This document shows positions 1 through 64,000 of a DNA stretch of 64,000 nucleotides, piece after piece. This DNA comes from Kitasatospora sp. DSM 101779 (lineage in GTDB: Bacteria > Actinomycetota > Actinomycetes > Streptomycetales > Streptomycetaceae), in NCBI RefSeq assembly GCF_025655475.1, contig NZ_JAHTIK010000001.1, positions 7,424,315 to 7,488,314 on the forward strand, read 5' to 3'. A program made the translations under genes and the position numbers. Within the stretch, counting starts at the first letter, position 1; every line of letters begins with the position of its first letter. The notes beneath the pieces were generated by a model. That model ran no database searches. It was not told the DNA's origin and was given only the letters and a program-made list of their open reading frames with translations.

Positions 1-669
1 GCCGCGATCTACCGTTTCCACCCGCTGTTCGCCGAGACCGCGCCGCCGCTGCTGGACGGCACCGCGGCCGGCCCCGGGCCGAGCCTGGAGGGAGGCGACG
101 TCCACGTCCTCGCCCCCGGGGTGGTCATGGTCGGCATGGGTGAGCGCACCACCGCCCAGGCGGTCGAGCAACTGGCCCAGAACCTCTTCCTGTTCGGTGC
201 CGCGCACCGGCTGATCGCCGTACGGCTGCCGGAGAGCCGGGCGTTCATGCACCTCGACACCGTTCTGACGATGATCGACCGGGACACCTTCGCCGTCCAC
301 CCCGGCCTGGCCGACCGGCTGCGTTCGTGGACCCTCACCCCCGCCCCCGAACGGCCCAGCGGCTTCGAGGTCACCCCGGACGCCGACCTGGCGGCCTCCC
401 TCGCCGAGTCCCTCGGCATGGACAAGGTCCGCCTCCTCTCCGCCGAGCAGGACGCCCGGGCCGCCGAGCGCGAGCAGTGGGACGACGGCAGCAACTTCCT
501 CGCCCTCGAACCCGGCGTCGTCGTCGGCTACGAGCGCAACACCACCACCAACACCCACCTGCGCAAGCAGGGCATCGAGATCGTCACCATCGCCGGCTCC
601 GAGCTCGGCCGTGGCCGGGGCGGCCCCCGATGCATGAGCTGCCCGATCCAGCGCGACCCCGTCGCCTGA
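1..669 (+). CDS. arcA: Arginine deiminase, C-terminal part (cut by window start)
   Basis: The reading frame is open from base 1, so only the last 222 residues of a roughly 410-residue enzyme are present. It hydrolyses arginine to citrulline and ammonia, the first step of the fermentative arginine deiminase pathway. Family hallmarks are visible: the catalytic His/Asp segment [14 protein letters not shown], the LEGGDV segment, and the C-terminal nucleophile Cys in [13 protein letters not shown] just before the stop. It is followed after 23 bases by ornithine carbamoyltransferase and then carbamate kinase, which fixes the pathway assignment. The promoter lies outside the window. Identification is firm; only the N-terminus is unknown. 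Confidence 0.95.
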
Positions 670-692
670 CCCGTCCGGAGGACGAATCCGCC

Positions 693-1697
693 ATGACCGT
701 CAACCTGAACGGCCGCCACTACCTACGCGAGTTCGACTTCACCGCGGCCGAGATCCACCGCCTGCTCGACCTCGCCGCCGAGCTGAAGGCCGCCAAGCGG
801 AGCGGCACCGAAGTCCCGCGGCTGACCGGCCGCCGTCTCGCGCTGATCTTCGAGAAGAACTCCACCCGGACCCGCTGCGCCTTCGAGGTCGCCGCGGCCG
901 ACCAGGGTGCCACCACCACCTACCTCGGCCCCGACAGCTCCCACATCGGCCACAAGGAGTCCGTCGCCGACACCGCCCGCGTGCTCGGCCGGATGTACGA
1001 CGGCATCGAGTACCGCGGCTTCGCCCGGGCCACCGTCACCGGACTCGCCGCGCACGCCGGCGTCCCCGTGTACAACGGCCTCACGGACGAGTGCCACCCC
1101 ACCCAGAGCCTGTGCGACGTCTTCACCATGCGCGAGCACAGCGGCAGGCCGCTGGAGCAGATCTCCTTCTGCTACCTCGGCGACGCACGCAACAACACCG
1201 CCAACTCGCTGATGGCGATGGGCAGTCTGCTCGGGCTGGACGTGCGCGTCGCCGCGCCGCGCGAACTGTGGCCGGATCCGTCCCTGGTAGCGGAGTGCCT
1301 GCTGCGCGGCCGGGACAGCGGCGCCCGGCTCACCCTCACCGAGGAGGTCGACGAGGCCGTGCGCGGCGCGGACTACCTCTACACCGACGTCTGGGTCTCG
1401 ATGGGCGAGGACCACGGCCGGTGGAAGGAGCGCATCGACCTGCTGCTGCCGTACCAGGTCAACGCCCGGACGATGGCCGCGACCGGCAACCCAGACACGG
1501 CATTCCTGCACTGCCTGCCCGCCCTGCACGACCTCGGCACCGACCTCGGCGCCGAACTCGCCGAGCAGCACGGACTGGACGGCCTCGAAGTCACCGACGA
1601 GGTGTTCGAGTCGCCGGCGTCGCTGGTCTTCGAGCAGGCCGAGAACCGGATGCACACCATCAAGGCGATCCTCGTCGCCACCCTCGGGAGGGACTGA
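693..1697 (+). CDS. arcB: Ornithine carbamoyltransferase (catabolic, arc operon)
   Basis: A 334-residue enzyme interconverting citrulline plus phosphate and ornithine plus carbamoyl phosphate. The carbamoyl-phosphate loop STRTRCAFE, the ECHPTQ motif and the FLHCLPA ornithine-binding motif are all present, and the length is normal for the family. I chose the ATG at 693 because it is preceded by CCGGAGGACG and gives the usual short N-terminus ([16 protein letters not shown]); longer in-frame extensions run through arcA. Its position between arginine deiminase and carbamate kinase argues for the catabolic role, although sequence alone does not separate catabolic from biosynthetic enzymes. Confidence 0.95.
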
Positions 1698-1699
1698 CC

Positions 1700-2674
1700 G
1701 TGCACATCGTCGCCGCCCTCGGCGGAAACGCCCTGCTCCGGCGCGGGGAGCACCCCGACGCCGCCGTCCAGCAGCAGCACGTCCACGACGCCGCCCGGTC
1801 GCTCGCCGAACTCGTCCTCGCCGGGCACGAGGTGGTGATCACCCACGGCAACGGTCCGCAGGTCGGCCTGCTCGCCGCCGAGAGCGAGGCCGACCCGGCG
1901 CTGGCCGCGCCCTACCCGCTGGACGTCGTCGGAGCCGAGACCCAGGGCATGATCGGTACCCTGCTCGCCCGCGAGCTCGGGTCCCGCCTGCCCGGACGGG
2001 CCGTGGCCGCGCTGATCACCCACACCGAGGTCGACCCGCACGATCCGGCGCTCGGGCGGCCGGACAAGTTCGTCGGAGGACACCTCACGGACCGCCAGGC
2101 CCGGCTCATGGAGGCCGAACGCGGCTGGACCACGGCGCGTGACGGCGACCGTCTGCGCCGCACCGTGCCCTCGCCGCGGCCCGTCGCGATCACCGAAATG
2201 CCGGCGATCCGCGCCCTGCTCGCCACCGGCACCGTGGTCATCGCCGCCGGAGGCGGCGGCATTCCGGTCGTCCGCGACCCGGACACCGGGCGCGTCCGCG
2301 GCGTCGAGGCCGTGGTCGACAAGGACCTCACCGCCGCCCTGCTCGCCGAACTGCTCGACGCGGACGCCCTGCTGATCCTCACCGACGTCACCCACGTGTT
2401 CACCCGCTTCGGCGCCGCCCACCCCGGTCCGATCACCGATGTCACCCCCGACGGGCTGCGTGAACTCGACCTGCCCGCAGGCTCGATGCGGCCCAAGGCC
2501 GAGGCCGCGGCCGCCTTCGCCGAGACCGCCGGGCGGGTCGCCGTGATCGGACCGCTGGACGACGCCCTCGGCGCACTCCTCGGCACCACCGGCACCACCG
2601 TCCGTCCGCGGCTGCCCGGCCCGGCCGCCCCGGGGCCGGCAGCCCGCCCGCCGGCGCCCCGAACCGCAGTCTGA
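1700..2674 (+). CDS. arcC: Carbamate kinase
   Basis: A 324-residue enzyme that transfers the carbamoyl phosphate group to ADP, giving ATP, ammonia and CO2, the energy-yielding last step of arginine fermentation. Amino-acid-kinase family motifs are clear: the N-terminal ALGGNALL, THGNGPQVG, the AAGGGGIPV segment and VVDKDLTAALLA. It starts with GTG only two bases after the arcB stop, so translation is probably coupled. The C-terminal tail is Pro/Ala-rich and unlikely to be catalytic. Confidence 0.95.
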   Translation: MHIVAALGGNALLRRGEHPDAAVQQQHVHDAARSLAELVLAGHEVVITHGNGPQVGLLAAESEADPALAAPYPLDVVGAETQGMIGTLLARELGSRLPGRAVAALITHTEVDPHDPALGRPDKFVGGHLTDRQARLMEAERGWTTARDGDRLRRTVPSPRPVAITEMPAIRALLATGTVVIAAGGGGIPVVRDPDTGRVRGVEAVVDKDLTAALLAELLDADALLILTDVTHVFTRFGAAHPGPITDVTPDGLRELDLPAGSMRPKAEAAAAFAETAGRVAVIGPLDDALGALLGTTGTTVRPRLPGPAAPGPAARPPAPRTAV

Positions 2675-2696
2675 ACCCACCACGAAGGGAACCCCG

Positions 2697-3482
2697 ATGA
2701 ACCGTCTGCAGACCCGCCCCGCCACCGGCGTCCGGGTGGAGACCCGCGGCGAGGTCACCCTCGCCGCGCCCGACTACGCCCGCACGAAGCTGCTCGCCGT
2801 GCTGGAGCGGCTGGACGAGCCCGTCCTCGCCGCCCGGGTGAAGCTCACCCAGGAGCCCAACCGCGCGGTGGCCGAGCCCTCCCGCGCCCAGGCCGTGGTC
2901 GACCTCAACGGCAGGCCCGTACGGGCCCACGTGGCGGCCGCCACCATGCAGGAGGCGATCGACCTGCTCCAGGACCGGCTGAACGCGCGGATCGCCCGCG
3001 TCCGCCGTCACCACGAGCACCACCGCCACCACGGGACGGCCCCGGATGCCGGGACCGACGGCACCGGCCACGGGCCCCGCCCGCAGCGGGCCGCCCGGAG
3101 CACCGGGGACCGCCGGATCGTGCGGCACACGTCCTACAGCCCGGCGCGGCAGACCCCCTGGGAGGCGGTGCTCGAACTGGAGGCGATGGACTACGACTTC
3201 CACCTGTTCACGGACGCGGCGGGCGGCGGCGACAGTGTGGTCCACCGGGACGCCGCCGACGGCGGGTACCGGCTGGCCACGGCCGGTCCCCGGGCCGATC
3301 AGGTCCCGGGCCTGCCGGCGAGCACCGTGGGCGCGCCGGAACTCACGGTCGCGGACGCGGTCGAGCGCCTCGATCTGAGCGGTCTGCCCTTCGTGTTCTT
3401 CACCGACGCCGAGACCGGTCGCGGCAACGTGCTCTACCACCGCCACGACGGCCACTACGGCCTGATCACCCCCGTGCGGTAG
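2697..3482 (+). CDS. Ribosome hibernation factor, RafH/HPF-like with two C-terminal domains
   Basis: A 261-residue protein. Residues about 5-105 look like the S30AE/HPF ribosome-binding fold ([20 protein letters not shown] through a helix ending in [13 protein letters not shown]). A His-rich linker of about 30 residues follows. Then come two consecutive HPF C-terminal dimerisation-type modules: one around [19 protein letters not shown] and one at the very end around [19 protein letters not shown]. Ordinary long HPFs carry one such module. Two are typical of the mycobacterial hypoxia factor RafH (Rv0079/MSMEG_3935). It probably binds 70S ribosomes or 30S subunits in stasis. It is 22 bases behind arcC, preceded by GAAGGGA, so it is co-transcribed with arginine fermentation genes. 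Confidence 0.85.
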
Positions 3483-3528
3483 GGACGGGCGGAACCGGGG
3501 CCGCGGGGGGCCGGCCGGGACGGAACGC

Positions 3529-3563
3529 GGAACCGGGGCGGCGTGGGGGCCGTGCCCGGTTCC
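3529..3563 (+). terminator. Probable terminator of the arc operon
   Basis: GGAACCGGG (3529-3537) pairs with CCCGGTTCC (3555-3563), 47 bases after the hibernation factor stop. There is no T-tract, as is common in actinobacteria. Confidence 0.5.
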
Positions 3564-3801
3564 GGCGCGTCTCCGCGGCGCAGCCGGCCCGGCCGTTCCT
3601 ACGCGGCCGCCGGCGCGGCGATCCCGCCGTGACCGGATACGCCCCCGTGGTGCATCCACGGTCGATCACGCCTACTCCCGCTCGTCGGGCCGTCCTGCGG
3701 CGGTCGGCCGGCACCCGTGGGCGACCGGCACCCGGATGGTGCCGTGCGGCCCCGCAGTCGTGCCCGCCGGGGCCGCAGGTCCCGGCCCGGATCCGGTTCC
3801 G

Positions 3802-3817
3802 GGGCCCGATCGGCCCT
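3802..3817. promoter_or_regulatory. DevR/OsdR-type box upstream of phosphoketolase
   Basis: GGGCCCGATCGGCCCT, one of the 13 related palindromes in the window; it ends 83 bases before the phosphoketolase ATG. The name is inferred from the accompanying gene set. Confidence 0.65.
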
Positions 3818-3900
3818 GTGCCCGGCCGGTCGCAGCAGGTGACGATGGCCCGGGCCGCCGCCCGGCGGCCGTCCGGACCGATGCCGAGGAGGCAGCCGAC

Positions 3901-6285
3901 ATGCCCACGACCCCGAGCCCGGTGCCCGGCCCCCTGTCCGAGGAGGAGCTGCGGTCGCTCGACGCCCACTGGCGGGCCGCCAACTACCTCGCCGTGGGAC
4001 AGATCTACCTGATGGCCAACCCGCTGCTGCGCGAGCCGCTGCGCCCCGAGCACATCAAACCGCGGCTGCTGGGGCACTGGGGCACCTCGCCGGGACTGAA
4101 CCTGGTGCACACCCACCTCAACCGGGTCGTCAGGAACCGCGACCTGGACGCGATCTGCGTGTGGGGCCCCGGACACGGCGGCCCGGCCGTGCTGGCGAAC
4201 TCGTGGCTGGACGGCAGCTACTCCGAGACCTACCCGGACGTGAGCCGGGACGAGGCGGGCATGGCCCGGCTGTTCCGTCAGTTCTCCTTCCCCGGTGGAG
4301 TGCCGAGCCATGTCGCGCCGGAGACCCCGGGCTCGATCCACGAGGGCGGCGAACTCGGCTACGCGCTCTCACACGCGTACGGCGCGGCCTTCGACAGCCC
4401 TGGGCTGCTGGTCGCCTGCGTGATCGGCGACGGCGAGGCCGAAACAGGCCCGCTGGCCGCGTCCTGGCACGGCAACAAGTTCCTCGACCCGATGCACGAC
4501 GGTGCGGTGCTGCCGATCCTGCACCTGAACGGCTACAAGATCGCCAACCCGACGGTGCTGTCCCGGCTGCCCGAGGGCGAACTCGACGCCCTGCTGCGCG
4601 GCTACGGCCACCTCCCGCTGTACGTCACCGGCACCGACCCGGCGGCCGTCCACCGGGCGATGGCCGAGGCCATGGACACCGCCCTGGACCGGATCGCCGC
4701 GATCCAGTACGAGGCCCGCACCGACGGGTCCACCCGGCGCCCGCACTGGCCGCTGATCGTGCTGCGCACCCCGAAGGGATGGACCGGCCCGGCCGAGGTC
4801 GACGGCCTGCCGGTGGAGGGTACCTGGCGGGCCCACCAGGTACCGCTCGACCAGGTCCGGGACAACCCCGGCCACCTCGCCCAGCTGGAGGCCTGGCTGC
4901 GCTCCTACCGTCCCCGGGAACTCTTCGACGAGCACGGCAGGCCGGCCGCCGACGTGCTGGCCTGCATACCCGACGGCACCCGCCGGCTCGGGGCCAACCC
5001 GCACGCCAACGGCGGCCTGCTACTGCGCGACCTGCCGCTGCCGGACCTGGACCGCTACGCGGTTCCGGTGGACAAGCCGGGCAGCACCCGGCACGAACCC
5101 ACCCACGTCCTGGGCGGTCTGCTCGCCGATCTGATGGCTGCCACCGCCGACCGCCGCGACTTCCGCCTGGTCGGCCCGGACGAGACCGCCTCCAACCGGC
5201 TCCAGGCCGTCTACACCGTCACCGGCAAGGCCTGGCAGGCCGACACCCTGCCCGTCGACGAACACCTCGCCCGGGACGGCCGGGTCATGGAGATCCTCTC
5301 CGAACACACCTGCCAGGGCTGGCTGGAGGGCTACCTGCTCACCGGACGCCACGGCCTGTTCTCCTGCTACGAGGCGTTCGTCCACATCGTCGACTCGATG
5401 GTGAACCAGCACATCAAGTGGCTGCGCACCACCCGCGCCCTGCCCTGGCGGGCGCCGATCGCCTCGCTCAACTACCTGCTCACCTCGCACGTCTGGCGCC
5501 AGGACCACAACGGCTTCTCCCACCAGGACCCGGGCTTCGTCGACCACGTCCTCAACAAGAGCCCCGAGGCCGTCCGGGTCTACTTCCCGCCGGACGCCAA
5601 CACCCTGCTCGCCACCGCCGACCACGTCCTGCGCAGCCGCGACCACGTCAACGTCGTCGTGGCCGGCAAGCAGCCCTGCTTCGACTGGCTCACGCTCGAC
5701 GAGGCCCGCGTCCACTGCGCCCGCGGCGCCGGGATCTGGGAGTGGGCGGGCACCGACGACGGCGGCCGCGAACCCGATGTCGTGCTGGCCTGCGCCGGCG
5801 ACGTGCCCACCCAGGAGATCGTGGCCGCGGCCGGCCTGCTGCGCCGTGACCTGCCCGACCTGGCCGTGCGGGTGGTGAACGTCGTGGACCTGGCCCGGCT
5901 GATGCCAGCCGAGGAGCATCCGCACGGCATGCCGGACGCCGAGTTCGACGCCCTCTTCACACGCGACCGGCCGGTGGTCTTCGCGTACCACGGCTACCCG
6001 TGGCTGATCCACCGCCTCGCCTACCGCCGGGCCGTCCACCCCCGGCTCCACGTGCGCGGCTACAAGGAGTCCGGCACCACGACCACTCCGTTCGACATGG
6101 TCGTCCGCAACGACCTCGACCGCTACCGGCTGGTCATGGACGTCATCGACCGCGTTCCCGGCCTCGCCGTCCGGGCCGCCGCCGTGCGGCAGGAGATGGC
6201 CGACCGGCGGACCCGCCACCACGCCTGGATCCGCGAACACGGCACCGACCTGCGCGAGGTCGCCGACTGGACCTGGAGCAGCTGA
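3901..6285 (+). CDS. xfp: Phosphoketolase (xylulose-5-P/fructose-6-P)
   Basis: A 794-residue thiamine-diphosphate enzyme cleaving xylulose 5-phosphate and/or fructose 6-phosphate with phosphate to acetyl phosphate, a route to ATP without respiration. Diagnostic segments include [30 protein letters not shown], the ThDP-binding region [21 protein letters not shown] and the C-terminal [10 protein letters not shown] and [15 protein letters not shown]. Length matches the family. The ATG at 3901 follows GAGGCAGCC and a palindromic box. In-frame upstream extension (from 3736) is compositionally intergenic. The sequence does not decide between Xpk and Xfp specificity. Confidence 0.95.
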
Positions 6286-6367
6286 CCCGGTATCAGCACC
6301 CCTGGTACCGGGGGGGCGAAGAATGGCACGGACCCGCCGCCGGCCGTGGCACTGCAGCCCCGGACCC

Positions 6368-6383
6368 GGGACCTTCGGGCCCC
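6368..6383. promoter_or_regulatory. DevR/OsdR-type box upstream of USP
   Basis: GGGACCTTCGGGCCCC, 113 bases before the USP start. The left half GGGACC resembles the mycobacterial DosR half-site GGGACT more than most copies do. Confidence 0.6.
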
Positions 6384-6496
6384 GTCCGGGGCTGCCCGGC
6401 CCCTGTGGCCGGCGGCTGCCCGCCGAGAAGCTGTCCTGCGGGGACGAGGTTGCGGGCACCGGTGCCGCGCGACACCCAACGAAGGAGGTTGTGATC

Positions 6497-7354
6497 ATGA
6501 CTCAGTCCGTGGTGGTGGGGGTCGACGGTTCCGCGGAGAGCTCGGCGGCGGCCGAGTGGGCGGCCCGGCAGGCCCGGCGCAGCGGCCGGGCGCTGCGGAT
6601 GGTCCACGCCGGGGGACCGGAGGCCCCGCTCGCGGAGCAGCCCGGAGACCCGGCCGAGCCGCTGCCGGAGCCGGTCCGTGTGCTGCGCGACCGACTCCTG
6701 GACACCCTGCCCGACCTGGAGATCCACTGCGAGCACGTGCCCGGGAGCCCGGCCCACGCGCTCGTTGCCGCGGGGGAGCGCGAGGGGCTGCTGGTGCTGG
6801 GCTCGCGCGGTCGGGGCGGGTTCGCGGGGCTGCTCGTCGGGTCGGTGGCAGTGCGGGCGGCGACGCTCGCCGCCTGCCCGGTGGTCCTCGTGCGGCCGGG
6901 TGCGGAGGGCCGCGGTGCGAGCGGCGACGTGGTGGTCGGCGTGGAGGGCGGACGGCCCTGCGACGAGGTCCTGGCCTTCGCCTTCGAGCAGGCGGCCGAG
7001 CTCGGCACCGGTCTGCGGGCGCTGGAGAGCCTGACCGTGCCCGCCGGGCCCTACGTGACGGACGCTCCGATGGCCCAGCCGGAGATCAGGGAGTCGATGG
7101 CCGAGGCCGAGACGCTGCGGCTCCGGGACGCGCTCGCGCGCTGGCGGGAGAAGTACCCCGAGGTCGGGGCCGAGGCCGAGGTGACCGGCTGGCCGGCCGG
7201 GCGTGCCCTGGTGGAGGCGTCGCGGTCGGCCGCCCTGGTGGTGGTCGGCCGCCGGACACCGCGGCTGCTCCCCGCGGCCCCGCGGCTCGGCGGCACCGCA
7301 CACGCCGTCCTGCACCACGCCCACGGCCCGGTCGCCGTCGTGCCGCACGCGTGA
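6497..7354 (+). CDS. Universal stress protein, two-domain
   Basis: A 285-residue tandem USP. The first domain opens with [22 protein letters not shown] and ends with the ATP-binding signature GSRGRGGFAGLLVGS (G-2x-G-9x-G-S). The second begins near VVVGVEGGRPCDEVLAFAF, and its glycine motif is degenerate (GRRTPRLLPAAPRLGG). This layout matches mycobacterial dormancy USPs such as Rv2623, which bind ATP and slow growth; that function is inferred. The ribosome site GGAGG sits 9 bases before the ATG. It has its own palindromic box and a downstream hairpin, so it is probably monocistronic. Confidence 0.9.
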   Translation: MTQSVVVGVDGSAESSAAAEWAARQARRSGRALRMVHAGGPEAPLAEQPGDPAEPLPEPVRVLRDRLLDTLPDLEIHCEHVPGSPAHALVAAGEREGLLVLGSRGRGGFAGLLVGSVAVRAATLAACPVVLVRPGAEGRGASGDVVVGVEGGRPCDEVLAFAFEQAAELGTGLRALESLTVPAGPYVTDAPMAQPEIRESMAEAETLRLRDALARWREKYPEVGAEAEVTGWPAGRALVEASRSAALVVVGRRTPRLLPAAPRLGGTAHAVLHHAHGPVAVVPHA

Positions 7355-7931
7355 GCACACCCGCGCGCCCGCACATCCGCGTGCCCGCGCGCCCGTTTCC
7401 CGTGGCCCGGGCCGTCCGGCGGTCCGGGCCACGGCCGCGTCCGCCGGGGCCGGACGAGGACGGGGCCCTCGGCGCCTCGGTGCCGCGTCCCGCACGAGGC
7501 CGGTCCGAGAGGCGGCCGGCCCCGCAGTGTCCCGCCGCCCGTCCCGGAGAGCCCGCGGAGGGCTGAAGGCCCCGCTCCCAGGTGCCCCTCCGGCCCTTCG
7601 CCGCCGGGCCCCGCTCGGCGGAAGGCGGAGACGACCGTGAGGGGAGGGAGGAACACCGCGGGCGCCTTCTGCGCCGACTACCTCGCCGGTCGCACCGCCG
7701 ACCCCGGCTGGGCCGAGCGCATCGTGGCGGCCCTGCTCCGACCCGGAGCACACACGTCCTCGTCCGCGAGCCGAAGAGCCCCGGCGGCCGGAATCCGGCC
7801 CCGCGGGCCCTGACGCCGGTCGGGCGGCAGTCCCCGCCCGCCGGCCGCGCGATTTCCGGCGACCACCGCCCGTGCACGGTCACACGTGCCGGAAGCGCGA
7901 CCGGCCGCGCACGACCGACGCGGCGCAGGCC
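7355..7931. other. Intergenic region after USP
   Basis: About 580 bases with a terminator at its start. A GTG-started frame at 7637-7813 (58 codons, containing FCADYLAGRTADPGWAERIV) is the only one with protein-like composition. I do not recognise it and do not call it a gene; it could be a fragment. Confidence 0.4.
7402..7432 (+). terminator. Terminator of the USP gene
   Basis: GTGGCCCGG (7402-7410) pairs perfectly with CCGGGCCAC (7424-7432), 48 bases after the USP stop. Confidence 0.6.
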
Positions 7932-8186
7932 TCAGTCGGCGAAGGTGTGGAGCACACCGGCCACCCGCTCGTCGTGCCCGGGATGCTCGAACCCGGGATG
8001 CTCGAAGTGGTGCAGCTGGGTGTCCGGGCCGGGGAAGAACATGGACACCCGGCCGCTCTCCGACCAGCGCACGTCCCAGGGCGGGCTGCCGTCCGGATGG
8101 TGCAGCGCCACGATCTCGCCGTCACGCCGTGCGGCGCCGGGCCGGGTGGCGTTCACGATGACCCGGTCCCCGATGTCGGCCTTCAT
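7932..8186 (-). CDS. DUF1918 domain protein
   Basis: An 84-residue protein starting MKADIGDRVIVNATRPGAARRDGEI and continuing with the family features PPWDVRWSESGRVSMFFPGPD. The size and the short beta-rich SH3-like pattern fit DUF1918, an actinobacterial family of unknown function. The C-terminal 20 residues are His/Glu-rich (HHFEHPGFEHPGHDE), which could bind metal, though that is only a suggestion. It is convergent with nothing and diverges from the ABC exporter. Confidence 0.8.
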   Translation of the reverse strand: MKADIGDRVIVNATRPGAARRDGEIVALHHPDGSPPWDVRWSESGRVSMFFPGPDTQLHHFEHPGFEHPGHDERVAGVLHTFAD

Positions 8187-8330
8187 GACGGGCCTCCGTC
8201 CTCGCGCGGCCCCCGCGGTGTCCTCCAACCTCCGGGCGTGCCCGGGCCCCTCCTCGGCTCCACACCAACAGGAGTCCGCCGACGACACCAGGGCCAGGTG
8301 GGCCCTCCGCCCGGGCCGAATGGCCTCGCC

Positions 8331-8376
8331 GGCCGACGGGCCCGTCCGCCCCCGGCCGACAGGCCCGTCCGCCCCC
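8331..8376. repeat. Tandem 23-bp repeat (two copies)
   Basis: Two adjacent 23-base units, 8331-8353 and 8354-8376, differ at one base (GGCCGACGGG versus GGCCGACAGG, each followed by CCCGTCCGCCCCC). Each contains a GGCCGAC core. Together with CGGGCCGAATGGCC just upstream and the box just downstream, they make a GGCC-rich regulatory cluster. Confidence 0.7.
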
Positions 8377-8383
8377 GGGCGCC

Positions 8384-8399
8384 GGGGCCGGTCGGCACT
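8384..8399. promoter_or_regulatory. DevR/OsdR-type box upstream of ABC exporter
   Basis: GGGGCCGGTCGGCACT. The left half is canonical and the right half has one deviation (GCACT for GCCCT). It lies 64 bases before the ATPase ATG. Confidence 0.5.
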
Positions 8400-8463
8400 T
8401 GGGGCGGGGCGGTTCCCGGACGAGGCTCGGAGTCGGGGACCGCCCCGCACCGAGGAGACGGCC

Positions 8464-9195
8464 ATGGCCACCCTGACGAGCGACGCGACGCAGCCGCTGC
8501 TGGCCGCCACCGGTGTCCGCAAGGTCTACCGGACGGGCACCGTCGAGGTGACGGCGCTGCGGGACCTCGACCTCACCGTCCTGCCCGGTGAACTCGTCGG
8601 CGTGATGGGCCCGTCGGGCTCGGGCAAGACCACCCTGCTCAACTGCCTCTCCGGGCTGGACGACATCGACGCGGGCCGGGTCGAGGTCGACGGCCGCGAC
8701 CTGTTCGCCATGTCGGACGGCGAACGCACCGAGCACCGCGCCCGCGCGATGGGCTTCGTCTTCCAGGCCTTCAACCTGATCCCGGTCTTCTCCGCCGCCG
8801 AGAACGTCGAACTCCCGCTGCTGCTCACCGGCACCGCACCGCGCGAGGCCCGAGCCCGTGCCGTAGCCATGCTGGAACGGGTCGGCCTCGGCCACCGGAC
8901 GACGCACCGGCCCAGCGAACTCTCCGGCGGTGAACAGCAGCGCGTCACCATCGCCCGCGCCCTCGTCGCCCGCCCCGCCGTGGTGTGGGCGGACGAGCCC
9001 ACCGGCAACCTCGACAGCACCATGGCCGCCCAGGTGATGGACCTGCTGCACACCCTCAACCGCGACGAGGGCCAGACCATCGTGCTGGTCACCCACGACG
9101 AGGCCATCGGCGCCCGGCTGCCCCGCGTCATCCGGATGCGCGACGGGCGGCTGGTCTCCGACACCCGCCAACCCGAGCTGCAGGCGGCGGGCTGA
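8464..9195 (+). CDS. ABC transporter ATP-binding protein (MacB/LolD type)
   Basis: A 243-residue nucleotide-binding subunit. It has Walker A GPSGSGKTT, Q-loop region FVFQAFNLIPVFSAAENVELPL, signature LSGGEQQR, Walker B VVWADEPTG and H-loop VTHDEA. The FQAFNLIP/ENVELPLLL pattern is that of the MacB/LolD/FtsE-like class, which powers mechanotransmission or lipoprotein/antibiotic export rather than import. It ends two bases before the start of a large FtsX-fold permease, its partner. The ATG at 8464 follows CGAGGAGACG. Confidence 0.92.
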   Translation: MATLTSDATQPLLAATGVRKVYRTGTVEVTALRDLDLTVLPGELVGVMGPSGSGKTTLLNCLSGLDDIDAGRVEVDGRDLFAMSDGERTEHRARAMGFVFQAFNLIPVFSAAENVELPLLLTGTAPREARARAVAMLERVGLGHRTTHRPSELSGGEQQRVTIARALVARPAVVWADEPTGNLDSTMAAQVMDLLHTLNRDEGQTIVLVTHDEAIGARLPRVIRMRDGRLVSDTRQPELQAAG

Positions 9196-9197
9196 GC

Positions 9198-12125
9198 ATG
9201 TACCCGAACCTCCTCCTCCCGCTCCTCGGCGTCCTCGGAGCCGCCCTGCTGACGCTGCTGCTCGTCGCCGTCCGCAAGCCCGTGGTACGCCGCCTGGCGC
9301 TGCGACAGGTCGCGCGGCGCCGGACGGAGGCCGCCCTGGTCGTCACCGGCTCCGTCCTCGGCACGGCGATCATCGTCGGCGCACTCGTCGTCGGCGACAC
9401 CCTGAACTTCTCGGTCCGCCAGGAGGCGTACCGCACCCTCGGGCCGGTGGACGAACGGATCGTCAGCACCGACCCGGCCGCGGGACGCGCGATCGCCGAC
9501 CGGCTGCAGCCCCTGGCGGCCGATCCCGACGTCGACGGCGTGCTCACCGCCGAGGTCGCGCAGGCCGCGGCGGTCAACACCCACGCCGCCCAGCCCGTGG
9601 CCGAACCCCGGGTGCTCGCCTGGCAGCTCGACTTCGACGCGGCCGCACGCTTCGGTGCCGCCGGCGGCCCCTCCGGGCTCGCCGGCCCGACCCCGCCCCC
9701 GGGCCAGGTCGTCCTGAACGAACCCCTCGCCCGCTCGCTGAAGACCGGCGTCGGCCGTCCCGTCACCCTGTACCTGAACGGGCACGCCGCCGACTTCACG
9801 GTGGCCCGGGTCGTCCCTCAGCAGGGCCTCGCAGGCGTCGGAATCGGCGGACGGGTCAACCGCAACGCCTTCCTGCCGCCCGGCACGCTGGACGCGGCCG
9901 GTGCGGGCAGCACGCACGCGGTGACCCTGGTGTCCAACCGCGGCGGCGTCGAGGCGGGCGAGAGGCTCACCGGCCCCGTCACCGCCGGGATCCGCAGCGC
10001 GCTCGGCCCCGACGCCGGCCGGGCCGCCGTCGACACTCCCAAGCACACCGTGCTCGCCCAGGCCGACGCGACCGGCGACGCCCTCGGCGCCCTGTTCCTG
10101 ATGATCGGCAGCTTCAGCATCATCGCCGGAGCGCTGCTGCTGGTGAACATCTTCGTGATGCTCGCCGAGGAGCGGAAGACCCAGCTGGGCATGCTCCGCG
10201 CGGTCGGACTCAAACGGGCCCACCTGGTCGGCTCGTTCAGCATCGAAGGGGCCCTCTACGCGCTGGCCGCAGCACTGCCCGGCGTTGCCATCGGGATCGC
10301 CGTCGGCTGGGGCGTCGCCGTGGCCGCCGCCCAGATCTTCCGCAGCTGGTCGGTGGACGGCAGCGGCCTCGACATCGCCTTCGCCGTCACCCCGACCAGC
10401 CTCGTCAACGGCGCCGCGCTCGGCCTGGTGATCGCCCTGGCCGCGATCGCCGCCACCAGCGCCCGGATCAGCCGGTTCAACGTCATCGCCGCCGTACGGG
10501 ACCTGCCCGTCGAGTCCGGCCGCCGCCCGCGCCGCCGACTCGTGGCCGTCTGCACCGCCCTGAGCCTGCTCTGCGCGCTGGCCGCCGTACCGGCCCTCGC
10601 CCGGAGCCAGGCCGAACAGACCTACCTGCTGCCCGCGCTGGCCGTCGCCTTCGCGGTACCCGCCGCGTCCAGGGTGATGCCGCGCCGGGCGGCCACCAGC
10701 ATCGCGGCGGCACTGGTCCTCGTCTGGACGCTGGCCGCGAGCGTGATCCGCCCCCGCGTCTTCGACACCCCGTCCATGGCGGTCTACGTCATCCTCGGCA
10801 CCCTGGCCGCGTTCTCCGCCGTCGTCCTGGTCAGCGAGAACCAGCACGCCGTGCTGCGGCCGTTGCGGCGCCTGATGAACCGCCCCACCCAGCAGGGGCT
10901 CGCCACCCGGCTCGCCGCCGCGTACCCGCTGGCCAAGCGGTTCCGCACCGGCTCGACCATGGTGATGTACACCCTGATCGTGCTCGTCCTGGTGCTGCTC
11001 ACCGAGATCAGCGGCATCATGAACGCCAGCATCGACCAGGCCGCCGCCGACGCGACCGCCGGCTACACCCTCCGCGTGGACTACAACCCGCAGACGGCAG
11101 GCCCGAACCCGCTGACGGACCTGCGCACCGGCCAGCTCGCCCGCCGGATCGAGGCCGTCGCCCCCCTGCTGCAGGCCCGCGGGCAGGCCACCGACCCCGG
11201 CCACCGCACCGCCGAACCGCTGGAGACCGCCGTCGTCGGAGTGCCCGACGGAGCGACGAGCGGCATCGCCTTCCGCGACCGGCTGCCCGGGCTGCCCGAC
11301 GACAAGGCCGTCTGGAACGCCCTCGCCACCCACCCCGACTACGTCGTCCTGGACAACTTCTTCGGCCACACCGGCGGCCCCAGCGGCAAGTTCTACGCCC
11401 CCGGCGACACCCTCACCCTGACCGACCCGGTCACCGGCCGCGCCGAACCGAAGACCATCGCCGGCGTGCTGACCAGCGGCCTCGCCTTCTACCCCGGCAC
11501 GGGCAGCAGCGCGACCGTCTACCCGCTGGTCCTGGGCGAGCAGGCCGTCCGCACCCAGTTCGGCCCGCAGGCGCAGACCGCCGCCGCCCTCGTCCGCACC
11601 GCCCCCGGCACCTCACCGGAGGACCTGGCCGGCCGGCTGCAGGCCAGCCACCTCTCCGCGAGCATGGTCGCCACGCCGATCGCCGCCGACGTGCACCGGC
11701 TGTTCGCCGCCAACACCGCCTTCTTCCGGCTCATGCAGGGCTTCCTCGCCCTCGGCCTGCTGATCGGCATCACCGGACTCGGCGTCGTCATGGTCCGCGC
11801 CGTCCGCGAACGCCGCCGCACCATCGGCGTGCTGCGCGCCCTCGGCTGCCAGGCCGGCACCGTCGAGCGGTCCTTCCTCTGGGAGAGCGGACTCGTCGCA
11901 CTTGAGGGCACCCTGCTCGGCGCCGCCCTCGGGGTGCTCACCACCTGGCTGATGTACCAGAAGAGCTCCGCCTTCACCGGCCTCGACGGCGGCTTCCCCG
12001 TCGAGTGGGCGCAGATCGCGGTGCTCGCCGTCCTCACCCTCGCAGCCTCGCTGCTGGCCGCGGCCGGTCCGGCCCGGCGCGCCGCACGGATCAGGCCCGC
12101 CCTGGCCGTCCGCGTCTCGGACTGA
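9198..12125 (+). CDS. ABC transporter permease, FtsX/MacB type
   Basis: A 975-residue membrane protein. After an N-terminal membrane segment (NLLLPLLGVLGAALLTLLLV) and the cytoplasmic RQVARRR stretch, it has a large extracytoplasmic domain, a FtsX-type helix bundle (MIGSFSIIAGALLLVNIFVM, then EERKTQLGMLRAVGLKR), further membrane helices, a second extracytoplasmic domain, and a second FtsX bundle near the C-terminus (LRALGCQAG, then VLAVLTLAASLLAAAGPARRAARIRPALAVR). This duplicated arrangement is usual for actinobacterial permeases of about 850-1000 residues. The substrate cannot be told from sequence. Confidence 0.9.
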   Translation: MYPNLLLPLLGVLGAALLTLLLVAVRKPVVRRLALRQVARRRTEAALVVTGSVLGTAIIVGALVVGDTLNFSVRQEAYRTLGPVDERIVSTDPAAGRAIADRLQPLAADPDVDGVLTAEVAQAAAVNTHAAQPVAEPRVLAWQLDFDAAARFGAAGGPSGLAGPTPPPGQVVLNEPLARSLKTGVGRPVTLYLNGHAADFTVARVVPQQGLAGVGIGGRVNRNAFLPPGTLDAAGAGSTHAVTLVSNRGGVEAGERLTGPVTAGIRSALGPDAGRAAVDTPKHTVLAQADATGDALGALFLMIGSFSIIAGALLLVNIFVMLAEERKTQLGMLRAVGLKRAHLVGSFSIEGALYALAAALPGVAIGIAVGWGVAVAAAQIFRSWSVDGSGLDIAFAVTPTSLVNGAALGLVIALAAIAATSARISRFNVIAAVRDLPVESGRRPRRRLVAVCTALSLLCALAAVPALARSQAEQTYLLPALAVAFAVPAASRVMPRRAATSIAAALVLVWTLAASVIRPRVFDTPSMAVYVILGTLAAFSAVVLVSENQHAVLRPLRRLMNRPTQQGLATRLAAAYPLAKRFRTGSTMVMYTLIVLVLVLLTEISGIMNASIDQAAADATAGYTLRVDYNPQTAGPNPLTDLRTGQLARRIEAVAPLLQARGQATDPGHRTAEPLETAVVGVPDGATSGIAFRDRLPGLPDDKAVWNALATHPDYVVLDNFFGHTGGPSGKFYAPGDTLTLTDPVTGRAEPKTIAGVLTSGLAFYPGTGSSATVYPLVLGEQAVRTQFGPQAQTAAALVRTAPGTSPEDLAGRLQASHLSASMVATPIAADVHRLFAANTAFFRLMQGFLALGLLIGITGLGVVMVRAVRERRRTIGVLRALGCQAGTVERSFLWESGLVALEGTLLGAALGVLTTWLMYQKSSAFTGLDGGFPVEWAQIAVLAVLTLAASLLAAAGPARRAARIRPALAVRVSD

Positions 12126-12131
12126 CGGCGC

Positions 12132-12674
12132 TCAGCCGCCGGCCGGCTCCGCGAGCTCCGCCGCGACGGCCTCCGCCCATGCGTCCACCTCGTCCCAGTC
12201 GGTGAACTCGCCGTACCGCCCGCCCATCAGGCGGAAGACCACCCGGCCGGTCGCCGGCCAGTGCCCCGGCGCCACCGCACCGGCGAAGGCGTGCCGGTCG
12301 ACCGGCGCGACCGAGGCGAGGAGAGCGGCGGGCAGCTCCGGGGCGGAACGTGCCTTGAGCCGCCGGAGCCACCGGGCCACGGCCGGGCGGAAGGCGCTGC
12401 TCCGCTGCCCGACCAGGCTCACACTGAACAGCCCCAGCGGCCGCTCGGCGAGTGCCTCGGCATTCCGCCGGACGAACCCGACGGCCTCCGGCAGCCACCT
12501 GCCGTCGTGGATCGCGCTGCCCAGGACGGCGGCGTCGCAGTCGGGGAGTCCCGAGTCCGGGTCCAGCGGACGGAGGACCGTGCCGTGGCCGTGGGACTGC
12601 AGCCGGCCGGCGATCCGCTCGGCCACCCGCCGCGTCGAACCGTGCGCACTCGCGTAACCGACGAAGACCTGCAC
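12132..12674 (-). CDS. Flavodoxin-domain protein (HemG-like)
   Basis: A 180-residue protein starting with GTG (VQVFVGYASAHGSTRRVAERIAGRL). The phosphate-binding loop YASAHGSTRRVA and the later AAVLGSAIHDGRWL segment fit the flavodoxin_5 / protoporphyrinogen-oxidase-like group. FMN binding is likely; the substrate is unknown. The start is preceded by AGGAGGGTGTC. It is divergent from a second flavodoxin-domain gene at 12859, with a shared palindromic box between them. Confidence 0.8.
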   Translation of the reverse strand: MQVFVGYASAHGSTRRVAERIAGRLQSHGHGTVLRPLDPDSGLPDCDAAVLGSAIHDGRWLPEAVGFVRRNAEALAERPLGLFSVSLVGQRSSAFRPAVARWLRRLKARSAPELPAALLASVAPVDRHAFAGAVAPGHWPATGRVVFRLMGGRYGEFTDWDEVDAWAEAVAAELAEPAGG

Positions 12675-12739
12675 GACACCCTCCTGCTCCCATGGGCCCC
12701 GGTCCCTCCATCGCACACCCCCTGCGTCCCCCGCAGGCA

Positions 12740-12755
12740 GGGACCATTCGGCCCT
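12740..12755. promoter_or_regulatory. DevR/OsdR-type box between divergent flavodoxin genes
   Basis: GGGACCATTCGGCCCT, 65 bases from the leftward gene and 103 bases from the rightward gene, so one site could serve both. Confidence 0.7.
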
Positions 12756-12858
12756 GGGAACGGGACACGCGGCCCTGTCGCCGCCGACCGGGCCGGGACG
12801 AAACTGGAGGCACAAGCCCGGCCGGCCCCTCAGGGACCGATTCCGCGGGAGGCGCACC

Positions 12859-13380
12859 ATGACGAAGCAGCGGATCCTCGTGGCCTACGGCACCAAGCAC
12901 GGTGCCACGGCCGGCATCGCCAAGGAGATCGGCCGGGCGTTGGACGAGGAGGGCTTCACGACCGAGGTCCTCCCCGCTGCCGAGGTCACCACGGTGACGG
13001 ACTACGACGCCGTCGTCCTCGGCAGCGCGCTCTACATGAACCATTGGCAGCGCGATGCGCTCCGCTGCGCCCACCGCCACGCCGACGAACTGGAACGGCG
13101 GCCCCTCTGGCTGTTCAGCAGCGGGCCGGTCGACAGCTCTGCCGAACAGCACGAGATCCCGCCGGTCGCCCAGGTGGCCGACGAGTTGGAGCACCTCCAC
13201 GCGCGGGGGCACGTCACCTTCGGCGGCAGTGTGACCGCCGAGACGCCGGGCTTCGTCGCGCGCAGCATGGTCCGGCACGGCAAGGGCGGCGACTTCCGGA
13301 GCCCCGAGCACATCCGGCGCTGGGCACAGGAGATCGGTGCCGAACTCCGCGCGGACGAGGCCGGCCCGGCCGAGGACTGA
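12859..13380 (+). CDS. Flavodoxin-domain protein
   Basis: A 173-residue protein, MTKQRILVAYGTKHGATAGIAKEIG, with the flavodoxin phosphate loop GTKHGATAGIA and the AVVLGSALYMNHWQRDA segment. It is a paralogue of the divergent neighbour at 12132-12674. The family resembles menaquinone-dependent protoporphyrinogen dehydrogenases (HemG) but also includes general FMN electron carriers; an electron-transfer role under low oxygen is an inference from context. It is followed 47 bases later by the Rv1733c-type gene, so the two are likely co-transcribed. Confidence 0.82.
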   Translation: MTKQRILVAYGTKHGATAGIAKEIGRALDEEGFTTEVLPAAEVTTVTDYDAVVLGSALYMNHWQRDALRCAHRHADELERRPLWLFSSGPVDSSAEQHEIPPVAQVADELEHLHARGHVTFGGSVTAETPGFVARSMVRHGKGGDFRSPEHIRRWAQEIGAELRADEAGPAED

Positions 13381-13427
13381 CGGCCGGTCACGAGGCTGCT
13401 CCGGCAGCAGACCTGAGGAGGCGTGCC

Positions 13428-14060
13428 ATGCCCGCCGCATCCACCGGGCCCTGCCGGCCCGAGGCAGGCCGTCCGGTCCGCAGCCACCTGCGCCGGGCCG
13501 CCGGCCTCGACCACAACCCGCTCTGCCGCAGGGTCGACCGCGCCCGCAGCCGACTGCTCGTCGGTGCCGTCCTGCTCGCCGTCCTCTCGGTCGCAGCCGC
13601 CCTGGTGACCGCCCAGGTCCTGCTGCACGACATGCGCGCCGACGCCCGGCGGACGGCCGAGCACCGCCACCCGGCAACGGCCACGACCCTCGCGACGGCC
13701 GCCGGCATCCCGGGCCGACCGCTCGACACGGTCGGCGCCCCGGCCACCTGGACGGTCGCCGGCGCGAACCGGACGGGCACCGTCGCGGTGCCGAGCGGCA
13801 CACCGCAGGGCACCAAGGTACCGATCTGGGTGGACGACGCCGGTACAGTCGCCGAACCGGCCCCGGCCGACAGCCAGTTGGCCGTGTCGGCCGCCAGCTT
13901 CGGCCTGATGGCGCTGGCCGCCGCGGGCACCGTGTCCACCGCCGTCTTCGTCCTGCGCGGCGGCGTGCTCGACCACCGGGCCGCCGACGCCTGGGAGGAC
14001 GACTGGACGCTCGTCGAACCGCTCTGGTCCGGCCGCACGGACCGGCCCGGCAAGGCCTAG
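13428..14060 (+). CDS. Rv1733c-family membrane protein
   Basis: A 210-residue protein with two membrane segments: one at about residues 42-66 (RLLVGAVLLAVLSVAAALVT) and one at about 154-178 (AASFGLMALAAAGTVSTAVF). They enclose an extracytoplasmic loop containing ATWTVAGANRTGTVAVP and KVPIWVDDAGT. An N-terminal Arg-rich head and the topology match Rv1733c, a DosR-regulon membrane protein of unknown function and identical length. The ATG at 13428 follows TGAGGAGGCGTGCC. No enzymatic motif is visible. Confidence 0.8.
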   Translation: MPAASTGPCRPEAGRPVRSHLRRAAGLDHNPLCRRVDRARSRLLVGAVLLAVLSVAAALVTAQVLLHDMRADARRTAEHRHPATATTLATAAGIPGRPLDTVGAPATWTVAGANRTGTVAVPSGTPQGTKVPIWVDDAGTVAEPAPADSQLAVSAASFGLMALAAAGTVSTAVFVLRGGVLDHRAADAWEDDWTLVEPLWSGRTDRPGKA

Positions 14061-14092
14061 CTGTGCCATCTCATGACATGGGTTCCCCGCAG

Positions 14093-15082
14093 TCAGGCTC
14101 GGCGGGCGTAGGACGCGAGGCGATCGGCGAGCGCGGTGACGAGGTCGCGCAGTTCATCGGGGCGCTCGACGACGAACGGCCGGTCGAGTGAGGCGAGTAC
14201 CGGAGGCAACCAGTCGAGCCGCTCCGCCCGCAGCTCGACGCGCAGCCAGCGCTCGGTCGCCCGGCCCCGGCCCGCCGCGGGCTCGTGTTCCTCCAGGCTC
14301 GCGATGCCGGCGGGCAGATGGGCGCGGATCTGCTCGACCGTCCCGTGGATCCGCAAGGTCACCTCGTGCCGGTACTCGGCGGTGGAGAAGGCCGACAGCA
14401 GGCGATGCGCCGGATCGGGACCCGCGGGCGCTTCGAACGCGCCGGGCAGGGTCCGCGCGTCTGCGATGCGATCGAGCCGGAAGGTTCGGTCCTCGCCGAT
14501 CCCGGCGTCCCGGCCCGTGACGTACCACCGGCCCGCATGGGCGACGATCCCGTAGGCGTGCAGTGTGCGTTCGCTGCGCCGTCCGTCGCGGTCGGTGTAG
14601 CGGATCGAGACCGGTCGGCGGTGGCGCACCGCATCGGCGATGGTGAGCAGCACCCCGGCGTCCGGGGTGTCGGAATCATCGGGCTGTTCCGTGAAGGCGA
14701 GGGATTCCAGGAGTGAGTCGAGCCGGCGGGCGATGTGCCGGGGCAGCACCCTCCGGATCTTCGCCGATGCCGTCTCGCTCGCCGTGCGCTGCGTCGTCGT
14801 CAACCCTGCTCGGCGGCCGGCGACCAGGCCGAGCAGCACGGCCAGCGCCTCGTCGTCGCTGAGCATGAGCGGAGGCAGGCGGTACCCGGGGGCCAGCCGG
14901 TACCCGCCGTAGCGGCCGCGCACCGATTCCACGGGCACGTCCAGGTCGATCAGCTGGTCCACGTACCGCCGCACGGTGCGCCCGTCGACGCCGAGCCGGT
15001 CGGCGAGTTCGGCCACCGTCCGGGTGCCGCCGGACTGCAGCAGCTCCAGGAGTGTCAGCACGCGGCCGGTGGGTCGAGGCAT
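14093..15082 (-). CDS. WYL-domain transcriptional regulator
   Basis: A 329-residue regulator. The N-terminal helix-turn-helix (RVLTLLELLQSGGTRTVAELADRLGV, then DGRTVRRYVDQL) is the HTH_11/DeoR-like type. RGRYGGYRLAPGYRLPPLMLSDDE follows, then a WYL domain (about residues 150-230, with the HAYGIVAHAGRWYVTGRD strand) and a C-terminal WCX-like extension. Such proteins bind a small ligand or nucleic acid through WYL. It is divergent from a VOC enzyme across 93 bases holding a strong inverted repeat, probably its operator. Confidence 0.9.
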   Translation of the reverse strand: MPRPTGRVLTLLELLQSGGTRTVAELADRLGVDGRTVRRYVDQLIDLDVPVESVRGRYGGYRLAPGYRLPPLMLSDDEALAVLLGLVAGRRAGLTTTQRTASETASAKIRRVLPRHIARRLDSLLESLAFTEQPDDSDTPDAGVLLTIADAVRHRRPVSIRYTDRDGRRSERTLHAYGIVAHAGRWYVTGRDAGIGEDRTFRLDRIADARTLPGAFEAPAGPDPAHRLLSAFSTAEYRHEVTLRIHGTVEQIRAHLPAGIASLEEHEPAAGRGRATERWLRVELRAERLDWLPPVLASLDRPFVVERPDELRDLVTALADRLASYARRA

Positions 15083-15100
15083 GTACCCAGCCTAAGGCGA

Positions 15101-15125
15101 ATAGAGGACCGATTATGTCCACTAT
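15101..15125. promoter_or_regulatory. Inverted repeat, candidate operator of the WYL regulator
   Basis: ATAGAGGAC, 7 bases, then GTCCACTAT: a 9-bp inverted repeat with one mismatch, midway between the divergent starts at 15082 and 15176. The AT-containing flanks stand out in this GC-rich DNA. Confidence 0.6.
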
Positions 15126-15175
15126 CTCTCCTAGCCTGCGACGTGCACCCCTCCAGCACAACCAAGGAGATCCCC

Positions 15176-15574
15176 ATGGACTTCGTCTCGATCCGCATCA
15201 TCACCAGCGACGTGGCGCGCCTCGTCGAGTTCTACGAGCGGGCCACAGGAGCGCGGGCGACGTGGGCCACCGAGGACTTCGCCGAACTCAAGACCTCGGG
15301 CGCCACCCTCGCGATCGCCGGCACCCGCACCGTCCCGCTGTTCGCCCCGGGCTCTGCCCGCCCGGCGGACAACCACAGCGTGATCACCGAGTTCCTCGTC
15401 GACGACGTGGACCTCGTTCACCGGAACCTGGCCGGCTTCGTCACCGACTTCGTCACCGAGCCCACCACGATGCCCTGGGGCAACCGGTCGCTGCTGTTCC
15501 GCGACCCCGACGGCAACCTCGTCAACTTCTTCACCCCCGTCACCCCGGCGGCCATCGAAAAGTTCGCACGCTGA
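15176..15574 (+). CDS. VOC-family (glyoxalase/dioxygenase-like) protein
   Basis: A 132-residue protein with one vicinal-oxygen-chelate fold: MDFVSIRIITSDVARLVEFYERATG at the N-terminus and MPWGNRSLLFRDPDGNLVNFFTP near the end, the usual beta-alpha-beta-beta-beta repeats. The DPDGNLVNFF segment carries the typical C-terminal metal-ligand region. The substrate is unknown. The ribosome site AAGGAGATCCCC precedes the ATG. It is likely the target of the divergent WYL regulator and ends at a strong terminator. Confidence 0.85.
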   Translation: MDFVSIRIITSDVARLVEFYERATGARATWATEDFAELKTSGATLAIAGTRTVPLFAPGSARPADNHSVITEFLVDDVDLVHRNLAGFVTDFVTEPTTMPWGNRSLLFRDPDGNLVNFFTPVTPAAIEKFAR

Positions 15575-15591
15575 CGCCACGCACGGCCGCT

Positions 15592-15625
15592 CACCGGGAG
15601 CCCCGAGACCCCGGGGCTCCCGGTG
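15592..15625 (+). terminator. Strong terminator after the VOC gene
   Basis: CACCGGGAGCCCC (15592-15604) pairs perfectly with GGGGCTCCCGGTG (15613-15625), 17 bases after the stop. Confidence 0.75.
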
Positions 15626-16461
15626 AACGCGGCCACCGCCCTCGTGGCGCCGGGCGAAGGCCGCTTCGCCCCGACGCGCTACCGCGACCTGTCGCTCGTT
15701 CCGGTGCTGCTCGTCCTGGGCGTCATCGGTTCGTGGTCTCACCCGCCTTCCTCACCGCCGACAACCTGGTCGGCGTCGGCCGGCGGGCCACCGAACCGAG
15801 GCCTGCTCGTCCTCGCCGAGGCCCTGATCCTGAGCGCCGGCCGGATGGACCTCTCACCCGAGTCCACCATCGGCGTCGCTCCGGTCATCGCCGTGTGGCT
15901 CGTACTGCCCGACCACGGCGCCCGATTCAACGGCCTCGGACTCTTCCCGTCCTGGACCGCGATCCCGCTGTCCCTCGCGGTCGGCGCGCTGATCCGCGCG
16001 GTCAGCGGCTTCCTGATCCTCAAACTGCGGCTGAACTGCTTCCTCCTCACCCTCGGCGCGCTCACCCCGCTGCGCGGCCTGCAGGTCGCCGTCTCCGAGG
16101 GCCGGTCGATCGTCACCCTGCCCGGTTCGTTCACCTGCCTCGGCCGCACCAGCTGGCTCGGCGCCCCGGCCGTGATCTGGATCTGCGTCCTGCTCGTCCT
16201 GGTCGGCGGATCGGCGCTCGCCTGGCCAGGGCAACGGCTGGGTCTTCCAGGTCTTCGCCGCCACCGTCATCGGCGGCGTCAGCCTCAACGGCGGCCGCGG
16301 CACCCTCTTCGGCGCTCTCACCGGCGTCCTGACGCCGCAGTCGGTGGTCAACGTCATGACCCTGGCCGGCGGGCCGCCGCTGTGGAACCAGTCCTCAAGG
16401 CGCGATCATCATCGTCGCGCTGATCATCTCCCGCCTCGCTTCCGGCGAGAAGCAGGACTGA
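15623..16461 (+). pseudogene. Decayed sugar ABC transporter permease (RbsC/BPD_transp_2 type)
   Basis: The sequence encodes recognisable pieces of an inner-membrane sugar permease in three changing frames. LSLVPVLLVLGVIG comes first. VSPAFLTADNLVGVGRRATE follows in a second frame, then a return to the first frame (AEALILSAGRMDLSPESTIGV through LLVLVGGSALAW). A further shift gives GNGWVFQVFAATVIGGVSLNGG through GGPPLWNQ, and a last shift ends in IIIVALIISRLASGEKQD. At least three or four frameshifts make it non-functional unless the sequence has errors. No ATPase or binding protein adjoins it. It begins inside the preceding terminator, and its intact relatives are at 21482-23496. Confidence 0.85.
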
Positions 16462-16470
16462 GACCTCCGC

Positions 16471-16956
16471 CTAACGTTCCGGCACCCGGTCGGGCCAGAT
16501 GAGGAGGACGGCGCAGGGGGCGTGGTCGACCACGTAGCGGGCGGCGGGGCCGAGGCTGTGCGGTCCGCGGTGGGTGCGGGAGCCGTCGCGCGCGAGGACG
16601 AGCAGGTCGGCGCCCTCCGCGGCGGCGACCACCTCCCGTTCGACCCGGCCGTGGGCCACCCGGACCGTACACGGCCGGGCCAGGCGTTCGGCGGCGGCCC
16701 GCAGCAGGTCCTCGCCGGTCGTGGACGCGAGTTCCTCCATCCGGTCGCCGGGATCGCTGCCCCAGCCGGCGCCCGGGTGCCGAGGGCCGGGGTGGCCGCG
16801 GCCGAGCAGCCCGGCGAACGCCCCGTGCGCGGCGCCCGGGACCTCCGTGCCCGCGACGTACAGCAGGACGATCCCGGCGTCCTGCGGGACGCGGGTGCGG
16901 GCCGCGTCGACGCAGGCCGGCCAGGTGCCCTCGGTGATCCACACGACGACTGCCAC
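16471..16956 (-). CDS. Universal stress protein, single domain, divergent
   Basis: A 161-residue USP-fold protein (MAVVVWITEGTWPACVDAAR at the start and AARYVVDHAPCAVLLIWPDRVPE at the end). The ATP-binding glycine motif is not intact (ARDGSRTHRGPHSLGP), so it is likely a non-ATP-binding member. It follows the truncated permease by 4 bases in the same direction. Similar USP-transporter pairs exist elsewhere, but here the transporter is incomplete. Confidence 0.7.
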   Translation of the reverse strand: MAVVVWITEGTWPACVDAARTRVPQDAGIVLLYVAGTEVPGAAHGAFAGLLGRGHPGPRHPGAGWGSDPGDRMEELASTTGEDLLRAAAERLARPCTVRVAHGRVEREVVAAAEGADLLVLARDGSRTHRGPHSLGPAARYVVDHAPCAVLLIWPDRVPER

Positions 16957-16960
16957 GGTG

Positions 16961-17659
16961 TCACACTCCGAATGCGTGAAGTGATCCCCACAGTGCCACC
17001 ACGGCCAGGAGCAGGGAAGCAGGCACGGTCAGCAGACCGAGCCGGGTGAACTCCCCGAGGCCGACCTCGCTGTCGTGCGCGTGGACGATGCGCCGCCACA
17101 GCAGGGTCGCGAGCGAGCCCGCGTACGTGAGGTTGGGGCCGATGTTGACCCCGAGCAGCACCGCCAGGACCGCGCCCGGGCCGGCCGGTGCGGTGAGCGG
17201 GAGCAGCACGAGGGTGGCCGGCAGGTTGTTGATGACGTTGGCGAGTACGGCGGCCAGCGCTGCGATGCCGAGCAGCGCCGCCAGGCCGTGGCCGGTCGGC
17301 ACCAGGTCGCCGAGCGCGTCGGCGAGGCCGTTGTCGACGACCGCCCGGACGACCACTCCGAGCGCCAGGACGAACGCAAGGAACGGCACGCTCGCCGACC
17401 GCAGGACCGCCCGAGGGGTGGTGCGGCGCCGGGCCAGCGCGCGGACGCCGAGCACCAGCGCGCCGGCCAGTGCCGCCCAGGCCGGGTCGATCCCGATGAC
17501 CGAGGTGAGCACGAAGCCCGCCAGGGTGCCCACGATCGTCAGCAGCGCGAACAGCGGCATCTCCGGTTCCGCCGCGGCACCCTCCGCCGTGGCGCCCGCG
17601 TCCAGGTCGGCGGCGAAGAAACGGCGGAAGACCGCGTACCGGAGAATCACCGCTTCCAC
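16961..17659 (-). pseudogene. SLC13/ArsB-type permease, C-terminal half only
   Basis: A 232-residue reading frame resembling the second half of an arsenite/anion permease of about 400-430 residues. It contains FALLTIVGTLAGFVLTSVIG, the re-entrant-loop-like NVINNLPATLVLLPL, the GVNIGPNLTYAGSLATLLWRRI segment and a final helix TVPASLLLAVVALWGSLHA. The first five or so helices are absent, and the DNA upstream (17660-17923) does not encode them in any frame. It could be a truncated relic or, less likely, a short working half-transporter. Confidence 0.65.
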
Positions 17660-17923
17660 CGCCGCGCCGGAGCCCTCTCCGCGGCCACCGCGGGCTGCCT
17701 CCTCGGCATCGTGCCGCGCACGCCGCGCCTACCGCCCCGGTCGCGTCCGGCGGGTCGCTCTCCGTCCTGACGTCCAACGCGGCCGGGCTGCCCCAGGTGC
17801 TGTCCAGTGCCTCCACCGACCGGCGGACGAGCACGCCCGGCCCGAACCGAACGGCGCCCGCCACCGCGACCGCACGGTCGCCGCCTGCGGCGGCGTGACC
17901 GTGGCGGTGGACGGATGCCACGG

Positions 17924-18898
17924 TCAGTGCCGGGCGAACTGGACCCGAGTGGGCTGGGCGACATCGGGTCTCACCGCGAGGCCGTCCACGGTCAGCTGCT
18001 CGCCGTAGATGTCCGTGATCCTGATCGAGGAGCCGCAGCCGTTGCCGTCGGCGGCGAGGAAGTAGTTGTAGTCGGTACGCGGCAGCTGCCGCCAGCCGCC
18101 GGCGGTCCGCACCGCCAGGGCGGCGACCGGGTTCCGGTGGCCGATCACCTGGATGCCGCACCAGTAGCGGCTGGACCCGGTCTTGTACCGGACGGAGAGC
18201 GTGGCCGGTGCGGCGGCGGGGCTCAGCAGGCTCCAGGTGATCGGCAGCCGGCCGACCTTCAGATCGGCGAGCTTGGCGAACGCCTGCTGGCTGAGGTCGA
18301 GCTGCCCCGGCGCGCAGGGCAGCGGGCACTCGTTGACGATCCGCACCGTGATCGAGGCCCCGTTGGCGGCCCGGACCAGTACGTACGCACCGCACGCCCG
18401 GGAGGACTCGTAGTCGGTGTGGTTCATCGCCGCGATCATCATGTCGGCGGACGGACCGTACAGGCAGGCACCATTGCCGTCGGCGGCTTCGTACGCGGTC
18501 GCCACGCCCCGGTAGCCGACGGCGGGGCGGATCCGGCCCGCCGCAGGTGCTGCCGGGGCAGTCGCGGACGCGGAACGCGGGCTCCCCGATGCCGATGCGG
18601 ATGCCGGGGCAGTCGGGGAGGCGGCGGCGGAGACCGCGGCAGAGACCGACGGCTGCGCCGAGGCGGTCGGCGCACCGATCGCCCGCTCAGCGGAGCCGGA
18701 ACCCGACGGATCGCCCGCCGGGGCCCCTGCCACGGCCGCGCCGACAGGTCGGCCGGTGTCGGCGCCGCTCCCGGGAAGCAGGGCGACGGCCAGGCAGACC
18801 AGTGCTCCCGCGGCGGTCAACACCAGTGGAATGCCGACGGCTCGTCCGCGGCTCCACACGCGCCGCTCCCGCGGAGCGCCGTGCTTCGTTGTGCTCAT
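17924..18898 (-). CDS. Secreted expansin-like (EXLX1-type) protein
   Basis: A 324-residue protein with an N-terminal Arg-rich head and membrane/signal segment (VGIPLVLTAAGALVCLAVAL). A long Ala/Ser/Pro-rich linker of about 80 residues follows. The C-terminal region has a double-psi beta-barrel (GVATAYEAADGNGACLYG, MNHTDYESSRACGAYVLV, IVNECPLPCAPGQLDLSQQAF) and a beta-sandwich domain (NPVAALAVRTAGGWRQL, YNYFLAADGNG). This is the two-domain plan of bacterial expansins, which loosen cellulose non-hydrolytically. The export route and cell-wall or plant-polymer target are inferred. Confidence 0.85.
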   Translation of the reverse strand: MSTTKHGAPRERRVWSRGRAVGIPLVLTAAGALVCLAVALLPGSGADTGRPVGAAVAGAPAGDPSGSGSAERAIGAPTASAQPSVSAAVSAAASPTAPASASASGSPRSASATAPAAPAAGRIRPAVGYRGVATAYEAADGNGACLYGPSADMMIAAMNHTDYESSRACGAYVLVRAANGASITVRIVNECPLPCAPGQLDLSQQAFAKLADLKVGRLPITWSLLSPAAAPATLSVRYKTGSSRYWCGIQVIGHRNPVAALAVRTAGGWRQLPRTDYNYFLAADGNGCGSSIRITDIYGEQLTVDGLAVRPDVAQPTRVQFARH

Positions 18899-18991
18899 GC
18901 TCGTCCGATCGGTAGATCATGTCGCTGTTGCACATCCCGGTGGCCGCCGATGGCGAAAAGGTTGCCGTCGCGTGCGGACTCTCCCTGCGCC

Positions 18992-19900
18992 TCATGAGAG
19001 GGCGGCCAGGGCCTGCGCGGCGAGCATCTCCTCCAGGGCCAGCAGGGCGCGCGGGGCGTGCCGGGTGTCGATGCGGACGGTGTAGATGAAGCGCGTCAGC
19101 TCCGGGTCGGCGAGGGGGCGGGTCACCACCCGGGCGCTACCCCGGGGGACGGCCAGCTGCGGCATGACGGCCACGCACAGGCCGGCGGCCACGAAACCGA
19201 GCACGGTGTTGAAGTCGTCGCCGTCATAGGCCAGGCGGGCCTGGAATCCCGGTGTTCTGGCCATCTGGGCGAGCAGTTCGAGGCGCAGCGCGGCCTCCGG
19301 AGCCGCGATCCACGTCTCGGACGCGAGGCCGGCCAGGTCGATGACGTCCCGGTCGGCGAGGTGGTGGTCGGCCGGAACCACCGCCACGACGGGATCCCGT
19401 GCGACCAGTGTTCGGCGCAGCATCCGGGGCGGTGGCAGCGGGATGAAGTCGTAGTCGTAGCTGAGGGCCAGGTCCATGTCCCCCCGCTTGAGCCGGTTGT
19501 AGCCGGCTTCGGGCTCCACCTGGGAGAGGCTGACCTGCACGTCGGGACAGGTCGTCTGAAGTTGCGCCAGCGCTTGCGGGACGATGCCGGCGGCGGCGGA
19601 GGCGAAGGCGCCGAGGCGTATCCGTCCGGCCGTACCCGCACGCATGGCGTCGAGTTCCATGGATGCCGCCGCCCATGCGCTCCGGACGCGCTGTTCGGTG
19701 TCGAGGAGGACCACGCCTGCGGGGGTGACGCGCACGGGGCGGCGCTCGATCACCCGGAGGCCGGCGCGGCGTTCGAGTTCGGCGATTTGTTGCGAGACGG
19801 CGGGCGCGCTGTAGCCCAGCTCGCGGGCGGCGGCGTTGAAGGAGCCGTGGCGGACCACGGCTTCGAGGGTGGCGAGCAACCGGGGGTCGAGTCTCTGCAC
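18992..19900 (-). CDS. LysR-family transcriptional regulator
   Basis: A 302-residue LTTR. The N-terminal winged HTH MQRLDPRLLATLEAVVRHGSFNAAARELGYSAPAVSQQIAELER is textbook, and a LysR_substrate effector domain spans about residues 90-290. It is divergent from the amidohydrolase gene at 20168 across 267 bases containing unusually AT-rich stretches (around 19905-19960) where promoter and operator would lie. The regulated gene is probably the neighbour; the effector is unknown. Confidence 0.92.
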   Translation of the reverse strand: MQRLDPRLLATLEAVVRHGSFNAAARELGYSAPAVSQQIAELERRAGLRVIERRPVRVTPAGVVLLDTEQRVRSAWAAASMELDAMRAGTAGRIRLGAFASAAAGIVPQALAQLQTTCPDVQVSLSQVEPEAGYNRLKRGDMDLALSYDYDFIPLPPPRMLRRTLVARDPVVAVVPADHHLADRDVIDLAGLASETWIAAPEAALRLELLAQMARTPGFQARLAYDGDDFNTVLGFVAAGLCVAVMPQLAVPRGSARVVTRPLADPELTRFIYTVRIDTRHAPRALLALEEMLAAQALAALS

Positions 19901-20167
19901 GGAGTTAAGGCTCGCTTATCTGTCGCGAAGACGTCTTTTCTTGTGCTTAAGCGTGAATGGCAGCAGGATTCTTGATCGCGGCCCGGGTGCGCAAGCCTTC
20001 GGCACCGGGTCCGCGGCCGGCCCACTCCCCGCCGTCGGACGCGTCCGTGCGTCCGCAGTGCCGCACGCCCACCTCCGAGGTCCGTCCGCACCTGCGCCCG
20101 TTGCGTGGCTGGGCTACGGAGGAGACGGCCGTCGACGATCGACTTCCAGGCCCTGAAAGGAAGTGGT

Positions 20168-20950
20168 ATGCCCAAGCCACTCATCGGACTCACCACCTAC
20201 CTCACCGACGCCCAGTGGGGGGAGTGGGACCTGCCCGCTGCGCTGCTGCCCGCGGCGTACATCAGCTGTCTTCAGGTGGCGGGCGGCCACGCCGTCCTGC
20301 TACCGCCGGACGCGCCGGAGGCCGCGGCCGACGTCGTCGCGCGCCTGGATGCGATCGTCCTGACCGGGGGCGAGGACGTGGAGCCCGCGCTGTACGGGGC
20401 ACAGCCGCACCCGTGCACCGGACCGCCGGTCCGCGAGCGCGACCGGTGGGAGCGGGCCGTGCTGGCCGCCGGCCTCGAGCGTGACATACCTGTGCTCGGA
20501 GTGTGCCGGGGGATGCAGTTGATGAACGTGCATGCAGGCGGCACCCTCATCCAGCACCTGCCCGACGAGGTGGGTCACCACGGGCACAACCCGCACGGGG
20601 GCCACTTCGCCCCCCACGCCGTCACCACGGTGCCGGGGACGCGGATCGGAGCGCTCCTCCCGGGGACCAGGCAGGTCGCCACGCACCACCATCAGGCGGT
20701 GGCGTCCCTCGGGGCGGGTCTGGTCGTGGGCGCGCGTGCGGCGGAAAGCACCATCGAGGCGATCGAGTGCAACCGGCACCGCTTCGTCGTGGGCGTGCAA
20801 TGGCACCCTGAGATGGCTTTCGATTCGGCGGTGGTGTACGCCCTGGTGGCAGCCGCCGGGTCCACTGCGAACGCGGATCGCACCGTCGAGCGGAAGGCTC
20901 GCGCGCGGCGCAGTTCGCCGGACGTCACTGTGTCGACGCCGGTGTCCTGA
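20168..20950 (+). CDS. Gamma-glutamyl-gamma-aminobutyrate hydrolase family protein (PuuD-like)
   Basis: A 260-residue class-I glutamine-amidotransferase-like hydrolase. The nucleophile elbow GVCRGMQLMNV places the catalytic Cys at residue 113, and the VGVQWHPEM segment supplies the catalytic His. TGGEDVEPALYG is the oxyanion-hole region of the peptidase C26 family. Relatives split gamma-glutamyl-GABA in putrescine breakdown, but no other put or puu genes are near, so the exact substrate is open. The ATG at 20168 is preceded by AAAGGAAGTGGT. Confidence 0.85.
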   Translation: MPKPLIGLTTYLTDAQWGEWDLPAALLPAAYISCLQVAGGHAVLLPPDAPEAAADVVARLDAIVLTGGEDVEPALYGAQPHPCTGPPVRERDRWERAVLAAGLERDIPVLGVCRGMQLMNVHAGGTLIQHLPDEVGHHGHNPHGGHFAPHAVTTVPGTRIGALLPGTRQVATHHHQAVASLGAGLVVGARAAESTIEAIECNRHRFVVGVQWHPEMAFDSAVVYALVAAAGSTANADRTVERKARARRSSPDVTVSTPVS

Positions 20951-20990
20951 CACCGCTGTGCTCCGACACCGGGGACGGACTGCCGGGCAG

Positions 20991-21360
20991 GTGGTGGGAT
21001 TCCGCGGCGCAATCGGCGCGACGGAAGCGGTGTTCGGCCACCTGCGCAGCGCCGTCGAGCGCGGTGAGTACGCCGGGGGGAGAAAGCTCCCCTCGGAGGC
21101 GGAGCTGCGCCGAACCCAGGAGGTCGGCCGGTCCGTGCTGCGGAAGGCGCTCCGCGCCCTGCGGACGATGCGCCCGACGGTCGCGAGGACCGGCAAGGGC
21201 ACCTTCGTCGTGGTGAGCGCTGTCGAAGACCCCACCTTCGGCGACTACGCGTCCAGCGACCTCCTGGAGGTGCGCCGCAGGTCCGCACATACCAGTGGCG
21301 TCGGGCCTGACAGGAAGGCGCGCGCCGGAGGTCCTGGCCTCGCGCGGGCCCGGCGCGCAC
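20991..21360 (+). pseudogene. GntR-family (FadR-type) regulator remnant
   Basis: From GTG at 20991 the frame reads ATEAVFGHLRSAVERGEYAGG, RKLPSEAELRRTQEVGRSVL, RKALRALRTMRPTVARTGKG and TFVVVSAVEDPTFGDYASS, a GntR winged helix with the start of the FCD linker (DLLEVRR). The frame then breaks. A continuation (HIPVASGLTGRRAPEVLA) is legible in another frame before similarity ends. The whole ligand domain is missing. It sits against the end of the sugar ABC operon, so it may once have regulated sugar uptake. Confidence 0.75.
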
Positions 21361-21481
21361 CGGTGCGAACTGTCATCGCGGTGCCACGGGGAGTCCGGCC
21401 TTGCACCTCGAGCAGCCGGTGTACGGGGAGGCGGCGAGTCGCCCGTACCGAGGCACGGGCTCGGCACGGGCAACTCGGTCT

Positions 21482-22456
21482 CTAGGTGTGTCGTCGTGCG
21501 GTGATGAGGCGCTGGAGGACGATGAAGAGGAACAGCAGGGCGCCGATGACGATCCTGGTCCACCAGGAGCTGAGCGTGCCCTGGAAGCTGATGACCGTTT
21601 GGATGAGTCCGAGGACGGCGACGCCGAGGACGGTGCCGACGAGGTAGCCGGAGCCGCCGGTGAGGAGGGTGCCGCCGATGACGACGGCGGCGATGGCGTC
21701 CAGCTCCAGGCCGACGGCGTGCAGGCCGTAGCCGGAGAGCATGTAGAAGGTGAGCAGGACGCCACCGAGGGCGGAGCAGAAGCCGCTGATCGCGTAGACG
21801 GTGATTCTGGTGCGGGCCACCGGCAGGCCCATCAGCAGTGCGGACTGCTCGCTGCCGCCCAGCGCGTACACGTTGCGGCCGAACCGGGTGTGGTGCAGGA
21901 CCAGGAAGGCCGCGGCGGCGACCAGCACGGCGATGACGGCGCTGGGGGAGAGGAACGTGCCGCCGGGCAACGGGATGCGGGTCTGCGCCATCGCGGTGTA
22001 CGACGGGTCGGTGATGGAGACGGACTCGACGCTGATCGTGTAGCACAGCCCGCGGGCCAGGAACATGCCGGCGAGCGTCACGATGAACGGCTGGATCTCG
22101 AAGGTGTGGACGACCCAGCCCATGGCCCATCCCAGCCCCGTGCCGATGGCCAGCACCAGCGGAATGACGACCAGGATCGGCCAGTGGTGCTTCTCCACCA
22201 GCCAGGCCGAGACCATGGTGGAGAGGGCGACGACCGCGCCGACCGACAGGTCGATGCCGCCGGTGAGGATCACGAAGGTCATGCCGACGGCGACGACCAG
22301 CAGGAAGGCGTTGTCGATCAGCAGGTTGAGCAGGACCTGGCCGGAGAAGAAGCCCTCGTACTGTATCGAGCCGACACTGAACATCGCGACGAGCAGGACG
22401 GAGGTGACCAGCAGCGGGACCTGTCCGCGCAGTCTGGCGGTGAGAGTGGTGTTCAT
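21482..22456 (-). CDS. Sugar ABC transporter permease (YjfF-like)
   Basis: A 324-residue integral membrane protein of the BPD_transp_2 family. It carries the signature GMTFVILTGGIDLSVGAVVALSTM and about eight hydrophobic segments, with ELDAIAAVVIGGTLLTGGSG near the C-terminus. The order binding protein, double ATPase, permease, permease matches the galactofuranose/arabinose importer YtfQ-YtfR-YtfT-YjfF. The start codon overlaps the upstream permease's stop (ATGA). Confidence 0.88.
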   Translation of the reverse strand: MNTTLTARLRGQVPLLVTSVLLVAMFSVGSIQYEGFFSGQVLLNLLIDNAFLLVVAVGMTFVILTGGIDLSVGAVVALSTMVSAWLVEKHHWPILVVIPLVLAIGTGLGWAMGWVVHTFEIQPFIVTLAGMFLARGLCYTISVESVSITDPSYTAMAQTRIPLPGGTFLSPSAVIAVLVAAAAFLVLHHTRFGRNVYALGGSEQSALLMGLPVARTRITVYAISGFCSALGGVLLTFYMLSGYGLHAVGLELDAIAAVVIGGTLLTGGSGYLVGTVLGVAVLGLIQTVISFQGTLSSWWTRIVIGALLFLFIVLQRLITARRHT

Positions 22457-23496
22457 GCGCTCACCTTCGAATCGGCGGATGCAGGCTTCGGCTGCTGACC
22501 GCCCGGGGCAGTGGTGCGGCGGCGGGTGGCCTTGGCACGGAACTGCGGCGACTGGATCAGGCACACGGTGATCACCACGGCGGCCTTGAAGACGAGGGTG
22601 GTCTCCGGCGGGATGCCGATGGTGTAGATGGTGGTGGACAGGGTCTGGATGACCAGTGCGCCCAGCACGGTGCCGCCGATCGAGAACCGTCCGCCGTTGA
22701 GCGAGGTGCCGCCGATGACGACGGCCAGGATGGCGTCGAGTTCGATCCACAGGCCGGCGTTGTTGCCGTCGGCGGCGGAGACGTTGGAGCTGATCATCAG
22801 GCCGGCGACGGCTGCGCACACGGCGCTGGCCACGTAGACCAGGGTGGTCAGGCGGTGGGCGCGGATGCCGACCAGGCGGCTGGCGACCGGGTTGCCGCCG
22901 ACGGACTCCAGCAGCAGGCCCAGGGCGGTGGAGCGGGTGAGCAGCAGGGTGAGGCCCACCATCGCGCCGGCCAGCAGGACGGAGAACGGAACGGTGAGCC
23001 AGTAGCCGCCGCCGATGAGCCTGTAGGGGTCGCTGGTGACGGTGATGATCTGGCCGTCGGTGATCAGCTGGGCGACGCCGCGGCCGGCGACCATGAGGAT
23101 GAGTGTGGCGACGATCGGTTGCACGCCGATGCGGGAGACCAGGAGGCCGTTGACCGCGCCGAGGACGAGCGCGACGGCCAGGGCCAGCGCCACGGCGACC
23201 AGAACGGTGGAGACGCTGCCCGGGTCGGATGCCTCGCTGATGTACAGACACGCCAGAGCACCGGCAATCGCAACGGTGGAGCCGACCGACAGGTCGATGC
23301 CGCCGGTGGCGATGACCAGCGTCATGCCCAAGGAGACGAGGATCAGCGGCGCGCCGAAGTGCAGGATGTCGATCAGGCTGCCGTAGAGGTGTCCCTCCTT
23401 CGTGTGGACGGCGAAGAAGTTCGGGGTGAAGAGCAGGTTGGCCAGCAGCATGGCGACGAGGACCGCCGCGGGCCAGAAGAGCCGGTGCTTGGTCAT
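22453..23496 (-). CDS. Sugar ABC transporter permease (YtfT-like)
   Basis: A 347-residue permease, MTKHRLFWPAAVLVAMLLANLL, with the family segment LVIATGGIDLSVGSTVAIAGAL and ELDAILAVVIGGTSLNGGRF. It forms the heterodimeric channel with the YjfF-like subunit. It overlaps both neighbours by four bases (ATGA), so the three inner genes are translationally coupled. The C-terminal 35 residues are hydrophilic and basic. Confidence 0.88.
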   Translation of the reverse strand: MTKHRLFWPAAVLVAMLLANLLFTPNFFAVHTKEGHLYGSLIDILHFGAPLILVSLGMTLVIATGGIDLSVGSTVAIAGALACLYISEASDPGSVSTVLVAVALALAVALVLGAVNGLLVSRIGVQPIVATLILMVAGRGVAQLITDGQIITVTSDPYRLIGGGYWLTVPFSVLLAGAMVGLTLLLTRSTALGLLLESVGGNPVASRLVGIRAHRLTTLVYVASAVCAAVAGLMISSNVSAADGNNAGLWIELDAILAVVIGGTSLNGGRFSIGGTVLGALVIQTLSTTIYTIGIPPETTLVFKAAVVITVCLIQSPQFRAKATRRRTTAPGGQQPKPASADSKVSA

Positions 23497-25013
23497 CGCC
23501 GGGCTCCGCTCGCGATGGTTTCCATGAGGTGCTCCGGGGTGAGCGAGCCGTCGTTGGCCAGTTGCGCGACCACGCGGTGGTCGCGCAACACGCCGATCTT
23601 GTGGCTGAGGCGCAGGACCTCCTCCAGTTCGGCGGAGATGAACAGTACGGACATGCCCTTCTCCGCTAGGCCGGCGACCAGCTTCTGGATCTCGGCCTTC
23701 GCGCCGATGTCGATCCCGCGGGTCGGCTCGTCGAGGATGAGCAGCTTCGGATCGGTGATCAGCCACCGGGCGAGCAGCACCTTCTGCTGGTTGCCGCCGG
23801 AGAGGTTGCGCACCGGGGCCTCGGGGTCGCCGGGCCGGATGTCCAGTGCCCGGATCCAGCGCAGGGCGAAGTCGTCCTGGGCGGTGCGCGACAGGGGACG
23901 GAGCCAGCCGCGGGACGCCTGGAGGGCGAGGACGATGTTCTCGCGGACGGTGAGCTCACCGACGAGGCCCTCGGCCTTGCGGTTCTCCGAACAGAAGGCG
24001 ATTCCGTGACCGATGGCCGCGCGCGGCCCGCGCAGCGCAGTGGCGTGGCCATTGACTCGCACGGTGCCGCTGTCGGCCTGGTCGGCGCCGAACAGCAGCC
24101 GCGCGGCCTCGGTACGGCCGGAGCCGAGCAGCCCCGCCAGACCCACGACCTCGCCGGGCCGCACGGTCAGGTCGTAGGGCTCGATCGCGCCGCGGCGGCC
24201 GAGCTTCTCGGCGACCAGGAAGGGGGACCTGTATTCCGGCGCGGCCGTCTCGCGGTGGCTCTCGGCCGCCAGGCTCTTGAGATCGGCGAGTTCCGAGCCG
24301 ATCATGCGGGAGACCAGCTGGACGTGGCTGAGGTCCCGGGTGAGGTACTCGCCCTCGAGCCGGCCGTTGCGCAGGATCGTCATGCGGTCGCAGATCTCGT
24401 AGACCTGGTCGAGGAAGTGCGAGACGAACAGGATCGCAACACCCCGTTCGCGCAGTCTGCGCATGACGGTGAACAGCTGGACGACCTCGTCGCGGTCGAG
24501 GCTGGAGGTCGGCTCGTCCAGGACGAGCACCTTGGCCTCGACGTCGACCGCCCGGGCGATGGCCACCAGCTGCTGGATGGCGATGGAGAAGCTGTCCAGC
24601 CGGGCGGTGACGTCGATGTCCAGGTCGAGTTCGGCGACCGAGGCCTCGGCGCGACGGCGCAGCTCGGACCAGTGGATCAGGCCGCGGCGGCGGGGCTCAC
24701 GGCCGATGAAGAGGTTCTCGGCCACCGACAGGTTGGGGCAGAGGTTGACCTCCTGATAGACCGTCGAGATGCCGGCCTGCTGCGCCTGGAGGGGGCCGGT
24801 GATCCGCAGCGGTCGGCCGGCCATGGTGACCTGTCCGCCGTCCGCCGGGTGCACGCCGGTGAGAACCTTGATGAGGGTGGACTTGCCCGCGCCGTTCTCA
24901 CCCATCAGCGCGTGCACCTCTCCCGGGAAGAGCCGGAAGTCGATGCCGTCGAGCGCCAGCACGCCGGGGAACTCCTTGCGGAGTCCGCGTACTTCCAGGA
25001 CCGGTTGCTGCAT
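23493..25013 (-). CDS. Sugar ABC transporter ATP-binding protein (two ABC domains)
   Basis: A 506-residue fusion of two nucleotide-binding domains, as in RbsA/AraG/YtfR. The first half has GENGAGKST (Walker A) and VLVLDEPTSSLDRDE (Walker B). The second half has the usual altered P-loop (LLGSGRTEAARLL), signature LSGGNQQK and LILDEPTRGIDIGAKAEI. It energises import by the two adjacent permeases. The ATG at 25013 follows a GAAAGGAGGACCG ribosome site, 85 bases after the binding-protein gene. Confidence 0.93.
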   Translation of the reverse strand: MQQPVLEVRGLRKEFPGVLALDGIDFRLFPGEVHALMGENGAGKSTLIKVLTGVHPADGGQVTMAGRPLRITGPLQAQQAGISTVYQEVNLCPNLSVAENLFIGREPRRRGLIHWSELRRRAEASVAELDLDIDVTARLDSFSIAIQQLVAIARAVDVEAKVLVLDEPTSSLDRDEVVQLFTVMRRLRERGVAILFVSHFLDQVYEICDRMTILRNGRLEGEYLTRDLSHVQLVSRMIGSELADLKSLAAESHRETAAPEYRSPFLVAEKLGRRGAIEPYDLTVRPGEVVGLAGLLGSGRTEAARLLFGADQADSGTVRVNGHATALRGPRAAIGHGIAFCSENRKAEGLVGELTVRENIVLALQASRGWLRPLSRTAQDDFALRWIRALDIRPGDPEAPVRNLSGGNQQKVLLARWLITDPKLLILDEPTRGIDIGAKAEIQKLVAGLAEKGMSVLFISAELEEVLRLSHKIGVLRDHRVVAQLANDGSLTPEHLMETIASGARR

Positions 25014-25098
25014 CGGTCCTCCTTTCGTGGTCGGTCGGGACCGGGGCGCCCGCGCCGTCGGGGGATCCGGCGGTGCGGGCGCCCGGTGCTCGGCCGGA

Positions 25099-26079
25099 TC
25101 AGTACTGGCGGGTCGGCAGCGCGGCGGTGGCCTGCTCGGGAGTGAAGGTGCCCTCGACGGTCTTGATCCGGTGCTCGACGCTCTCGCCGTTCTTGACCTT
25201 CTTCGCCAGCTCCATCAGCTGATCGCCGAGGAGGGGGTTGCACTCCACATCGAAGTTGATCTTGCCCTGGGACATGGCGGTGAAGGCGTCCTTGACGCCG
25301 TCGACGGAGACGATCTTGATGTCGGTGCCGGGCTTCTTGCCGGCCTCCTCGATCGCCTGGATGGCGCCGAGGGCCATGTCGTCGTTGTGGGCGTAGAGGA
25401 CGTCGATCTTCGGCTGGGCCTTCAGGAAGGCCTGCATGACCTCCTTGCCCTTCGCCCGGGTGAAGTCGCCGGTCTGCGAGGCGACGACCTTGAACTTCGG
25501 GTCGCCCTTGATCGCGTCGGCGAAGCCGGACTTGCGGTCGTTGGCCGGGGCGGAGCCGGTGGTGCCCTCCAGCTGGACGACGTTCACCTCTCCCGGCTTG
25601 GCCTGGTACTCCTTGACCAGCCAGTCGCCGGCCTTCTTGCCCTCCTCGACGAAGTCCGAGCCGAGGAAGGTGGCGTAGAGGGAGGTGTCCGCGGAGTCGA
25701 TCGCGCGGTCGGTGAGGATCACCGGGATGTGCGCGGCCTTCGCCTCCTTCAGGACGGTGTCCCAGCCGGACTCGACCACCGGGGAGAAGGCGATGACGTC
25801 GACCTTCTGCTGGATGAACGAGCGGATCGCCTTGATCTGGTTCTCCTGCTTCTGCTGGGCGTCGGAGAACTTGAGGGTGATGCCGGCCTTCTTCGCCGCC
25901 TCCTGGACGGACTTGGTGTTCGCGGTGCGCCACCCGCTCTCGGCGCCGACCTGGGCGAAGCCGAGGACGAGCTTGCCGTTCGACTTCTTGCCGTCCGACG
26001 AGCCGCCGGTGGAGGAACAGGCGGACAGGCCGACGATCATGGCGCCGGCGAGGACGGCGGCAGCGGCTCTCTTGGACAT
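25099..26079 (-). CDS. Sugar ABC transporter substrate-binding lipoprotein (YtfQ-like)
   Basis: A 326-residue periplasmic-binding-protein type I (Peripla_BP_4). It has a lipoprotein signal MSKRAAAAVLAGAMIVGLSAC with the lipidated Cys at 21. LVLGFAQVGAESGWRTANTKS is the very recognisable YtfQ-like N-terminus, followed by QQKQENQIKAIRSFIQQKVDVI and YAHNDDMALGAIQAIEEAG. The ligand is probably a furanose sugar (galactofuranose or arabinofuranose), which fits the adjoining arabinofuranosidase. It is first in its operon and lies 209 bases from a perfect LacI-type palindrome. Confidence 0.9.
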   Translation of the reverse strand: MSKRAAAAVLAGAMIVGLSACSSTGGSSDGKKSNGKLVLGFAQVGAESGWRTANTKSVQEAAKKAGITLKFSDAQQKQENQIKAIRSFIQQKVDVIAFSPVVESGWDTVLKEAKAAHIPVILTDRAIDSADTSLYATFLGSDFVEEGKKAGDWLVKEYQAKPGEVNVVQLEGTTGSAPANDRKSGFADAIKGDPKFKVVASQTGDFTRAKGKEVMQAFLKAQPKIDVLYAHNDDMALGAIQAIEEAGKKPGTDIKIVSVDGVKDAFTAMSQGKINFDVECNPLLGDQLMELAKKVKNGESVEHRIKTVEGTFTPEQATAALPTRQY

Positions 26080-26288
26080 CGGGGTCTTCCTCTCGGTGTT
26101 TCTCCCGGCCCAGACGCCGCAGGGCGGCTGGTGCATGCCGGGAGGTGGGGGTGCGCCGGGTGGCCTGGCGGGCCGGCCACAGGTGAATCTGACGGATCGC
26201 CAAAAGGCGGGAGGTCAATGGGCTTGCTGCAGGCGTCCGGTGGTGTCCCGTAGTGAGGCGTTGACGCCTGCGCCTCTGCCCGACAAGA

Positions 26289-26304
26289 TTGTTAGCGCTA
26301 ACAA
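26289..26304. promoter_or_regulatory. Perfect LacI-type operator
   Basis: TTGTTAGCGCTAACAA, a perfect 16-bp palindrome with the central CG typical of LacI/GalR-family sites, upstream of the sugar importer operon. Confidence 0.8.
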
Positions 26305-27033
26305 GTGGCTCGTGCAAGAGCAGTGCACTGCTTTGTTGAATCTTGGCTACCGGCGGTTCCGGATCGCGGGAGGGGGGGAGCCGGTCCGGCGGGTGTCGGT
26401 CCTGGCGGGCCGTTATGTCGGGCGCCCCGGCCCGGAGGGCCTGGGCTGCCCGCGGTCGGCGGTCGGTGCGAGCGGCCGTGGAGCCCGGAGGGCCCGGCGG
26501 TAGAGAGCACCACCGGCACGATCCGCGCCACCGCATCGGCCACAGGCTCGACCGCCGGCTGGAAGGACCACACCGCCACCTCACCACCGGTGCGTCGGCC
26601 CCGTGGCCACCGCGAACCGGCTCGTCGTCCACGGGTACGGGACCGGGTCCGGCCGGTCGGTCCGGCTCTCCGTGGTGCGATGCCTTGCGCCGGCGTTCGC
26701 GGAAAGCGACGGCATCAGGACGGACCTGGAGCAGCTGCTCGCCGACACCGAACCGGGATTCTTCCGGCGCCCCGGCGGTGGCAACCACCTCGAAGGCAGC
26801 GTGGTCGCCAACCCGGCGGCGAGCACGACCGATGTGTCCAGCCAAGTGGACAGACCCGCTTGGCTGCGCCACGTGCACCCGGTGTCGAGTGAAGTGAGGA
26901 ACCCCAGCCGACGCACGGCTGGGGTTCCCGGGGCGGTGGGTGTCGGTCACCAGGTGGAGCCGCCCCTGCCGTGACGTGCTCGTTCACGTGCCGGCATGGC
27001 GCACCCGGTGGTGATCACCGTGGGTGGGGCGGG
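26305..27033. other. Long non-coding stretch between importer and GH62 gene
   Basis: About 730 bases in which I find no recognisable gene. Several open frames on both strands have no family resemblance (for example 26603-26974 forward and 26581-26916 reverse). Features are the operator at its edge and the perfect hairpin at 26898-26928. It may hold decayed coding DNA. Confidence 0.5.
26898..26928. terminator. Perfect 13-bp hairpin terminator
   Basis: GGAACCCCAGCCG (26898-26910), loop ACGCA, CGGCTGGGGTTCC (26916-26928). It lies about 105 bases beyond the GH62 stop on the reverse strand and could act in both directions. Confidence 0.75.
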
Positions 27034-28449
27034 TCAGTGCTGCAGGGTGAGGACGGCGGGTCGCCAGGGCAGCTGGTCGTAGGGGCCGCTCGCGGTGGGG
27101 GACTTGCCCTGGTAGAGGAACTGGAGGTTGCAGGGGTCGATGGTCATGGTCTGGTCGGGGTTGGTGCGGACCAGGTCGCCGTGGCTGATGTCGTTGGTCC
27201 AGGTGGCACCGGTGTTGGCCTTGCCCGCGAAGGGGTTGCTCTCGGTGGCGGCCTGCGGGGTCCACGAACCGTTCAGGCTGGTGGCGGTGAAGGAGCGGAA
27301 GTAGCGCTGCTCGTTCGCGCCTCGGGCTTCGACGATCATGAGGTACTGGTTGCGGTCCTTGACCTTGTAGACCTGCGGCGCCTCGAACAGGTTCTTCGCC
27401 GTGTCGCTCATGACCGTCGTGTAGGAGGAGCCGAAGCTGCCGGGGAAGTTCGCGAGGGGCATGCTCGCCCGGTAGATGCTGCCGTTGTCACCGGCGAAGA
27501 ACAGGTACATGTTCTGGCCGTCGGCGATCAGGGTCTGGTCGATCGGGCCGGTGCCGGAGCCGGGGATGCTGCCGGTGAACAGCGGCTGCGGCGCGGACCA
27601 GCCGTTGGGGTTGGCGGGGTCGCTGGAGGTGCGGTAGATGAACGGCCACTGACCCCACTGGTAGGCCAGCACCCAGATGTTCTTGGGCGCGAAGTAGAAC
27701 AGCGTGGGCGCCACCGCGGCCTGGCCCATCCCGCTCTGCCCGGCCGACGCCATGTCCGACCAGTTCGTGAACGGGCTGAACATCATCGAGCCGTACGACG
27801 AGCCCGACACGTTCGACGCGTAGACCAGGTGCTTGCCGTTGTACACGACGTTCGTGAAGTCCTTCACCGACGCCCACCCGTTCGCCGGCTGCGCCAGCGC
27901 CCCGGTCGAGGTCCAGCGGTAGCTCGACGGGAGGACACACGTCCCGGTCGGGGGAGTGGTCGGGGTGGACGACAGGCCGGTCCACTGCTGGTTGCTGCGG
28001 CCGTTGCACGTCCAGATCTCCACGGCCGTGCCGTTGGCCGTACCGGCGCCCGTGACGTCGAGGCACAGTCCGGACTCGACCCCGACGATCGTGCCGTCGG
28101 CGTTGACCTTCCACTGCTGGTTCGCGCCGCCGCTGCAGGTCCAGATCTGCACCCGGGTGCCGGCCGTGGTGGCGTGGCCCGGAACATCCAGGCACCTGTT
28201 GCCGTACACGGTCAGCTGGTTGCCGGACGTCGACGTCCACAGCTGGTTGGCGCCGCCCGAGCAGTCATGGATCTGCAGGGCCGCGCCGTCGTTCTGGCTG
28301 GCGTTCTGCACGTCGAGACACCGACCGGAACCGACACCGCGCAAGGCTGCGCTGGTGGCCGCCTGAGCCGGGTTGGCCGACAGCAGCGCCGCCAGCGCCG
28401 CCACGGCCGCGACCACAGCGGTGAGCATCACGGACAGATGCCTGCGCAT
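27034..28449 (-). CDS. Secreted alpha-L-arabinofuranosidase, CBM13-GH62
   Basis: A 471-residue exported enzyme. The signal peptide ([20 protein letters not shown], then [10 protein letters not shown]) is followed by a ricin-type beta-trefoil (CBM13) with three QxW repeats (GGANQLW, GGANQQW, RSNQQW). A short TPTTPPTGT linker leads to a GH62 catalytic domain from about residue 165 ([78 protein letters not shown]). GH62 enzymes remove arabinose side chains from arabinoxylan. The architecture is that of Streptomyces GH62 enzymes. A LacI-like operator lies about 40 bases upstream. Confidence 0.93.
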
Positions 28450-28490
28450 GGGGAACCTCCTTTGTGAACGGATGGACTGTCAAACAGGGT

Positions 28491-28504
28491 CGTTAGCGCC
28501 GACA
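28491..28504. promoter_or_regulatory. Degenerate LacI-type operator upstream of GH62 gene
   Basis: CGTTAGCGCCGACA matches the palindrome TGTTAGCGCTAACA at 11 of 14 positions and sits 42 bases before the GH62 start. Confidence 0.5.
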
Positions 28505-28544
28505 TTCGTGCGCTGCCATCGGCGCACGCTCGGTGGCTTCGCCA

Positions 28545-28740
28545 CCGGAGTTTCCAGCGCTGGTTGGCGCCGCCGTCGGAGCCCCGGATCTGGACAGGTG
28601 TGCCGTTGCCGTTCTGTCCGGTGGGCTCGTCGACAACGCGTCCGGCGGCCACGTCGGAGAGCATGTGGACGGTGCCGGAGGCGATGCCGCCGCCGGGGGT
28701 GCCGTCGCTGTGGCCGCCCAGGGCGGTGAGCGCCGCGCTG
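28545..28740 (-). pseudogene. Remnant of a CBM13 (ricin-type) protein
   Basis: Reverse-strand reading gives AGRVVDEPTGQNGNGTPVQI followed by GSDGGANQRWKL, a degenerate beta-trefoil repeat with one QxW motif. Before it comes GGHSDGTPGGGIASGTVHML. No start, signal peptide or catalytic domain accompanies it, and the frame runs on into unrelated sequence. It is probably a relic of a second secreted glycosidase. Confidence 0.6.
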
Positions 28741-28972
28741 TAGGCGGCCTTCCTGTGTGCCGCTGAGCAGCGGCTGCTCCGGGACGCCGCCGCACCCGGC
28801 GTGGTCACCCCGGCGGCATGGCCGCGGGGCCCCTCGATGATGGCCGCGGCCGAGCTGACGACCGTGCGTGCGGCCGCCGAGAGGGCCTCGCGGAGACGCG
28901 GCTTCCTTGTGGCCTACGGCATGACGGGTCGTTCTCCTGGTGGGTGGGGGACACCAGGCAGGAGCCACGCGC

Positions 28973-28986
28973 TGTTAGCGCTAACA
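28973..28986. promoter_or_regulatory. Perfect LacI-type operator
   Basis: TGTTAGCGCTAACA, a perfect 14-bp palindrome sharing its core with the site at 26289-26304. It is downstream of the GH11 gene's stop (29058, reverse strand) and upstream of the CBM13 relic, so it probably belonged to the relic's promoter. Confidence 0.75.
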
Positions 28987-29057
28987 ATTTACCGCGCCCG
29001 CCGGGCAGCGGGGAGAGAATTCCAGGGATTGTCGCGTGGAACCGGACGCTTACGGGC

Positions 29058-30044
29058 TCAGCTCGCGCTGCAGGACAGCGTCGGCCAAGTGGTGCTGCCG
29101 TTCTTCATGATGGTCATGCCCCAGCTGTTGCCCGCGCCGTTGGGGGTGGCGACCAGCGTCTGGGCGTCGGGGTAGGAGGCGTTGATGTTCCAGGTCGCGC
29201 TGATCTTCTCCGGGGAGGGGACCTTCACGGTCACCTTCCAGGTGGTTGATCCGGCGACCGAGACGTTCAGGTTGTAGCGGTCGCTCCACGAGGCGCCGGC
29301 GGAGAGCGTCGTGGTGCAGCCGCCGCCGGTGCCGCCGCCACCGCCACCGCCCGTGGCGGAGCCCAGCGTGATGTTGGAGCTGCCGCTGCTCTGGTAGCCC
29401 TCGGTGGCCATGATCTCGTAGTTCATGGTGCCGAGGTTCATGCCGTACCTGGCCCACGCGTCGACGTGGTTTCCGACGGTGATGGTCCCGCCGGTCCGCT
29501 TGGCCTGCCGGACGCTCCAGTACTGGTTGAAGGTCTTGATTCCCTCGATGGAAGGGGCGTTGTAGCGCGTCGTCTCGTAGATGTCGTAGGTGCCGCCGTC
29601 GCTGGTGACGGTGCCCTTGTACGTGCCGGTGGGCTTGTAGGAACCGTAGTTCTCGACGATGTAGTACTCGACGAGCGGGTTGGTGCTCCAGCCGTAGAGC
29701 GACAGGTAGGCGTTGCCGCTGGTGCTCCAAGTACCCGAGTAGCTCACCGGGTTGCGGGACCCGGTGCTCCAGCCCTTGCCGGCGACGAAGTTGCCGGCGT
29801 TGGTCCAGGAGGTGCTGTAGTTCCCGCCGCCGTTCAGGGACATCGAGGCCGCGCCGGTGCCCTCGGTCCAGAACGAGTAGAAGTATCCGCCGTCGGTGCC
29901 GGTCCGGTTCGTGGTGACGGTCGCGGCGTCGGCGGTGCCGGGCAGGATCAGGACGGGAGCGAGGGCCAGCGCGAGGACGCGCGCCTTGTTGACGAGTCGC
30001 CAGGGGCGACCGGCCTTGTGGCTCTTGGGGTGGGGGAGGTTCAC
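29058..30044 (-). CDS. Secreted endo-1,4-beta-xylanase, GH11-CBM2
   Basis: A 328-residue exported enzyme. A long basic signal peptide (residues 1-40, ending LPGTADA) precedes a GH11 jelly-roll domain (about 42-230). The nucleophile Glu126 lies in [13 protein letters not shown] and the acid/base Glu215 in [13 protein letters not shown], both intact. A Gly-rich linker (GGGGGGGTGGG) leads to a C-terminal binding domain of about 86 residues bounded by Cys residues ([20 protein letters not shown] to TLSC), of the CBM2-like type found in Streptomyces xylanases. It hydrolyses xylan backbones and complements the GH62 debranching enzyme. Confidence 0.94.
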
Positions 30045-30434
30045 GAGAGGTATCCGTCCTGCTGGTGAGTGGGTGGGGGGTGGGTGCAGCCCTGAGCCGG
30101 CGACGACCGCGAGGGGGTGGGCGCGGTGTCGCGCGGCGGCCTGCAGAGCCGACCGGGCAGCAGCATCGCTGTGTCCGAGGCCAGTTGGCGAAGGCAGCCC
30201 GGATCCAGGGCCGTTCGGACTTGTCGACGGCGATAGTGTTGGCCTGCACCCGACAAGGTGTCAACACTTTCGACCAAGAGGGCGATAGATTCGCTCGTGC
30301 CTCGGGTCCACCCTCCTCGCAAAGGGGCTGGACAGGCGCGTGATGGCCGACGCGTGCCTGAAAAACTCGACCTGCCCTCGTTCAATTCCCCCGTGATCTT
30401 CTCGCGCTCGCCGAAACTTGTAGCCATATGTGTT

Positions 30435-30445
30435 CGAAAGTTTCG
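30435..30445. promoter_or_regulatory. Xylanase-type palindrome CGAAAGTTTCG
   Basis: CGAAAGTTTCG is a perfect palindrome around one base, and a half copy (CCGAAACTTG) lies about 25 bases away. Sites of this kind (CGAA/TTCG repeats) are associated with Streptomyces xylan/xylobiose genes. It is about 390 bases from the GH11 start but near the GH1 relic. Confidence 0.45.
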
Positions 30446-30509
30446 CGCGCGGTGCCGGTGACCGCTCCCGGTGCTGCCAGCCGCCGGTGGGTGGAGTGGG
30501 ATCCCGCGG

Positions 30510-30620
30510 AGACAGGCGGTCAGGCCGGCCCGCCCCGGCGGATCACCCTGCGAGTACCAGCAGGCGCCGGACTTGGGCGTGCGGACCAGCGTGTCGTAGT
30601 CCACGTGCACCATGCCGAAG
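30510..30620 (-). pseudogene. C-terminal relic of a GH1 beta-glucosidase
   Basis: The reverse strand encodes FGMVHVDYDTLVRTPKSGAC followed by WYSQ, the highly typical last segment of bacterial GH1 enzymes. The terminal VIRRGG piece follows in another frame. Nothing upstream of the Phe belongs to GH1: the sequence switches to transposase-like DNA at about 30625. Confidence 0.7.
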
Positions 30621-30627
30621 CGCCTGC

Positions 30628-30830
30628 CGGAACGCACCGCCGACCCCGAAGGACGTCTCTGCCTGTGCCTGCGGATCGACGCCGGACGTCCGATCGCACG
30701 CGTGGCTGCGGAAGCCGGCATCTCCCGCCGCTGTCCGGCCGAGTGGTACACCCGCCGCCGGCGCGCGGCGAGAACGGACCACTCGACCGGCCGGCGGCCG
30801 GCGGCGGATGCGCCGGACGGTCACCGTGCC
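30628..30830 (+). mobile_element. IS481-type transposase N-terminal fragment (degenerate)
   Basis: RNAPPTP in one frame, GRLCLCLRIDAGRPIARVAA and EAGISRRCPAEWYTRR in the next, and GENGPLDRPAAG in a third together match the N-terminal helix-turn-helix region of IS481-family transposases. The DDE catalytic part is absent, frames shift twice, and no terminal inverted repeats are visible. The fragment abuts the GH1 relic, suggesting that insertion or deletion here destroyed that gene. Confidence 0.65.
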
Positions 30831-30858
30831 CGGGCCCTGCCCGGTCGGACGGGCCGCC

Positions 30859-30874
30859 GGGGCCCATCGGCCCT
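30859..30874. promoter_or_regulatory. DevR/OsdR-type box upstream of GNAT-synthetase fusion
   Basis: GGGGCCCATCGGCCCT, 88 bases before the ATG at 30963. Confidence 0.65.
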
Positions 30875-30962
30875 GGCCGCGCCACCCGCGCCGGAGGACG
30901 GTGGAGGGAGCAGTGCCCGGGCCGTACGAGCGATGCCGCCGGGCCGGACCGAGGGAGTCGCC

Positions 30963-33707
30963 ATGTCAGTCACCGAGCCGCCGGTGTCCGCGGTCGAGGC
31001 ACTGCTCGCCGACGGGACGACCGTCCTCCTCAGGCCCGTCGAGGCCGGGGACCGTGCCGCCGTCCTGGACCTGCACGAGCACGGGATGTCCGACGAGAGC
31101 CGCCGGATGAGGTTCCTCGGCACGAGCCGCCGGGCCGCCGAGATGGTCGCCGACCGGCTCTGCGGCCCCGGCCGGGCCGGTGTCCTGGCCCTCGGCGCCT
31201 GGGCGGACGGCGAGCTGGTGGGGGAGGCGGACTGCCAGGCCGTCGAGGAGAGCGGCGGGACTGCCGAGCTGGCGATGGCGGTCGCCGACGCCTGGCACCA
31301 CCGCGGAGTCGGCACCCTGCTCGTCGAGCACCTCGTCCATGCCGCCCGCAAGCGCGGCATCCACGAGTTCGTCGCCGACACGCTGGCCGGCAACCGGGCC
31401 GTCCACAAGGTCTTCTCCGACCTCGGCCTGCCCGTCCACCGGCACCTCGACCACGGCGAGATCCGGGTGCGCGTCCCGCTCGACGAGGACGACGAGGGCT
31501 ACCTCCGCGCCGTCGACGAACGCGGCCGGACGGCCGACCTGGCCAGCCTGGCCGCGCTGCTGCGCCCGCGGTCGGTCGCGGTCGTGGGCGCGTCCCGCCG
31601 GGCCGGATCGGTGGGCCGCACCGTCCTGCTGAAGCTCCGCCGGGGCGGCTTCACCGGGCCGGTGTGGGCCGTGAACCCGCACACCGGGGTGATCGCCGGC
31701 GAGCCCGCGTACCCGGGGATCGCCGAGCTGCCCGGGGTGCCGGACCTCGCCGTGCTCGCCGTGCCGCCGTCGGCCGTGCCCGACGCCGCCGAGGAGTGCG
31801 GCCGCGCGGGCACGAAGGCGCTCGTGGTGCTCACCTCCGGCCTGGACGCGGCACAGGCACGGCAACTGGTGCACAGCTGCCGGCGCCACAGCATGCGCCT
31901 GGTGGGGCCCAACAGCCTCGGCATCGCCCAGACCGATCCGGAGGTCCGGCTGGACGCGGAGTTCGGCGGGGCCTTCCCGCTGCCCGGCAGCGCCGGGGTC
32001 GCCGTGCAGTCCGGGGGCGTGGGCATCGCCCTGCTGGAACGCCTCGCCTGGCTGGGCATCGGCGTCTCCACCTTCGTCTCGCTCGGGGACAAGTACGACG
32101 TCAGCGGCAACGACCTGCTGCAGTGGTGGGAGAGCGACGGCCGGACGGACCTGGCCCTGCTGCACCTGGAGTCCTTCGGCAGTCCGCGGGCCTTCGCCCG
32201 GACGGCGCGGCGCGTGACCCGGACCCTGCCGGTGCTCACCGTGGACGCCGGGCGCTCCGCTGCCGGCCGCCGCGGCGCCGCCTCGCACACCGCCGCCGCC
32301 GCGACGCCGACCGTCACCCGGGAGACGCTCTTCCGCCGGGCCGGGATCACCGCAGCGCGCAGCATCGCCGAACTCGTCGAAGCCGCCGCCCTGTTCCACA
32401 CCCAGCCGCTGCCCGGCGTGCACGGACGCGTGGCGGTGGTCTCCAACGCCGGCGGGATCGGCATCCTCGCCGCGGACGCGTGCGCCGAGGCCGGGCTCGA
32501 ACTGCCGCCGCTGCCCGCGGACACCGTCGCCGAACTGCGCGCACTGCTGCCCGCCGCCGCGGGGACGGCCAACCCGGTCGACACCACCGCGGCCGTCGGC
32601 CCGGCCGAGCTCAGGGGCTGCCTCGACGCGCTCGCGCGGGCCGACACCGTCGACGCCCTGCTGGTCTGCCTCGTGCCGACCGCGCTCGTCCAGGACGACG
32701 CCGACCAGCCGCTCCACGCGCTGCTGGACGGCCCGGGCCGCCGGCGGCTGCCGGTCGCGGCGGTCCTGCTGGACCAGGAGGTGCCCGTCCAGTACCGGAC
32801 CTGCGCGGACGGCGGACAGCTGCCGTCCTACTCGGACCCGGCCGCCGCCGCACGGGCCCTCGCCCACGCCCGGGACCGCGCGAGGTGGCTGGCCGAACCG
32901 CCCTCCGCCCCGGCCGCCCCGCCGGACACCGACACAGCCGCCGCCCGCCGCCTGGTCGACGCCTTCCTCGCCGCCCACCCCGACGGAGGCTGGCTCGACC
33001 CGGAGACCACCACCGGTCTGCTCGGCCACTACCGGCTGCCGCTCACCACGGCCGTCCTGGCGCGGACCGAGGACGAGGCCGCGCTCGCCGCCCGGACGCT
33101 GGGCCCGCTCGGCCACGAGGGCCGCGTCGCGGCCAAGGCCTACTGGCCGGACCAGGTGCACAAGAGCGCCGAAGGCGCCGTCCGCCTCGGCCTCGGCGGC
33201 GAGACCCAGGCCCGGGAGTGCTACCGGGAGTTCCACGACCGCTTCGGCGACCGGACGGCCGGCGTGGTGGTCCAGCCCATGGCCGCACCCGGCCTGGAAC
33301 TGCTGGTCGGCGCGGTGCAGGACGAGGTGTTCGGCCCGCTGGTCCTGCTCGGCCTCGGCGGTACCGCGACCGATGTCCTCGCCGACCGCACCGCCCGCCT
33401 CGCCCCGCTCACCGAACGCGATCTGGAGACCATGCCCGCCGACCTCAGGGCGGCGCCGCTGGTGCTCGGCCGGCCGGGCGCGCCGGGTGCGGACCCGGCC
33501 GGGCTCCACGCGGTGCTCGCCGCCGTCTCCGCCCTGGCCTGCGACCTGCCGCAGGTCGTCGAGGTGGACCTCAACCCGCTGATCGCCCGGCCCGACGGGG
33601 TCGTCTGCGTGGACGCCCGGGTCCGGGTCGCGCCCAGGCCCTCCTTCGACCCGTACCTGCGGCGGCTGCGCCGTCCGGCCGTGGCCGGGGAGGCGGGCGG
33701 CCCCTGA
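30963..33707 (+). CDS. GNAT acetyltransferase fused to NDP-forming acyl-CoA synthetase (Pat-like)
   Basis: A 914-residue fusion. Residues about 15-165 are a GNAT domain (TVLLRPVEAGDRAAVLDLHE, and the acetyl-CoA loop VADAWHHRGVGTLLVEHLV). A CoA-binding domain (LLRPRSVAVVGASRRAGSVG), a succinyl-CoA-ligase-like region with the phosphohistidine-type segment AASHTAAA (His442), and a C-terminal ATP-grasp domain (AAKAYWPDQVHKSAEGAVRLGL; VVEVDLNPLIARPDG) follow. Domain order with GNAT first resembles the Streptomyces lysine acetyltransferase PatA rather than enteric Pat, where GNAT is last. In Pat proteins the synthetase part is usually inactive; here the active-site His is present, so synthetase activity cannot be excluded. 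Confidence 0.88.
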   Translation: MSVTEPPVSAVEALLADGTTVLLRPVEAGDRAAVLDLHEHGMSDESRRMRFLGTSRRAAEMVADRLCGPGRAGVLALGAWADGELVGEADCQAVEESGGTAELAMAVADAWHHRGVGTLLVEHLVHAARKRGIHEFVADTLAGNRAVHKVFSDLGLPVHRHLDHGEIRVRVPLDEDDEGYLRAVDERGRTADLASLAALLRPRSVAVVGASRRAGSVGRTVLLKLRRGGFTGPVWAVNPHTGVIAGEPAYPGIAELPGVPDLAVLAVPPSAVPDAAEECGRAGTKALVVLTSGLDAAQARQLVHSCRRHSMRLVGPNSLGIAQTDPEVRLDAEFGGAFPLPGSAGVAVQSGGVGIALLERLAWLGIGVSTFVSLGDKYDVSGNDLLQWWESDGRTDLALLHLESFGSPRAFARTARRVTRTLPVLTVDAGRSAAGRRGAASHTAAAATPTVTRETLFRRAGITAARSIAELVEAAALFHTQPLPGVHGRVAVVSNAGGIGILAADACAEAGLELPPLPADTVAELRALLPAAAGTANPVDTTAAVGPAELRGCLDALARADTVDALLVCLVPTALVQDDADQPLHALLDGPGRRRLPVAAVLLDQEVPVQYRTCADGGQLPSYSDPAAAARALAHARDRARWLAEPPSAPAAPPDTDTAAARRLVDAFLAAHPDGGWLDPETTTGLLGHYRLPLTTAVLARTEDEAALAARTLGPLGHEGRVAAKAYWPDQVHKSAEGAVRLGLGGETQARECYREFHDRFGDRTAGVVVQPMAAPGLELLVGAVQDEVFGPLVLLGLGGTATDVLADRTARLAPLTERDLETMPADLRAAPLVLGRPGAPGADPAGLHAVLAAVSALACDLPQVVEVDLNPLIARPDGVVCVDARVRVAPRPSFDPYLRRLRRPAVAGEAGGP

Positions 33708-33755
33708 GTCCGGCCGAGTCCGGCCGCGCCGGTCCGCCCCTCGGACGACCGGATC

Positions 33756-35177
33756 TCATGCGATGAGGACGCGCTCGCCGGAGTGCGGCACCACGGCCGT
33801 CCAGCCGAGCTCGCGGTCGATCCGGTCGCGGAGGGCCTGCGCCCCCGCGGGCTCGCCGTGCACCAGGTAGGTGGCGCTCGGCGGCGGCGCGGCCCGCAGC
33901 CACTCGACGACCTCCGCCGCGTCGGCGTGGGCGGAGAACGCCGGAACGTTCACCACCTCGGCACGGACCGGTACGTAGCCGCCGTACATCTTCAGCACCC
34001 TCGCACCGTCGACCAGTTGGCGGGCACGGGTGCCCTCCGCCGCGTAGCCGACCACCACCACGGTGTTCCGCGGATCCGGCAGCAGCCGCCGCAGGTGGTG
34101 CACGACGCGCCCGCCGGTGGCCATGCCCGAGGCGGAGACCAGCACGCACGGCACGGCGGAGCGTTCGAGGGCCAGCGACTCCTGGAGCGAGTGGATCGGC
34201 TCGAACGGTTCCGGGTCGAGGGCCGTCGTGTCGTCCAGCACCTCGGGCCGCAGGTCGGAGGAGCGGACGGCGAAGGCGTCGCGGTACACCTGCAGCGCGG
34301 CCAGCGCCATCGGGCTGTCCACGTACACCGGGGCGCCGGACGGCAGCCGGCCGCTGCGGCGCAGGTCGGCGAGCTGGTGCAGGACGACCTCGGTGCGGTC
34401 GACCGCGAACGAGGGGACGACGACCGTCCCGCCGCGGGCGAGGGTCCGCTCGATCGCACGCGCGAACCACTCGCGGGCCGCGGTCTCCTCGTGGTGCCGG
34501 TTGCCGTAGGTCGACTCCACCAGCAGCACGTCCGCCCCGGTGAACGGCTCGGGCGGGCGCAGCAGAGGGTGCACCGGGCGGCCCAGGTCGCCGCTGACGG
34601 CGAGGGTGTGGCCGTCCTCCAGGGTGAGGTGCGCCCAGGCGGAGCCGAGGATGTGCCCGGCCCGGTGCAGGCGCAGAACCGTCCCCGCCTTGATCTCGAC
34701 GTCCGTTTCCACCGGGACGGGGTCGAACATGCGCAGGGTGTTCTCGACGTCCTTGTCGTCGTACAGCGGCTCGGCGGGGCGGTGCTTGGACCAGCCGTGC
34801 TCGTTGGCGTGGTCGGCGTCCTCGCGGAGCAGGTGCGCGCTGTCGCGGAGGATCAGTTCGGCGAGCCGGGCGGTGTCCGGGGCGGTCAGGACGGGGCCGC
34901 GGAAGCCGTCGCGGACCAGACGGGGAAGATAGCCGCAGTGGTCCAGGTGGGCGTGGGTCAGCACGACGGCGTCGACGTCGGCCGGGTCGAGAGGCAGGGG
35001 ACGGCGGTTGCGGCGGCGCAGCTCGGCGAGGCCCTGGAAGAGCCCGCAGTCGACCATGAGCCGCGCATGGTCGGTCTCGACCAGGAACTTGCTGCCGGTG
35101 ACGGTGCCGACGCCGCCGAGGAAGGTGAGCAGGCCCGGCCGGGGCGCAGGGCTCGGGGTGTTCGGTGCGGTGTTCAC
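33756..35177 (-). CDS. MBL-fold metallohydrolase with beta-CASP/RMMBL domains
   Basis: A 473-residue protein. [20 protein letters not shown] leads into the metal motif [25 protein letters not shown] and SGDLGRP continue the MBL core. A beta-CASP insert ([31 protein letters not shown]) and the C-terminal [15 protein letters not shown] / [16 protein letters not shown] complete it. This is the plan of CPSF73-like RNA nucleases ('RNA-specificity' MBL proteins); nuclease activity is inferred. I chose the GTG at 35177, 8 bases after the PEP synthase stop, with AGTGAGGACC before it. It is the last gene of the PEP synthase operon. Confidence 0.88.
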
Positions 35178-35185
35178 GGCGGTCC

Positions 35186-37561
35186 TCACTCCGTGCGGTG
35201 CCGGCCGTGCTCCGCCGCCGCGACCTGGTGCTTGACGGCGGCGAAGCTGTCCGGGGTGACCGAGATCGAATCGATGCCGGCGTCGACCAGGAAGCGGGTG
35301 AACGCGGGGTCGTTGCTCGGGCGCTGGCCGCAGAGGCCGACATGGCGGCCGGCCGCGTGGGCGGTGGCGATCAGTGTCTCGATGCTGCGGGTGACCGCCG
35401 GGTTGCTCTCGTCGAAGAGGTGGACGAGCAGGTCGGAGTCGCGGTCGACGCCGAGCGTGAGCTGGGTCAGGTCGTTGCTGCCGATGGAGAAGCCGTCGAA
35501 CCGCGCCGCGAACTCCCCGGCGAGCAGGATGTTCGCCGGGATCTCGGCCATCACGAAGACCTGGAGCCCGTTGCGGCCCCGCTCCAGGCCGTTGTCCGCC
35601 ATGACGGCGAGCACGCGGTCGGCCTCCTCGGGGGTGCGGCAGAAGGGGATCATGACCACCAGGTTGGTCAGCCCCATGTCGTCGCGGACCCGGCGCAGCG
35701 CACGGCACTCGAGGGCGAAGCCCTCGCGGTAGCGGTCGTCGTAGTACCGGCTCGCCCCGCGCCACCCGATCATCGGGTTCGCCTCCACCGGCTCGAACGG
35801 GGCACCGCCGACCAGTCGGGCGTACTCGTTGGTCTTGAAGTCGCTGGTGCGCACCACCACCGGGTCCGGCCAGCGGGAGGCGGCGATCCGCGCGACACCC
35901 TGGGCCAGCCGGTCGACGAAGTACTCGGTGCGGTCGGGGCAGCCGTCGCTCAGCGCGTCCACCAGCCGCCGGTCCTCGGAGGAGAGCCGATCGGGGTGGA
36001 GCAGCGCCAGGGGATGCACCCGGACCTGGTGGGCCACGACGAACTCGGTGCGGGCGAGCCCCACGCCGTCCGCGGGCAGCCGCCACCAGCGGAACGCCGC
36101 GGCCGGGTCGGCCAGGTTCAGCATCACCTTGGTGCGGGTGGCCGGCAGCGAGTCGAGGTCGGTCTCCGACTCCTCGTAATCGACGCGGCCGTGGTAGACG
36201 TGGCCCTCGGCGCCCTCCGCGCAGGAGACGGTGACCTGCTGCCCGTCGTCGAGGACCTCGGTCGCCCGACCGGTGCCGACCACGGCCGGCACGCCCAGCT
36301 CGCGGCTGACGATCGCCGCGTGCGAGGTGCGTCCCCCGTGGTCGGTGACGATCGCCGACGCCTTCTTCATCAGCGGCTCCCAGTCGGGATCGGTGATCGC
36401 GGTGACCAGGACCGCCCCGGCGGGGAAGCGGCCGATCTCGACCGGGCTGCGCAGCCGGCTGACCGGGCCGGCACCGATCGCCTCACCCACGGCGATGCCG
36501 TCCACCAGCCGCTGCCCGGTGCCGGTCAGCCGGTACCGCCGCAGGACGGCCCCGCGGCGCCGTGACTGCACGGTCTCCGGCCGGGCCTGCACGACGAACA
36601 GCTGCCCGGTACGGCCGTCCTTCGCCCACTCCAGGTCCATCGGACAGCCGTAGTGCTCCTCGACGGCCACCGCCCACTCCGCCAGCCGCCGGACCTCGCC
36701 GTGGTCCAGCACCAGGGCGGACCGTTCCTCCTCCGAGGTCTCGACGATCCGGGTGAGACCCGCTTCGCCGTACACCGACTTGTGCCGCTTCGGGCCGCAC
36801 ACGGTCTGCAGCACCGGGTCGAGCCCAAGATCCTTCAGCAGCGGCTTGAACACCAGGTACTCGTCGGGGTCCACCCGGCCGCTGACCACCGTCTCCCCGA
36901 GCCCCCACGCGGCGCTCACCACGACGGCCTCGGGGAAGCCGGTCTCCGGGTCCAGGGTGAACATCACGCCCGATCCGCCGAGGTCCGAGCGGACCATCAG
37001 CTGCACGCCCACCGACAGCGCCACCGCGAGGTGGTCGAAGCCGAGCCGCTCGCGGTAGTCGATCGCCCGGTCGGTGAACAGCGACGCGAAGCAGCGCCGA
37101 CAGGCGTCCAGCAGGGCCTCGCGCCCGCGGACGTTGAGGAAGGTCTCCTGCTGCCCGGCGAAGCTCGCCTCCGGCAGGTCCTCGGCGGTGGCGCTGCTGC
37201 GCACGGCCACGTCCGGATCCGTCCGGCCAGCCTCCCGGCCCAGCCGCGCGTAGCCGTCCGCGAGCTCCTCGACCAGCGCCCCGGGCAGGGGCGTCGCCAG
37301 CACGGCGGCCCGGACGGCGGCGCCCACCTCGGCGAGCGGGCCGCCCGCCCGCAACCGGTCGAGCTGTGCGACGACCTCGTCCCGCAGACCGCCCTGTGCC
37401 AGGAACTCGCGAAAGGCGTCGGCCGTCGTGGCGAACCCGTCGGGAACGCGGACACCGGCCGGCCCGAGGTGCCCGACCAGCTCCCCCAGGGAGGCGTTCT
37501 TGCCTCCCACCAGGCCGACATCGCCTCGTTCGAGGTCGGCGAACCGGATCACTCGGCGCAT
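35186..37561 (-). CDS. ppsA: Phosphoenolpyruvate synthase (pyruvate, water dikinase)
   Basis: A 791-residue enzyme converting pyruvate and ATP to PEP, AMP and phosphate. The N-terminal ATP-grasp domain carries [11 protein letters not shown] and [20 protein letters not shown]. The swivelling domain has the phosphohistidine [15 protein letters not shown]. The C-terminal TIM barrel has [28 protein letters not shown] and [20 protein letters not shown]. Length is normal for PpsA. It is translated from ATG at 37561 downstream of a 32-codon small ORF and a perfect DevR-type box. PEP synthase is also part of the Streptomyces hypoxia locus. Confidence 0.95.
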
Positions 37562-37578
37562 GGCTCCTCCCGGACGGT

Positions 37579-37677
37579 TCAGTAGGGCAGCCGACGGCCC
37601 GACGGCGTGCGCAGGTCGAGTGGCGGGAGCGGACGGGGCTGGGGGCCGGGGCGTTTGACGATCCTGGTCCGAGGCAT
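37579..37677 (-). CDS. Small 32-residue ORF leading the PEP synthase operon
   Basis: ATG at 37677 is preceded by GAGGAGGTGGCAGCA, the best ribosome site in this part of the window. The peptide is basic and Pro-rich (MPRTRIVKRPGPQPRPLPPL, then DLRTPSGRRLPY). It ends 17 bases before the PEP synthase ATG and after the DevR-type box, so it would be the first translated unit of the transcript. I do not recognise a family. It may be a real microprotein or a leader peptide. Confidence 0.5.
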   Translation of the reverse strand: MPRTRIVKRPGPQPRPLPPLDLRTPSGRRLPY

Positions 37678-37762
37678 TGCTGCCACCTCCTCGGCGGGTG
37701 CCGGTGCCTCCACCATCCGTCCGGCCGCCGTCCGGCTCCCAGGGCCCCGGGGCCCGGACCGG

Positions 37763-37778
37763 TGGGCCGGACGGCCCA
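37763..37778. promoter_or_regulatory. DevR/OsdR-type box upstream of PEP synthase operon (perfect palindrome)
   Basis: TGGGCCGGACGGCCCA. With flanking bases the arms GTGGGCC and GGCCCAC are perfectly symmetric around GGAC. It lies 85 bases before the small ORF start. Confidence 0.75.
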
Positions 37779-37788
37779 CGGTTGCCGA

Positions 37789-40740
37789 TCAGCCGGGACG
37801 GTGCGGGTCGCCGCCGGGAGGGCGCCCGTGCCCTGCGGCGATGCGCTGCGCGTGCGCCACGATGTCGGCCGCCGCGTGCTCCCCGACACCGAGGGCGTGG
37901 ATCAGCCGGTGGGCACTCCAGCCGTGCCGGGCGAGCAGCACCGGCAGCGGGTGGTGCCCGTTCTCCTCGCGCACCGGTACGGGCGGCGAGGGCCGTACCG
38001 CGGCCGGAACGGTGGCTGCGCCCGCCCGGCGGCGGACGGCGGCCCTGCGGAGCTCGTCCGCACCCCAGACCACCAGGGGGAAGGGGAGCAGCACGGCCAG
38101 CTGCGCCGGGCCGAGGGCAGCCGTGCCGAACAGGCCGTGCAGGGCGGGGACGTAAACGATCACGGCCGCGAACGCCAGGGAGAAGGCGATGCCGCCGAGC
38201 AGCTGGCGGTTGCCGAACACCCCGACCGAGCGCAGCGGGGCCCGCTCGGTCCGGGCGGCGAAGGCGGTGCCGATCTGGCAGGCCACGATGCCCAACCAGG
38301 CGACGGTGGTGGCCTGCTGGTACAGGTGGTGGAGGGGGCTGCCGGGGCCGGTGGGATCGCCGGGGTGCCAGCCGCCCGTGGTCAGGGTGAGGAAGTAGCC
38401 GCCCATGACGAGTGCGGCGGAGATCAGACCGAGGAATCCCCAGGCCCTGGCCAGCATGGCGGGCCGGATCACCTTCTCGTCCCGAGGCCGTGGCGGACGG
38501 TCCATCAGGCCCGGTTCGGCGCGCTCCCGGCCGAGGGCGAGTGCGGGCAGGGTGTCGGTGCCGAGGTCGACCGCGAGGATCTGCATCACCGTCAGCGGCA
38601 GCGGCACGGCGCCTCCGGCCAGGGCGAAGACCAGGAAGGGAACCACCTCGGGCACGGCGTGCGCGAAGATGTAGACGATGAACTTGCGGATGTTGTCGTA
38701 GGTGCGCCGACCCTCCTCGACCGCCGCCACGATGGTGGCGAAGTCGTCGTCCGTGAGCACCATGGTGGCCGACTCCCGGGCGACCTCGGTACCGGAGCGG
38801 CCCATGGCGACGCCGATGTCGGCCCGGCGCAGCGCGGGCGCGTCGTTGACTCCGTCCCCGGTCATGGCCACGGTGTTGCCCTCCGCCCGCAGGGCGTCGG
38901 CGATCCGCAGCTTGGCCTCGGGCGAGGTCCGGGCGAACACCACCTCCTCGCCCCGGGCGAGCAGGGCGTCCAGCCGGTCGTCGCCCAGGGAGTCCAGTTC
39001 GGCGCCGGTGACGATCCGCATGCCGCGGTGGCCGATGCCGACCTGTTCGGCGACGGCCGCGGCGGTGAGTCCGTTGTCGCCGGTGACGACGTGCACGGTG
39101 ATGCCGGCGCGGTGGGCCCGGGCGATGGCGTCGGCGACCTCCGGCCGGGGCGGGTCGGCCATCGCGACCAGGCCGAGCAGGCACAGATCGCGCTCCGCGT
39201 CCTCGCGGCGCCGCGGCGGCGGCTGTCCGGGACGGAGCTGCCGCACCGCGACCGCGAGCACCCGCAGGCCGCGGGCCGCCAGTCGGCCGACCTCGTGCAC
39301 CACGGCTGTCCGGTCCTCGGCGGTCAGTGCCCGTTCCGTTCCCCCGTCGCGCAGCGAGGCGGCGTGCGCGAGCACCTCCTCCGGTGCTCCCTTGGTGTGG
39401 ATCACGGTGGCGCCGCGGCCCCGGTCGGCCGTGGTCATCAGCTTCAGCCGGGGGTCGAACCGGAACACCGCCAGTCGGCCGTCGTCCCGGGGCCCGACCC
39501 CGCAGGGCACGCCGAGGCGGTCGGCGAGGTCGAGCAGGGCCAGCTCGGTCGGGTCGCCGTGTGCGGTGTCCGGGTCGGCGGTGGTGCAGACCGCGGCCGC
39601 TCCGGCGAGGTCGCGGATCTCGGTGCCGGCCGCGGTACCGTCCGCCGGCGCCTCGCCGGCCGGTGTCCACACGGTGGTGACCCGCATCCGGTTCTCGGTC
39701 AGGGTGCCGGTCTTGTCGGTGCAGACGACGGTGGTCGAGCCGAGGGTCTCCACCGCGGACAGCCGTTTGACGACCGCACCGCGCCGGGCCAGGTCGCGGA
39801 CGCCGGAGGCGAGGGCCAGCGTGATGGTCGGCAGCAGGCCCTCGGGCACGTTGGCGACCAGCAGGCCGACGGCGAAGGTCACCGCGGCGGTCAACGACAG
39901 GCCGGCCGCCAGGCCCATCGGCAGGAAGACGAGCCCGACACCCACCGCGATCACCGCGATCAGCCGGGCGACCCGCTTGACCTGGTGCTCCAGCGGGCTC
40001 TCCTCACGGCGGGTCCGCTGGCTCAGGGCGGCGATCCGCCCGAGTTCGGTGTGCATGCCGGTGGCCGTCACCACCGCCACGGCCTGCCCGCCGGTGCAGG
40101 CCGAGCCGGAGAACACCAGGTCGCGGGCGTCCAGCAGCGGACCGGTGACGTCGGCCGTCTCCGCGGAGCGGAAGACCGGGACGGACTCGCCGGTGAGCGC
40201 CGACAGGTCGACCTCCACGCCGCCGGAGAGCAGCCTCGCGTCGGCGGACACCCGGTCGCCCTCCTCGACCACCAGGACGTCGCCCGGCACGAGATCCGTG
40301 GCCGGGACCTCCCTGCGGACGCCGCCGCGGACCACGGTGGCGCGGTCCGGCAGGAAGTCCGCCAGGGCCTCCACCGCCTGTTCGGCCTGCCGCTCCTGCA
40401 CGAAGGCGAGCAGGGCGTTCAGCACGATGACCGCCGCGATCGCCACCGCCAGTGCCGGGGCGCCGCTCACCAGGGCGAGCACGGCCGCCAGCGCGAGCAG
40501 CACGGCCAGCGGGTGGGTGAACTGCTGCACCAGCTCGGCGGGCCAGCGCCGTCCGCCCCGCCGGGCCAGGGCGTTCGGCCCGTGGACGGCCAGCCGTCGA
40601 CCGGCCTCCCGCTCGGCCAGGCCGTCCGGCGAGGTCCGCAGGTCGCGGAAGAGGAGGTTGACCGGCTCGCGCGGGTCCGGCCCCTCCGGTCCGGGCTCCA
40701 CCGGAGGCGGCCGGAGGGTGCCGGTCCGGTCGCCGGACAC
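37789..40740 (-). CDS. P-type cation-transporting ATPase (CtpF/PMA-type)
   Basis: A 983-residue P2-type ATPase. It has an N-terminal cation_ATPase_N domain ([20 protein letters not shown]), the actuator motif [11 protein letters not shown], the M4 ion-binding helix [18 protein letters not shown], the phosphorylation site [16 protein letters not shown], nucleotide motif [12 protein letters not shown] and hinge [22 protein letters not shown]. About ten membrane helices are predictable. NVPEGLLP is closer to Na/K-type M4 motifs than to the SERCA IPEGLP, so the ion (Ca, Na or other) is uncertain. The GTG start is one base after the USP stop. Mycobacterial CtpF is DosR-controlled. Confidence 0.92.
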
Positions 40741-40741
40741 G

Positions 40742-41623
40742 TCAGCGGTGGTGGTGGTCGGCGGGCGGCGGGACGGTGACGACCGGGCAGTGCGCGTGGT
40801 GCAGCAGCCCGTGCGGGACGGAGCCGAGGCGCATGCCGGTGAACCCGCCGTGGCCGCGCCGGCCGACCACCACGGCCAGCGCGTGGGCCGAGGCGTCGGC
40901 CAACTGCTCGACCGGGTGCCCGACGAGCACGTCGTGGGTCACCCGGACGTCAGGATGCGCGCCGCCCTGTCCTGCCGTGGCTTCGGACAGCTGCCGCCGG
41001 AGGGTCTGCACGGCGTCGTGGTCGCCGGGCGGCCAGATCACGGGCCGCTGCCACACCCACACGGCCCGCAGCTCGGCCCCGCGCCGCGCGGCCAGGTCGA
41101 CGGCGAAGTCCACGGCGGCGGCCGACGAGCGGCTGCCGTCCACCCCCACGACCACGTACGGCGGCTGCTCGGTCGAGTGCTCCGGTGCGCCGACCACGAC
41201 GACCGGGCAGTGTGCCTGGGCGCTCAGCGGAACGGTGACCGAGGACGCGCTCAGCCACTCCTCGACGTGGCTGAGGCGCCGCGACCCGACGACCACCAGC
41301 TCGGCATGCCGGGACTCCTCGCACAGGACCTGGTCCGTGACGCCCTCGACGGTGCCGGACGTGATCTCCAGGCCCGGGTGGCGTTCACGGGCCAACAGGG
41401 CCGCCTTGTCGAGGACCACGTCGCCCTCCCGGTGCTGCTCCTTCAGGCTGCCGACCCACTCGGCGCCGGTGAATCCGTACGGCGGGGGAGACACGGCGTG
41501 GACCAGTCGCAGCGGCCGGCCCCGCCGGTCGGCCTCGTCCGCGGCCCAGGCCACGGCCGTCGGGGCGGGAGCCGGGGCGTCGACGCCCAGCACGATCGGT
41601 CGGTGCGCAGCAGCGGATCGCAT
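40742..41623 (-). CDS. Universal stress protein, two-domain
   Basis: A 293-residue tandem USP. The first domain ([20 protein letters not shown]) has a degenerate nucleotide motif. The second ([20 protein letters not shown]) ends with an intact [15 protein letters not shown] motif, so only that half should bind ATP. The C-terminus is His-rich (DHHHR). I took ATG 41623 rather than an upstream start because GGAGGAAGTC precedes it. The gene reads directly into the P-type ATPase, which implies co-regulation. Confidence 0.9.
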
Positions 41624-41690
41624 GACTTCCTCCACCCGTGAACGGTCGGTGCCTCGCTGCCACGCTACGGTCGGCCGCCGCCGGTGCGGG

Positions 41691-41706
41691 AGGGCCGACC
41701 GGCCCC
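41691..41706. promoter_or_regulatory. DevR/OsdR-type box, USP-ATPase side
   Basis: AGGGCCGACCGGCCCC, 67 bases from the USP start at 41623; the first of two boxes in this divergent promoter. Confidence 0.75.
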
Positions 41707-41775
41707 GCCCGCGGGGCCGGTACGCACTCCCGACGGTCCCTCAGCCGCGTTCCGCCCGAGGACCGGACGGCGCGG

Positions 41776-41791
41776 AGGGCCGAACGGCCCC
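41776..41791. promoter_or_regulatory. DevR/OsdR-type box, OsmC side
   Basis: AGGGCCGAACGGCCCC, 126 bases from the OsmC start. A weaker overlapping copy (AGGACCGGACGGCGCG) begins at 41759. Confidence 0.75.
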
Positions 41792-41917
41792 GTCCACCGG
41801 GTACCCACGGTCCCGCCGTGACCCAACCGGCCGGCCCTGGCCGGTACCCGGCCGATGCGGTGTCCTGGGAGGAGGAGCCCGTGTCTCCGCGGGCGGCCCG
41901 GAGCAGGGAGAACCGTC

Positions 41918-42535
41918 ATGGCAAACCCGACCCGCCCGATCACCACGGCGGCCGGAGGATCGCTCCTCGTCACCCGCGCGGAGGCCGCCGAGCACGGTCC
42001 GGTGGTGCTCGACCTCGGGGGAACCGGGCGGGCCGCGCTCACATGTGCCGAGGCCCGGCAGGTCGCCGCGGCCCTGATCCGCGAGTCGGCCGCCGCCGGG
42101 GACCCGGACGGAGCCGGGCGCACCAAGGCCGTCCACCTGTGCGACGACCGGTACGCCATCTCCGTCCGCGGCCACGTGCTCACCGTCGACCAGCCGGTGG
42201 CGGACGGCGGCGCCGACACGGCACCGACCCCGCTCGAACTGTTCACCGCCTCCCTCGCCGCCTGCGTCGCCCACTACGCCGGCCGCTACCTGTCCCGGCA
42301 CGGCATCGACCGCGACGGGCTGCGGGTGACCGTGGACCACCGGATGGCGGCCGACCGACCCGCGCGGATCGCCTCGGCGGACGTCCGCGTCATCGCCCCC
42401 CGGCTGCCCCAGGAACGGACGGCCGGGCTTCTCGCCGTGGCGTCCCACCGCACCGTCCACAACACGCTGACCCACTCGCCCGAGGTCACCATCGCCGTGA
42501 AGGAGGCCGTGCCGTGCGCGTCGCGGACCTCATGA
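41918..42535 (+). CDS. OsmC-family peroxidase-like protein
   Basis: A 205-residue protein whose C-terminal two thirds are OsmC-like: VHLCDDRYAISVRGHVLTVDQP, the PTPLELFTASLAACVAHYAGRYL segment with the conserved resolving-type Cys, and VTVDHRMAADRPARIASADVRV. OsmC/Ohr proteins reduce organic hydroperoxides with two cysteines. The other Cys candidate lies in RAALTCAEA, in an unusual N-terminal extension of about 60 residues. The ATG follows CAGGGAGAACCGTC. The next CBS gene starts inside its last 22 bases. Confidence 0.82.
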   Translation: MANPTRPITTAAGGSLLVTRAEAAEHGPVVLDLGGTGRAALTCAEARQVAAALIRESAAAGDPDGAGRTKAVHLCDDRYAISVRGHVLTVDQPVADGGADTAPTPLELFTASLAACVAHYAGRYLSRHGIDRDGLRVTVDHRMAADRPARIASADVRVIAPRLPQERTAGLLAVASHRTVHNTLTHSPEVTIAVKEAVPCASRTS

Positions 42536-42966
42536 TCTCGCCCCCGGTGACCGTCCCGCCCGACAGCACCGCCGCCGAGGCGGCGCGGCTGATGGCGGAC
42601 CGGGCGATCGGATGCGTCCTGGTGGGGGACAGCCGGACCCTGCTCGGCGTCCTCACCGACCGCGACCTCGTCGTCCGGGTGCTCGCCGGAGACGTGGACG
42701 CCGACACCTCGGTGGCCAGGCTGATGTCGGCCCCGCCACTGACCGTCCACGCCGACGAGGAACTCGGCGCCGCCTACCGGATGTTCCGCCGCACCGGGGT
42801 GCGGCGCCTCCCCGTCCTGAGAGGAGGCGCGCCGGTCGGCGTCATCACCGTCGACGACCTCTTCCTCGACGTCCTTCAGCACTTCGCCGACCTGCTCGGC
42901 CCGGTCTCCCGCAGCACCCTGCACGACGAGGCCGCCGTGCCGCCTCCCGAAAGGACCACGCCATGA
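42514..42966 (+). CDS. CBS-domain pair protein (Hrp1-like)
   Basis: A 150-residue protein made almost only of two CBS motifs (VADLMISPPVTVPPDSTAAEA with CVLVGDSRTLLGVLTDRDLVVRV; SVARLMSAPPLTVHADEELG with LPVLRGGAPVGVITVDDLF). DosR-regulated Hrp1 (Rv2626c) has the same size and plan. CBS pairs usually bind adenine nucleotides. GTG at 42514 is chosen because AGGAGG lies 7 bases upstream, within the end of the OsmC gene, implying translational coupling. Confidence 0.88.
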   Translation: MRVADLMISPPVTVPPDSTAAEAARLMADRAIGCVLVGDSRTLLGVLTDRDLVVRVLAGDVDADTSVARLMSAPPLTVHADEELGAAYRMFRRTGVRRLPVLRGGAPVGVITVDDLFLDVLQHFADLLGPVSRSTLHDEAAVPPPERTTP

Positions 42967-43565
42967 ACAGCACCTGGTACACCGTCGGTGACGTGATGAC
43001 CCACGCGGTCGTCGCGGTAGGACGGGACGCGGACTTCCGGGAGATCGCGGAGACCCTGCAGCAGTGGCAGGTCAGTGCGGTGCCGGTGCTGGCCGGCGAC
43101 GGCCGGGTGATCGGCGTCGTCTCCGAGGCCGACCTGCTGACAGCCCAGGACCGCGAACCCGAGACGTACCGCGGCATGACCGCGGGCGCCATGATGACCG
43201 CGCCGGCCGTGACCGTCCACCCGGACAGCCCCATCGCCGAGGCGGGCCGCTCCATGGCACGCATGCACCTCAAGCGGCTGCCCGTCGTCGACGCGGAGGA
43301 CTGCCTGGTGGGCATCGTCAGCCGGGGCGACCTGCTCAAGGTCCACCTGCGCGAGGACGGGGAACTGGCCGGCCAGGTCCGGTTCGAGCTGATCGCGGCC
43401 CTCCACCCGGCGGACGCCTCCGGCCTCCACGTGACGGCCGAGGAAGGGCGCATCACACTGTCCGGCACGCTCCCCGACAAGGCGACGGCCGCACTGCTGG
43501 AACACCTGGTCAAAGGTGTGCCGGGCGTGGTCGACGCCGAGGTCCGGCTCGGCGTACCGGCCTGA
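42963..43565 (+). CDS. CBS-pair plus BON domain protein
   Basis: A 200-residue protein: two CBS motifs (VGDVMTHAVVAVGRDADF; AGAMMTAPAVTVHPDSPIAEA; LPVVDAEDCLVGIVSRGDLLKV) followed by a C-terminal BON-type domain (HVTAEEGRITLSGTLPDKATAALL; VVDAEVRLGV). The start overlaps the preceding stop by four bases (ATGA). BON domains often bind membranes or lipids, and the CBS half may sense nucleotides. A paralogue with the same order is at 48294. Confidence 0.88.
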   Translation: MNSTWYTVGDVMTHAVVAVGRDADFREIAETLQQWQVSAVPVLAGDGRVIGVVSEADLLTAQDREPETYRGMTAGAMMTAPAVTVHPDSPIAEAGRSMARMHLKRLPVVDAEDCLVGIVSRGDLLKVHLREDGELAGQVRFELIAALHPADASGLHVTAEEGRITLSGTLPDKATAALLEHLVKGVPGVVDAEVRLGVPA

Positions 43566-43577
43566 GCGGCCGGCGGC

Positions 43578-44378
43578 GTGAACACCGTGGCGCTGCCTGT
43601 GCTGGCCGTCGTCGACGGCTCGCCCGTCACCCCGGCCGTCGCCGACTGGGCTGCCGCCGAGGCCGGGCGCCGCGGCGCGCCGCTGTGCCTCGTCCACCCG
43701 CTGCCCCGGCCGCTCGGCGCCGCGCCCGGGCTTCCCGGCGTCAGCGAGGTCCGCGGCCGGGCGCTCGGCCTGCTCGCCGAGACGGCGGCCCGCCTGCGCC
43801 TCGACCACCGGGGACTGGAGGTGCGGACCGCCCTCGTGGAGGACCCCGGCTCCGGCGGGCTGCTGGCCGCCGCCCACGGCGCCGGGCTCGTCGTGCTCGC
43901 CACCCACGGGCCCCGGCACGTCAGCCCCCGCTTCCTCGACGCCCTCGGCCCCGCGGTGGCCGGCCGCGCAGACTGCCCGACCGTCCTGCTGCACGACACG
44001 GCGCCCGCCGCCCCGACCGGGCGGGTGGTGGCCGGAGTCGACCCCGACCTCCCCGCCCCGCAGGTCGTCGACTTCGCCCTGGACGCCGCCGTGCTCCGCG
44101 GGGCCGAACTCCGGATCGTCGCCGTCGAGCGGGAGCAGACCGAGCACACCCGGCGGGTGCTGCGGCGGCTGGCCGAGTCCCTGGCGGAGCGCGGCCCGGT
44201 GGCTTCGCACGCCTCCGTGGAGGACCACCCGGGCAGCGCCGTGGAGGAGCTCGTCCGCGTGGCGGGCGAGGGCTGCGACCTCCTCGTCGTCGGCTGCTCG
44301 GGCCGGCGGCTCGGCCCGGTGGCGCGCGCGGTCGTCGGGCGGGTCCGCGTTCCGGTCGCCGTCGTCCCGCACGGATGA
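43578..44378 (+). CDS. Universal stress protein, two-domain, degenerate ATP motifs
   Basis: A 266-residue tandem USP (GTG start; LPVLAVVDGSPVTPAVADWAA, then VVAGVDPDLPAPQVVDFALDA). Neither glycine motif matches G-2x-G-9x-G-S (ATHGPRHVSPRFLDALGP; GCSGRRLGPVARAVVGR), so nucleotide binding is doubtful. It lies 12 bases after the CBS-BON gene and 74 bases before the response regulator, all in one direction. Confidence 0.82.
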   Translation: MNTVALPVLAVVDGSPVTPAVADWAAAEAGRRGAPLCLVHPLPRPLGAAPGLPGVSEVRGRALGLLAETAARLRLDHRGLEVRTALVEDPGSGGLLAAAHGAGLVVLATHGPRHVSPRFLDALGPAVAGRADCPTVLLHDTAPAAPTGRVVAGVDPDLPAPQVVDFALDAAVLRGAELRIVAVEREQTEHTRRVLRRLAESLAERGPVASHASVEDHPGSAVEELVRVAGEGCDLLVVGCSGRRLGPVARAVVGRVRVPVAVVPHG

Positions 44379-44452
44379 GCCCGACCGGTGCGGCACGGGA
44401 GGCGGACGCGCAGAATCGGGGAAGACACACCACACAGGTGCAGGAGGCCGCC

Positions 44453-45145
44453 ATGGACCCGACCCGGGAGGGCGACACCGAACAGGCCGTCCGGGTGTTC
44501 CTGCTGGACGACCACGAGATCGTGCGGCGGGGAGTGAAGGACCTGCTGGACGCCGAACCCGACATCGAGGTCGTCGGCGAGGCGGGCACCTGCGCCCAGG
44601 CACTCGCACGGGTGCCCGCCCTCAAACCCCGGGTGGCCGTTCTCGACGTGCGACTCCCCGACGGCGACGGCGTCACCGTCTGCCGGGAGCTGCGTGACCG
44701 GATGCCCGACCTGGTCTGCCTGATGCTCACCTCCTTCGACGACGACGACGCACTGCTGGACGCGATCATGGCCGGGGCGGCGGGCTACGTCCTCAAGCAG
44801 GTCAAGAGCGCGGACCTGGTCAACGCCGTGCGCACGGTGGCGGCGGGCGAGTCGATGCTCGACCCGGCCACCACCCGCAAGCTGATGGAGAGCCTGCGCC
44901 ACCACGACGAGACCGACACCGAGGCCCTGCTCGACCAGCTGACACCGCGCGAGCGCGAGATCCTCGCCCTGGTGGGCGAGGGCAAGACCAACCGGCAGAT
45001 CGGCAAGGAGCTCTACCTCGCCGAGAAGACCGTCAAGAACCACGTGTCGCGGCTGCTCGCCAAACTCGGGGTCGAGCGGCGCCTGCAGGCCGCCGTCCTG
45101 GCCGCCCAGGTCGACACGGAGCACCGGTCGTCGCACCCGCACTGA
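44453..45145 (+). CDS. DevR/OsdR-like response regulator (NarL family)
   Basis: A 230-residue two-component regulator. The receiver domain carries the phosphoacceptor Asp65 (VAVLDVRLPDGDG), switch Thr93 (MLTSF) and Lys115 (GYVLK). The LuxR-type HTH (LTPREREILALVGEGKTNRQ, LAEKTVKNHVSRLLAKLGVE) matches mycobacterial DevR closely, including the DNA-contact residues of EKTVKN (Lys192, Lys195, Asn196; equivalents of Lys179, Lys182, Asn183 from family knowledge). It is the obvious candidate reader of the 16-bp palindromes. The ATG at 44453 follows CAGGAGGCCGCC. The partner kinase is at 46370-48088. Confidence 0.93.
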   Translation: MDPTREGDTEQAVRVFLLDDHEIVRRGVKDLLDAEPDIEVVGEAGTCAQALARVPALKPRVAVLDVRLPDGDGVTVCRELRDRMPDLVCLMLTSFDDDDALLDAIMAGAAGYVLKQVKSADLVNAVRTVAAGESMLDPATTRKLMESLRHHDETDTEALLDQLTPREREILALVGEGKTNRQIGKELYLAEKTVKNHVSRLLAKLGVERRLQAAVLAAQVDTEHRSSHPH

Positions 45146-45164
45146 GCCGCACGGCCCGGCGGAT

Positions 45165-45180
45165 CGGGCCGCTCGGCCCA
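45165..45180. promoter_or_regulatory. DevR/OsdR-type box upstream of nitroreductase
   Basis: CGGGCCGCTCGGCCCA, 203 bases before the nitroreductase ATG and 20 bases after the response-regulator stop, the longest box-to-start distance in the set. Confidence 0.6.
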
Positions 45181-45383
45181 TGTGGACCCGGCGCCGCGGG
45201 CGGACCGTGGAGGTGAGGGCATCCGCCCCGCCCCGGCGGTCCAGGCGCCCGCGGCGACCCACCGCATCGCCGGGCGTCCGTCCCGCGCAGGGACCGCCGC
45301 CGACGCGTACCGACAGTGCCCGGGCGCCCTGCGCGCCGCGAACCGGCCGGCCTCCGGCTGACCGAACACCCGGAGGAGCCGTC

Positions 45384-46367
45384 ATGTCGACCATCGCCCT
45401 CGACGCCGCCGCACTGGAGACCCTGGTCTCCGCCGCGGTCGCCGCACCGTCCATCCACAACAGCCAGCCGTGGCACTTCAAACTGCGCCCCGAGACCTCC
45501 ACCCTCGAGGTGCGCGCCGTCGGAGAGCGGCAACTGCCCCAGACCGACCCGCGGGGCCAGGCCCTGTACATCTCGGTCGGAGCCGCCGTGTTCAACGTGC
45601 GCGTCGCGGCCCGCCACCTGGGCTGGTCCCCCGACATCCGGCTGCTGCCCGACCCGGCCGAGCCCGACCTGCTGGCAGCCGTCGAACTCGACCGGCCGGC
45701 CCTCGTCACCCTCCCCAGCACCGCCGAACTGTACGGCGCGATCTGGCACCGGCACACCATCCGCACACCGTTCACCGGCCCGCCCGTCCCGGCCGCCGTC
45801 CTCGCCGACCTCGTCGCAGCAGCACGGGCGGAGGAGACGATGCTCGACATTCCCGGTCCCGAGGAGACCGAACGGCTCCTGCGCCTGACCGCCGAGGCGG
45901 AACGGACCAACACCACCGACATCAGGCGCCGCATCGAGAGCCGCGCCTGGATCCAGGAACCCGGCGGACCGCCGCTGGGCATACCGCGCCGCGCCCTCGG
46001 ACCGCAGGACGCCGCAGGCCACCTGCCGGTGCGGGACTTCTCCGCCATCGACCCGGCCGACCACCTGCCGCCCGCCGTCTTCGAGGCCCACCCGTGCCTC
46101 GCCGTCCTGTCCACCCACCAGGACCGCCCGGTGGACTGGCTGCGCGCAGGACTGGCCCTGCAGCACGTCCTGCTGGTCGCCACCCTCCACCAGGTCCGCG
46201 CGTCGATGATGCACCAGGCCGTCGAGTGGCCCCACGTCCGGTGGGCGACCCGGGACCCGTCCCACGGGCCCGGCTGCGTGCAGATGCTCCTCAGGCTCGG
46301 CTACGGCCCCGAAGGCGCACCCACGCCGAGGCTCCCCGTGACCGAGAGCATCGACCCCGAGGACTGA
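45384..46367 (+). CDS. Acg-like nitroreductase-fold protein
   Basis: A 327-residue protein of the Acg (Rv2032) group. It begins with AVAAPSIHNSQPWHFKLRPE and QTDPRGQALYISVGAAVFNV. Two degenerate nitroreductase halves follow, with HRHTIRTPF in the middle and QHVLLVATLHQVRASMMHQAVE near the end. Mycobacterial Acg binds FMN with a lid that blocks catalysis, suggesting flavin storage rather than reduction; whether that applies here is inference. RBS CGGAGGAG. It is convergent with the sensor kinase, only two bases apart. Confidence 0.9.
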   Translation: MSTIALDAAALETLVSAAVAAPSIHNSQPWHFKLRPETSTLEVRAVGERQLPQTDPRGQALYISVGAAVFNVRVAARHLGWSPDIRLLPDPAEPDLLAAVELDRPALVTLPSTAELYGAIWHRHTIRTPFTGPPVPAAVLADLVAAARAEETMLDIPGPEETERLLRLTAEAERTNTTDIRRRIESRAWIQEPGGPPLGIPRRALGPQDAAGHLPVRDFSAIDPADHLPPAVFEAHPCLAVLSTHQDRPVDWLRAGLALQHVLLVATLHQVRASMMHQAVEWPHVRWATRDPSHGPGCVQMLLRLGYGPEGAPTPRLPVTESIDPED

Positions 46368-46369
46368 CC

Positions 46370-48088
46370 TCAGGCGGCCGGCAGCGGCACCCGCCAGACC
46401 AGCTCGGTGCCGCCCCCGGGGCGGCTGCGGGCGTCGAACCCGCCGCCCATCGCGGCCGCCCGTTCGGCCAGGTTGGCCAGGCCGCTGCGCCGCCCGCCCT
46501 CCGGCAGGCCGATGCCGTTGTCCGTGATCGTGAGCACCAGGTCGGCACCGGCGGCGAGCGCCACCTCCACGGAGGTGGCCTCGGCGTGCCGGGCCGCGTT
46601 GGAGAGTGCCTCCTGCAGGACGGCGAGCGCCTCCTCCGCCGCCTCCGGCGGGACGGTGACGTCGATCAGACCGGTCATCCGCAGCGCCGGGGTGAACCCG
46701 AGGACGGCGGCCGCCCGGTCCACGGTCTCCACGACGCGCGCCCGCAGTCCCTTGCCGCCCGGTCCCGACCGCCCGGCCCGCAGGCCGAAGATGGTCGACC
46801 GGATGGTCTTGGCGGTCTCGTCGAGGTCGTCGATGGCCCGCAGCACGCGGTCGGCGGCCTCCGGGTGCTCGATGAACCGGATGGCGCCCTGCAAGGTCAT
46901 CCCGGTGGCGAAGAGGCGCTGGATGGCCAGGTCGTGCAGGTCGCGGGCGATCCGGTCGCGCTCCTTGAGCAGGGAGACCTGTTCGGAGTCGCGGCGCCGC
47001 TCCGCCAGCTCCATCGCCACGGCGGCCTGCGCGCCGAAGCCCTTCAGCGGAGCGGACTCGTCCGCGTCGAAGAGCGGTGCGCCCTCGGCCCGGGCGAGCA
47101 TGAGCACGCCGCGGATCCCGCCCTCGGCGGTGCCGATCGGTACCGCGAGCGCGGGCCCCAGCCCCTCCCAGCGCGGTGGCCCGACGGTGATCCGCGGGTC
47201 CTTGCGGACGTCCGCGCTGACCGCGAGGTCGGCCGACTGCACGGCCGCGCCCATGAAGGAGCCGCTGACCGGCAGCACCAGGCCCTGGTGGTCGGAACCG
47301 CGCAGGCCGACCGCGATCCGGACTTCGAGCTCCTGCGTCCGCGGGAGGCAGAAGGCCACGACCGCGAGGTCCGCACCCGCGATCTGGGACGCGCGGGTGA
47401 CCAGCAGGTCGAGCACCGCCTGCTCCGGCTCGCCGGAGAGCAGGCTGCTGGTGACCTCGGCACCGGCGGTCAGCCAGCGTTCCCGCAGCCGTGCCTGCGT
47501 GTAGAGGCGGGCGTTGTCGATCGTCACGCCCGCGGCCACCGCGAGTGCGGCGAGCACCGCCTCGTCCTCGGCGTCGAACCCGCCGCCGCCGCGCTTCTCC
47601 GTCAGGTAGAGGTTGCCGAAGACCGTGTCCCGTACGCGGATCGGCACCCCCAGGAAGCTGTGCATGGGGGGATGGCCGGCCGGGAAGCCGACCGACGACG
47701 GATGGTCCGCGATCTCGCCGAGCCGCAGCGGCGCCGGGTGGCGGATCAGCTCACCCAGCAGCCCGCGCCCGGACGGCAGCGGACCGATCCGCTCCCGTTC
47801 CTCGTCGCTCACGCCCACCGGGATGAACTGGGCCAGGGTACGGTCCTCACCGATCACCCCCAGGGCGCCGTACTCGGCGTCCACCAGCGTCACCGCCGCC
47901 TCGACGACGTGCCGCAGGGCCTGGGTGAGCTCCAGGTCCCGTCCGACGTCCAGCACGGCCTCCAGCAGGCTGTGCACCCGGTCGCGGGCGTGGCGGGCGG
48001 CGTCCAGCCGGGCCTGGAGCTCGTCGAGCAGGTCGTCGAGGCGGAGCTGCGGCAGCGGGGACGTGCCGTCCTCGCGGGCGATTCCCAC
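46370..48088 (-). CDS. DevS/DosT-like GAF-GAF sensor histidine kinase (heme sensor)
   Basis: A 572-residue cytosolic kinase: GAF-A (about 55-190), GAF-B (about 215-365), a HisKA_3 dimerisation helix with phosphoacceptor His385 (RIARDLHDLAIQRLF) and HATPase_c (NAARHA, TDNGIGLP). Alignment by eye to M. tuberculosis DosS gives a constant offset of 10. His139 (GHPPMHSFLGVP) corresponds to heme ligand His149, Tyr161 (GNLYLTEK) to Tyr171 and Gly77 to Glu87. Thus heme sensing of O2/NO/CO is likely, with the DosT-like Gly at the channel position. No membrane segment. GTG at 48088 follows GGAGGGGACGAC. Confidence 0.93.
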   Translation of the reverse strand: MGIAREDGTSPLPQLRLDDLLDELQARLDAARHARDRVHSLLEAVLDVGRDLELTQALRHVVEAAVTLVDAEYGALGVIGEDRTLAQFIPVGVSDEERERIGPLPSGRGLLGELIRHPAPLRLGEIADHPSSVGFPAGHPPMHSFLGVPIRVRDTVFGNLYLTEKRGGGGFDAEDEAVLAALAVAAGVTIDNARLYTQARLRERWLTAGAEVTSSLLSGEPEQAVLDLLVTRASQIAGADLAVVAFCLPRTQELEVRIAVGLRGSDHQGLVLPVSGSFMGAAVQSADLAVSADVRKDPRITVGPPRWEGLGPALAVPIGTAEGGIRGVLMLARAEGAPLFDADESAPLKGFGAQAAVAMELAERRRDSEQVSLLKERDRIARDLHDLAIQRLFATGMTLQGAIRFIEHPEAADRVLRAIDDLDETAKTIRSTIFGLRAGRSGPGGKGLRARVVETVDRAAAVLGFTPALRMTGLIDVTVPPEAAEEALAVLQEALSNAARHAEATSVEVALAAGADLVLTITDNGIGLPEGGRRSGLANLAERAAAMGGGFDARSRPGGGTELVWRVPLPAA

Positions 48089-48164
48089 GTCGTCCCCTCC
48101 GGTCGGGTGGCCGCCTTCCAGCGTAGGAGGCGGCGACCCGCGCGGCACGGAGGCCCGCCGTGGT

Positions 48165-48180
48165 CGGGCCGCCCGGACCG
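48165..48180. promoter_or_regulatory. DevR/OsdR-type box, sensor-kinase side
   Basis: CGGGCCGCCCGGACCG, a slightly weaker copy 76 bases from the kinase start; suggests autoregulation of the two-component system. Confidence 0.5.
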
Positions 48181-48213
48181 GTGGTCCGTCGGGGGCGGAT
48201 CGGCCCGGCAGGC

Positions 48214-48229
48214 AGGACCGAACGGCCCT
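48214..48229. promoter_or_regulatory. DevR/OsdR-type box, CBS-BON side
   Basis: AGGACCGAACGGCCCT, 64 bases before the CBS-BON start at 48294. Confidence 0.75.
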
Positions 48230-48293
48230 GCTCCGACCGGGACGGGCCGACGGACAGTGGAAGTGCACACCCGACGAGGGAGGAGCAAGGACC

Positions 48294-48989
48294 ATGCAGC
48301 ACCGGAGCGTTCACGACGTCATGACCCAGGAAGTGGTGACCGCGCGGCCGGACACGCCGTTCAAGGAGGTCGTGGGCCTGTTCCACCGCAACGACATCAC
48401 GGCCGTCCCGGTCCTCGACGAGCAGGACCGGCCGATCGGCATGGTCTCCGAGGCGGACCTGATCCGCAAGGAGGCGGTGCTGCCCGACCCCGAAGGCCGC
48501 ACACCGGGCCGCTGGCTGCCGCCGAAGGACCGTGCCCGCGCCGAGGCCGAGACCGCCGGAGGGCTGATGACCACCCCCGCGGTCACCGCCCGGCCCACCT
48601 GGTCGGTGCCGGAGGCCGCCCGGCAGATGGACAAGCACAAGGTGAAGCGCCTCCCCGTGGTGGACGAGGCCGGCCGACTCGTCGGCATCGTCAGCCGCCG
48701 CGACCTGCTGCAGGTGTTCCTGCGGCACGACGCGGCGATCCGCGAGGAGATCGTGCACGACGTCTTCGGCCAGATCCTCTGGACCCCCTCGGAGGACGTC
48801 CGGGTCACCGTGCAGGACGGTGTCGTGAACGTCGCCGGCCGCCTCCCGCGCCGCAGCCTGATCCCGATCGCCGAGCAGCTGTGCCGGGCCGTCGACGGAG
48901 TCGTGGCCGTCCATCAGACCCTCGACTGGACCGAGGACGACACCGACGTCCGCCTGGAGCATCCGCACGCCTACCAGGCCGGCAGCTGA
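48294..48989 (+). CDS. CBS-pair plus BON domain protein
   Basis: A 231-residue paralogue of the gene at 42963. Two CBS motifs (VHDVMTQEVVTARPDTPFKEV with AVPVLDEQDRPIGMVSEADLI; LMTTPAVTARPTWSVPEAARQM with LPVVDEAGRLVGIVSRRDLL) are followed by a BON domain (VRVTVQDGVVNVAGRLPRRSL; VVAVHQTLDW). A hydrophilic insert of about 25 residues separates the CBS motifs. The ATG follows GGGAGGAGCAAGGACC. It has its own box and a very strong terminator, so it is likely monocistronic. Confidence 0.9.
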   Translation: MQHRSVHDVMTQEVVTARPDTPFKEVVGLFHRNDITAVPVLDEQDRPIGMVSEADLIRKEAVLPDPEGRTPGRWLPPKDRARAEAETAGGLMTTPAVTARPTWSVPEAARQMDKHKVKRLPVVDEAGRLVGIVSRRDLLQVFLRHDAAIREEIVHDVFGQILWTPSEDVRVTVQDGVVNVAGRLPRRSLIPIAEQLCRAVDGVVAVHQTLDWTEDDTDVRLEHPHAYQAGS

Positions 48990-49003
48990 CGCCGGAGCGT
49001 ACG

Positions 49004-49044
49004 ACGCCACGGACCGCCGTCGCCACGACGGCGGTCCGTGGCGT
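49004..49044 (+). terminator. Perfect 19-bp stem terminator
   Basis: The arms 49004-49022 and 49026-49044 are perfect complements (beginning ACGCCACGGACCG and ending CGGTCCGTGGCGT) with a 3-base loop, 15 bases after the CBS-BON stop. Confidence 0.85.
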
Positions 49045-49049
49045 GCGGC

Positions 49050-49080
49050 GGTGCCGCCCGCCAAGTTCGCGGGCGGCACC
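49050..49080 (-). terminator. Terminator of the converging XRE-PPOX gene
   Basis: GGTGCCGCCCGC (49050-49061) pairs with GCGGGCGGCACC (49069-49080), just beyond the reverse-strand stop at 49091. The two hairpins lie back to back. Confidence 0.75.
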
Positions 49081-49090
49081 GGTCACGGTC

Positions 49091-49792
49091 TCAACGGGCG
49101 GCCGCGGGGCCGTCGGTGCGGATGGAGCGTCCCGTCACCGACGACGTCCGGATCCGGACGAGGACGTCGCGTCCCTCACCGACCCACGGATCGGGACGAC
49201 CCCGGTGCCTCAGGTACTCGACGGCCTCGGACCCGTCCGGCCGGATGGCGGTGCCCTTGACCAGGACGCTCCAACCCGAGCTCATCGCCTCGTCGATGCG
49301 GTCCGCCTCGAAGGCGAGGGGTGTCCCGGGCTCCGGGCACACGCTGCTCCCCTCGGCGGTGCGGTAGACCACCGACCCGTCCATCACCCGGAAGTTGACG
49401 GGCAGTGCAACGGGACCGTCCGGGGCGGACAGCACCACCCTGCCGACCCCGCCGGAGGCCAGCTTCGCCCAGCACTCCGCCGGCGTGAGCTCCTCGACCA
49501 CCGGGTGCGCGGCGGCTGCCGAACGCCCCGGCGGTACCTCCGCACCGGCGCCCAGCAGTTCGCCGACCGACACCCCCAACACGCCCGCCAGGCGGGTGAG
49601 GGGCGCCGAGTCGGGCACGGCGGCGGACGACTCCAGGTACTCCAGGTACTCCACCGCCATCCCGGCCCGCTCGGCCACCTCCTCGCGGCCGAGGCCCAGC
49701 CGCTCCCTGCACAGCGTCACACGCCGTGCGATGTCACCCCGTTGCCCGGTCGGGACTCCTGCCGTCCCGCTGCCGGTCGGCTGCCTGGGCAT
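49091..49792 (-). CDS. XRE-type HTH fused to pyridoxamine-phosphate-oxidase-like domain
   Basis: A 233-residue protein. Residues about 18-80 form a Cro/C1 helix-turn-helix (IARRVTLCRERLGLGREEVA, ERAGMAVEYLEYLE, LTRLAGVLGVSVGELLG). Residues about 100-220 form a PPOX-like split beta-barrel (LTPAECWAKLASGGVGRVVL, ALPVNFRVMDGSVVYRTAEG, GWSVLVKGTAIRP), which usually binds FMN, F420 or heme. The ATG at 49792 is preferred over the GTG at 49810 because GAGGAG lies 6 bases before it. A flavin/deazaflavin-dependent regulator or redox enzyme is possible. It follows a USP by 24 bases. Confidence 0.85.
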   Translation of the reverse strand: MPRQPTGSGTAGVPTGQRGDIARRVTLCRERLGLGREEVAERAGMAVEYLEYLESSAAVPDSAPLTRLAGVLGVSVGELLGAGAEVPPGRSAAAAHPVVEELTPAECWAKLASGGVGRVVLSAPDGPVALPVNFRVMDGSVVYRTAEGSSVCPEPGTPLAFEADRIDEAMSSGWSVLVKGTAIRPDGSEAVEYLRHRGRPDPWVGEGRDVLVRIRTSSVTGRSIRTDGPAAAR

Positions 49793-49816
49793 GGTTCGCT
49801 CCTCTTCCACCGAGGC

Positions 49817-50263
49817 CTAGTCGCCGCGCACGATCAGGACCGGGCACGGTGCGTGCTGTGCGCAGTGCTGTCCCACCGAGCCGAGCAGGGCACCGGCGAA
49901 TCCACCGATCCCGCGGCTCCCCACCACCAGGAGGACGACGTCCTGCTCGCCGGCCTCCGACAGCAGTACCTGCGCCGGAGTGCCCCGGGCGACCCTCGTG
50001 CTGATCCCGACCGTCGGCTCGGCGCCGGCGACCTTCGTCACGCTCTCCGCCAGCACCCTCGACGCGATGTCGTCCATCGCCTTCTCCCCCGAGGCCGGGA
50101 CGTCCGCGCCCCACCCCGTGAACGGCGGTTCCCAGGCGATGACCGCCCGCACCGTGTCGCCGGTCAGTTCGGCCTGGCGGACCGCCCAGTGCAAGGCCCG
50201 CCGGGACTGCTCCGAGCCGTCCACGCCGACGACGATCGCCCGTGCCTGCCGATCGGTGGTCAT
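49817..50263 (-). CDS. Universal stress protein, single domain
   Basis: A 148-residue USP with all nucleotide features: AIVVGVDGSEQSRRALHWAV at the start and GSRGIGGFAGALLGS (intact G-2x-G-9x-G-S) before SVGQHCAQHAPCPVLIVRG. It is likely an ATP-binding dimer. It is downstream of the DUF1876 gene and upstream of the XRE-PPOX gene in one short operon. Confidence 0.92.
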   Translation of the reverse strand: MTTDRQARAIVVGVDGSEQSRRALHWAVRQAELTGDTVRAVIAWEPPFTGWGADVPASGEKAMDDIASRVLAESVTKVAGAEPTVGISTRVARGTPAQVLLSEAGEQDVVLLVVGSRGIGGFAGALLGSVGQHCAQHAPCPVLIVRGD

Positions 50264-50287
50264 GACTCCTCCTCCCGCCCGTGCACC

Positions 50288-50569
50288 TCAGCGGCCCGCG
50301 GCCGGCGTGTTGGCGGCGGCGTCGTGCATGCCGGCCACCAGCAGCTGGTGTCCGAGCTCCACCAGGGCGCGCCCGGCCGCGTACTCGTCGCCGATCTCCG
50401 GGACGGCGGCATCCTGCGGGCTGCGACGGGCGCTGCTCCGGCTCTCCAGGACGTTGTCGCCGGTGTCGAGCACGCCGTGTGCGGTGGTCGTGTCCCCGGA
50501 CTCGAACAGGTCGAGCTTCAGCGTCCAGGTCTTGACGTGCATCGGCGTTCGGGCCGGTTCTCCGGTCAT
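50288..50569 (-). CDS. DUF1876 protein (Rv2632c-like)
   Basis: A 93-residue protein. The conserved core is MHVKTWTLKLDLFESGDTTT, AHGVLDTGDNVLESRSSARR and VPEIGDEYAAGRALVELGHQ, as in DUF1876, whose M. tuberculosis member Rv2632c has a dsRNA-binding-like fold and unknown function. The ATG at 50569 is chosen because GGAGGAGGCG lies about 10 bases upstream; the internal ATG at 50542 lacks a ribosome site. It is the first gene after a DevR-type box. Confidence 0.85.
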   Translation of the reverse strand: MTGEPARTPMHVKTWTLKLDLFESGDTTTAHGVLDTGDNVLESRSSARRSPQDAAVPEIGDEYAAGRALVELGHQLLVAGMHDAAANTPAAGR

Positions 50570-50682
50570 CGTTTCCGTCGCCTCCTCCGGCATCCTGCGG
50601 GGTGGGGCGTGTGACCCACCGGGCGGGGGACGCTGCGCCTGCGTCCGTACCACCAGCGTCGGCCGGGGGCCGGCCCGCCGCT

Positions 50683-50698
50683 GGGGCCGTTCGACCCT
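50683..50698. promoter_or_regulatory. DevR/OsdR-type box upstream of DUF1876-USP-XRE operon
   Basis: GGGGCCGTTCGACCCT, 113 bases before the DUF1876 start. Confidence 0.65.
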
Positions 50699-50755
50699 GA
50701 TCCCGTGGACGGATGGGCACGGGCCGCCCGTCCACGGGGCACATGGTCCGCAGGG

Positions 50756-51322
50756 TCAGCCGCGGAGGCCGGCCAGGGTCGCCTCCAGATCGGTGCCGGC
50801 CGACCGGGGGCGGTTGTGGGGGAGCCTGCCGAGCAGGTTGCCCAGGGCGCAGGTGTCGGTGAGGGCGGAGAAGGCGAGCCCGGCGCCGACCGCGGAAGAG
50901 ATCCAGCGGGCGCCGGGCCGTACGAGGTCGGCCAGGACACCGGCGAGGACGAGGCTGCCGGCGACGAGGCGGACCTGCCGGTCCATGGCCCACACGGCGC
51001 GTGCACCGGGGACCCGGTCGAGCGGGTGGCCGTCGCCGGCCCAGGCCGAGGTGCCGCCGGTCAGCGTGAGAGCGGTGACACCGGCGGCGGCGAGCCGGTC
51101 GCAGGCGGTCCGGGAGCGGTTGCCGGATGCGCACACCACGGCGATCCCGCCCCTCGCGGCCACGGCGCGCAGGGCGGGCAGGGCCTCGTCGAGGCGGTCG
51201 AGCGGGACGTTGTGCGCGCCGGGGACGTGGCCCGTGGCGTACTCGCCGGGGGAACGGACGTCGATGACGGTGAGGTCGGCGAGGCGCGGGTGCAGCTGCT
51301 CGACGGTCACGGGGGTGGTCAT
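50756..51322 (-). CDS. Rhodanese with C-terminal DUF2892-type membrane segment
   Basis: A 188-residue protein. Residues 1-100 are a rhodanese domain (LTVIDVRSPGEYATGHVPGA; active-site loop VVCASGNRSRT with the persulfide-carrying Cys; LTGGTSAWAGDGHPLDR). The rest holds two hydrophobic segments (LVAGSLVLAGVLADLVRP; AVGAGLAFSALTDTCALGNLL) as in DUF2892. It probably handles sulfane sulfur at the membrane. It lies 75 bases after the TauE gene in the same direction. Confidence 0.88.
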   Translation of the reverse strand: MTTPVTVEQLHPRLADLTVIDVRSPGEYATGHVPGAHNVPLDRLDEALPALRAVAARGGIAVVCASGNRSRTACDRLAAAGVTALTLTGGTSAWAGDGHPLDRVPGARAVWAMDRQVRLVAGSLVLAGVLADLVRPGARWISSAVGAGLAFSALTDTCALGNLLGRLPHNRPRSAGTDLEATLAGLRG

Positions 51323-51397
51323 GGTGCGGGGGAGTCCTTCCGAGTCATCGGGGCGGGGGCCGCCCGGGCGGGGGCACCGGGCGGAGCAGGGGGCCCG

Positions 51398-52183
51398 TCA
51401 GCGCAGGGCGTCGACGAGCATCAGGGCCGCGACGGCCAGCAGCGCGACGGCGAAGGCCGTCTGCAGCGTGCGGCCGCCGAGGCGGTCGGCCAGCCGCTTG
51501 CCGTCCCAGGCGCCGAGTACCGCAGCGGCGGTGAAGGGGGCGACGACGGCCCAGTCGAGGGAGCCGGCCGTGCCGATCCGCGGGACGAGCGCGGCCAGTG
51601 AGTTGGCGGAGATGACCAGCAGGCTGGTGCCGACGGCCTCGGCCATGGTGAAGGCGAGGACGGAGACCAGGGCCGGGACGGCGAGGAAGCCGCCGCCCAC
51701 GCCCAGCAGGCCGGTGACGGCGCCGAGGCCGGCACCCGCGGTGGCCGAGCGTGCCGGTCCGCTCGCATCCGGCCGCTCGTCCGGCCGGTCCTCGGGGCGG
51801 TGCCGTGCGGCGTCCTCGGGCTTGCGGGCGGAGGCCAGCATGCGCCAGGCGGCGAGCGTCGCCAGTGCCGCGAAGGCGACGGTGAGCAGGGTGGCGGGCA
51901 GCAGGGAGGACAGCGCCCCTGCGGCCGCCGCGACCGGGAGGCCGGCCGCGGCGAACAGCAGACCGGTGCGCCAGCGGACGCGGCCGGCCCTGGCGTGCGC
52001 GAGCAGGCCCGTCAGCGAGGTGACGGCGACGATCAGCAGGCTGGCGGTACCGGCATGGGCGGGGGTGAAGCCGAGCAGATAGATCAGGGCGGGGACGGCG
52101 AGCATGCTGCCCCCTCCGCCCAGGCCACCGAGCGCCAGACCGACGACGGCGCCGGCGACCAGGGCGAGCACGAGCGCGGTCAT
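51398..52183 (-). CDS. TauE/SafE-family sulfur-compound exporter
   Basis: A 261-residue membrane protein with two repeated halves, each starting with a glycine-rich motif: GLALGGLGGGGSMLAVPALI and VTGLLGVGGGFLAVPALVSV. About eight hydrophobic helices are visible. TauE/SafE proteins export sulfite or thiosulfate-like anions. In CstR-type regulons a TauE homologue accompanies CstA/CstB, which is the arrangement here. Divergent from the CstB-like gene with an ATACCC/GGGTAT operator between them. Confidence 0.88.
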   Translation of the reverse strand: MTALVLALVAGAVVGLALGGLGGGGSMLAVPALIYLLGFTPAHAGTASLLIVAVTSLTGLLAHARAGRVRWRTGLLFAAAGLPVAAAAGALSSLLPATLLTVAFAALATLAAWRMLASARKPEDAARHRPEDRPDERPDASGPARSATAGAGLGAVTGLLGVGGGFLAVPALVSVLAFTMAEAVGTSLLVISANSLAALVPRIGTAGSLDWAVVAPFTAAAVLGAWDGKRLADRLGGRTLQTAFAVALLAVAALMLVDALR

Positions 52184-52412
52184 GCGAGCCGCCCCTGCGG
52201 GCCGTCCGCCGCGACGGCGGGCGGCCCGGCCGCAGGGGTCGCCTGCTGCGGTGCGCGCGGCTGGGGGGACAGGAGCATGGGGTGCCTCCGGGGACGTGCT
52301 GCAGGGCGACGGGCCACGGTGCTCGATGCCGACAACGGCTCCGGCCGGGCGGGGAAGGGGGGCGGGCCGCGTGACGACGGCGGCCGATGAGCGCCGCCCC
52401 TTGCTTCCGATA

Positions 52413-52428
52413 ATACCCATGGGGGTAT
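52413..52428. promoter_or_regulatory. CsoR/CstR-type operator, divergent tauE/cstB promoter
   Basis: ATACCCATGGGGGTAT, symmetric ATACCC/GGGTAT arms. Confidence 0.75.
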
Positions 52429-52443
52429 CTTGGAGGGCAAGGG

Positions 52444-52459
52444 ATACCCCCCACCGTAT
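52444..52459. promoter_or_regulatory. Second, weaker CsoR/CstR-type site
   Basis: ATACCCCCCACCGTAT, with outer arms ATAC/GTAT only, 24 bases before the GTG start of the CstB-like gene; it may overlap its -10 region. Confidence 0.5.
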
Positions 52460-52482
52460 TTTTTCGAGCAGGAGAGATCCAC

Positions 52483-53865
52483 GTGTTCTTCGCCCAGTAC
52501 TACCTGGACTGCCTCTCCCAGGCGTCCTACCTGGTCGCCGACGAGACCACCGGCCGCGCTGTGGTGGTGGACCCGCGCCGTGACATCGACGAGTACGTCG
52601 CAGACGCCGAGACGCACGGCTTCACCGTCGAGGCCGTCGTCAACACCCACTTCCACGCGGACTTCCTCGCCGGACACCTGGAACTGGCCGCCCGCACCGG
52701 CGCCTGGATCGGCTACGGGCGGCGAGCGGAGACCGAGTACCCGATCCGCAAACTCGCCGACGGCGAGCGGATCAGCCTCGGCGACGTCGCCCTGCAGGTC
52801 ATGGAGACCCCCGGCCACACCCCGGAGTCCATCAGCCTGCTGGTCTTCGAACACGCCGGGGACGCCGTTCCGTACGGGGTGCTCACCGGCGACGCGCTGT
52901 TCATCGGCGACGTCGGCCGCCCCGACCTGCTGGCCTCCGCCGGCAGCAGCGCCGACGAGCTCGGCCGGATGCTCTACGACAGCGTCCAGCGCAAGCTGAT
53001 GGCCCTGCCCGACGAGGTCCGGGTCTTCCCCGCCCACGGCGCCGGGTCCTCGTGCGGCAAGAACCTGTCGACCGAGCGGCAGTCCACCATCGGCGCCCAG
53101 CGCGCCACCAACTACGCCTGCGCGCCGATGAGCGAGGAGCGGTTCGTCGCCATCGTCACCGCGGGCCAGTCCGCGGCGCCGGGCTACTTCGGCCACGACG
53201 CCGTGCTCAACCGCCGGGACCGCGCCCTGTTCGACACCGCCCGCGCCCACCGGCCGCTCACCGCCGAGGAGTTCCGCAGCCGCCGCGCTGCCGGTGCGGT
53301 CGTCGTCGACGCCCGCAGCCCGCAGGAGTTCGCGGCCGGCCACCTGCGCGGCGCGATCAACGTCCCCGTCGACGGCCGCTTCGCCGAGCAGGCCGGCGCC
53401 GTCCTGTCACCGGACGCCGAGATCCTGGTCGTCGCGCCCGAAGGCCGCGAGGACGAGGTGGTGACCCGCCTCGCGCGCATCGGCTTCGACCGCACCGCCG
53501 GCCACCTCGACGAGCCGGAGACCACGCTCGTCGGGTTCGCCGACGACCTCACCCCCGCAAGCCGCCTCACCGTCGACCAGCTGCGGACCGAGCTCACCGC
53601 CGAGCGGCCACCGCTCGTCGTCGACGTCCGCACCTGCACCGAACGCGCCGAGGGCGCGGTCGAAGGCTCCCTGCACATCGCCCTGAACGAGCTGCCCCGC
53701 CGCCTGTCCGAACTCCCGGCCGACCGGCCCCTCGTCCTCCACTGCGCCGGCGGCCACCGCTCCTCCATCGCCGCCAGCCTGCTGCGTCACTCCGGCTTCG
53801 CCGACGTGTCCGACCTGCTCGGCGGCTACGGCGCATGGGAGGCCGCGCACCGGGCCGCGGCCTGA
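52483..53865 (+). CDS. CstB-like persulfide dioxygenase-rhodanese fusion
   Basis: A 460-residue enzyme with the three-part plan of CstB. Residues 1-230 are an ETHE1-type MBL persulfide dioxygenase (NTHFHADFLAGH gives His56, His58 and Asp60; TPGHTPESIS; TGDALFIGDVGRPD). The first rhodanese domain (VVVDARSPQEFAAGHLRGAI) has no Cys in its active loop (VVAPEGRED). The C-terminal rhodanese has a working loop LVLHCAGGHRSS. It converts persulfides to sulfite/thiosulfate. The GTG start at 52483 follows GCAGGAGAGATCCAC. The match to CstB in domain order, including the dead middle rhodanese, is the strongest evidence. Confidence 0.92.
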   Translation: MFFAQYYLDCLSQASYLVADETTGRAVVVDPRRDIDEYVADAETHGFTVEAVVNTHFHADFLAGHLELAARTGAWIGYGRRAETEYPIRKLADGERISLGDVALQVMETPGHTPESISLLVFEHAGDAVPYGVLTGDALFIGDVGRPDLLASAGSSADELGRMLYDSVQRKLMALPDEVRVFPAHGAGSSCGKNLSTERQSTIGAQRATNYACAPMSEERFVAIVTAGQSAAPGYFGHDAVLNRRDRALFDTARAHRPLTAEEFRSRRAAGAVVVDARSPQEFAAGHLRGAINVPVDGRFAEQAGAVLSPDAEILVVAPEGREDEVVTRLARIGFDRTAGHLDEPETTLVGFADDLTPASRLTVDQLRTELTAERPPLVVDVRTCTERAEGAVEGSLHIALNELPRRLSELPADRPLVLHCAGGHRSSIAASLLRHSGFADVSDLLGGYGAWEAAHRAAA

Positions 53866-53914
53866 GCCCGTGCACACGGGCGGTCCGTGCGCACCGGGCG
53901 GCCCGTGCCGGCGG

Positions 53915-53947
53915 GGCCCACCCGGCCTCCTCCGGGCCGGGTGGGCC
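53915..53947. terminator. Perfect 13-bp bidirectional terminator
   Basis: GGCCCACCCGGCC (53915-53927) and GGCCGGGTGGGCC (53935-53947) between the converging CstB-like and Eis-like genes. Confidence 0.8.
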
Positions 53948-53978
53948 GCGGCGACAGTGCCGGTCGGCCGACGCGGGG

Positions 53979-55223
53979 TCAGAACCAGTGCAGGCAGTGC
54001 GGGGAGCGATCGGCCGCGAAGAGGGTGTCCGCGAGCGCGGCCGCGCCCGGGCGGTGGGCCCGGACGTGTCCGGCGCGGACCAGCGTGCTCGGGGTGGTGC
54101 CGCCGAGGTAGATCGAGCCCAGGTCGCTCACGTCCACGGACAGGTCGGGCTCACGGTCCGTCGGCACGCAGTCGGCCTTGCCGTTCCGGACGGCCAGCAG
54201 GTAGCGGCCGTGCTCGCCGAGGAACGGGTCGTCGACGTCGAGGACGAGCTCGCCGTTTCCGGACCAGCCGCGCTCGGTGAGCGCCCGCGGGACGTCCAGC
54301 AGTCGTACCCAGAGCCAGTCGGTGTCGCCACTCACCTCGCCCGCGCGGAAGTCCTCCAACCGCCAGCGCAGCGGGTGCCCGGTCGGGACGTGCTTGAACA
54401 CGACCCGGCCGACCAGGTCGTGTTCGAGCAGGAACCCGGCCAGGGCGGTGTGGACGGCGTCGTCGGCGGTGATGATCTCGTCGACGGTCAAGGTCTCGGA
54501 CTCGCCGAGCGCGTAGCTGGCGTACCCGTCCGGGACGCCGTCACAGTCCCGGTGGACGGCGACATAGCGCGGCGCCGGAGAGACCGGGGGCTGTCCCGCA
54601 CCGGAGGACCACCAGCGGTGCGGCCGGGACAGCGCACCGGGCTGTGCGCGGCGGTAGCGGTCGTAGACCGCTTCGAGGAGGTCGCCGCACTCGGCGCGCC
54701 GCATCACCTCGATCGAGCCTGCCGCCGAACTCGTCGCCGAGCCGGTCTCCGCGACCTCGGCCGCTCCGCGTGCCCGGGAGGCCGCGAGGGCCGACCGGTG
54801 GCACGCAACCGTCAGTCGCGCCGTGTAGGTCGCCGGCCCGTAGCCGAACCTGCGGTAGATCCGGGCCTCGGACGCCAGCAGGACGGAGAGGAACTCCCCA
54901 CGGCCGCGCAGGTCTGCGAGCTGATGGGACATCATCGCGGTGAGGACGCCCCGCCGGCGGTGCGAGGGCAGGACGCCGACGCCGGTGACCCCGGCGGCCG
55001 GGGCGAGGGTCCCGCCGGGGAGGGTGAGCTCGAAGGAGTACGCACCGGCGGTGCCGACGGGCCGGCCGTCCGCCGTCACGGCCATGAGGTTGCGGTCCAT
55101 CTCGAGCGCCGCCCACCAGACCCCGCCGCCGTCGACGGGGGTCTCCGGGAACCGCCCGAACGCGGCATGGAGCGTGTCGACGAAGACGTCCAGGTCCTGG
55201 TCGCTCGTGGGACGGATGTGCAT
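53979..55223 (-). CDS. Eis-family GNAT N-acetyltransferase
   Basis: A 414-residue acetyltransferase: an N-terminal GNAT domain (ITVTGVGVLPSHRRRGVLTAMMSHQL region with the acetyl-CoA loop RRRGVL), a second GNAT-like fold in the middle (VHRDCDGVPDGYASYALGES; LLEHDLVGRVVFKHVPTGHPL) and a C-terminal SCP2-like domain ending in the carboxy-terminal HWF. This layout is that of Eis, whose terminal carboxylate acts in catalysis and which acetylates aminoglycosides or protein lysines. The natural substrate here is unknown. The ATG at 55223 follows GAGGAGGCAGCC. Confidence 0.88.
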   Translation of the reverse strand: MHIRPTSDQDLDVFVDTLHAAFGRFPETPVDGGGVWWAALEMDRNLMAVTADGRPVGTAGAYSFELTLPGGTLAPAAGVTGVGVLPSHRRRGVLTAMMSHQLADLRGRGEFLSVLLASEARIYRRFGYGPATYTARLTVACHRSALAASRARGAAEVAETGSATSSAAGSIEVMRRAECGDLLEAVYDRYRRAQPGALSRPHRWWSSGAGQPPVSPAPRYVAVHRDCDGVPDGYASYALGESETLTVDEIITADDAVHTALAGFLLEHDLVGRVVFKHVPTGHPLRWRLEDFRAGEVSGDTDWLWVRLLDVPRALTERGWSGNGELVLDVDDPFLGEHGRYLLAVRNGKADCVPTDREPDLSVDVSDLGSIYLGGTTPSTLVRAGHVRAHRPGAAALADTLFAADRSPHCLHWF

Positions 55224-55244
55224 GGCTGCGGCTGCCTCCTCTGA

Positions 55245-56180
<936 letters not shown>

Positions 56181-56277
56181 CGGGCCCTGCCCTGCCGGGC
56201 GTGCACCTCGGCTGCGCGGGGCTTCCCGTGACGCGTCTCGACGGGCCGCGGGCCCGTCGGCGCGCGACGATGGAGGC

Positions 56278-57012
56278 ATGGACGGGACTGCATCGCCGGG
56301 CCCGGCCGGCCCGCCGCAGGCCCTGCTCGACACGATGGCGAACCTGGCGCGGTTCCACCGCGAGCACGAGGAGTTCTACGCCTCGGCGCCCCGCGAGCAG
56401 GCCGTGCTGCTCCAGCGCGATGCACGGACCCTGCTGGCGCTGGCCGACCGCTGGTCCGAGGGCCGGCCGGCAACTCCCTCACCGCTGAACCCGTTCGAGG
56501 GTGCCGAGGACCTCACCGCGCCGGTGGGCATCCAGCTGCGCGGTGTCCTGTTCATGGAGGGCGAGGGCGAGCCGGTCGAACTCGCCCGTCTCAAGCGGGA
56601 TCTCGTGCGGACCGCGGACGACCTGCGGTCGGGTGCCCGGTGGCTCGCCGAGGCGATGCAGGCGTCGTGGGACAGTGCGCGGGCGCTGCTCGACCTCCCC
56701 GATTTCGCGGACCTGCTGGGCGAGCGGCACCGCATCATCGCCAACGACTGGCAGGCGGCCCACCACGCGGACCTCGCCGGGTTGTTGCTGCAGCGGGCCG
56801 CCGACGTCCTCGAACGGGTCGAGCTCGGCCCGGCAGTCCTCAGGGCGGACCTCGCCGCCGGCCCGGTCGGCCCGCAGCGGCTCTACTCGGCGGCCGAGCT
56901 CGTCGCCCGCGCCGCGGACCTGCTGAGCGAGTCGGCCGGCCTCGTGCACGACAACGAGCGCCGCTGGCGCGCCTTCCGGGCCCGGGTCGACGAACTGCGT
57001 CGCGACGTCTGA
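56278..57012 (+). CDS. Conserved hypothetical, all-helical protein
   Basis: A 244-residue acidic, Ala/Leu-rich protein with no membrane segment or signal peptide and long predicted helices (PPQALLDTMANLARFHREHE; LARLKRDLVRTADDLRSGAR; AAELVARAADLLSESAGLVH). Codon use is normal for the window, the ATG follows GATGGAGGC, and the gene converges with the small Cys-rich gene 4 bases away. I do not recognise a family. Confidence 0.75.
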   Translation: MDGTASPGPAGPPQALLDTMANLARFHREHEEFYASAPREQAVLLQRDARTLLALADRWSEGRPATPSPLNPFEGAEDLTAPVGIQLRGVLFMEGEGEPVELARLKRDLVRTADDLRSGARWLAEAMQASWDSARALLDLPDFADLLGERHRIIANDWQAAHHADLAGLLLQRAADVLERVELGPAVLRADLAAGPVGPQRLYSAAELVARAADLLSESAGLVHDNERRWRAFRARVDELRRDV

Positions 57013-57016
57013 CGGT

Positions 57017-57184
57017 TCATCCGCGACCCAGCAGCCTGGCCAGAAATCCGCGGCCCCTCCCCGCACTCCTGTCGCAGGCGCAGCGGTCGCCCTTGGGTAC
57101 GCCGGCCAGGACCTGCTCGACGTGCATCCCGCAGCCCGCGTAGCTCGCCTTGCCGCAGGTGCGGCACATCGTTCGTCGGCACAT
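57017..57184 (-). CDS. Small Cys-rich (zinc-ribbon-like) protein
   Basis: A 55-residue protein. Its first half carries Cys pairs (MCRRTMCRTCGKASYAGCGM), followed by HVEQVLAGVPKGDRCACD. The CRTCGKASYAGCGMHVEQ pattern is that of a widespread small metal-binding protein of unknown function. A perfect CstR-type operator lies about 45 bases upstream, so it probably belongs to the persulfide response. The ribosome site is GGGAG. Confidence 0.75.
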   Translation of the reverse strand: MCRRTMCRTCGKASYAGCGMHVEQVLAGVPKGDRCACDRSAGRGRGFLARLLGRG

Positions 57185-57229
57185 GGTGGAACTCCCGGTC
57201 TCGTGTTTCTGGGGCCTTGACTGTGAATG

Positions 57230-57245
57230 ATACCCCCTGGGGTAT
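57230..57245. promoter_or_regulatory. CsoR/CstR-type operator upstream of the Cys-rich gene
   Basis: ATACCCCCTGGGGTAT, symmetric arms, 45 bases before the start at 57184. Confidence 0.8.
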
Positions 57246-57250
57246 GTTCC

Positions 57251-57300
57251 GCGTACCCGCGTACCCGCGTACCCGCGTACCCGCGTACCCGCGTACCCGC
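57251..57300. repeat. Octamer tandem repeat (GCGTACCC, 6.25 copies)
   Basis: Six perfect tandem copies of GCGTACCC plus two bases (57251-57300), starting 5 bases after the CstR-type operator. Each unit contains TACCC, the operator half-site core. Confidence 0.95.
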
Positions 57301-57580
57301 TCCCTGGGGTGGTCGCACGACAGCGCCCTGCGGTGCGCACCAGGTCAGCGGCTGACGACCGGCCCGACCTGGGGTGCTGCTCCTCCGGTGACGGCGCGCA
57401 CGACCGCGCCGTCCGGCGGAGCGGCTGGCCGGGCACCGGGACGAGGAGACGGAACTGCTCCCGGCCGGCCCCGCAGCGCTCCGGGTGCGGGGTGTGCCGC
57501 TGTCCCCCGTCTCCTGCCACGCGCCGCGAGGCCGCGCCCCGAGCCGAGCCGCCGGGGGCCGGCCGCCCGGCCCGCGCCGC
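57301..57580. other. Non-coding stretch between octamer repeat and USP
   Basis: No recognisable gene or RNA. Open frames on both strands lack family resemblance and ribosome sites. Confidence 0.5.
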
Positions 57581-58420
57581 TCAGGTGGCGGGGACGACGG
57601 CCACCGGACAGGTCGCGTGCTGGACGGCCGCGTGCGCGACGCGGCCGAGGCGCGGTGCCGGACCGCTGCGGTGGCCGCCGCGGCCGACCACGACGAGCCG
57701 GGCCCGGTCGGAGTTCGCAGCCAGCGCGTGCGCCGGACCGTCGGGGACACAGCGCTCCACCACCGTGACGCCGGGGTGCTGCTCGCGCCACGGCAGCAGC
57801 GCTGCGGCCAGCGCATCGCGGTCCGCGGGCGCCCCGCCGTCCGCGTGCAGCGCGAGCAGGGGCGCGGAGTGCCGTTCCGCCGCGGCGAAGGCGAACTCCA
57901 GGACGTTCTCGTGGCCGGCCCGCAGGCTCACCCCGGCCACGACCGCGCCCGAGAGAACGGCCGCTCCCGAGGGTGCGGCCGCGTCCTGGGGTGCGGCCGT
58001 CCGCCCGAACTCTCGGACCAGGACCACCGGCGCCTCGGCGTGGGCGGCCGCGTGCAGGGCCACCGAACCGAGCAGGTGGCCGCGGACGGCCCCCAGACCG
58101 CGGGATCCCACCACCAGGAGTGCGGCCTCGCGCGCGGCGGGCAGCAGGTCAGCGGGTGATTCGGCGGGTACGAGTCTGGTCAGGACCAGAACATCGGGGT
58201 ACTGCTCCCGCAATTCGCTCTCCACGTCCTGCAGCAGGCGTTCCCCGGCGAGGGCCTGCTCGCCCTCCCGGGCGGTCTGCTGAGCGGTCATCGGCGGCAG
58301 GACCCACACGTGGAGCAGCCGCACGGGCACCTCGCGCAGCTGGGCCTCGCGGGCTGCCCAGTGCGCGGCGGACCTGCTCTCGGGCGAGCCGTCGAGGCCG
58401 ACGGCGATCTCCTGGTGCAC
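57581..58420 (-). CDS. Universal stress protein, two-domain
   Basis: A 279-residue tandem USP (GTG start; IAVGLDGSPESRSAAHWAAR). The first domain has an intact ATP motif GSRGLGAVRGHLLGS. The second (VVAGVSLRAGHENVLEFAFA) has a degenerate one (GRGGHRSGPAPRLGR). AGGAGTGAACC precedes the start. A DevR-type box lies 158 bases upstream, downstream of the hydrogenase operon. Confidence 0.9.
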   Translation of the reverse strand: MHQEIAVGLDGSPESRSAAHWAAREAQLREVPVRLLHVWVLPPMTAQQTAREGEQALAGERLLQDVESELREQYPDVLVLTRLVPAESPADLLPAAREAALLVVGSRGLGAVRGHLLGSVALHAAAHAEAPVVLVREFGRTAAPQDAAAPSGAAVLSGAVVAGVSLRAGHENVLEFAFAAAERHSAPLLALHADGGAPADRDALAAALLPWREQHPGVTVVERCVPDGPAHALAANSDRARLVVVGRGGHRSGPAPRLGRVAHAAVQHATCPVAVVPAT

Positions 58421-58578
58421 GGTTCACTCCTGTTCGTGGCCGGTGGCGTTCCGTTCACTGCTGTGCGGCCGCGTGCGGGCCCACGGCGGGCTCCACCGGC
58501 GGGCGGCCCGGTGTCCGGCGGACGGCGACCACCCCGTCGTGCGACACCTCCAGTCTCGGCTCGGGTGGCGGTCGCCGC

Positions 58579-58594
58579 AGGGCCGGTCGGCCCC
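58579..58594. promoter_or_regulatory. DevR/OsdR-type box upstream of USP
   Basis: AGGGCCGGTCGGCCCC, 158 bases before the USP start at 58420 and beyond the hydrogenase operon's last stop. Confidence 0.7.
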
Positions 58595-58611
58595 CGTCCT
58601 GCGGAGGACGG
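58594..58611 (-). terminator. Hairpin after the hydrogenase operon
   Basis: CCGTCCT (58594-58600), loop GCGG, AGGACGG (58605-58611), 22 bases beyond the protease stop. Confidence 0.5.
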
Positions 58612-58632
58612 CCCGTCGGTGACGGTGGAGGA

Positions 58633-59124
58633 TCACCGCACACCGCCGGACGGCGGCCTCGGTCGCTGCCCGGCCCGCACGGAGTCGGCCACCAACCGGA
58701 CGAGGGCGGGCAGTGCCGACCGGACGGGGCCGGTGAGACCGACCCCTGCGGTGAAGTCCGCACCCTCGACCGCGTGCACGACCAGTGCGCGCGGCAGCCG
58801 GTCGAGGGCGGCGGCCAGGGCCACCGTCTCCGCGAGGCCGAGTCCGTGCGTACTGGCGGTCGTGGCCGCCAGCGAGGCGGCCCGTTCGGCCCGGACGGTG
58901 TGCAGCCGGCCGGGGCGCCCGGCCGGGGAGCGGAGCGCCTCGGCGACGACCACGGTGTCGGCCGGCCGCCACATCTCCAGCAGCCGGCCGGGATCGCCGT
59001 CGCTCACCGCGAGGACCGCGGCCGCCGTGCCGCGTGCCCTCAGCGCCTCGACCACGGCCGGCCCGGCCCCATCGTCACGGCGGAAGGGGTTGCCGACCCC
59101 GATCACCACCACCCGGCCGGTCAT
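58633..59124 (-). CDS. Hydrogenase maturation endopeptidase
   Basis: A 163-residue HyaD/HycI-type protease (VVVIGVGNPFRRDDGAGPAVVEALRA), which removes the C-terminal tail of the large subunit after nickel insertion. The early Asp of RDDG matches the metal-ligand position, and ASTHGLGL fits the family His region. The start overlaps the large-subunit stop by four bases, which points to its partner. Confidence 0.9.
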   Translation of the reverse strand: MTGRVVVIGVGNPFRRDDGAGPAVVEALRARGTAAAVLAVSDGDPGRLLEMWRPADTVVVAEALRSPAGRPGRLHTVRAERAASLAATTASTHGLGLAETVALAAALDRLPRALVVHAVEGADFTAGVGLTGPVRSALPALVRLVADSVRAGQRPRPPSGGVR

Positions 59125-60467
59125 TCCCGTTCCACCGTCAGGTCGAGGAAGTGCGCGGCGCAGGAGATACACGGGTCGTGGTTGCGGACCGCCCGCTCGC
59201 ACAGCGCGACGAGTTCCCCGTCCCCGACCGCGGAGCGGGACCGCGCGAGCCGGGCTCCGACCTGGCGGCGGAGGTCCTCCTCGACGGCCGCCTGGTTCTG
59301 CGCGGTGGGCGGCACGATCCGCGCCCGGGTGACGGCGCCGTCGGGGCCGAGCGCGTAGCGGTGGTACAGCAGGCCGCGGGGTGCCTCGGTGACGGCGCAG
59401 CCGACGGCCTCGCGGACGGGTACCGCCACCTGGGCCCGGGCCGGCGGCCGGTAGCCCTCGATGATCAGCAGCGCCTCCTCCAGCGCGTGCACCACCTCGA
59501 CGGCCCGGACCACGATGCTGCGGTACGGGTTGCGGCACACCACGCCCGCCGTGGGATCGCCGAGTCCCGAGCCGCGCGCCGCCTCCGCGGCCGTCGGGTG
59601 CAGCCAGCGCCCGTTGAGTGCGTAGCGGGCGAGGGCTCCGGTGAGGTGCGGGCGGCCGTCCAGCCTCGACTGGAGCGCCGTCGAGTACGGCACCTGCTCC
59701 TCGACCACGCGATTCTCGAACTCCGTGACGGGAAAGCTGCGCCGGCCCTCCCTGCTCTCCGGCGCGGGCAGCACGGCGGGCGCGCCGGAGTCGATCGCGT
59801 AGCGGCCCGGGTCGTGCAGGGCCAGGAACTCGCCGTCGAACGAGGCCTCCGGGAAGTCGAAGCCGCCGACCCAGCGCACCGTTTCCAGCGCCTCGTCCCG
59901 AGCCCGGCGCAGTCGCTCGGCCAGTGGGACGAGTTCGGTCCGCGACGGGGTCCGGTAGAAGCCGCCGACCCGGACGTTGACCGGGTGGATCGGCCGCCCG
60001 CCGAGCACCTCCACCACCGCGTTGCCCGCCTGCTTGATCCGCAACCCGCGTTCCACGGCCGCCCGGTGTCCGCGGGCGGCCTCGACGGCATCGGCGCAGC
60101 CGAGGAAGTCGGGGGCGTGCAGCAGGTGGATGTGCAGGGACTGACTCTCGATCCATTCGCCGTAGTACAGCAGCCGGCGCAGCTGCGCCACCGGTCCGTC
60201 GACGGTGACTCCGCAGGCCGCCTCGATGGCCTGGCATGCCGTCATCTGGTACGCGACCGGGCAGATCCCGCAGATCCGGGCGGTGAGGTCGGGGGGCTCG
60301 GTGTGCCCCCGGCCGACCAGGAAGGCCTCGAAGAAGCGGGGCGGCTCGTAGATCCGCAGCTCCGCGGCGACGACCTCGCCGCCCCGCAGACGCAGCCGGA
60401 CGGCCGCCTCGCCCTCCACCCGGGCCAGGGCGTCCAGGCGCAGCACCCGCGAAGGCCCGCGGCTCAC
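59121..60467 (-). CDS. [NiFe] hydrogenase large (alpha) subunit, group 3b type
   Basis: A 448-residue catalytic subunit. The proximal nickel-ligand motif is [19 protein letters not shown], and the distal motif [18 protein letters not shown] ends the protein with a short tail that is presumably cleaved after the His. The pairing with a diaphorase-type gamma subunit identifies bidirectional NAD(P)-linked group 3b enzymes such as mycobacterial Hyd3. It oxidises H2 or evolves it to dispose of reductant. GTG start at 60467, overlapping the small subunit stop (GTGA). Confidence 0.93.
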
Positions 60468-61297
60468 CGCGGCTCCTCCGTGCCGAGCCCCTCGGCGATC
60501 TCCGCGACCGGACCGTACTCGGGCGCCGCGGCGTTGAAGGTGCGGAAGACACGGACGACGTCCCGCTCGGACATGCCGTCCCGTCCGAGTTGACGGATCA
60601 TCGACTCCAGGTTGGGGTCGGCCACCGGCCCGAAGCACCCGTAGCAACCGCGCTTGTACGTGGGGCAGATCGCGCCGCATCCGGCGTGGGTGACCGGGCC
60701 GAGGCAGGGTGTGCCGTGGGCCACGGTGACACAGGTGGTGCCGCGGATCTTGCACTCGTAGCAGACGCTGTGCGCCGGGACGCCGGGCTTGCGTCCGGCC
60801 AGGTACGCCGTGATCACCTCGATCAGCTGGCGCCGGTCGATCGGACAGCCGCGCAGCTCGAAGTCGACCGGGACGTGCGCCGAGACCGGGGTGGAGGTGT
60901 CGAGGGTCGCGATGTACTCGGGTCGGGCGTAGACGGCGGCGCGGAACTCGGTGACGTCCGCGAAGTTCCGCAGTGCCTGGACGCCGCCGGCGGTCGCGCA
61001 GGCGCCGATGGTGACCAGGCGACGGGAGATCCCGCGGATGTGTCGGATGCGCCGGGCGTCCTCGTCCGTGGTGATCGAGCCCTCGACCAGTGACAGGTCG
61101 TACGGCCCGGCGCCCTGCAGGCCTGCCGCACCCCGGGAGCCCGTGCCCTCGGCGCTGCTCATCTCCAGGAAGTGGGAGATGCTCACCCGCCCGGCCAGCG
61201 GCAGCAGTTCGTCCTCGCAGTCGAGCAGGGTCAGCTGGCAGCCGTCGCAGGAGGCGAACTTCCACACCGCCAGGGTCGGCCGGTCGGCATCGTCCAT
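60464..61297 (-). CDS. [NiFe] hydrogenase small (delta) subunit
   Basis: A 277-residue iron-sulfur subunit without a Tat signal, hence cytosolic. [20 protein letters not shown] supplies proximal-cluster cysteines, [18 protein letters not shown] is the classic mid-segment, and [29 protein letters not shown] and RGCYGCFGP hold the further cluster ligands. It passes electrons from the large to the gamma/beta subunits. Two bases separate it from the gamma-subunit gene. Confidence 0.93.
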
Positions 61298-61299
61298 GT

Positions 61300-62097
61300 C
61301 TACAACTCCCTCACCGAAAGCAGTTGCCGGGAGACGGCGCAGTCGACCACCGGGCCGTCGCGGCACAGCAGCAGCGGTCCGAGCTGGCAGTGGCCGCAGT
61401 GTCCCGTTCCGCAGCGCATGTTGCGCTCCAGCGAGAGCTGGACCCGCCCGGGCGGCACGCCCCGTGCATGCAGCGCATCCGCGGTGTGCCGCATCATCAC
61501 CTCCGGCCCGCAGACGAGCGCCGTGGCGGTTTCCGCTCCGACGGCCACCCGGTCGAGCAGGGCGGTCACCACGCCGACGCTGCCCCGCCACTGCGGAGTC
61601 GGCCGGTCCACCGTCACCTCCACTCGGCATTGCTCGCGCCACCCGGCGAGTTCGCCGGGGAAGAGGAGGTCCGCCGGGGTCCGCGTCCCCACCAGGACGG
61701 CGAGGCGGGCGGCGCGGCCCAGCAACCGGTGCACGGCCGGCCGCAGCGGAGCCAGCCCGAGGCCACCCGCGACCACGAGGACATCGGAGCCGTCCGCCGC
61801 GTCGAGGTTCCAGCCGCTGCCGAACGGGCCGCGCAGGCCGAGGGTTTCGCCGGGGGCGAGCTTGCAGAGCGCTGCCGAGACGGCGCCGACCGCGCGGACG
61901 GTGAAGGTCACCGTGCCGTCGCCGACGACGCTGACGGAGATCGGCACCTCCCCGACGCCGAAGGCGTACACCATCGCGAACTGCCCGGGAGCGAACGCGG
62001 GCAGGGTCGCGCCGTCCGCGGCGAGGGTGAGCGAGACGCAGTCCGGGGTTTCGGGCCGGGACGACAGCACCCGGTACGGGACGGGCACGGTGCTCAC
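61300..62097 (-). CDS. Hydrogenase gamma subunit (FAD/NAD(P)-binding diaphorase)
   Basis: A 265-residue ferredoxin-reductase-like subunit: FAD-binding barrel ([29 protein letters not shown]), NAD(P)-binding domain ([34 protein letters not shown]) and a C-terminal [2Fe-2S] motif ([21 protein letters not shown]). It links H2 turnover to NAD(P)H. The GTG start overlaps the preceding stop (GTGA). Confidence 0.92.
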
Positions 62098-62551
62098 GGC
62101 GGACCGCCTCCGTCCGGTGCGTAGAGGTCCACCAGGCGCAGCCGGGCGGCCTGGAGGCGCTCGGCGATCACGGCGGCGCAGTGCAGGGCCAGCCGGAGAC
62201 CGAACTCCGGTTCGGCCTCGCACAGCGCCCGTACCCGGTGCGCAGGGAACTCCCAGGCCGAGACCGGGCCGAGCGTCCGGGCGCCGAGGTGCCAGTGGTA
62301 CGGCGGGAAGAGCCACGACCAGCCCAGCAGCTGGCCGGCGCCGACCGTCTCGACCACCGGCGGCCGACGCCCGGGCACGTGCAGATCGAGGGCGACCTCG
62401 CCCGACCGGAGCAGCCAGAACCGGTTGGCCGATCCGCCCTCGTCGAACAGGCGCATGTCCGCCGGGAATTCGCGGTCGTCGGCGAGGCCGAGGAGGCGGG
62501 CCCGGTGCGGGGCGGAGAGGCCGTCCAGCAGTGGCTGCGGCTGTCGTTCCG

Positions 62552-62555
<4 letters not shown>
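62094..62555 (-). CDS. Cyclic-nucleotide-binding-fold protein of the hydrogenase operon
   Basis: A 153-residue protein with a single cNMP-binding beta-roll ([55 protein letters not shown]) and a C-helix, but no DNA-binding domain. Such genes are a regular part of group 3b hydrogenase operons. A role as regulatory subunit or electron-transfer partner is inferred. It overlaps both neighbours by four bases. Confidence 0.85.
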
Positions 62556-63736
<1,181 letters not shown>

Positions 63737-64000
63737 GCCGTGCACCCTCCTCGCCGACGTCCGCCTCCATGTGTCGCACAGATCGCTCCCTCACGAGGGC
63801 GAAGCCGGCCCCGACACCGCCGGATACGCCCGGACGGGTGCACCCCGGGCCCGGTCCGTGCTCCGGGGGCAACCGTGCCCACTGACCGCGCCGCGCTCCT
63901 CGGGCCGTCCTGGTTCCGCCGCCGGGCGGGCGGGTGCTCCGGGTACGCGAGCACCTGCGGGCGTCCGCAGGCCCGGGTGCCTGCAGCGGCCCGCCTCCGG
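63737..64000. other. Upstream region of the hydrogenase operon
   Basis: No gene seen. It should contain the hydrogenase promoter. I find only imperfect relatives of the DevR-type box (for example AGGGCGAAGCCGGCCCC near 63796, one base too long, and GGGCAACCGTGCCC near 63867), so direct control by the same regulator is unproven. Confidence 0.5.

Follow-up and report, generated by a model that had tools for sequence, protein, structure and literature searches.

Proteins in which a GNAT acetyltransferase domain and an NDP-forming acyl-CoA synthetase (ACD) share one chain are known from E. coli and S. enterica (PatZ and Pat, type I) and from S. lividans (SlPatA, type II). The accessible part of a 2021 review (PMC8556138) describes the synthetase parts of the type I and type II enzymes as inactive, lacking the catalytic His, and as acting as acetyl-CoA sensors; SlPatA acetylates lysine (PMC4053389, in the part available). 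A working ACD is illustrated by the ADP-forming 4-hydroxybutyryl-CoA synthetase Nmar_0206 (PDB 8wzu), in which, according to the available text of PMC11494057, phosphate passes from ATP to H535 and then to H256, and an acyl phospho-intermediate leads to acyl-CoA. In DddX, a member of another branch, the loop His is essential, the His292Ala protein being inactive (PMC8163506, available part). On the regulatory side, the consensus of OsdR is the 16-mer AGGGCCGATCGGCCCT (PMC5069765, in the part covered).

The window, that is, the whole stretch of 64,000 nucleotides of the soil actinomycete Kitasatospora sp. DSM 101779 that was analysed, encodes a GNAT-ACD fusion which may be compared with each of these systems. 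Like SlPatA, it has the GNAT first and the ACD second in a chain of about 900 aa, and its GNAT fold matches 4u5y/4nxy (Z 21). PatZ and Pat likewise carry ACD and GNAT in one chain, but in the opposite order, and in PatZ, whose ACD is 28-29% identical, Asn-Thr replaces His442-Thr443. With Nmar_0206 and with ACD1 of Ca. K. cryptofilum (4xym) the fusion has in common both phospho-His residues, the Glu and the ATP-grasp fold, and with the former also the domain order of the ACD part; it differs from both, at 24-29% identity, in its additional N-terminal GNAT and in having SHTA for SHTG. The fusion is an uncharacterised form of an already known kind of protein and is not singular. No characterised His-bearing GNAT-ACD fusion was found in the mostly open literature searched, which included the accessible parts of PMC8556138, PMC4053389, PMC6434083 and PMC8007912. 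In public annotation, two plasmid-borne relatives carry the names 'bifunctional GNAT family N-acetyltransferase/acetate--CoA ligase ...' (Tsukamurella, 35%) and 'GNAT family N-acetyltransferase' (Kitasatospora, 72%).

Domains and catalytic residues of the fusion

The features of the gene are as follows.

30963..33707, + strand: GNAT-ACD fusion, 914 aa, from the ATG at 30963 to the stop codon ending at 33707 (ORF, Pfam)
30993..31472, + strand: GNAT domain, aa 11-170 (Pfam, alignment, structural match to S. lividans PAT GNAT 4u5y/4nxy)
31266..31268, + strand: codon of Glu102 of the GNAT; the CoA loop HHRGVG is aa 112-117
31548..32882, + strand: ACD alpha part with CoA-binding, phospho-His and ligase domains, about aa 196-640 (Pfam, sequence and structure matches)
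32169..32171, + strand: codon of Glu403, equivalent to E215 of Nmar_0206 (alignment)
32286..32288, + strand: codon of His442, the swinging-loop phospho-His, equivalent to H256 of Nmar_0206 (alignment, conservation)
32985..33629, + strand: ATP-grasp_5 domain, aa 675-889 (Pfam, superposition on 4xym_B)
33159..33161, + strand: codon of His733, phospho-acceptor His of the ATP-grasp part, equivalent to H535 of Nmar_0206 (alignment)

An in-frame ATG at 30933 is a possible alternative start. From N- to C-terminus the architecture is a GNAT followed by an ACD, and the five Pfam models, each above its cut-off, are GNAT (PF00583, aa 75-155), CoA-binding_2 (203-322), Succ_CoA_lig (341-478), Ligase_CoA_2 (490-555) and ATP-grasp_5 (675-889, E 3.1e-54). 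The last match spans model positions 7-221 of 221. An earlier note, made from the letters alone, had described an N-terminal GNAT and an ATP-grasp region that looked complete, and both descriptions agree with these matches.

In a search of PDB sequences the best match was 8wzu (E 4.1e-87, aa 198-889), followed by E. coli PatZ, a 3-hydroxypropionate ligase, Ca. Korarchaeum ACD1 and DddX. The top matches by sequence and by fold were accordingly ADP-forming synthetases, DddX and PatZ. The best NCBIfam model was that of the acetate-CoA ligase alpha subunit (TIGR02717, an equivalog), with a score of 352.8 bits that lies below the cut-off of 567.15.

Residues of the fusion were paired with those of Nmar_0206 by hand counting in the search alignment. 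Residue 442 is His, within GAASHTAAAATPT, and pairs with the phosphohistidine H256 of 8wzu, in agreement with the earlier note, which called it a retained, phosphorylatable active-site His; His733 lies within QVHKS. At the position of His442-Thr443, PatZ has Asn-Thr in the 9it0 alignment. The loop reads SHTA, a form also seen in three other proteins (L239, L243 and L244), while most ACDs examined have SHTG. At the level of sequence, then, the fusion carries both ACD phospho-His residues, in the loop and in the ATP-grasp part, together with CoA-binding, Succ_CoA_lig and ATP-grasp_5 domains. The synthetase half is most likely a working, ADP-forming one.

An AlphaFold model built with 36 sequences had a mean pLDDT of 80.4 and a pTM of 0.59. 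The domains were mostly good, and pLDDT fell below 50 at aa 403-407 and at 429-447, the His loop, so that the model is usable for the domains and does not extend to active-site geometry. The modelled ATP-grasp part superimposed on 4xym_B (Z 23.8, 2.1 Å, 224 residues) and the modelled GNAT on 4u5y (Z 21.4, 2.0 Å, 163 residues). Foldseek and VIA-align returned known folds only.

The PatA clade and the other fusions

Matches to the fusion were found in 144 of the 150 genomes searched, its own included. From 111 loci (of 112; L003 gave no protein) and 80 named loci, the best 80 of 151 confirmed, 153 non-redundant proteins were obtained. Since this set was collected with the window fusion as query, the counts of 120 and 33 given below are no measure of frequency. 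Defining an intact class by its His motif was found to be circular and was replaced by a tree of the 153 proteins in which the loop (428-456) and the ATP-grasp motif (722-742) were masked.

It can be seen from this tree that the PatA type, with 33 proteins, makes up a single clade (support 1.0) and that the window fusion lies outside it. The clade contains L002, a 37% paralogue of the fusion encoded in the same genome, which has no loop His. The GNAT of L002 matches that of S. lividans PAT at E 5.7e-87, which by sequence makes L002 the SlPatA kind; the GNAT of the window fusion matches the latter (4nxy) at E 1.1e-14 only. SlPatA was compared here through its GNAT domain and the L002 clade. A further match in the same genome, L003, is 34% identical to aa 77-233 of the fusion and contains one stop.

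Column 442 is His in 120/120 proteins outside the PatA clade and in none of the 33 inside it, and His442 is therefore no chance residue; because it is present, the window fusion is not classed as a PatA orthologue. Three further positions are lost in the clade, namely K377 (0/33), G498 of NAGG (0/33) and, mostly, N537 of NPVD (1/33), and the window fusion retains all four. They belong to nine columns that are near-fixed outside the clade (at least 118/120) and lost inside (at most 3/33). Column 733, on the other hand, is His in 114/120 proteins outside and 26/33 inside, and Glu occupies column 403 throughout the 153 proteins (120/120 and 33/33). As PatA keeps E403 and mostly H733, these two residues alone are no proof of activity. 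Some irregularities were also seen: H733 is lost in five of the 120 (L053-L057), with decay of the surrounding motif in four of them (L054-L057) and retention of H442; L171 has an in-frame stop; when the tree is rooted at its midpoint, two intact proteins (L076 and L077) fall on the PatA side; and a close copy of the fusion (rows with E=0) occurs in only 33 of the 69 genus genomes other than its own.

To the 106 of 119 genomes from other parts of the phylum that gave TIGR02717 matches belongs an outer sample of 50 loci, made up of the 30 best and 20 more picked for high score and long frames, and hence biased to good synthetases. By profile, 20 of these are GNAT-first, 9 GNAT-last and 21 without a detected GNAT. 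Both His columns were His in all 50, and thus in all 29 fusions, which within this high-scorer-biased sample suggests that retention is widespread. In the wider tree PatA branches from within the intact GNAT-first fusions (support 1.0 for a node that holds 15 of these 20), and the intact L077 is its sister (support 1.0). Support was 0.509 for the node joining PatA and L077 to the other 36 window-side proteins and 0.39-0.48 for the deepest type II nodes. It thus appears that the PatA state is derived from His-bearing fusions, although the inner branching is weakly supported and the outer sample is biased. The statement in the earlier note that Pat-type enzymes normally have a dead synthetase part agrees with what is reviewed for the characterised enzymes and fails as a rule for the family, given the 29 outer fusions that keep both His residues. 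Its view that an intact synthetase part is unusual for such a protein did not hold, the condition being common to 120/120 non-PatA proteins and to 29/29 outer fusions of the biased sample.

Conservation was then compared by domain, pairwise identity being averaged over 400 randomly drawn pairs. In the window group, which comprises the fusion and the proteins sharing at least 50% identity with it (109 in all), the values were 0.832 for the phospho-His domain, 0.621 for CoA-binding, 0.616 for ATP-grasp, 0.586 for the ligase domain and 0.552 for the GNAT. The corresponding values in PatA were 0.651, 0.597, 0.540, 0.496 and 0.656. The phospho-His domain is thus the best and the GNAT the worst conserved part of the window group, which points to constraint on the synthetase half, whereas in PatA the GNAT ranks highest. 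Within the GNAT, the Glu102 column is E or D in 153/153 and Gly115 is invariant. Position 112 of the CoA loop is His in the fusion, as in 85/116 proteins, and is usually Q or R. From Glu102, Gly115 and the match to 4u5y, the GNAT is probably active.

Promoter box and gene neighbourhood

The regulatory features of the window are listed below.

3901..6285, + strand: phosphoketolase (XFP), with a box at 3802-3817 (Pfam, box scan)
30859..30874, + strand: OsdR/DevR-type box GGGGCCCATCGGCCCT, 88 bp 5' of the ATG at 30963, with 2 mismatches to the OsdR 16-mer
44438..45145, + strand: DevR/OsdR-type response regulator (best PDB match M. tuberculosis DevR 3c3w, E 8.3e-73)
46370..48088, - strand: DevS/OsdK-type GAF sensor kinase (Pfam GAF, HisKA_3 and HATPase_c; type inferred from its place)

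With up to 3 mismatches, the 16-mer was found at 13 sites in the window, against 1.05 expected from 20 first-order Markov sequences (maximum 3), and 11 of the 13 lie outside our own gene calls, in 16.5% of the window. Predicted boxes precede the phosphoketolase, USP/OsmC, DevS/CBS and fusion genes. Two other motifs were tried and set aside: a loose DosR-type 14-mer, GGGNCNNNNGNCCC, occurred 13 times where 13.25 were expected, and the 16-mer was used instead; GGGACNNNNGTCCC with up to 2 mismatches occurred 76 times against 130 expected, below chance.

When 300 bp of upstream sequence was scanned at up to 3 mismatches, a box was present before 20/20 and 55/78 close relatives of the fusion gene (the latter from the best 80 of 151, two of these 80 named loci being omitted because too little upstream sequence was available; the 80 include 11 loci of the 20-locus set), against 1/20 PatA genes. 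Upstreams shuffled so as to keep base composition only gave 0.1, 0.4 and 0.0, respectively. The hypoxia-type box and the phosphoketolase of the earlier note are both borne out, the former as a site conserved before close relatives, the latter as a gene of the same island.

In 20-kb neighbourhoods, 5.4 island-type genes per locus were found beside the fusion and none beside PatA, counted at 20 loci for each, with 14 genomes common to both sets, and with a list that we chose from the window island. Beside 100 fusion loci (with an 11-locus overlap) there were CBS-BON genes at 70, one type of USP at 51, a nitroreductase at 43, a DevR-type regulator at 41, a NiFe hydrogenase large subunit at 31 and a phosphoketolase at 11. 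With the phosphoketolase at so few of these loci, the tie between the fusion and phosphoketolase-derived acetyl phosphate that the earlier note suggested is hypothetical. The SlPatA kind therefore differs from the window group, which has both box and island. The box, response regulator and GAF kinase are shared with the regulons of OsdR in S. coelicolor and DevR in M. tuberculosis, as are USP, nitroreductase and pyruvate-phosphate-dikinase-type neighbours, so that the window island, as judged from its genes, resembles the DevR dormancy regulon. The part of the OsdR regulon table covered (PMC5069765) names no GNAT-ACD, and the window box is a predicted one.

Possible functions of the two halves

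The reading that we prefer, with a probability of roughly 0.55, is that the fusion is a type II (GNAT-first) GNAT-ACD of a DevR/OsdR-type dormancy regulon, with a working, reversible ADP-forming synthetase and a GNAT that acetylates an amine. The domain layout, the catalytic residues with their conservation, the box and the neighbourhood are observed directly; both activities, which the earlier note had likewise proposed, the direction of the reaction, the substrate and regulation in this strain are here inferred. His733 would be phosphorylated by ATP, and the phosphate would pass to His442 on the swinging loop, which would bring it to the CoA-binding site; there an acyl phosphate would form and CoA accept the acyl group. 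Under oxygen limitation the reaction might run towards acyl-CoA (scavenging) or towards acid and ATP (energy), while the GNAT would use acetyl-CoA to acetylate an amine, probably a protein lysine. We favour this reading because the catalytic residues align with those of 8wzu, the four positions lost in PatA are kept and conservation is strongest in the His domain; its regulatory side is suggested by the box and the neighbourhood. It is weakened by the SHTA loop, the loss of H733 in L053-L057, the stop in L171, the poor model at 403-407 and 429-447, the His at position 112, the presence of acetate kinase and Acs, the restriction to 33/69 genus genomes and the sub-cut-off TIGR02717 score.

It appears rather unlikely that the fusion is a PatA-like sensor, whose ACD binds acetyl-CoA and regulates the GNAT with little or no turnover, His442 being a leftover. 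This is the model of the type I and type II enzymes in the accessible part of PMC8556138; the fold is similar to that of E. coli PatZ, and L054-L057 show decay of H733 and its motif with the rest retained. That model, however, depends on a missing catalytic His which the window fusion has; moreover, all four positions jointly lost in PatA are retained and the phospho-His domain is the best conserved part.

The substrate of the preferred synthetase is most likely a short-chain acid, with acetate favoured. Four frames of the genome match ATP-grasp_5 above the cut-off: the fusion, L002, a 437-aa frame taken to be a putative SucC, and a 359-aa frame that matches in part and over a short length. 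Only two are full-length fusions, and the loop His is present in the window fusion and absent from L002. Acetate kinase and an AMP-forming Acs are also encoded, so acetate handling need not rely on the fusion, and there is no gap in a pathway that would require its substrate to be acetate. We consider it unlikely that the protein is an ADP-forming ligase for another acid, with the GNAT accessory or directed at a small molecule. The superfamily does include 4-hydroxybutyrate and 3-hydroxypropionate ligases, as well as the DMSP lyase DddX, no acetate-CoA ligase according to its authors (PMC8163506, available part), and the GNAT is the worst conserved part. Yet by our own gene calls a divergent gene precedes and a convergent gene follows the fusion gene, which leaves no operon partner hinting at another acid, and the top NCBIfam model is that of acetate-CoA ligase alpha, though at 352.8 against 567.15 bits.

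More doubtful still is the idea that the fusion is truly bifunctional, its synthetase making or draining acyl-CoA for its own GNAT, and that, within the DevR regulon, the enzyme would acetylate DevR in a metabolic feedback on dormancy. M. tuberculosis DosR is acetylated at K182 (PMC5861037, in the part available). The window DevR-type regulator keeps lysines equal to DosR K179 and K182, and DevR is proposed as a target because the K182 equivalent (K200 in window numbering) is kept. Very improbable is a phospho-switch, in which ATP or an acyl phosphate would phosphorylate His442 and this state control the GNAT, net acyl-CoA synthesis being incidental: it would account for H442 retained beside a lost ATP-grasp His motif in L054-L057, which a pure synthetase leaves unexplained, but no precedent was found in the literature searched, and E403 and the ligase motifs are retained as well.

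Taken together, the fusion represents a subclass with the examined catalytic residues intact and a dormancy-type box, encoded alongside a PatA-type paralogue in one genome; this pair makes the question of activity directly testable. If the bifunctional proposal were true, protein acylation would depend on the acid, ATP and CoA available locally and not on bulk acetyl-CoA. If the synthetase works, a single chain would connect the chemistry of acyl-CoA with acylation and with the response to hypoxia. PatA would then have descended from such enzymes as a pseudo-enzyme, and its steps of loss (H442, K377, NAGG and NPVD) could be traced.

The histidine loop of PatA-type proteins

When L002, the PatA-type paralogue from the same genome, and the PatA clade were aligned to residues 423-462 of the fusion, it can be seen that His442 is absent and a Gly-His pair is kept in 32/33 PatA-type proteins. 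The pair lies about two residues ahead of the His442 column, and the length of the loop is altered (one residue shorter in 24 of the 33, one longer in 7, and four or five shorter in 2). This Gly-His may be a repositioned phospho-His.

Relatives with altered motifs or frames

His733 is gone and His442 retained in five fusions from the same genus (L053-L057), and in four of them the motif around His733 is degraded. The frame of a Streptomyces coelicoflavus relative (L171:6044-8824) is split by an in-frame stop, which may reflect a sequencing error or a pseudogene. A weak match (34%) to residues 77-233 of the fusion, containing one stop, was found in the Kitasatospora genome itself (L003).

The DevR-type regulator, further boxes and the surrounding island

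Both DNA-contact lysines of DosR, K179 and K182, are conserved in the DevR-type regulator (44438-45145); their counterparts, counted by hand, are K197 and K200. Genes in the window with a predicted box upstream include those for phosphoketolase, USP/OsmC, nitroreductase, DevS/CBS-BON, g41 and a USP.

Further predicted OsdR/DevR-type boxes (matches to the 16-mer) and other island genes
3802-3817, box
8384-8399, box
41691-41706, box
41776-41791, box
45165-45180, box
48192-48229, box
50683-50698, box
58579-58594, box
693-3482 (within; island edge), ornithine carbamoyltransferase; amino-acid-kinase family protein, by its position probably carbamate kinase; ribosome hibernation-type (S30AE) protein
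58633-63736 (part of island), NiFe hydrogenase-type genes: large and small subunits, NAD-binding and 4Fe-4S proteins
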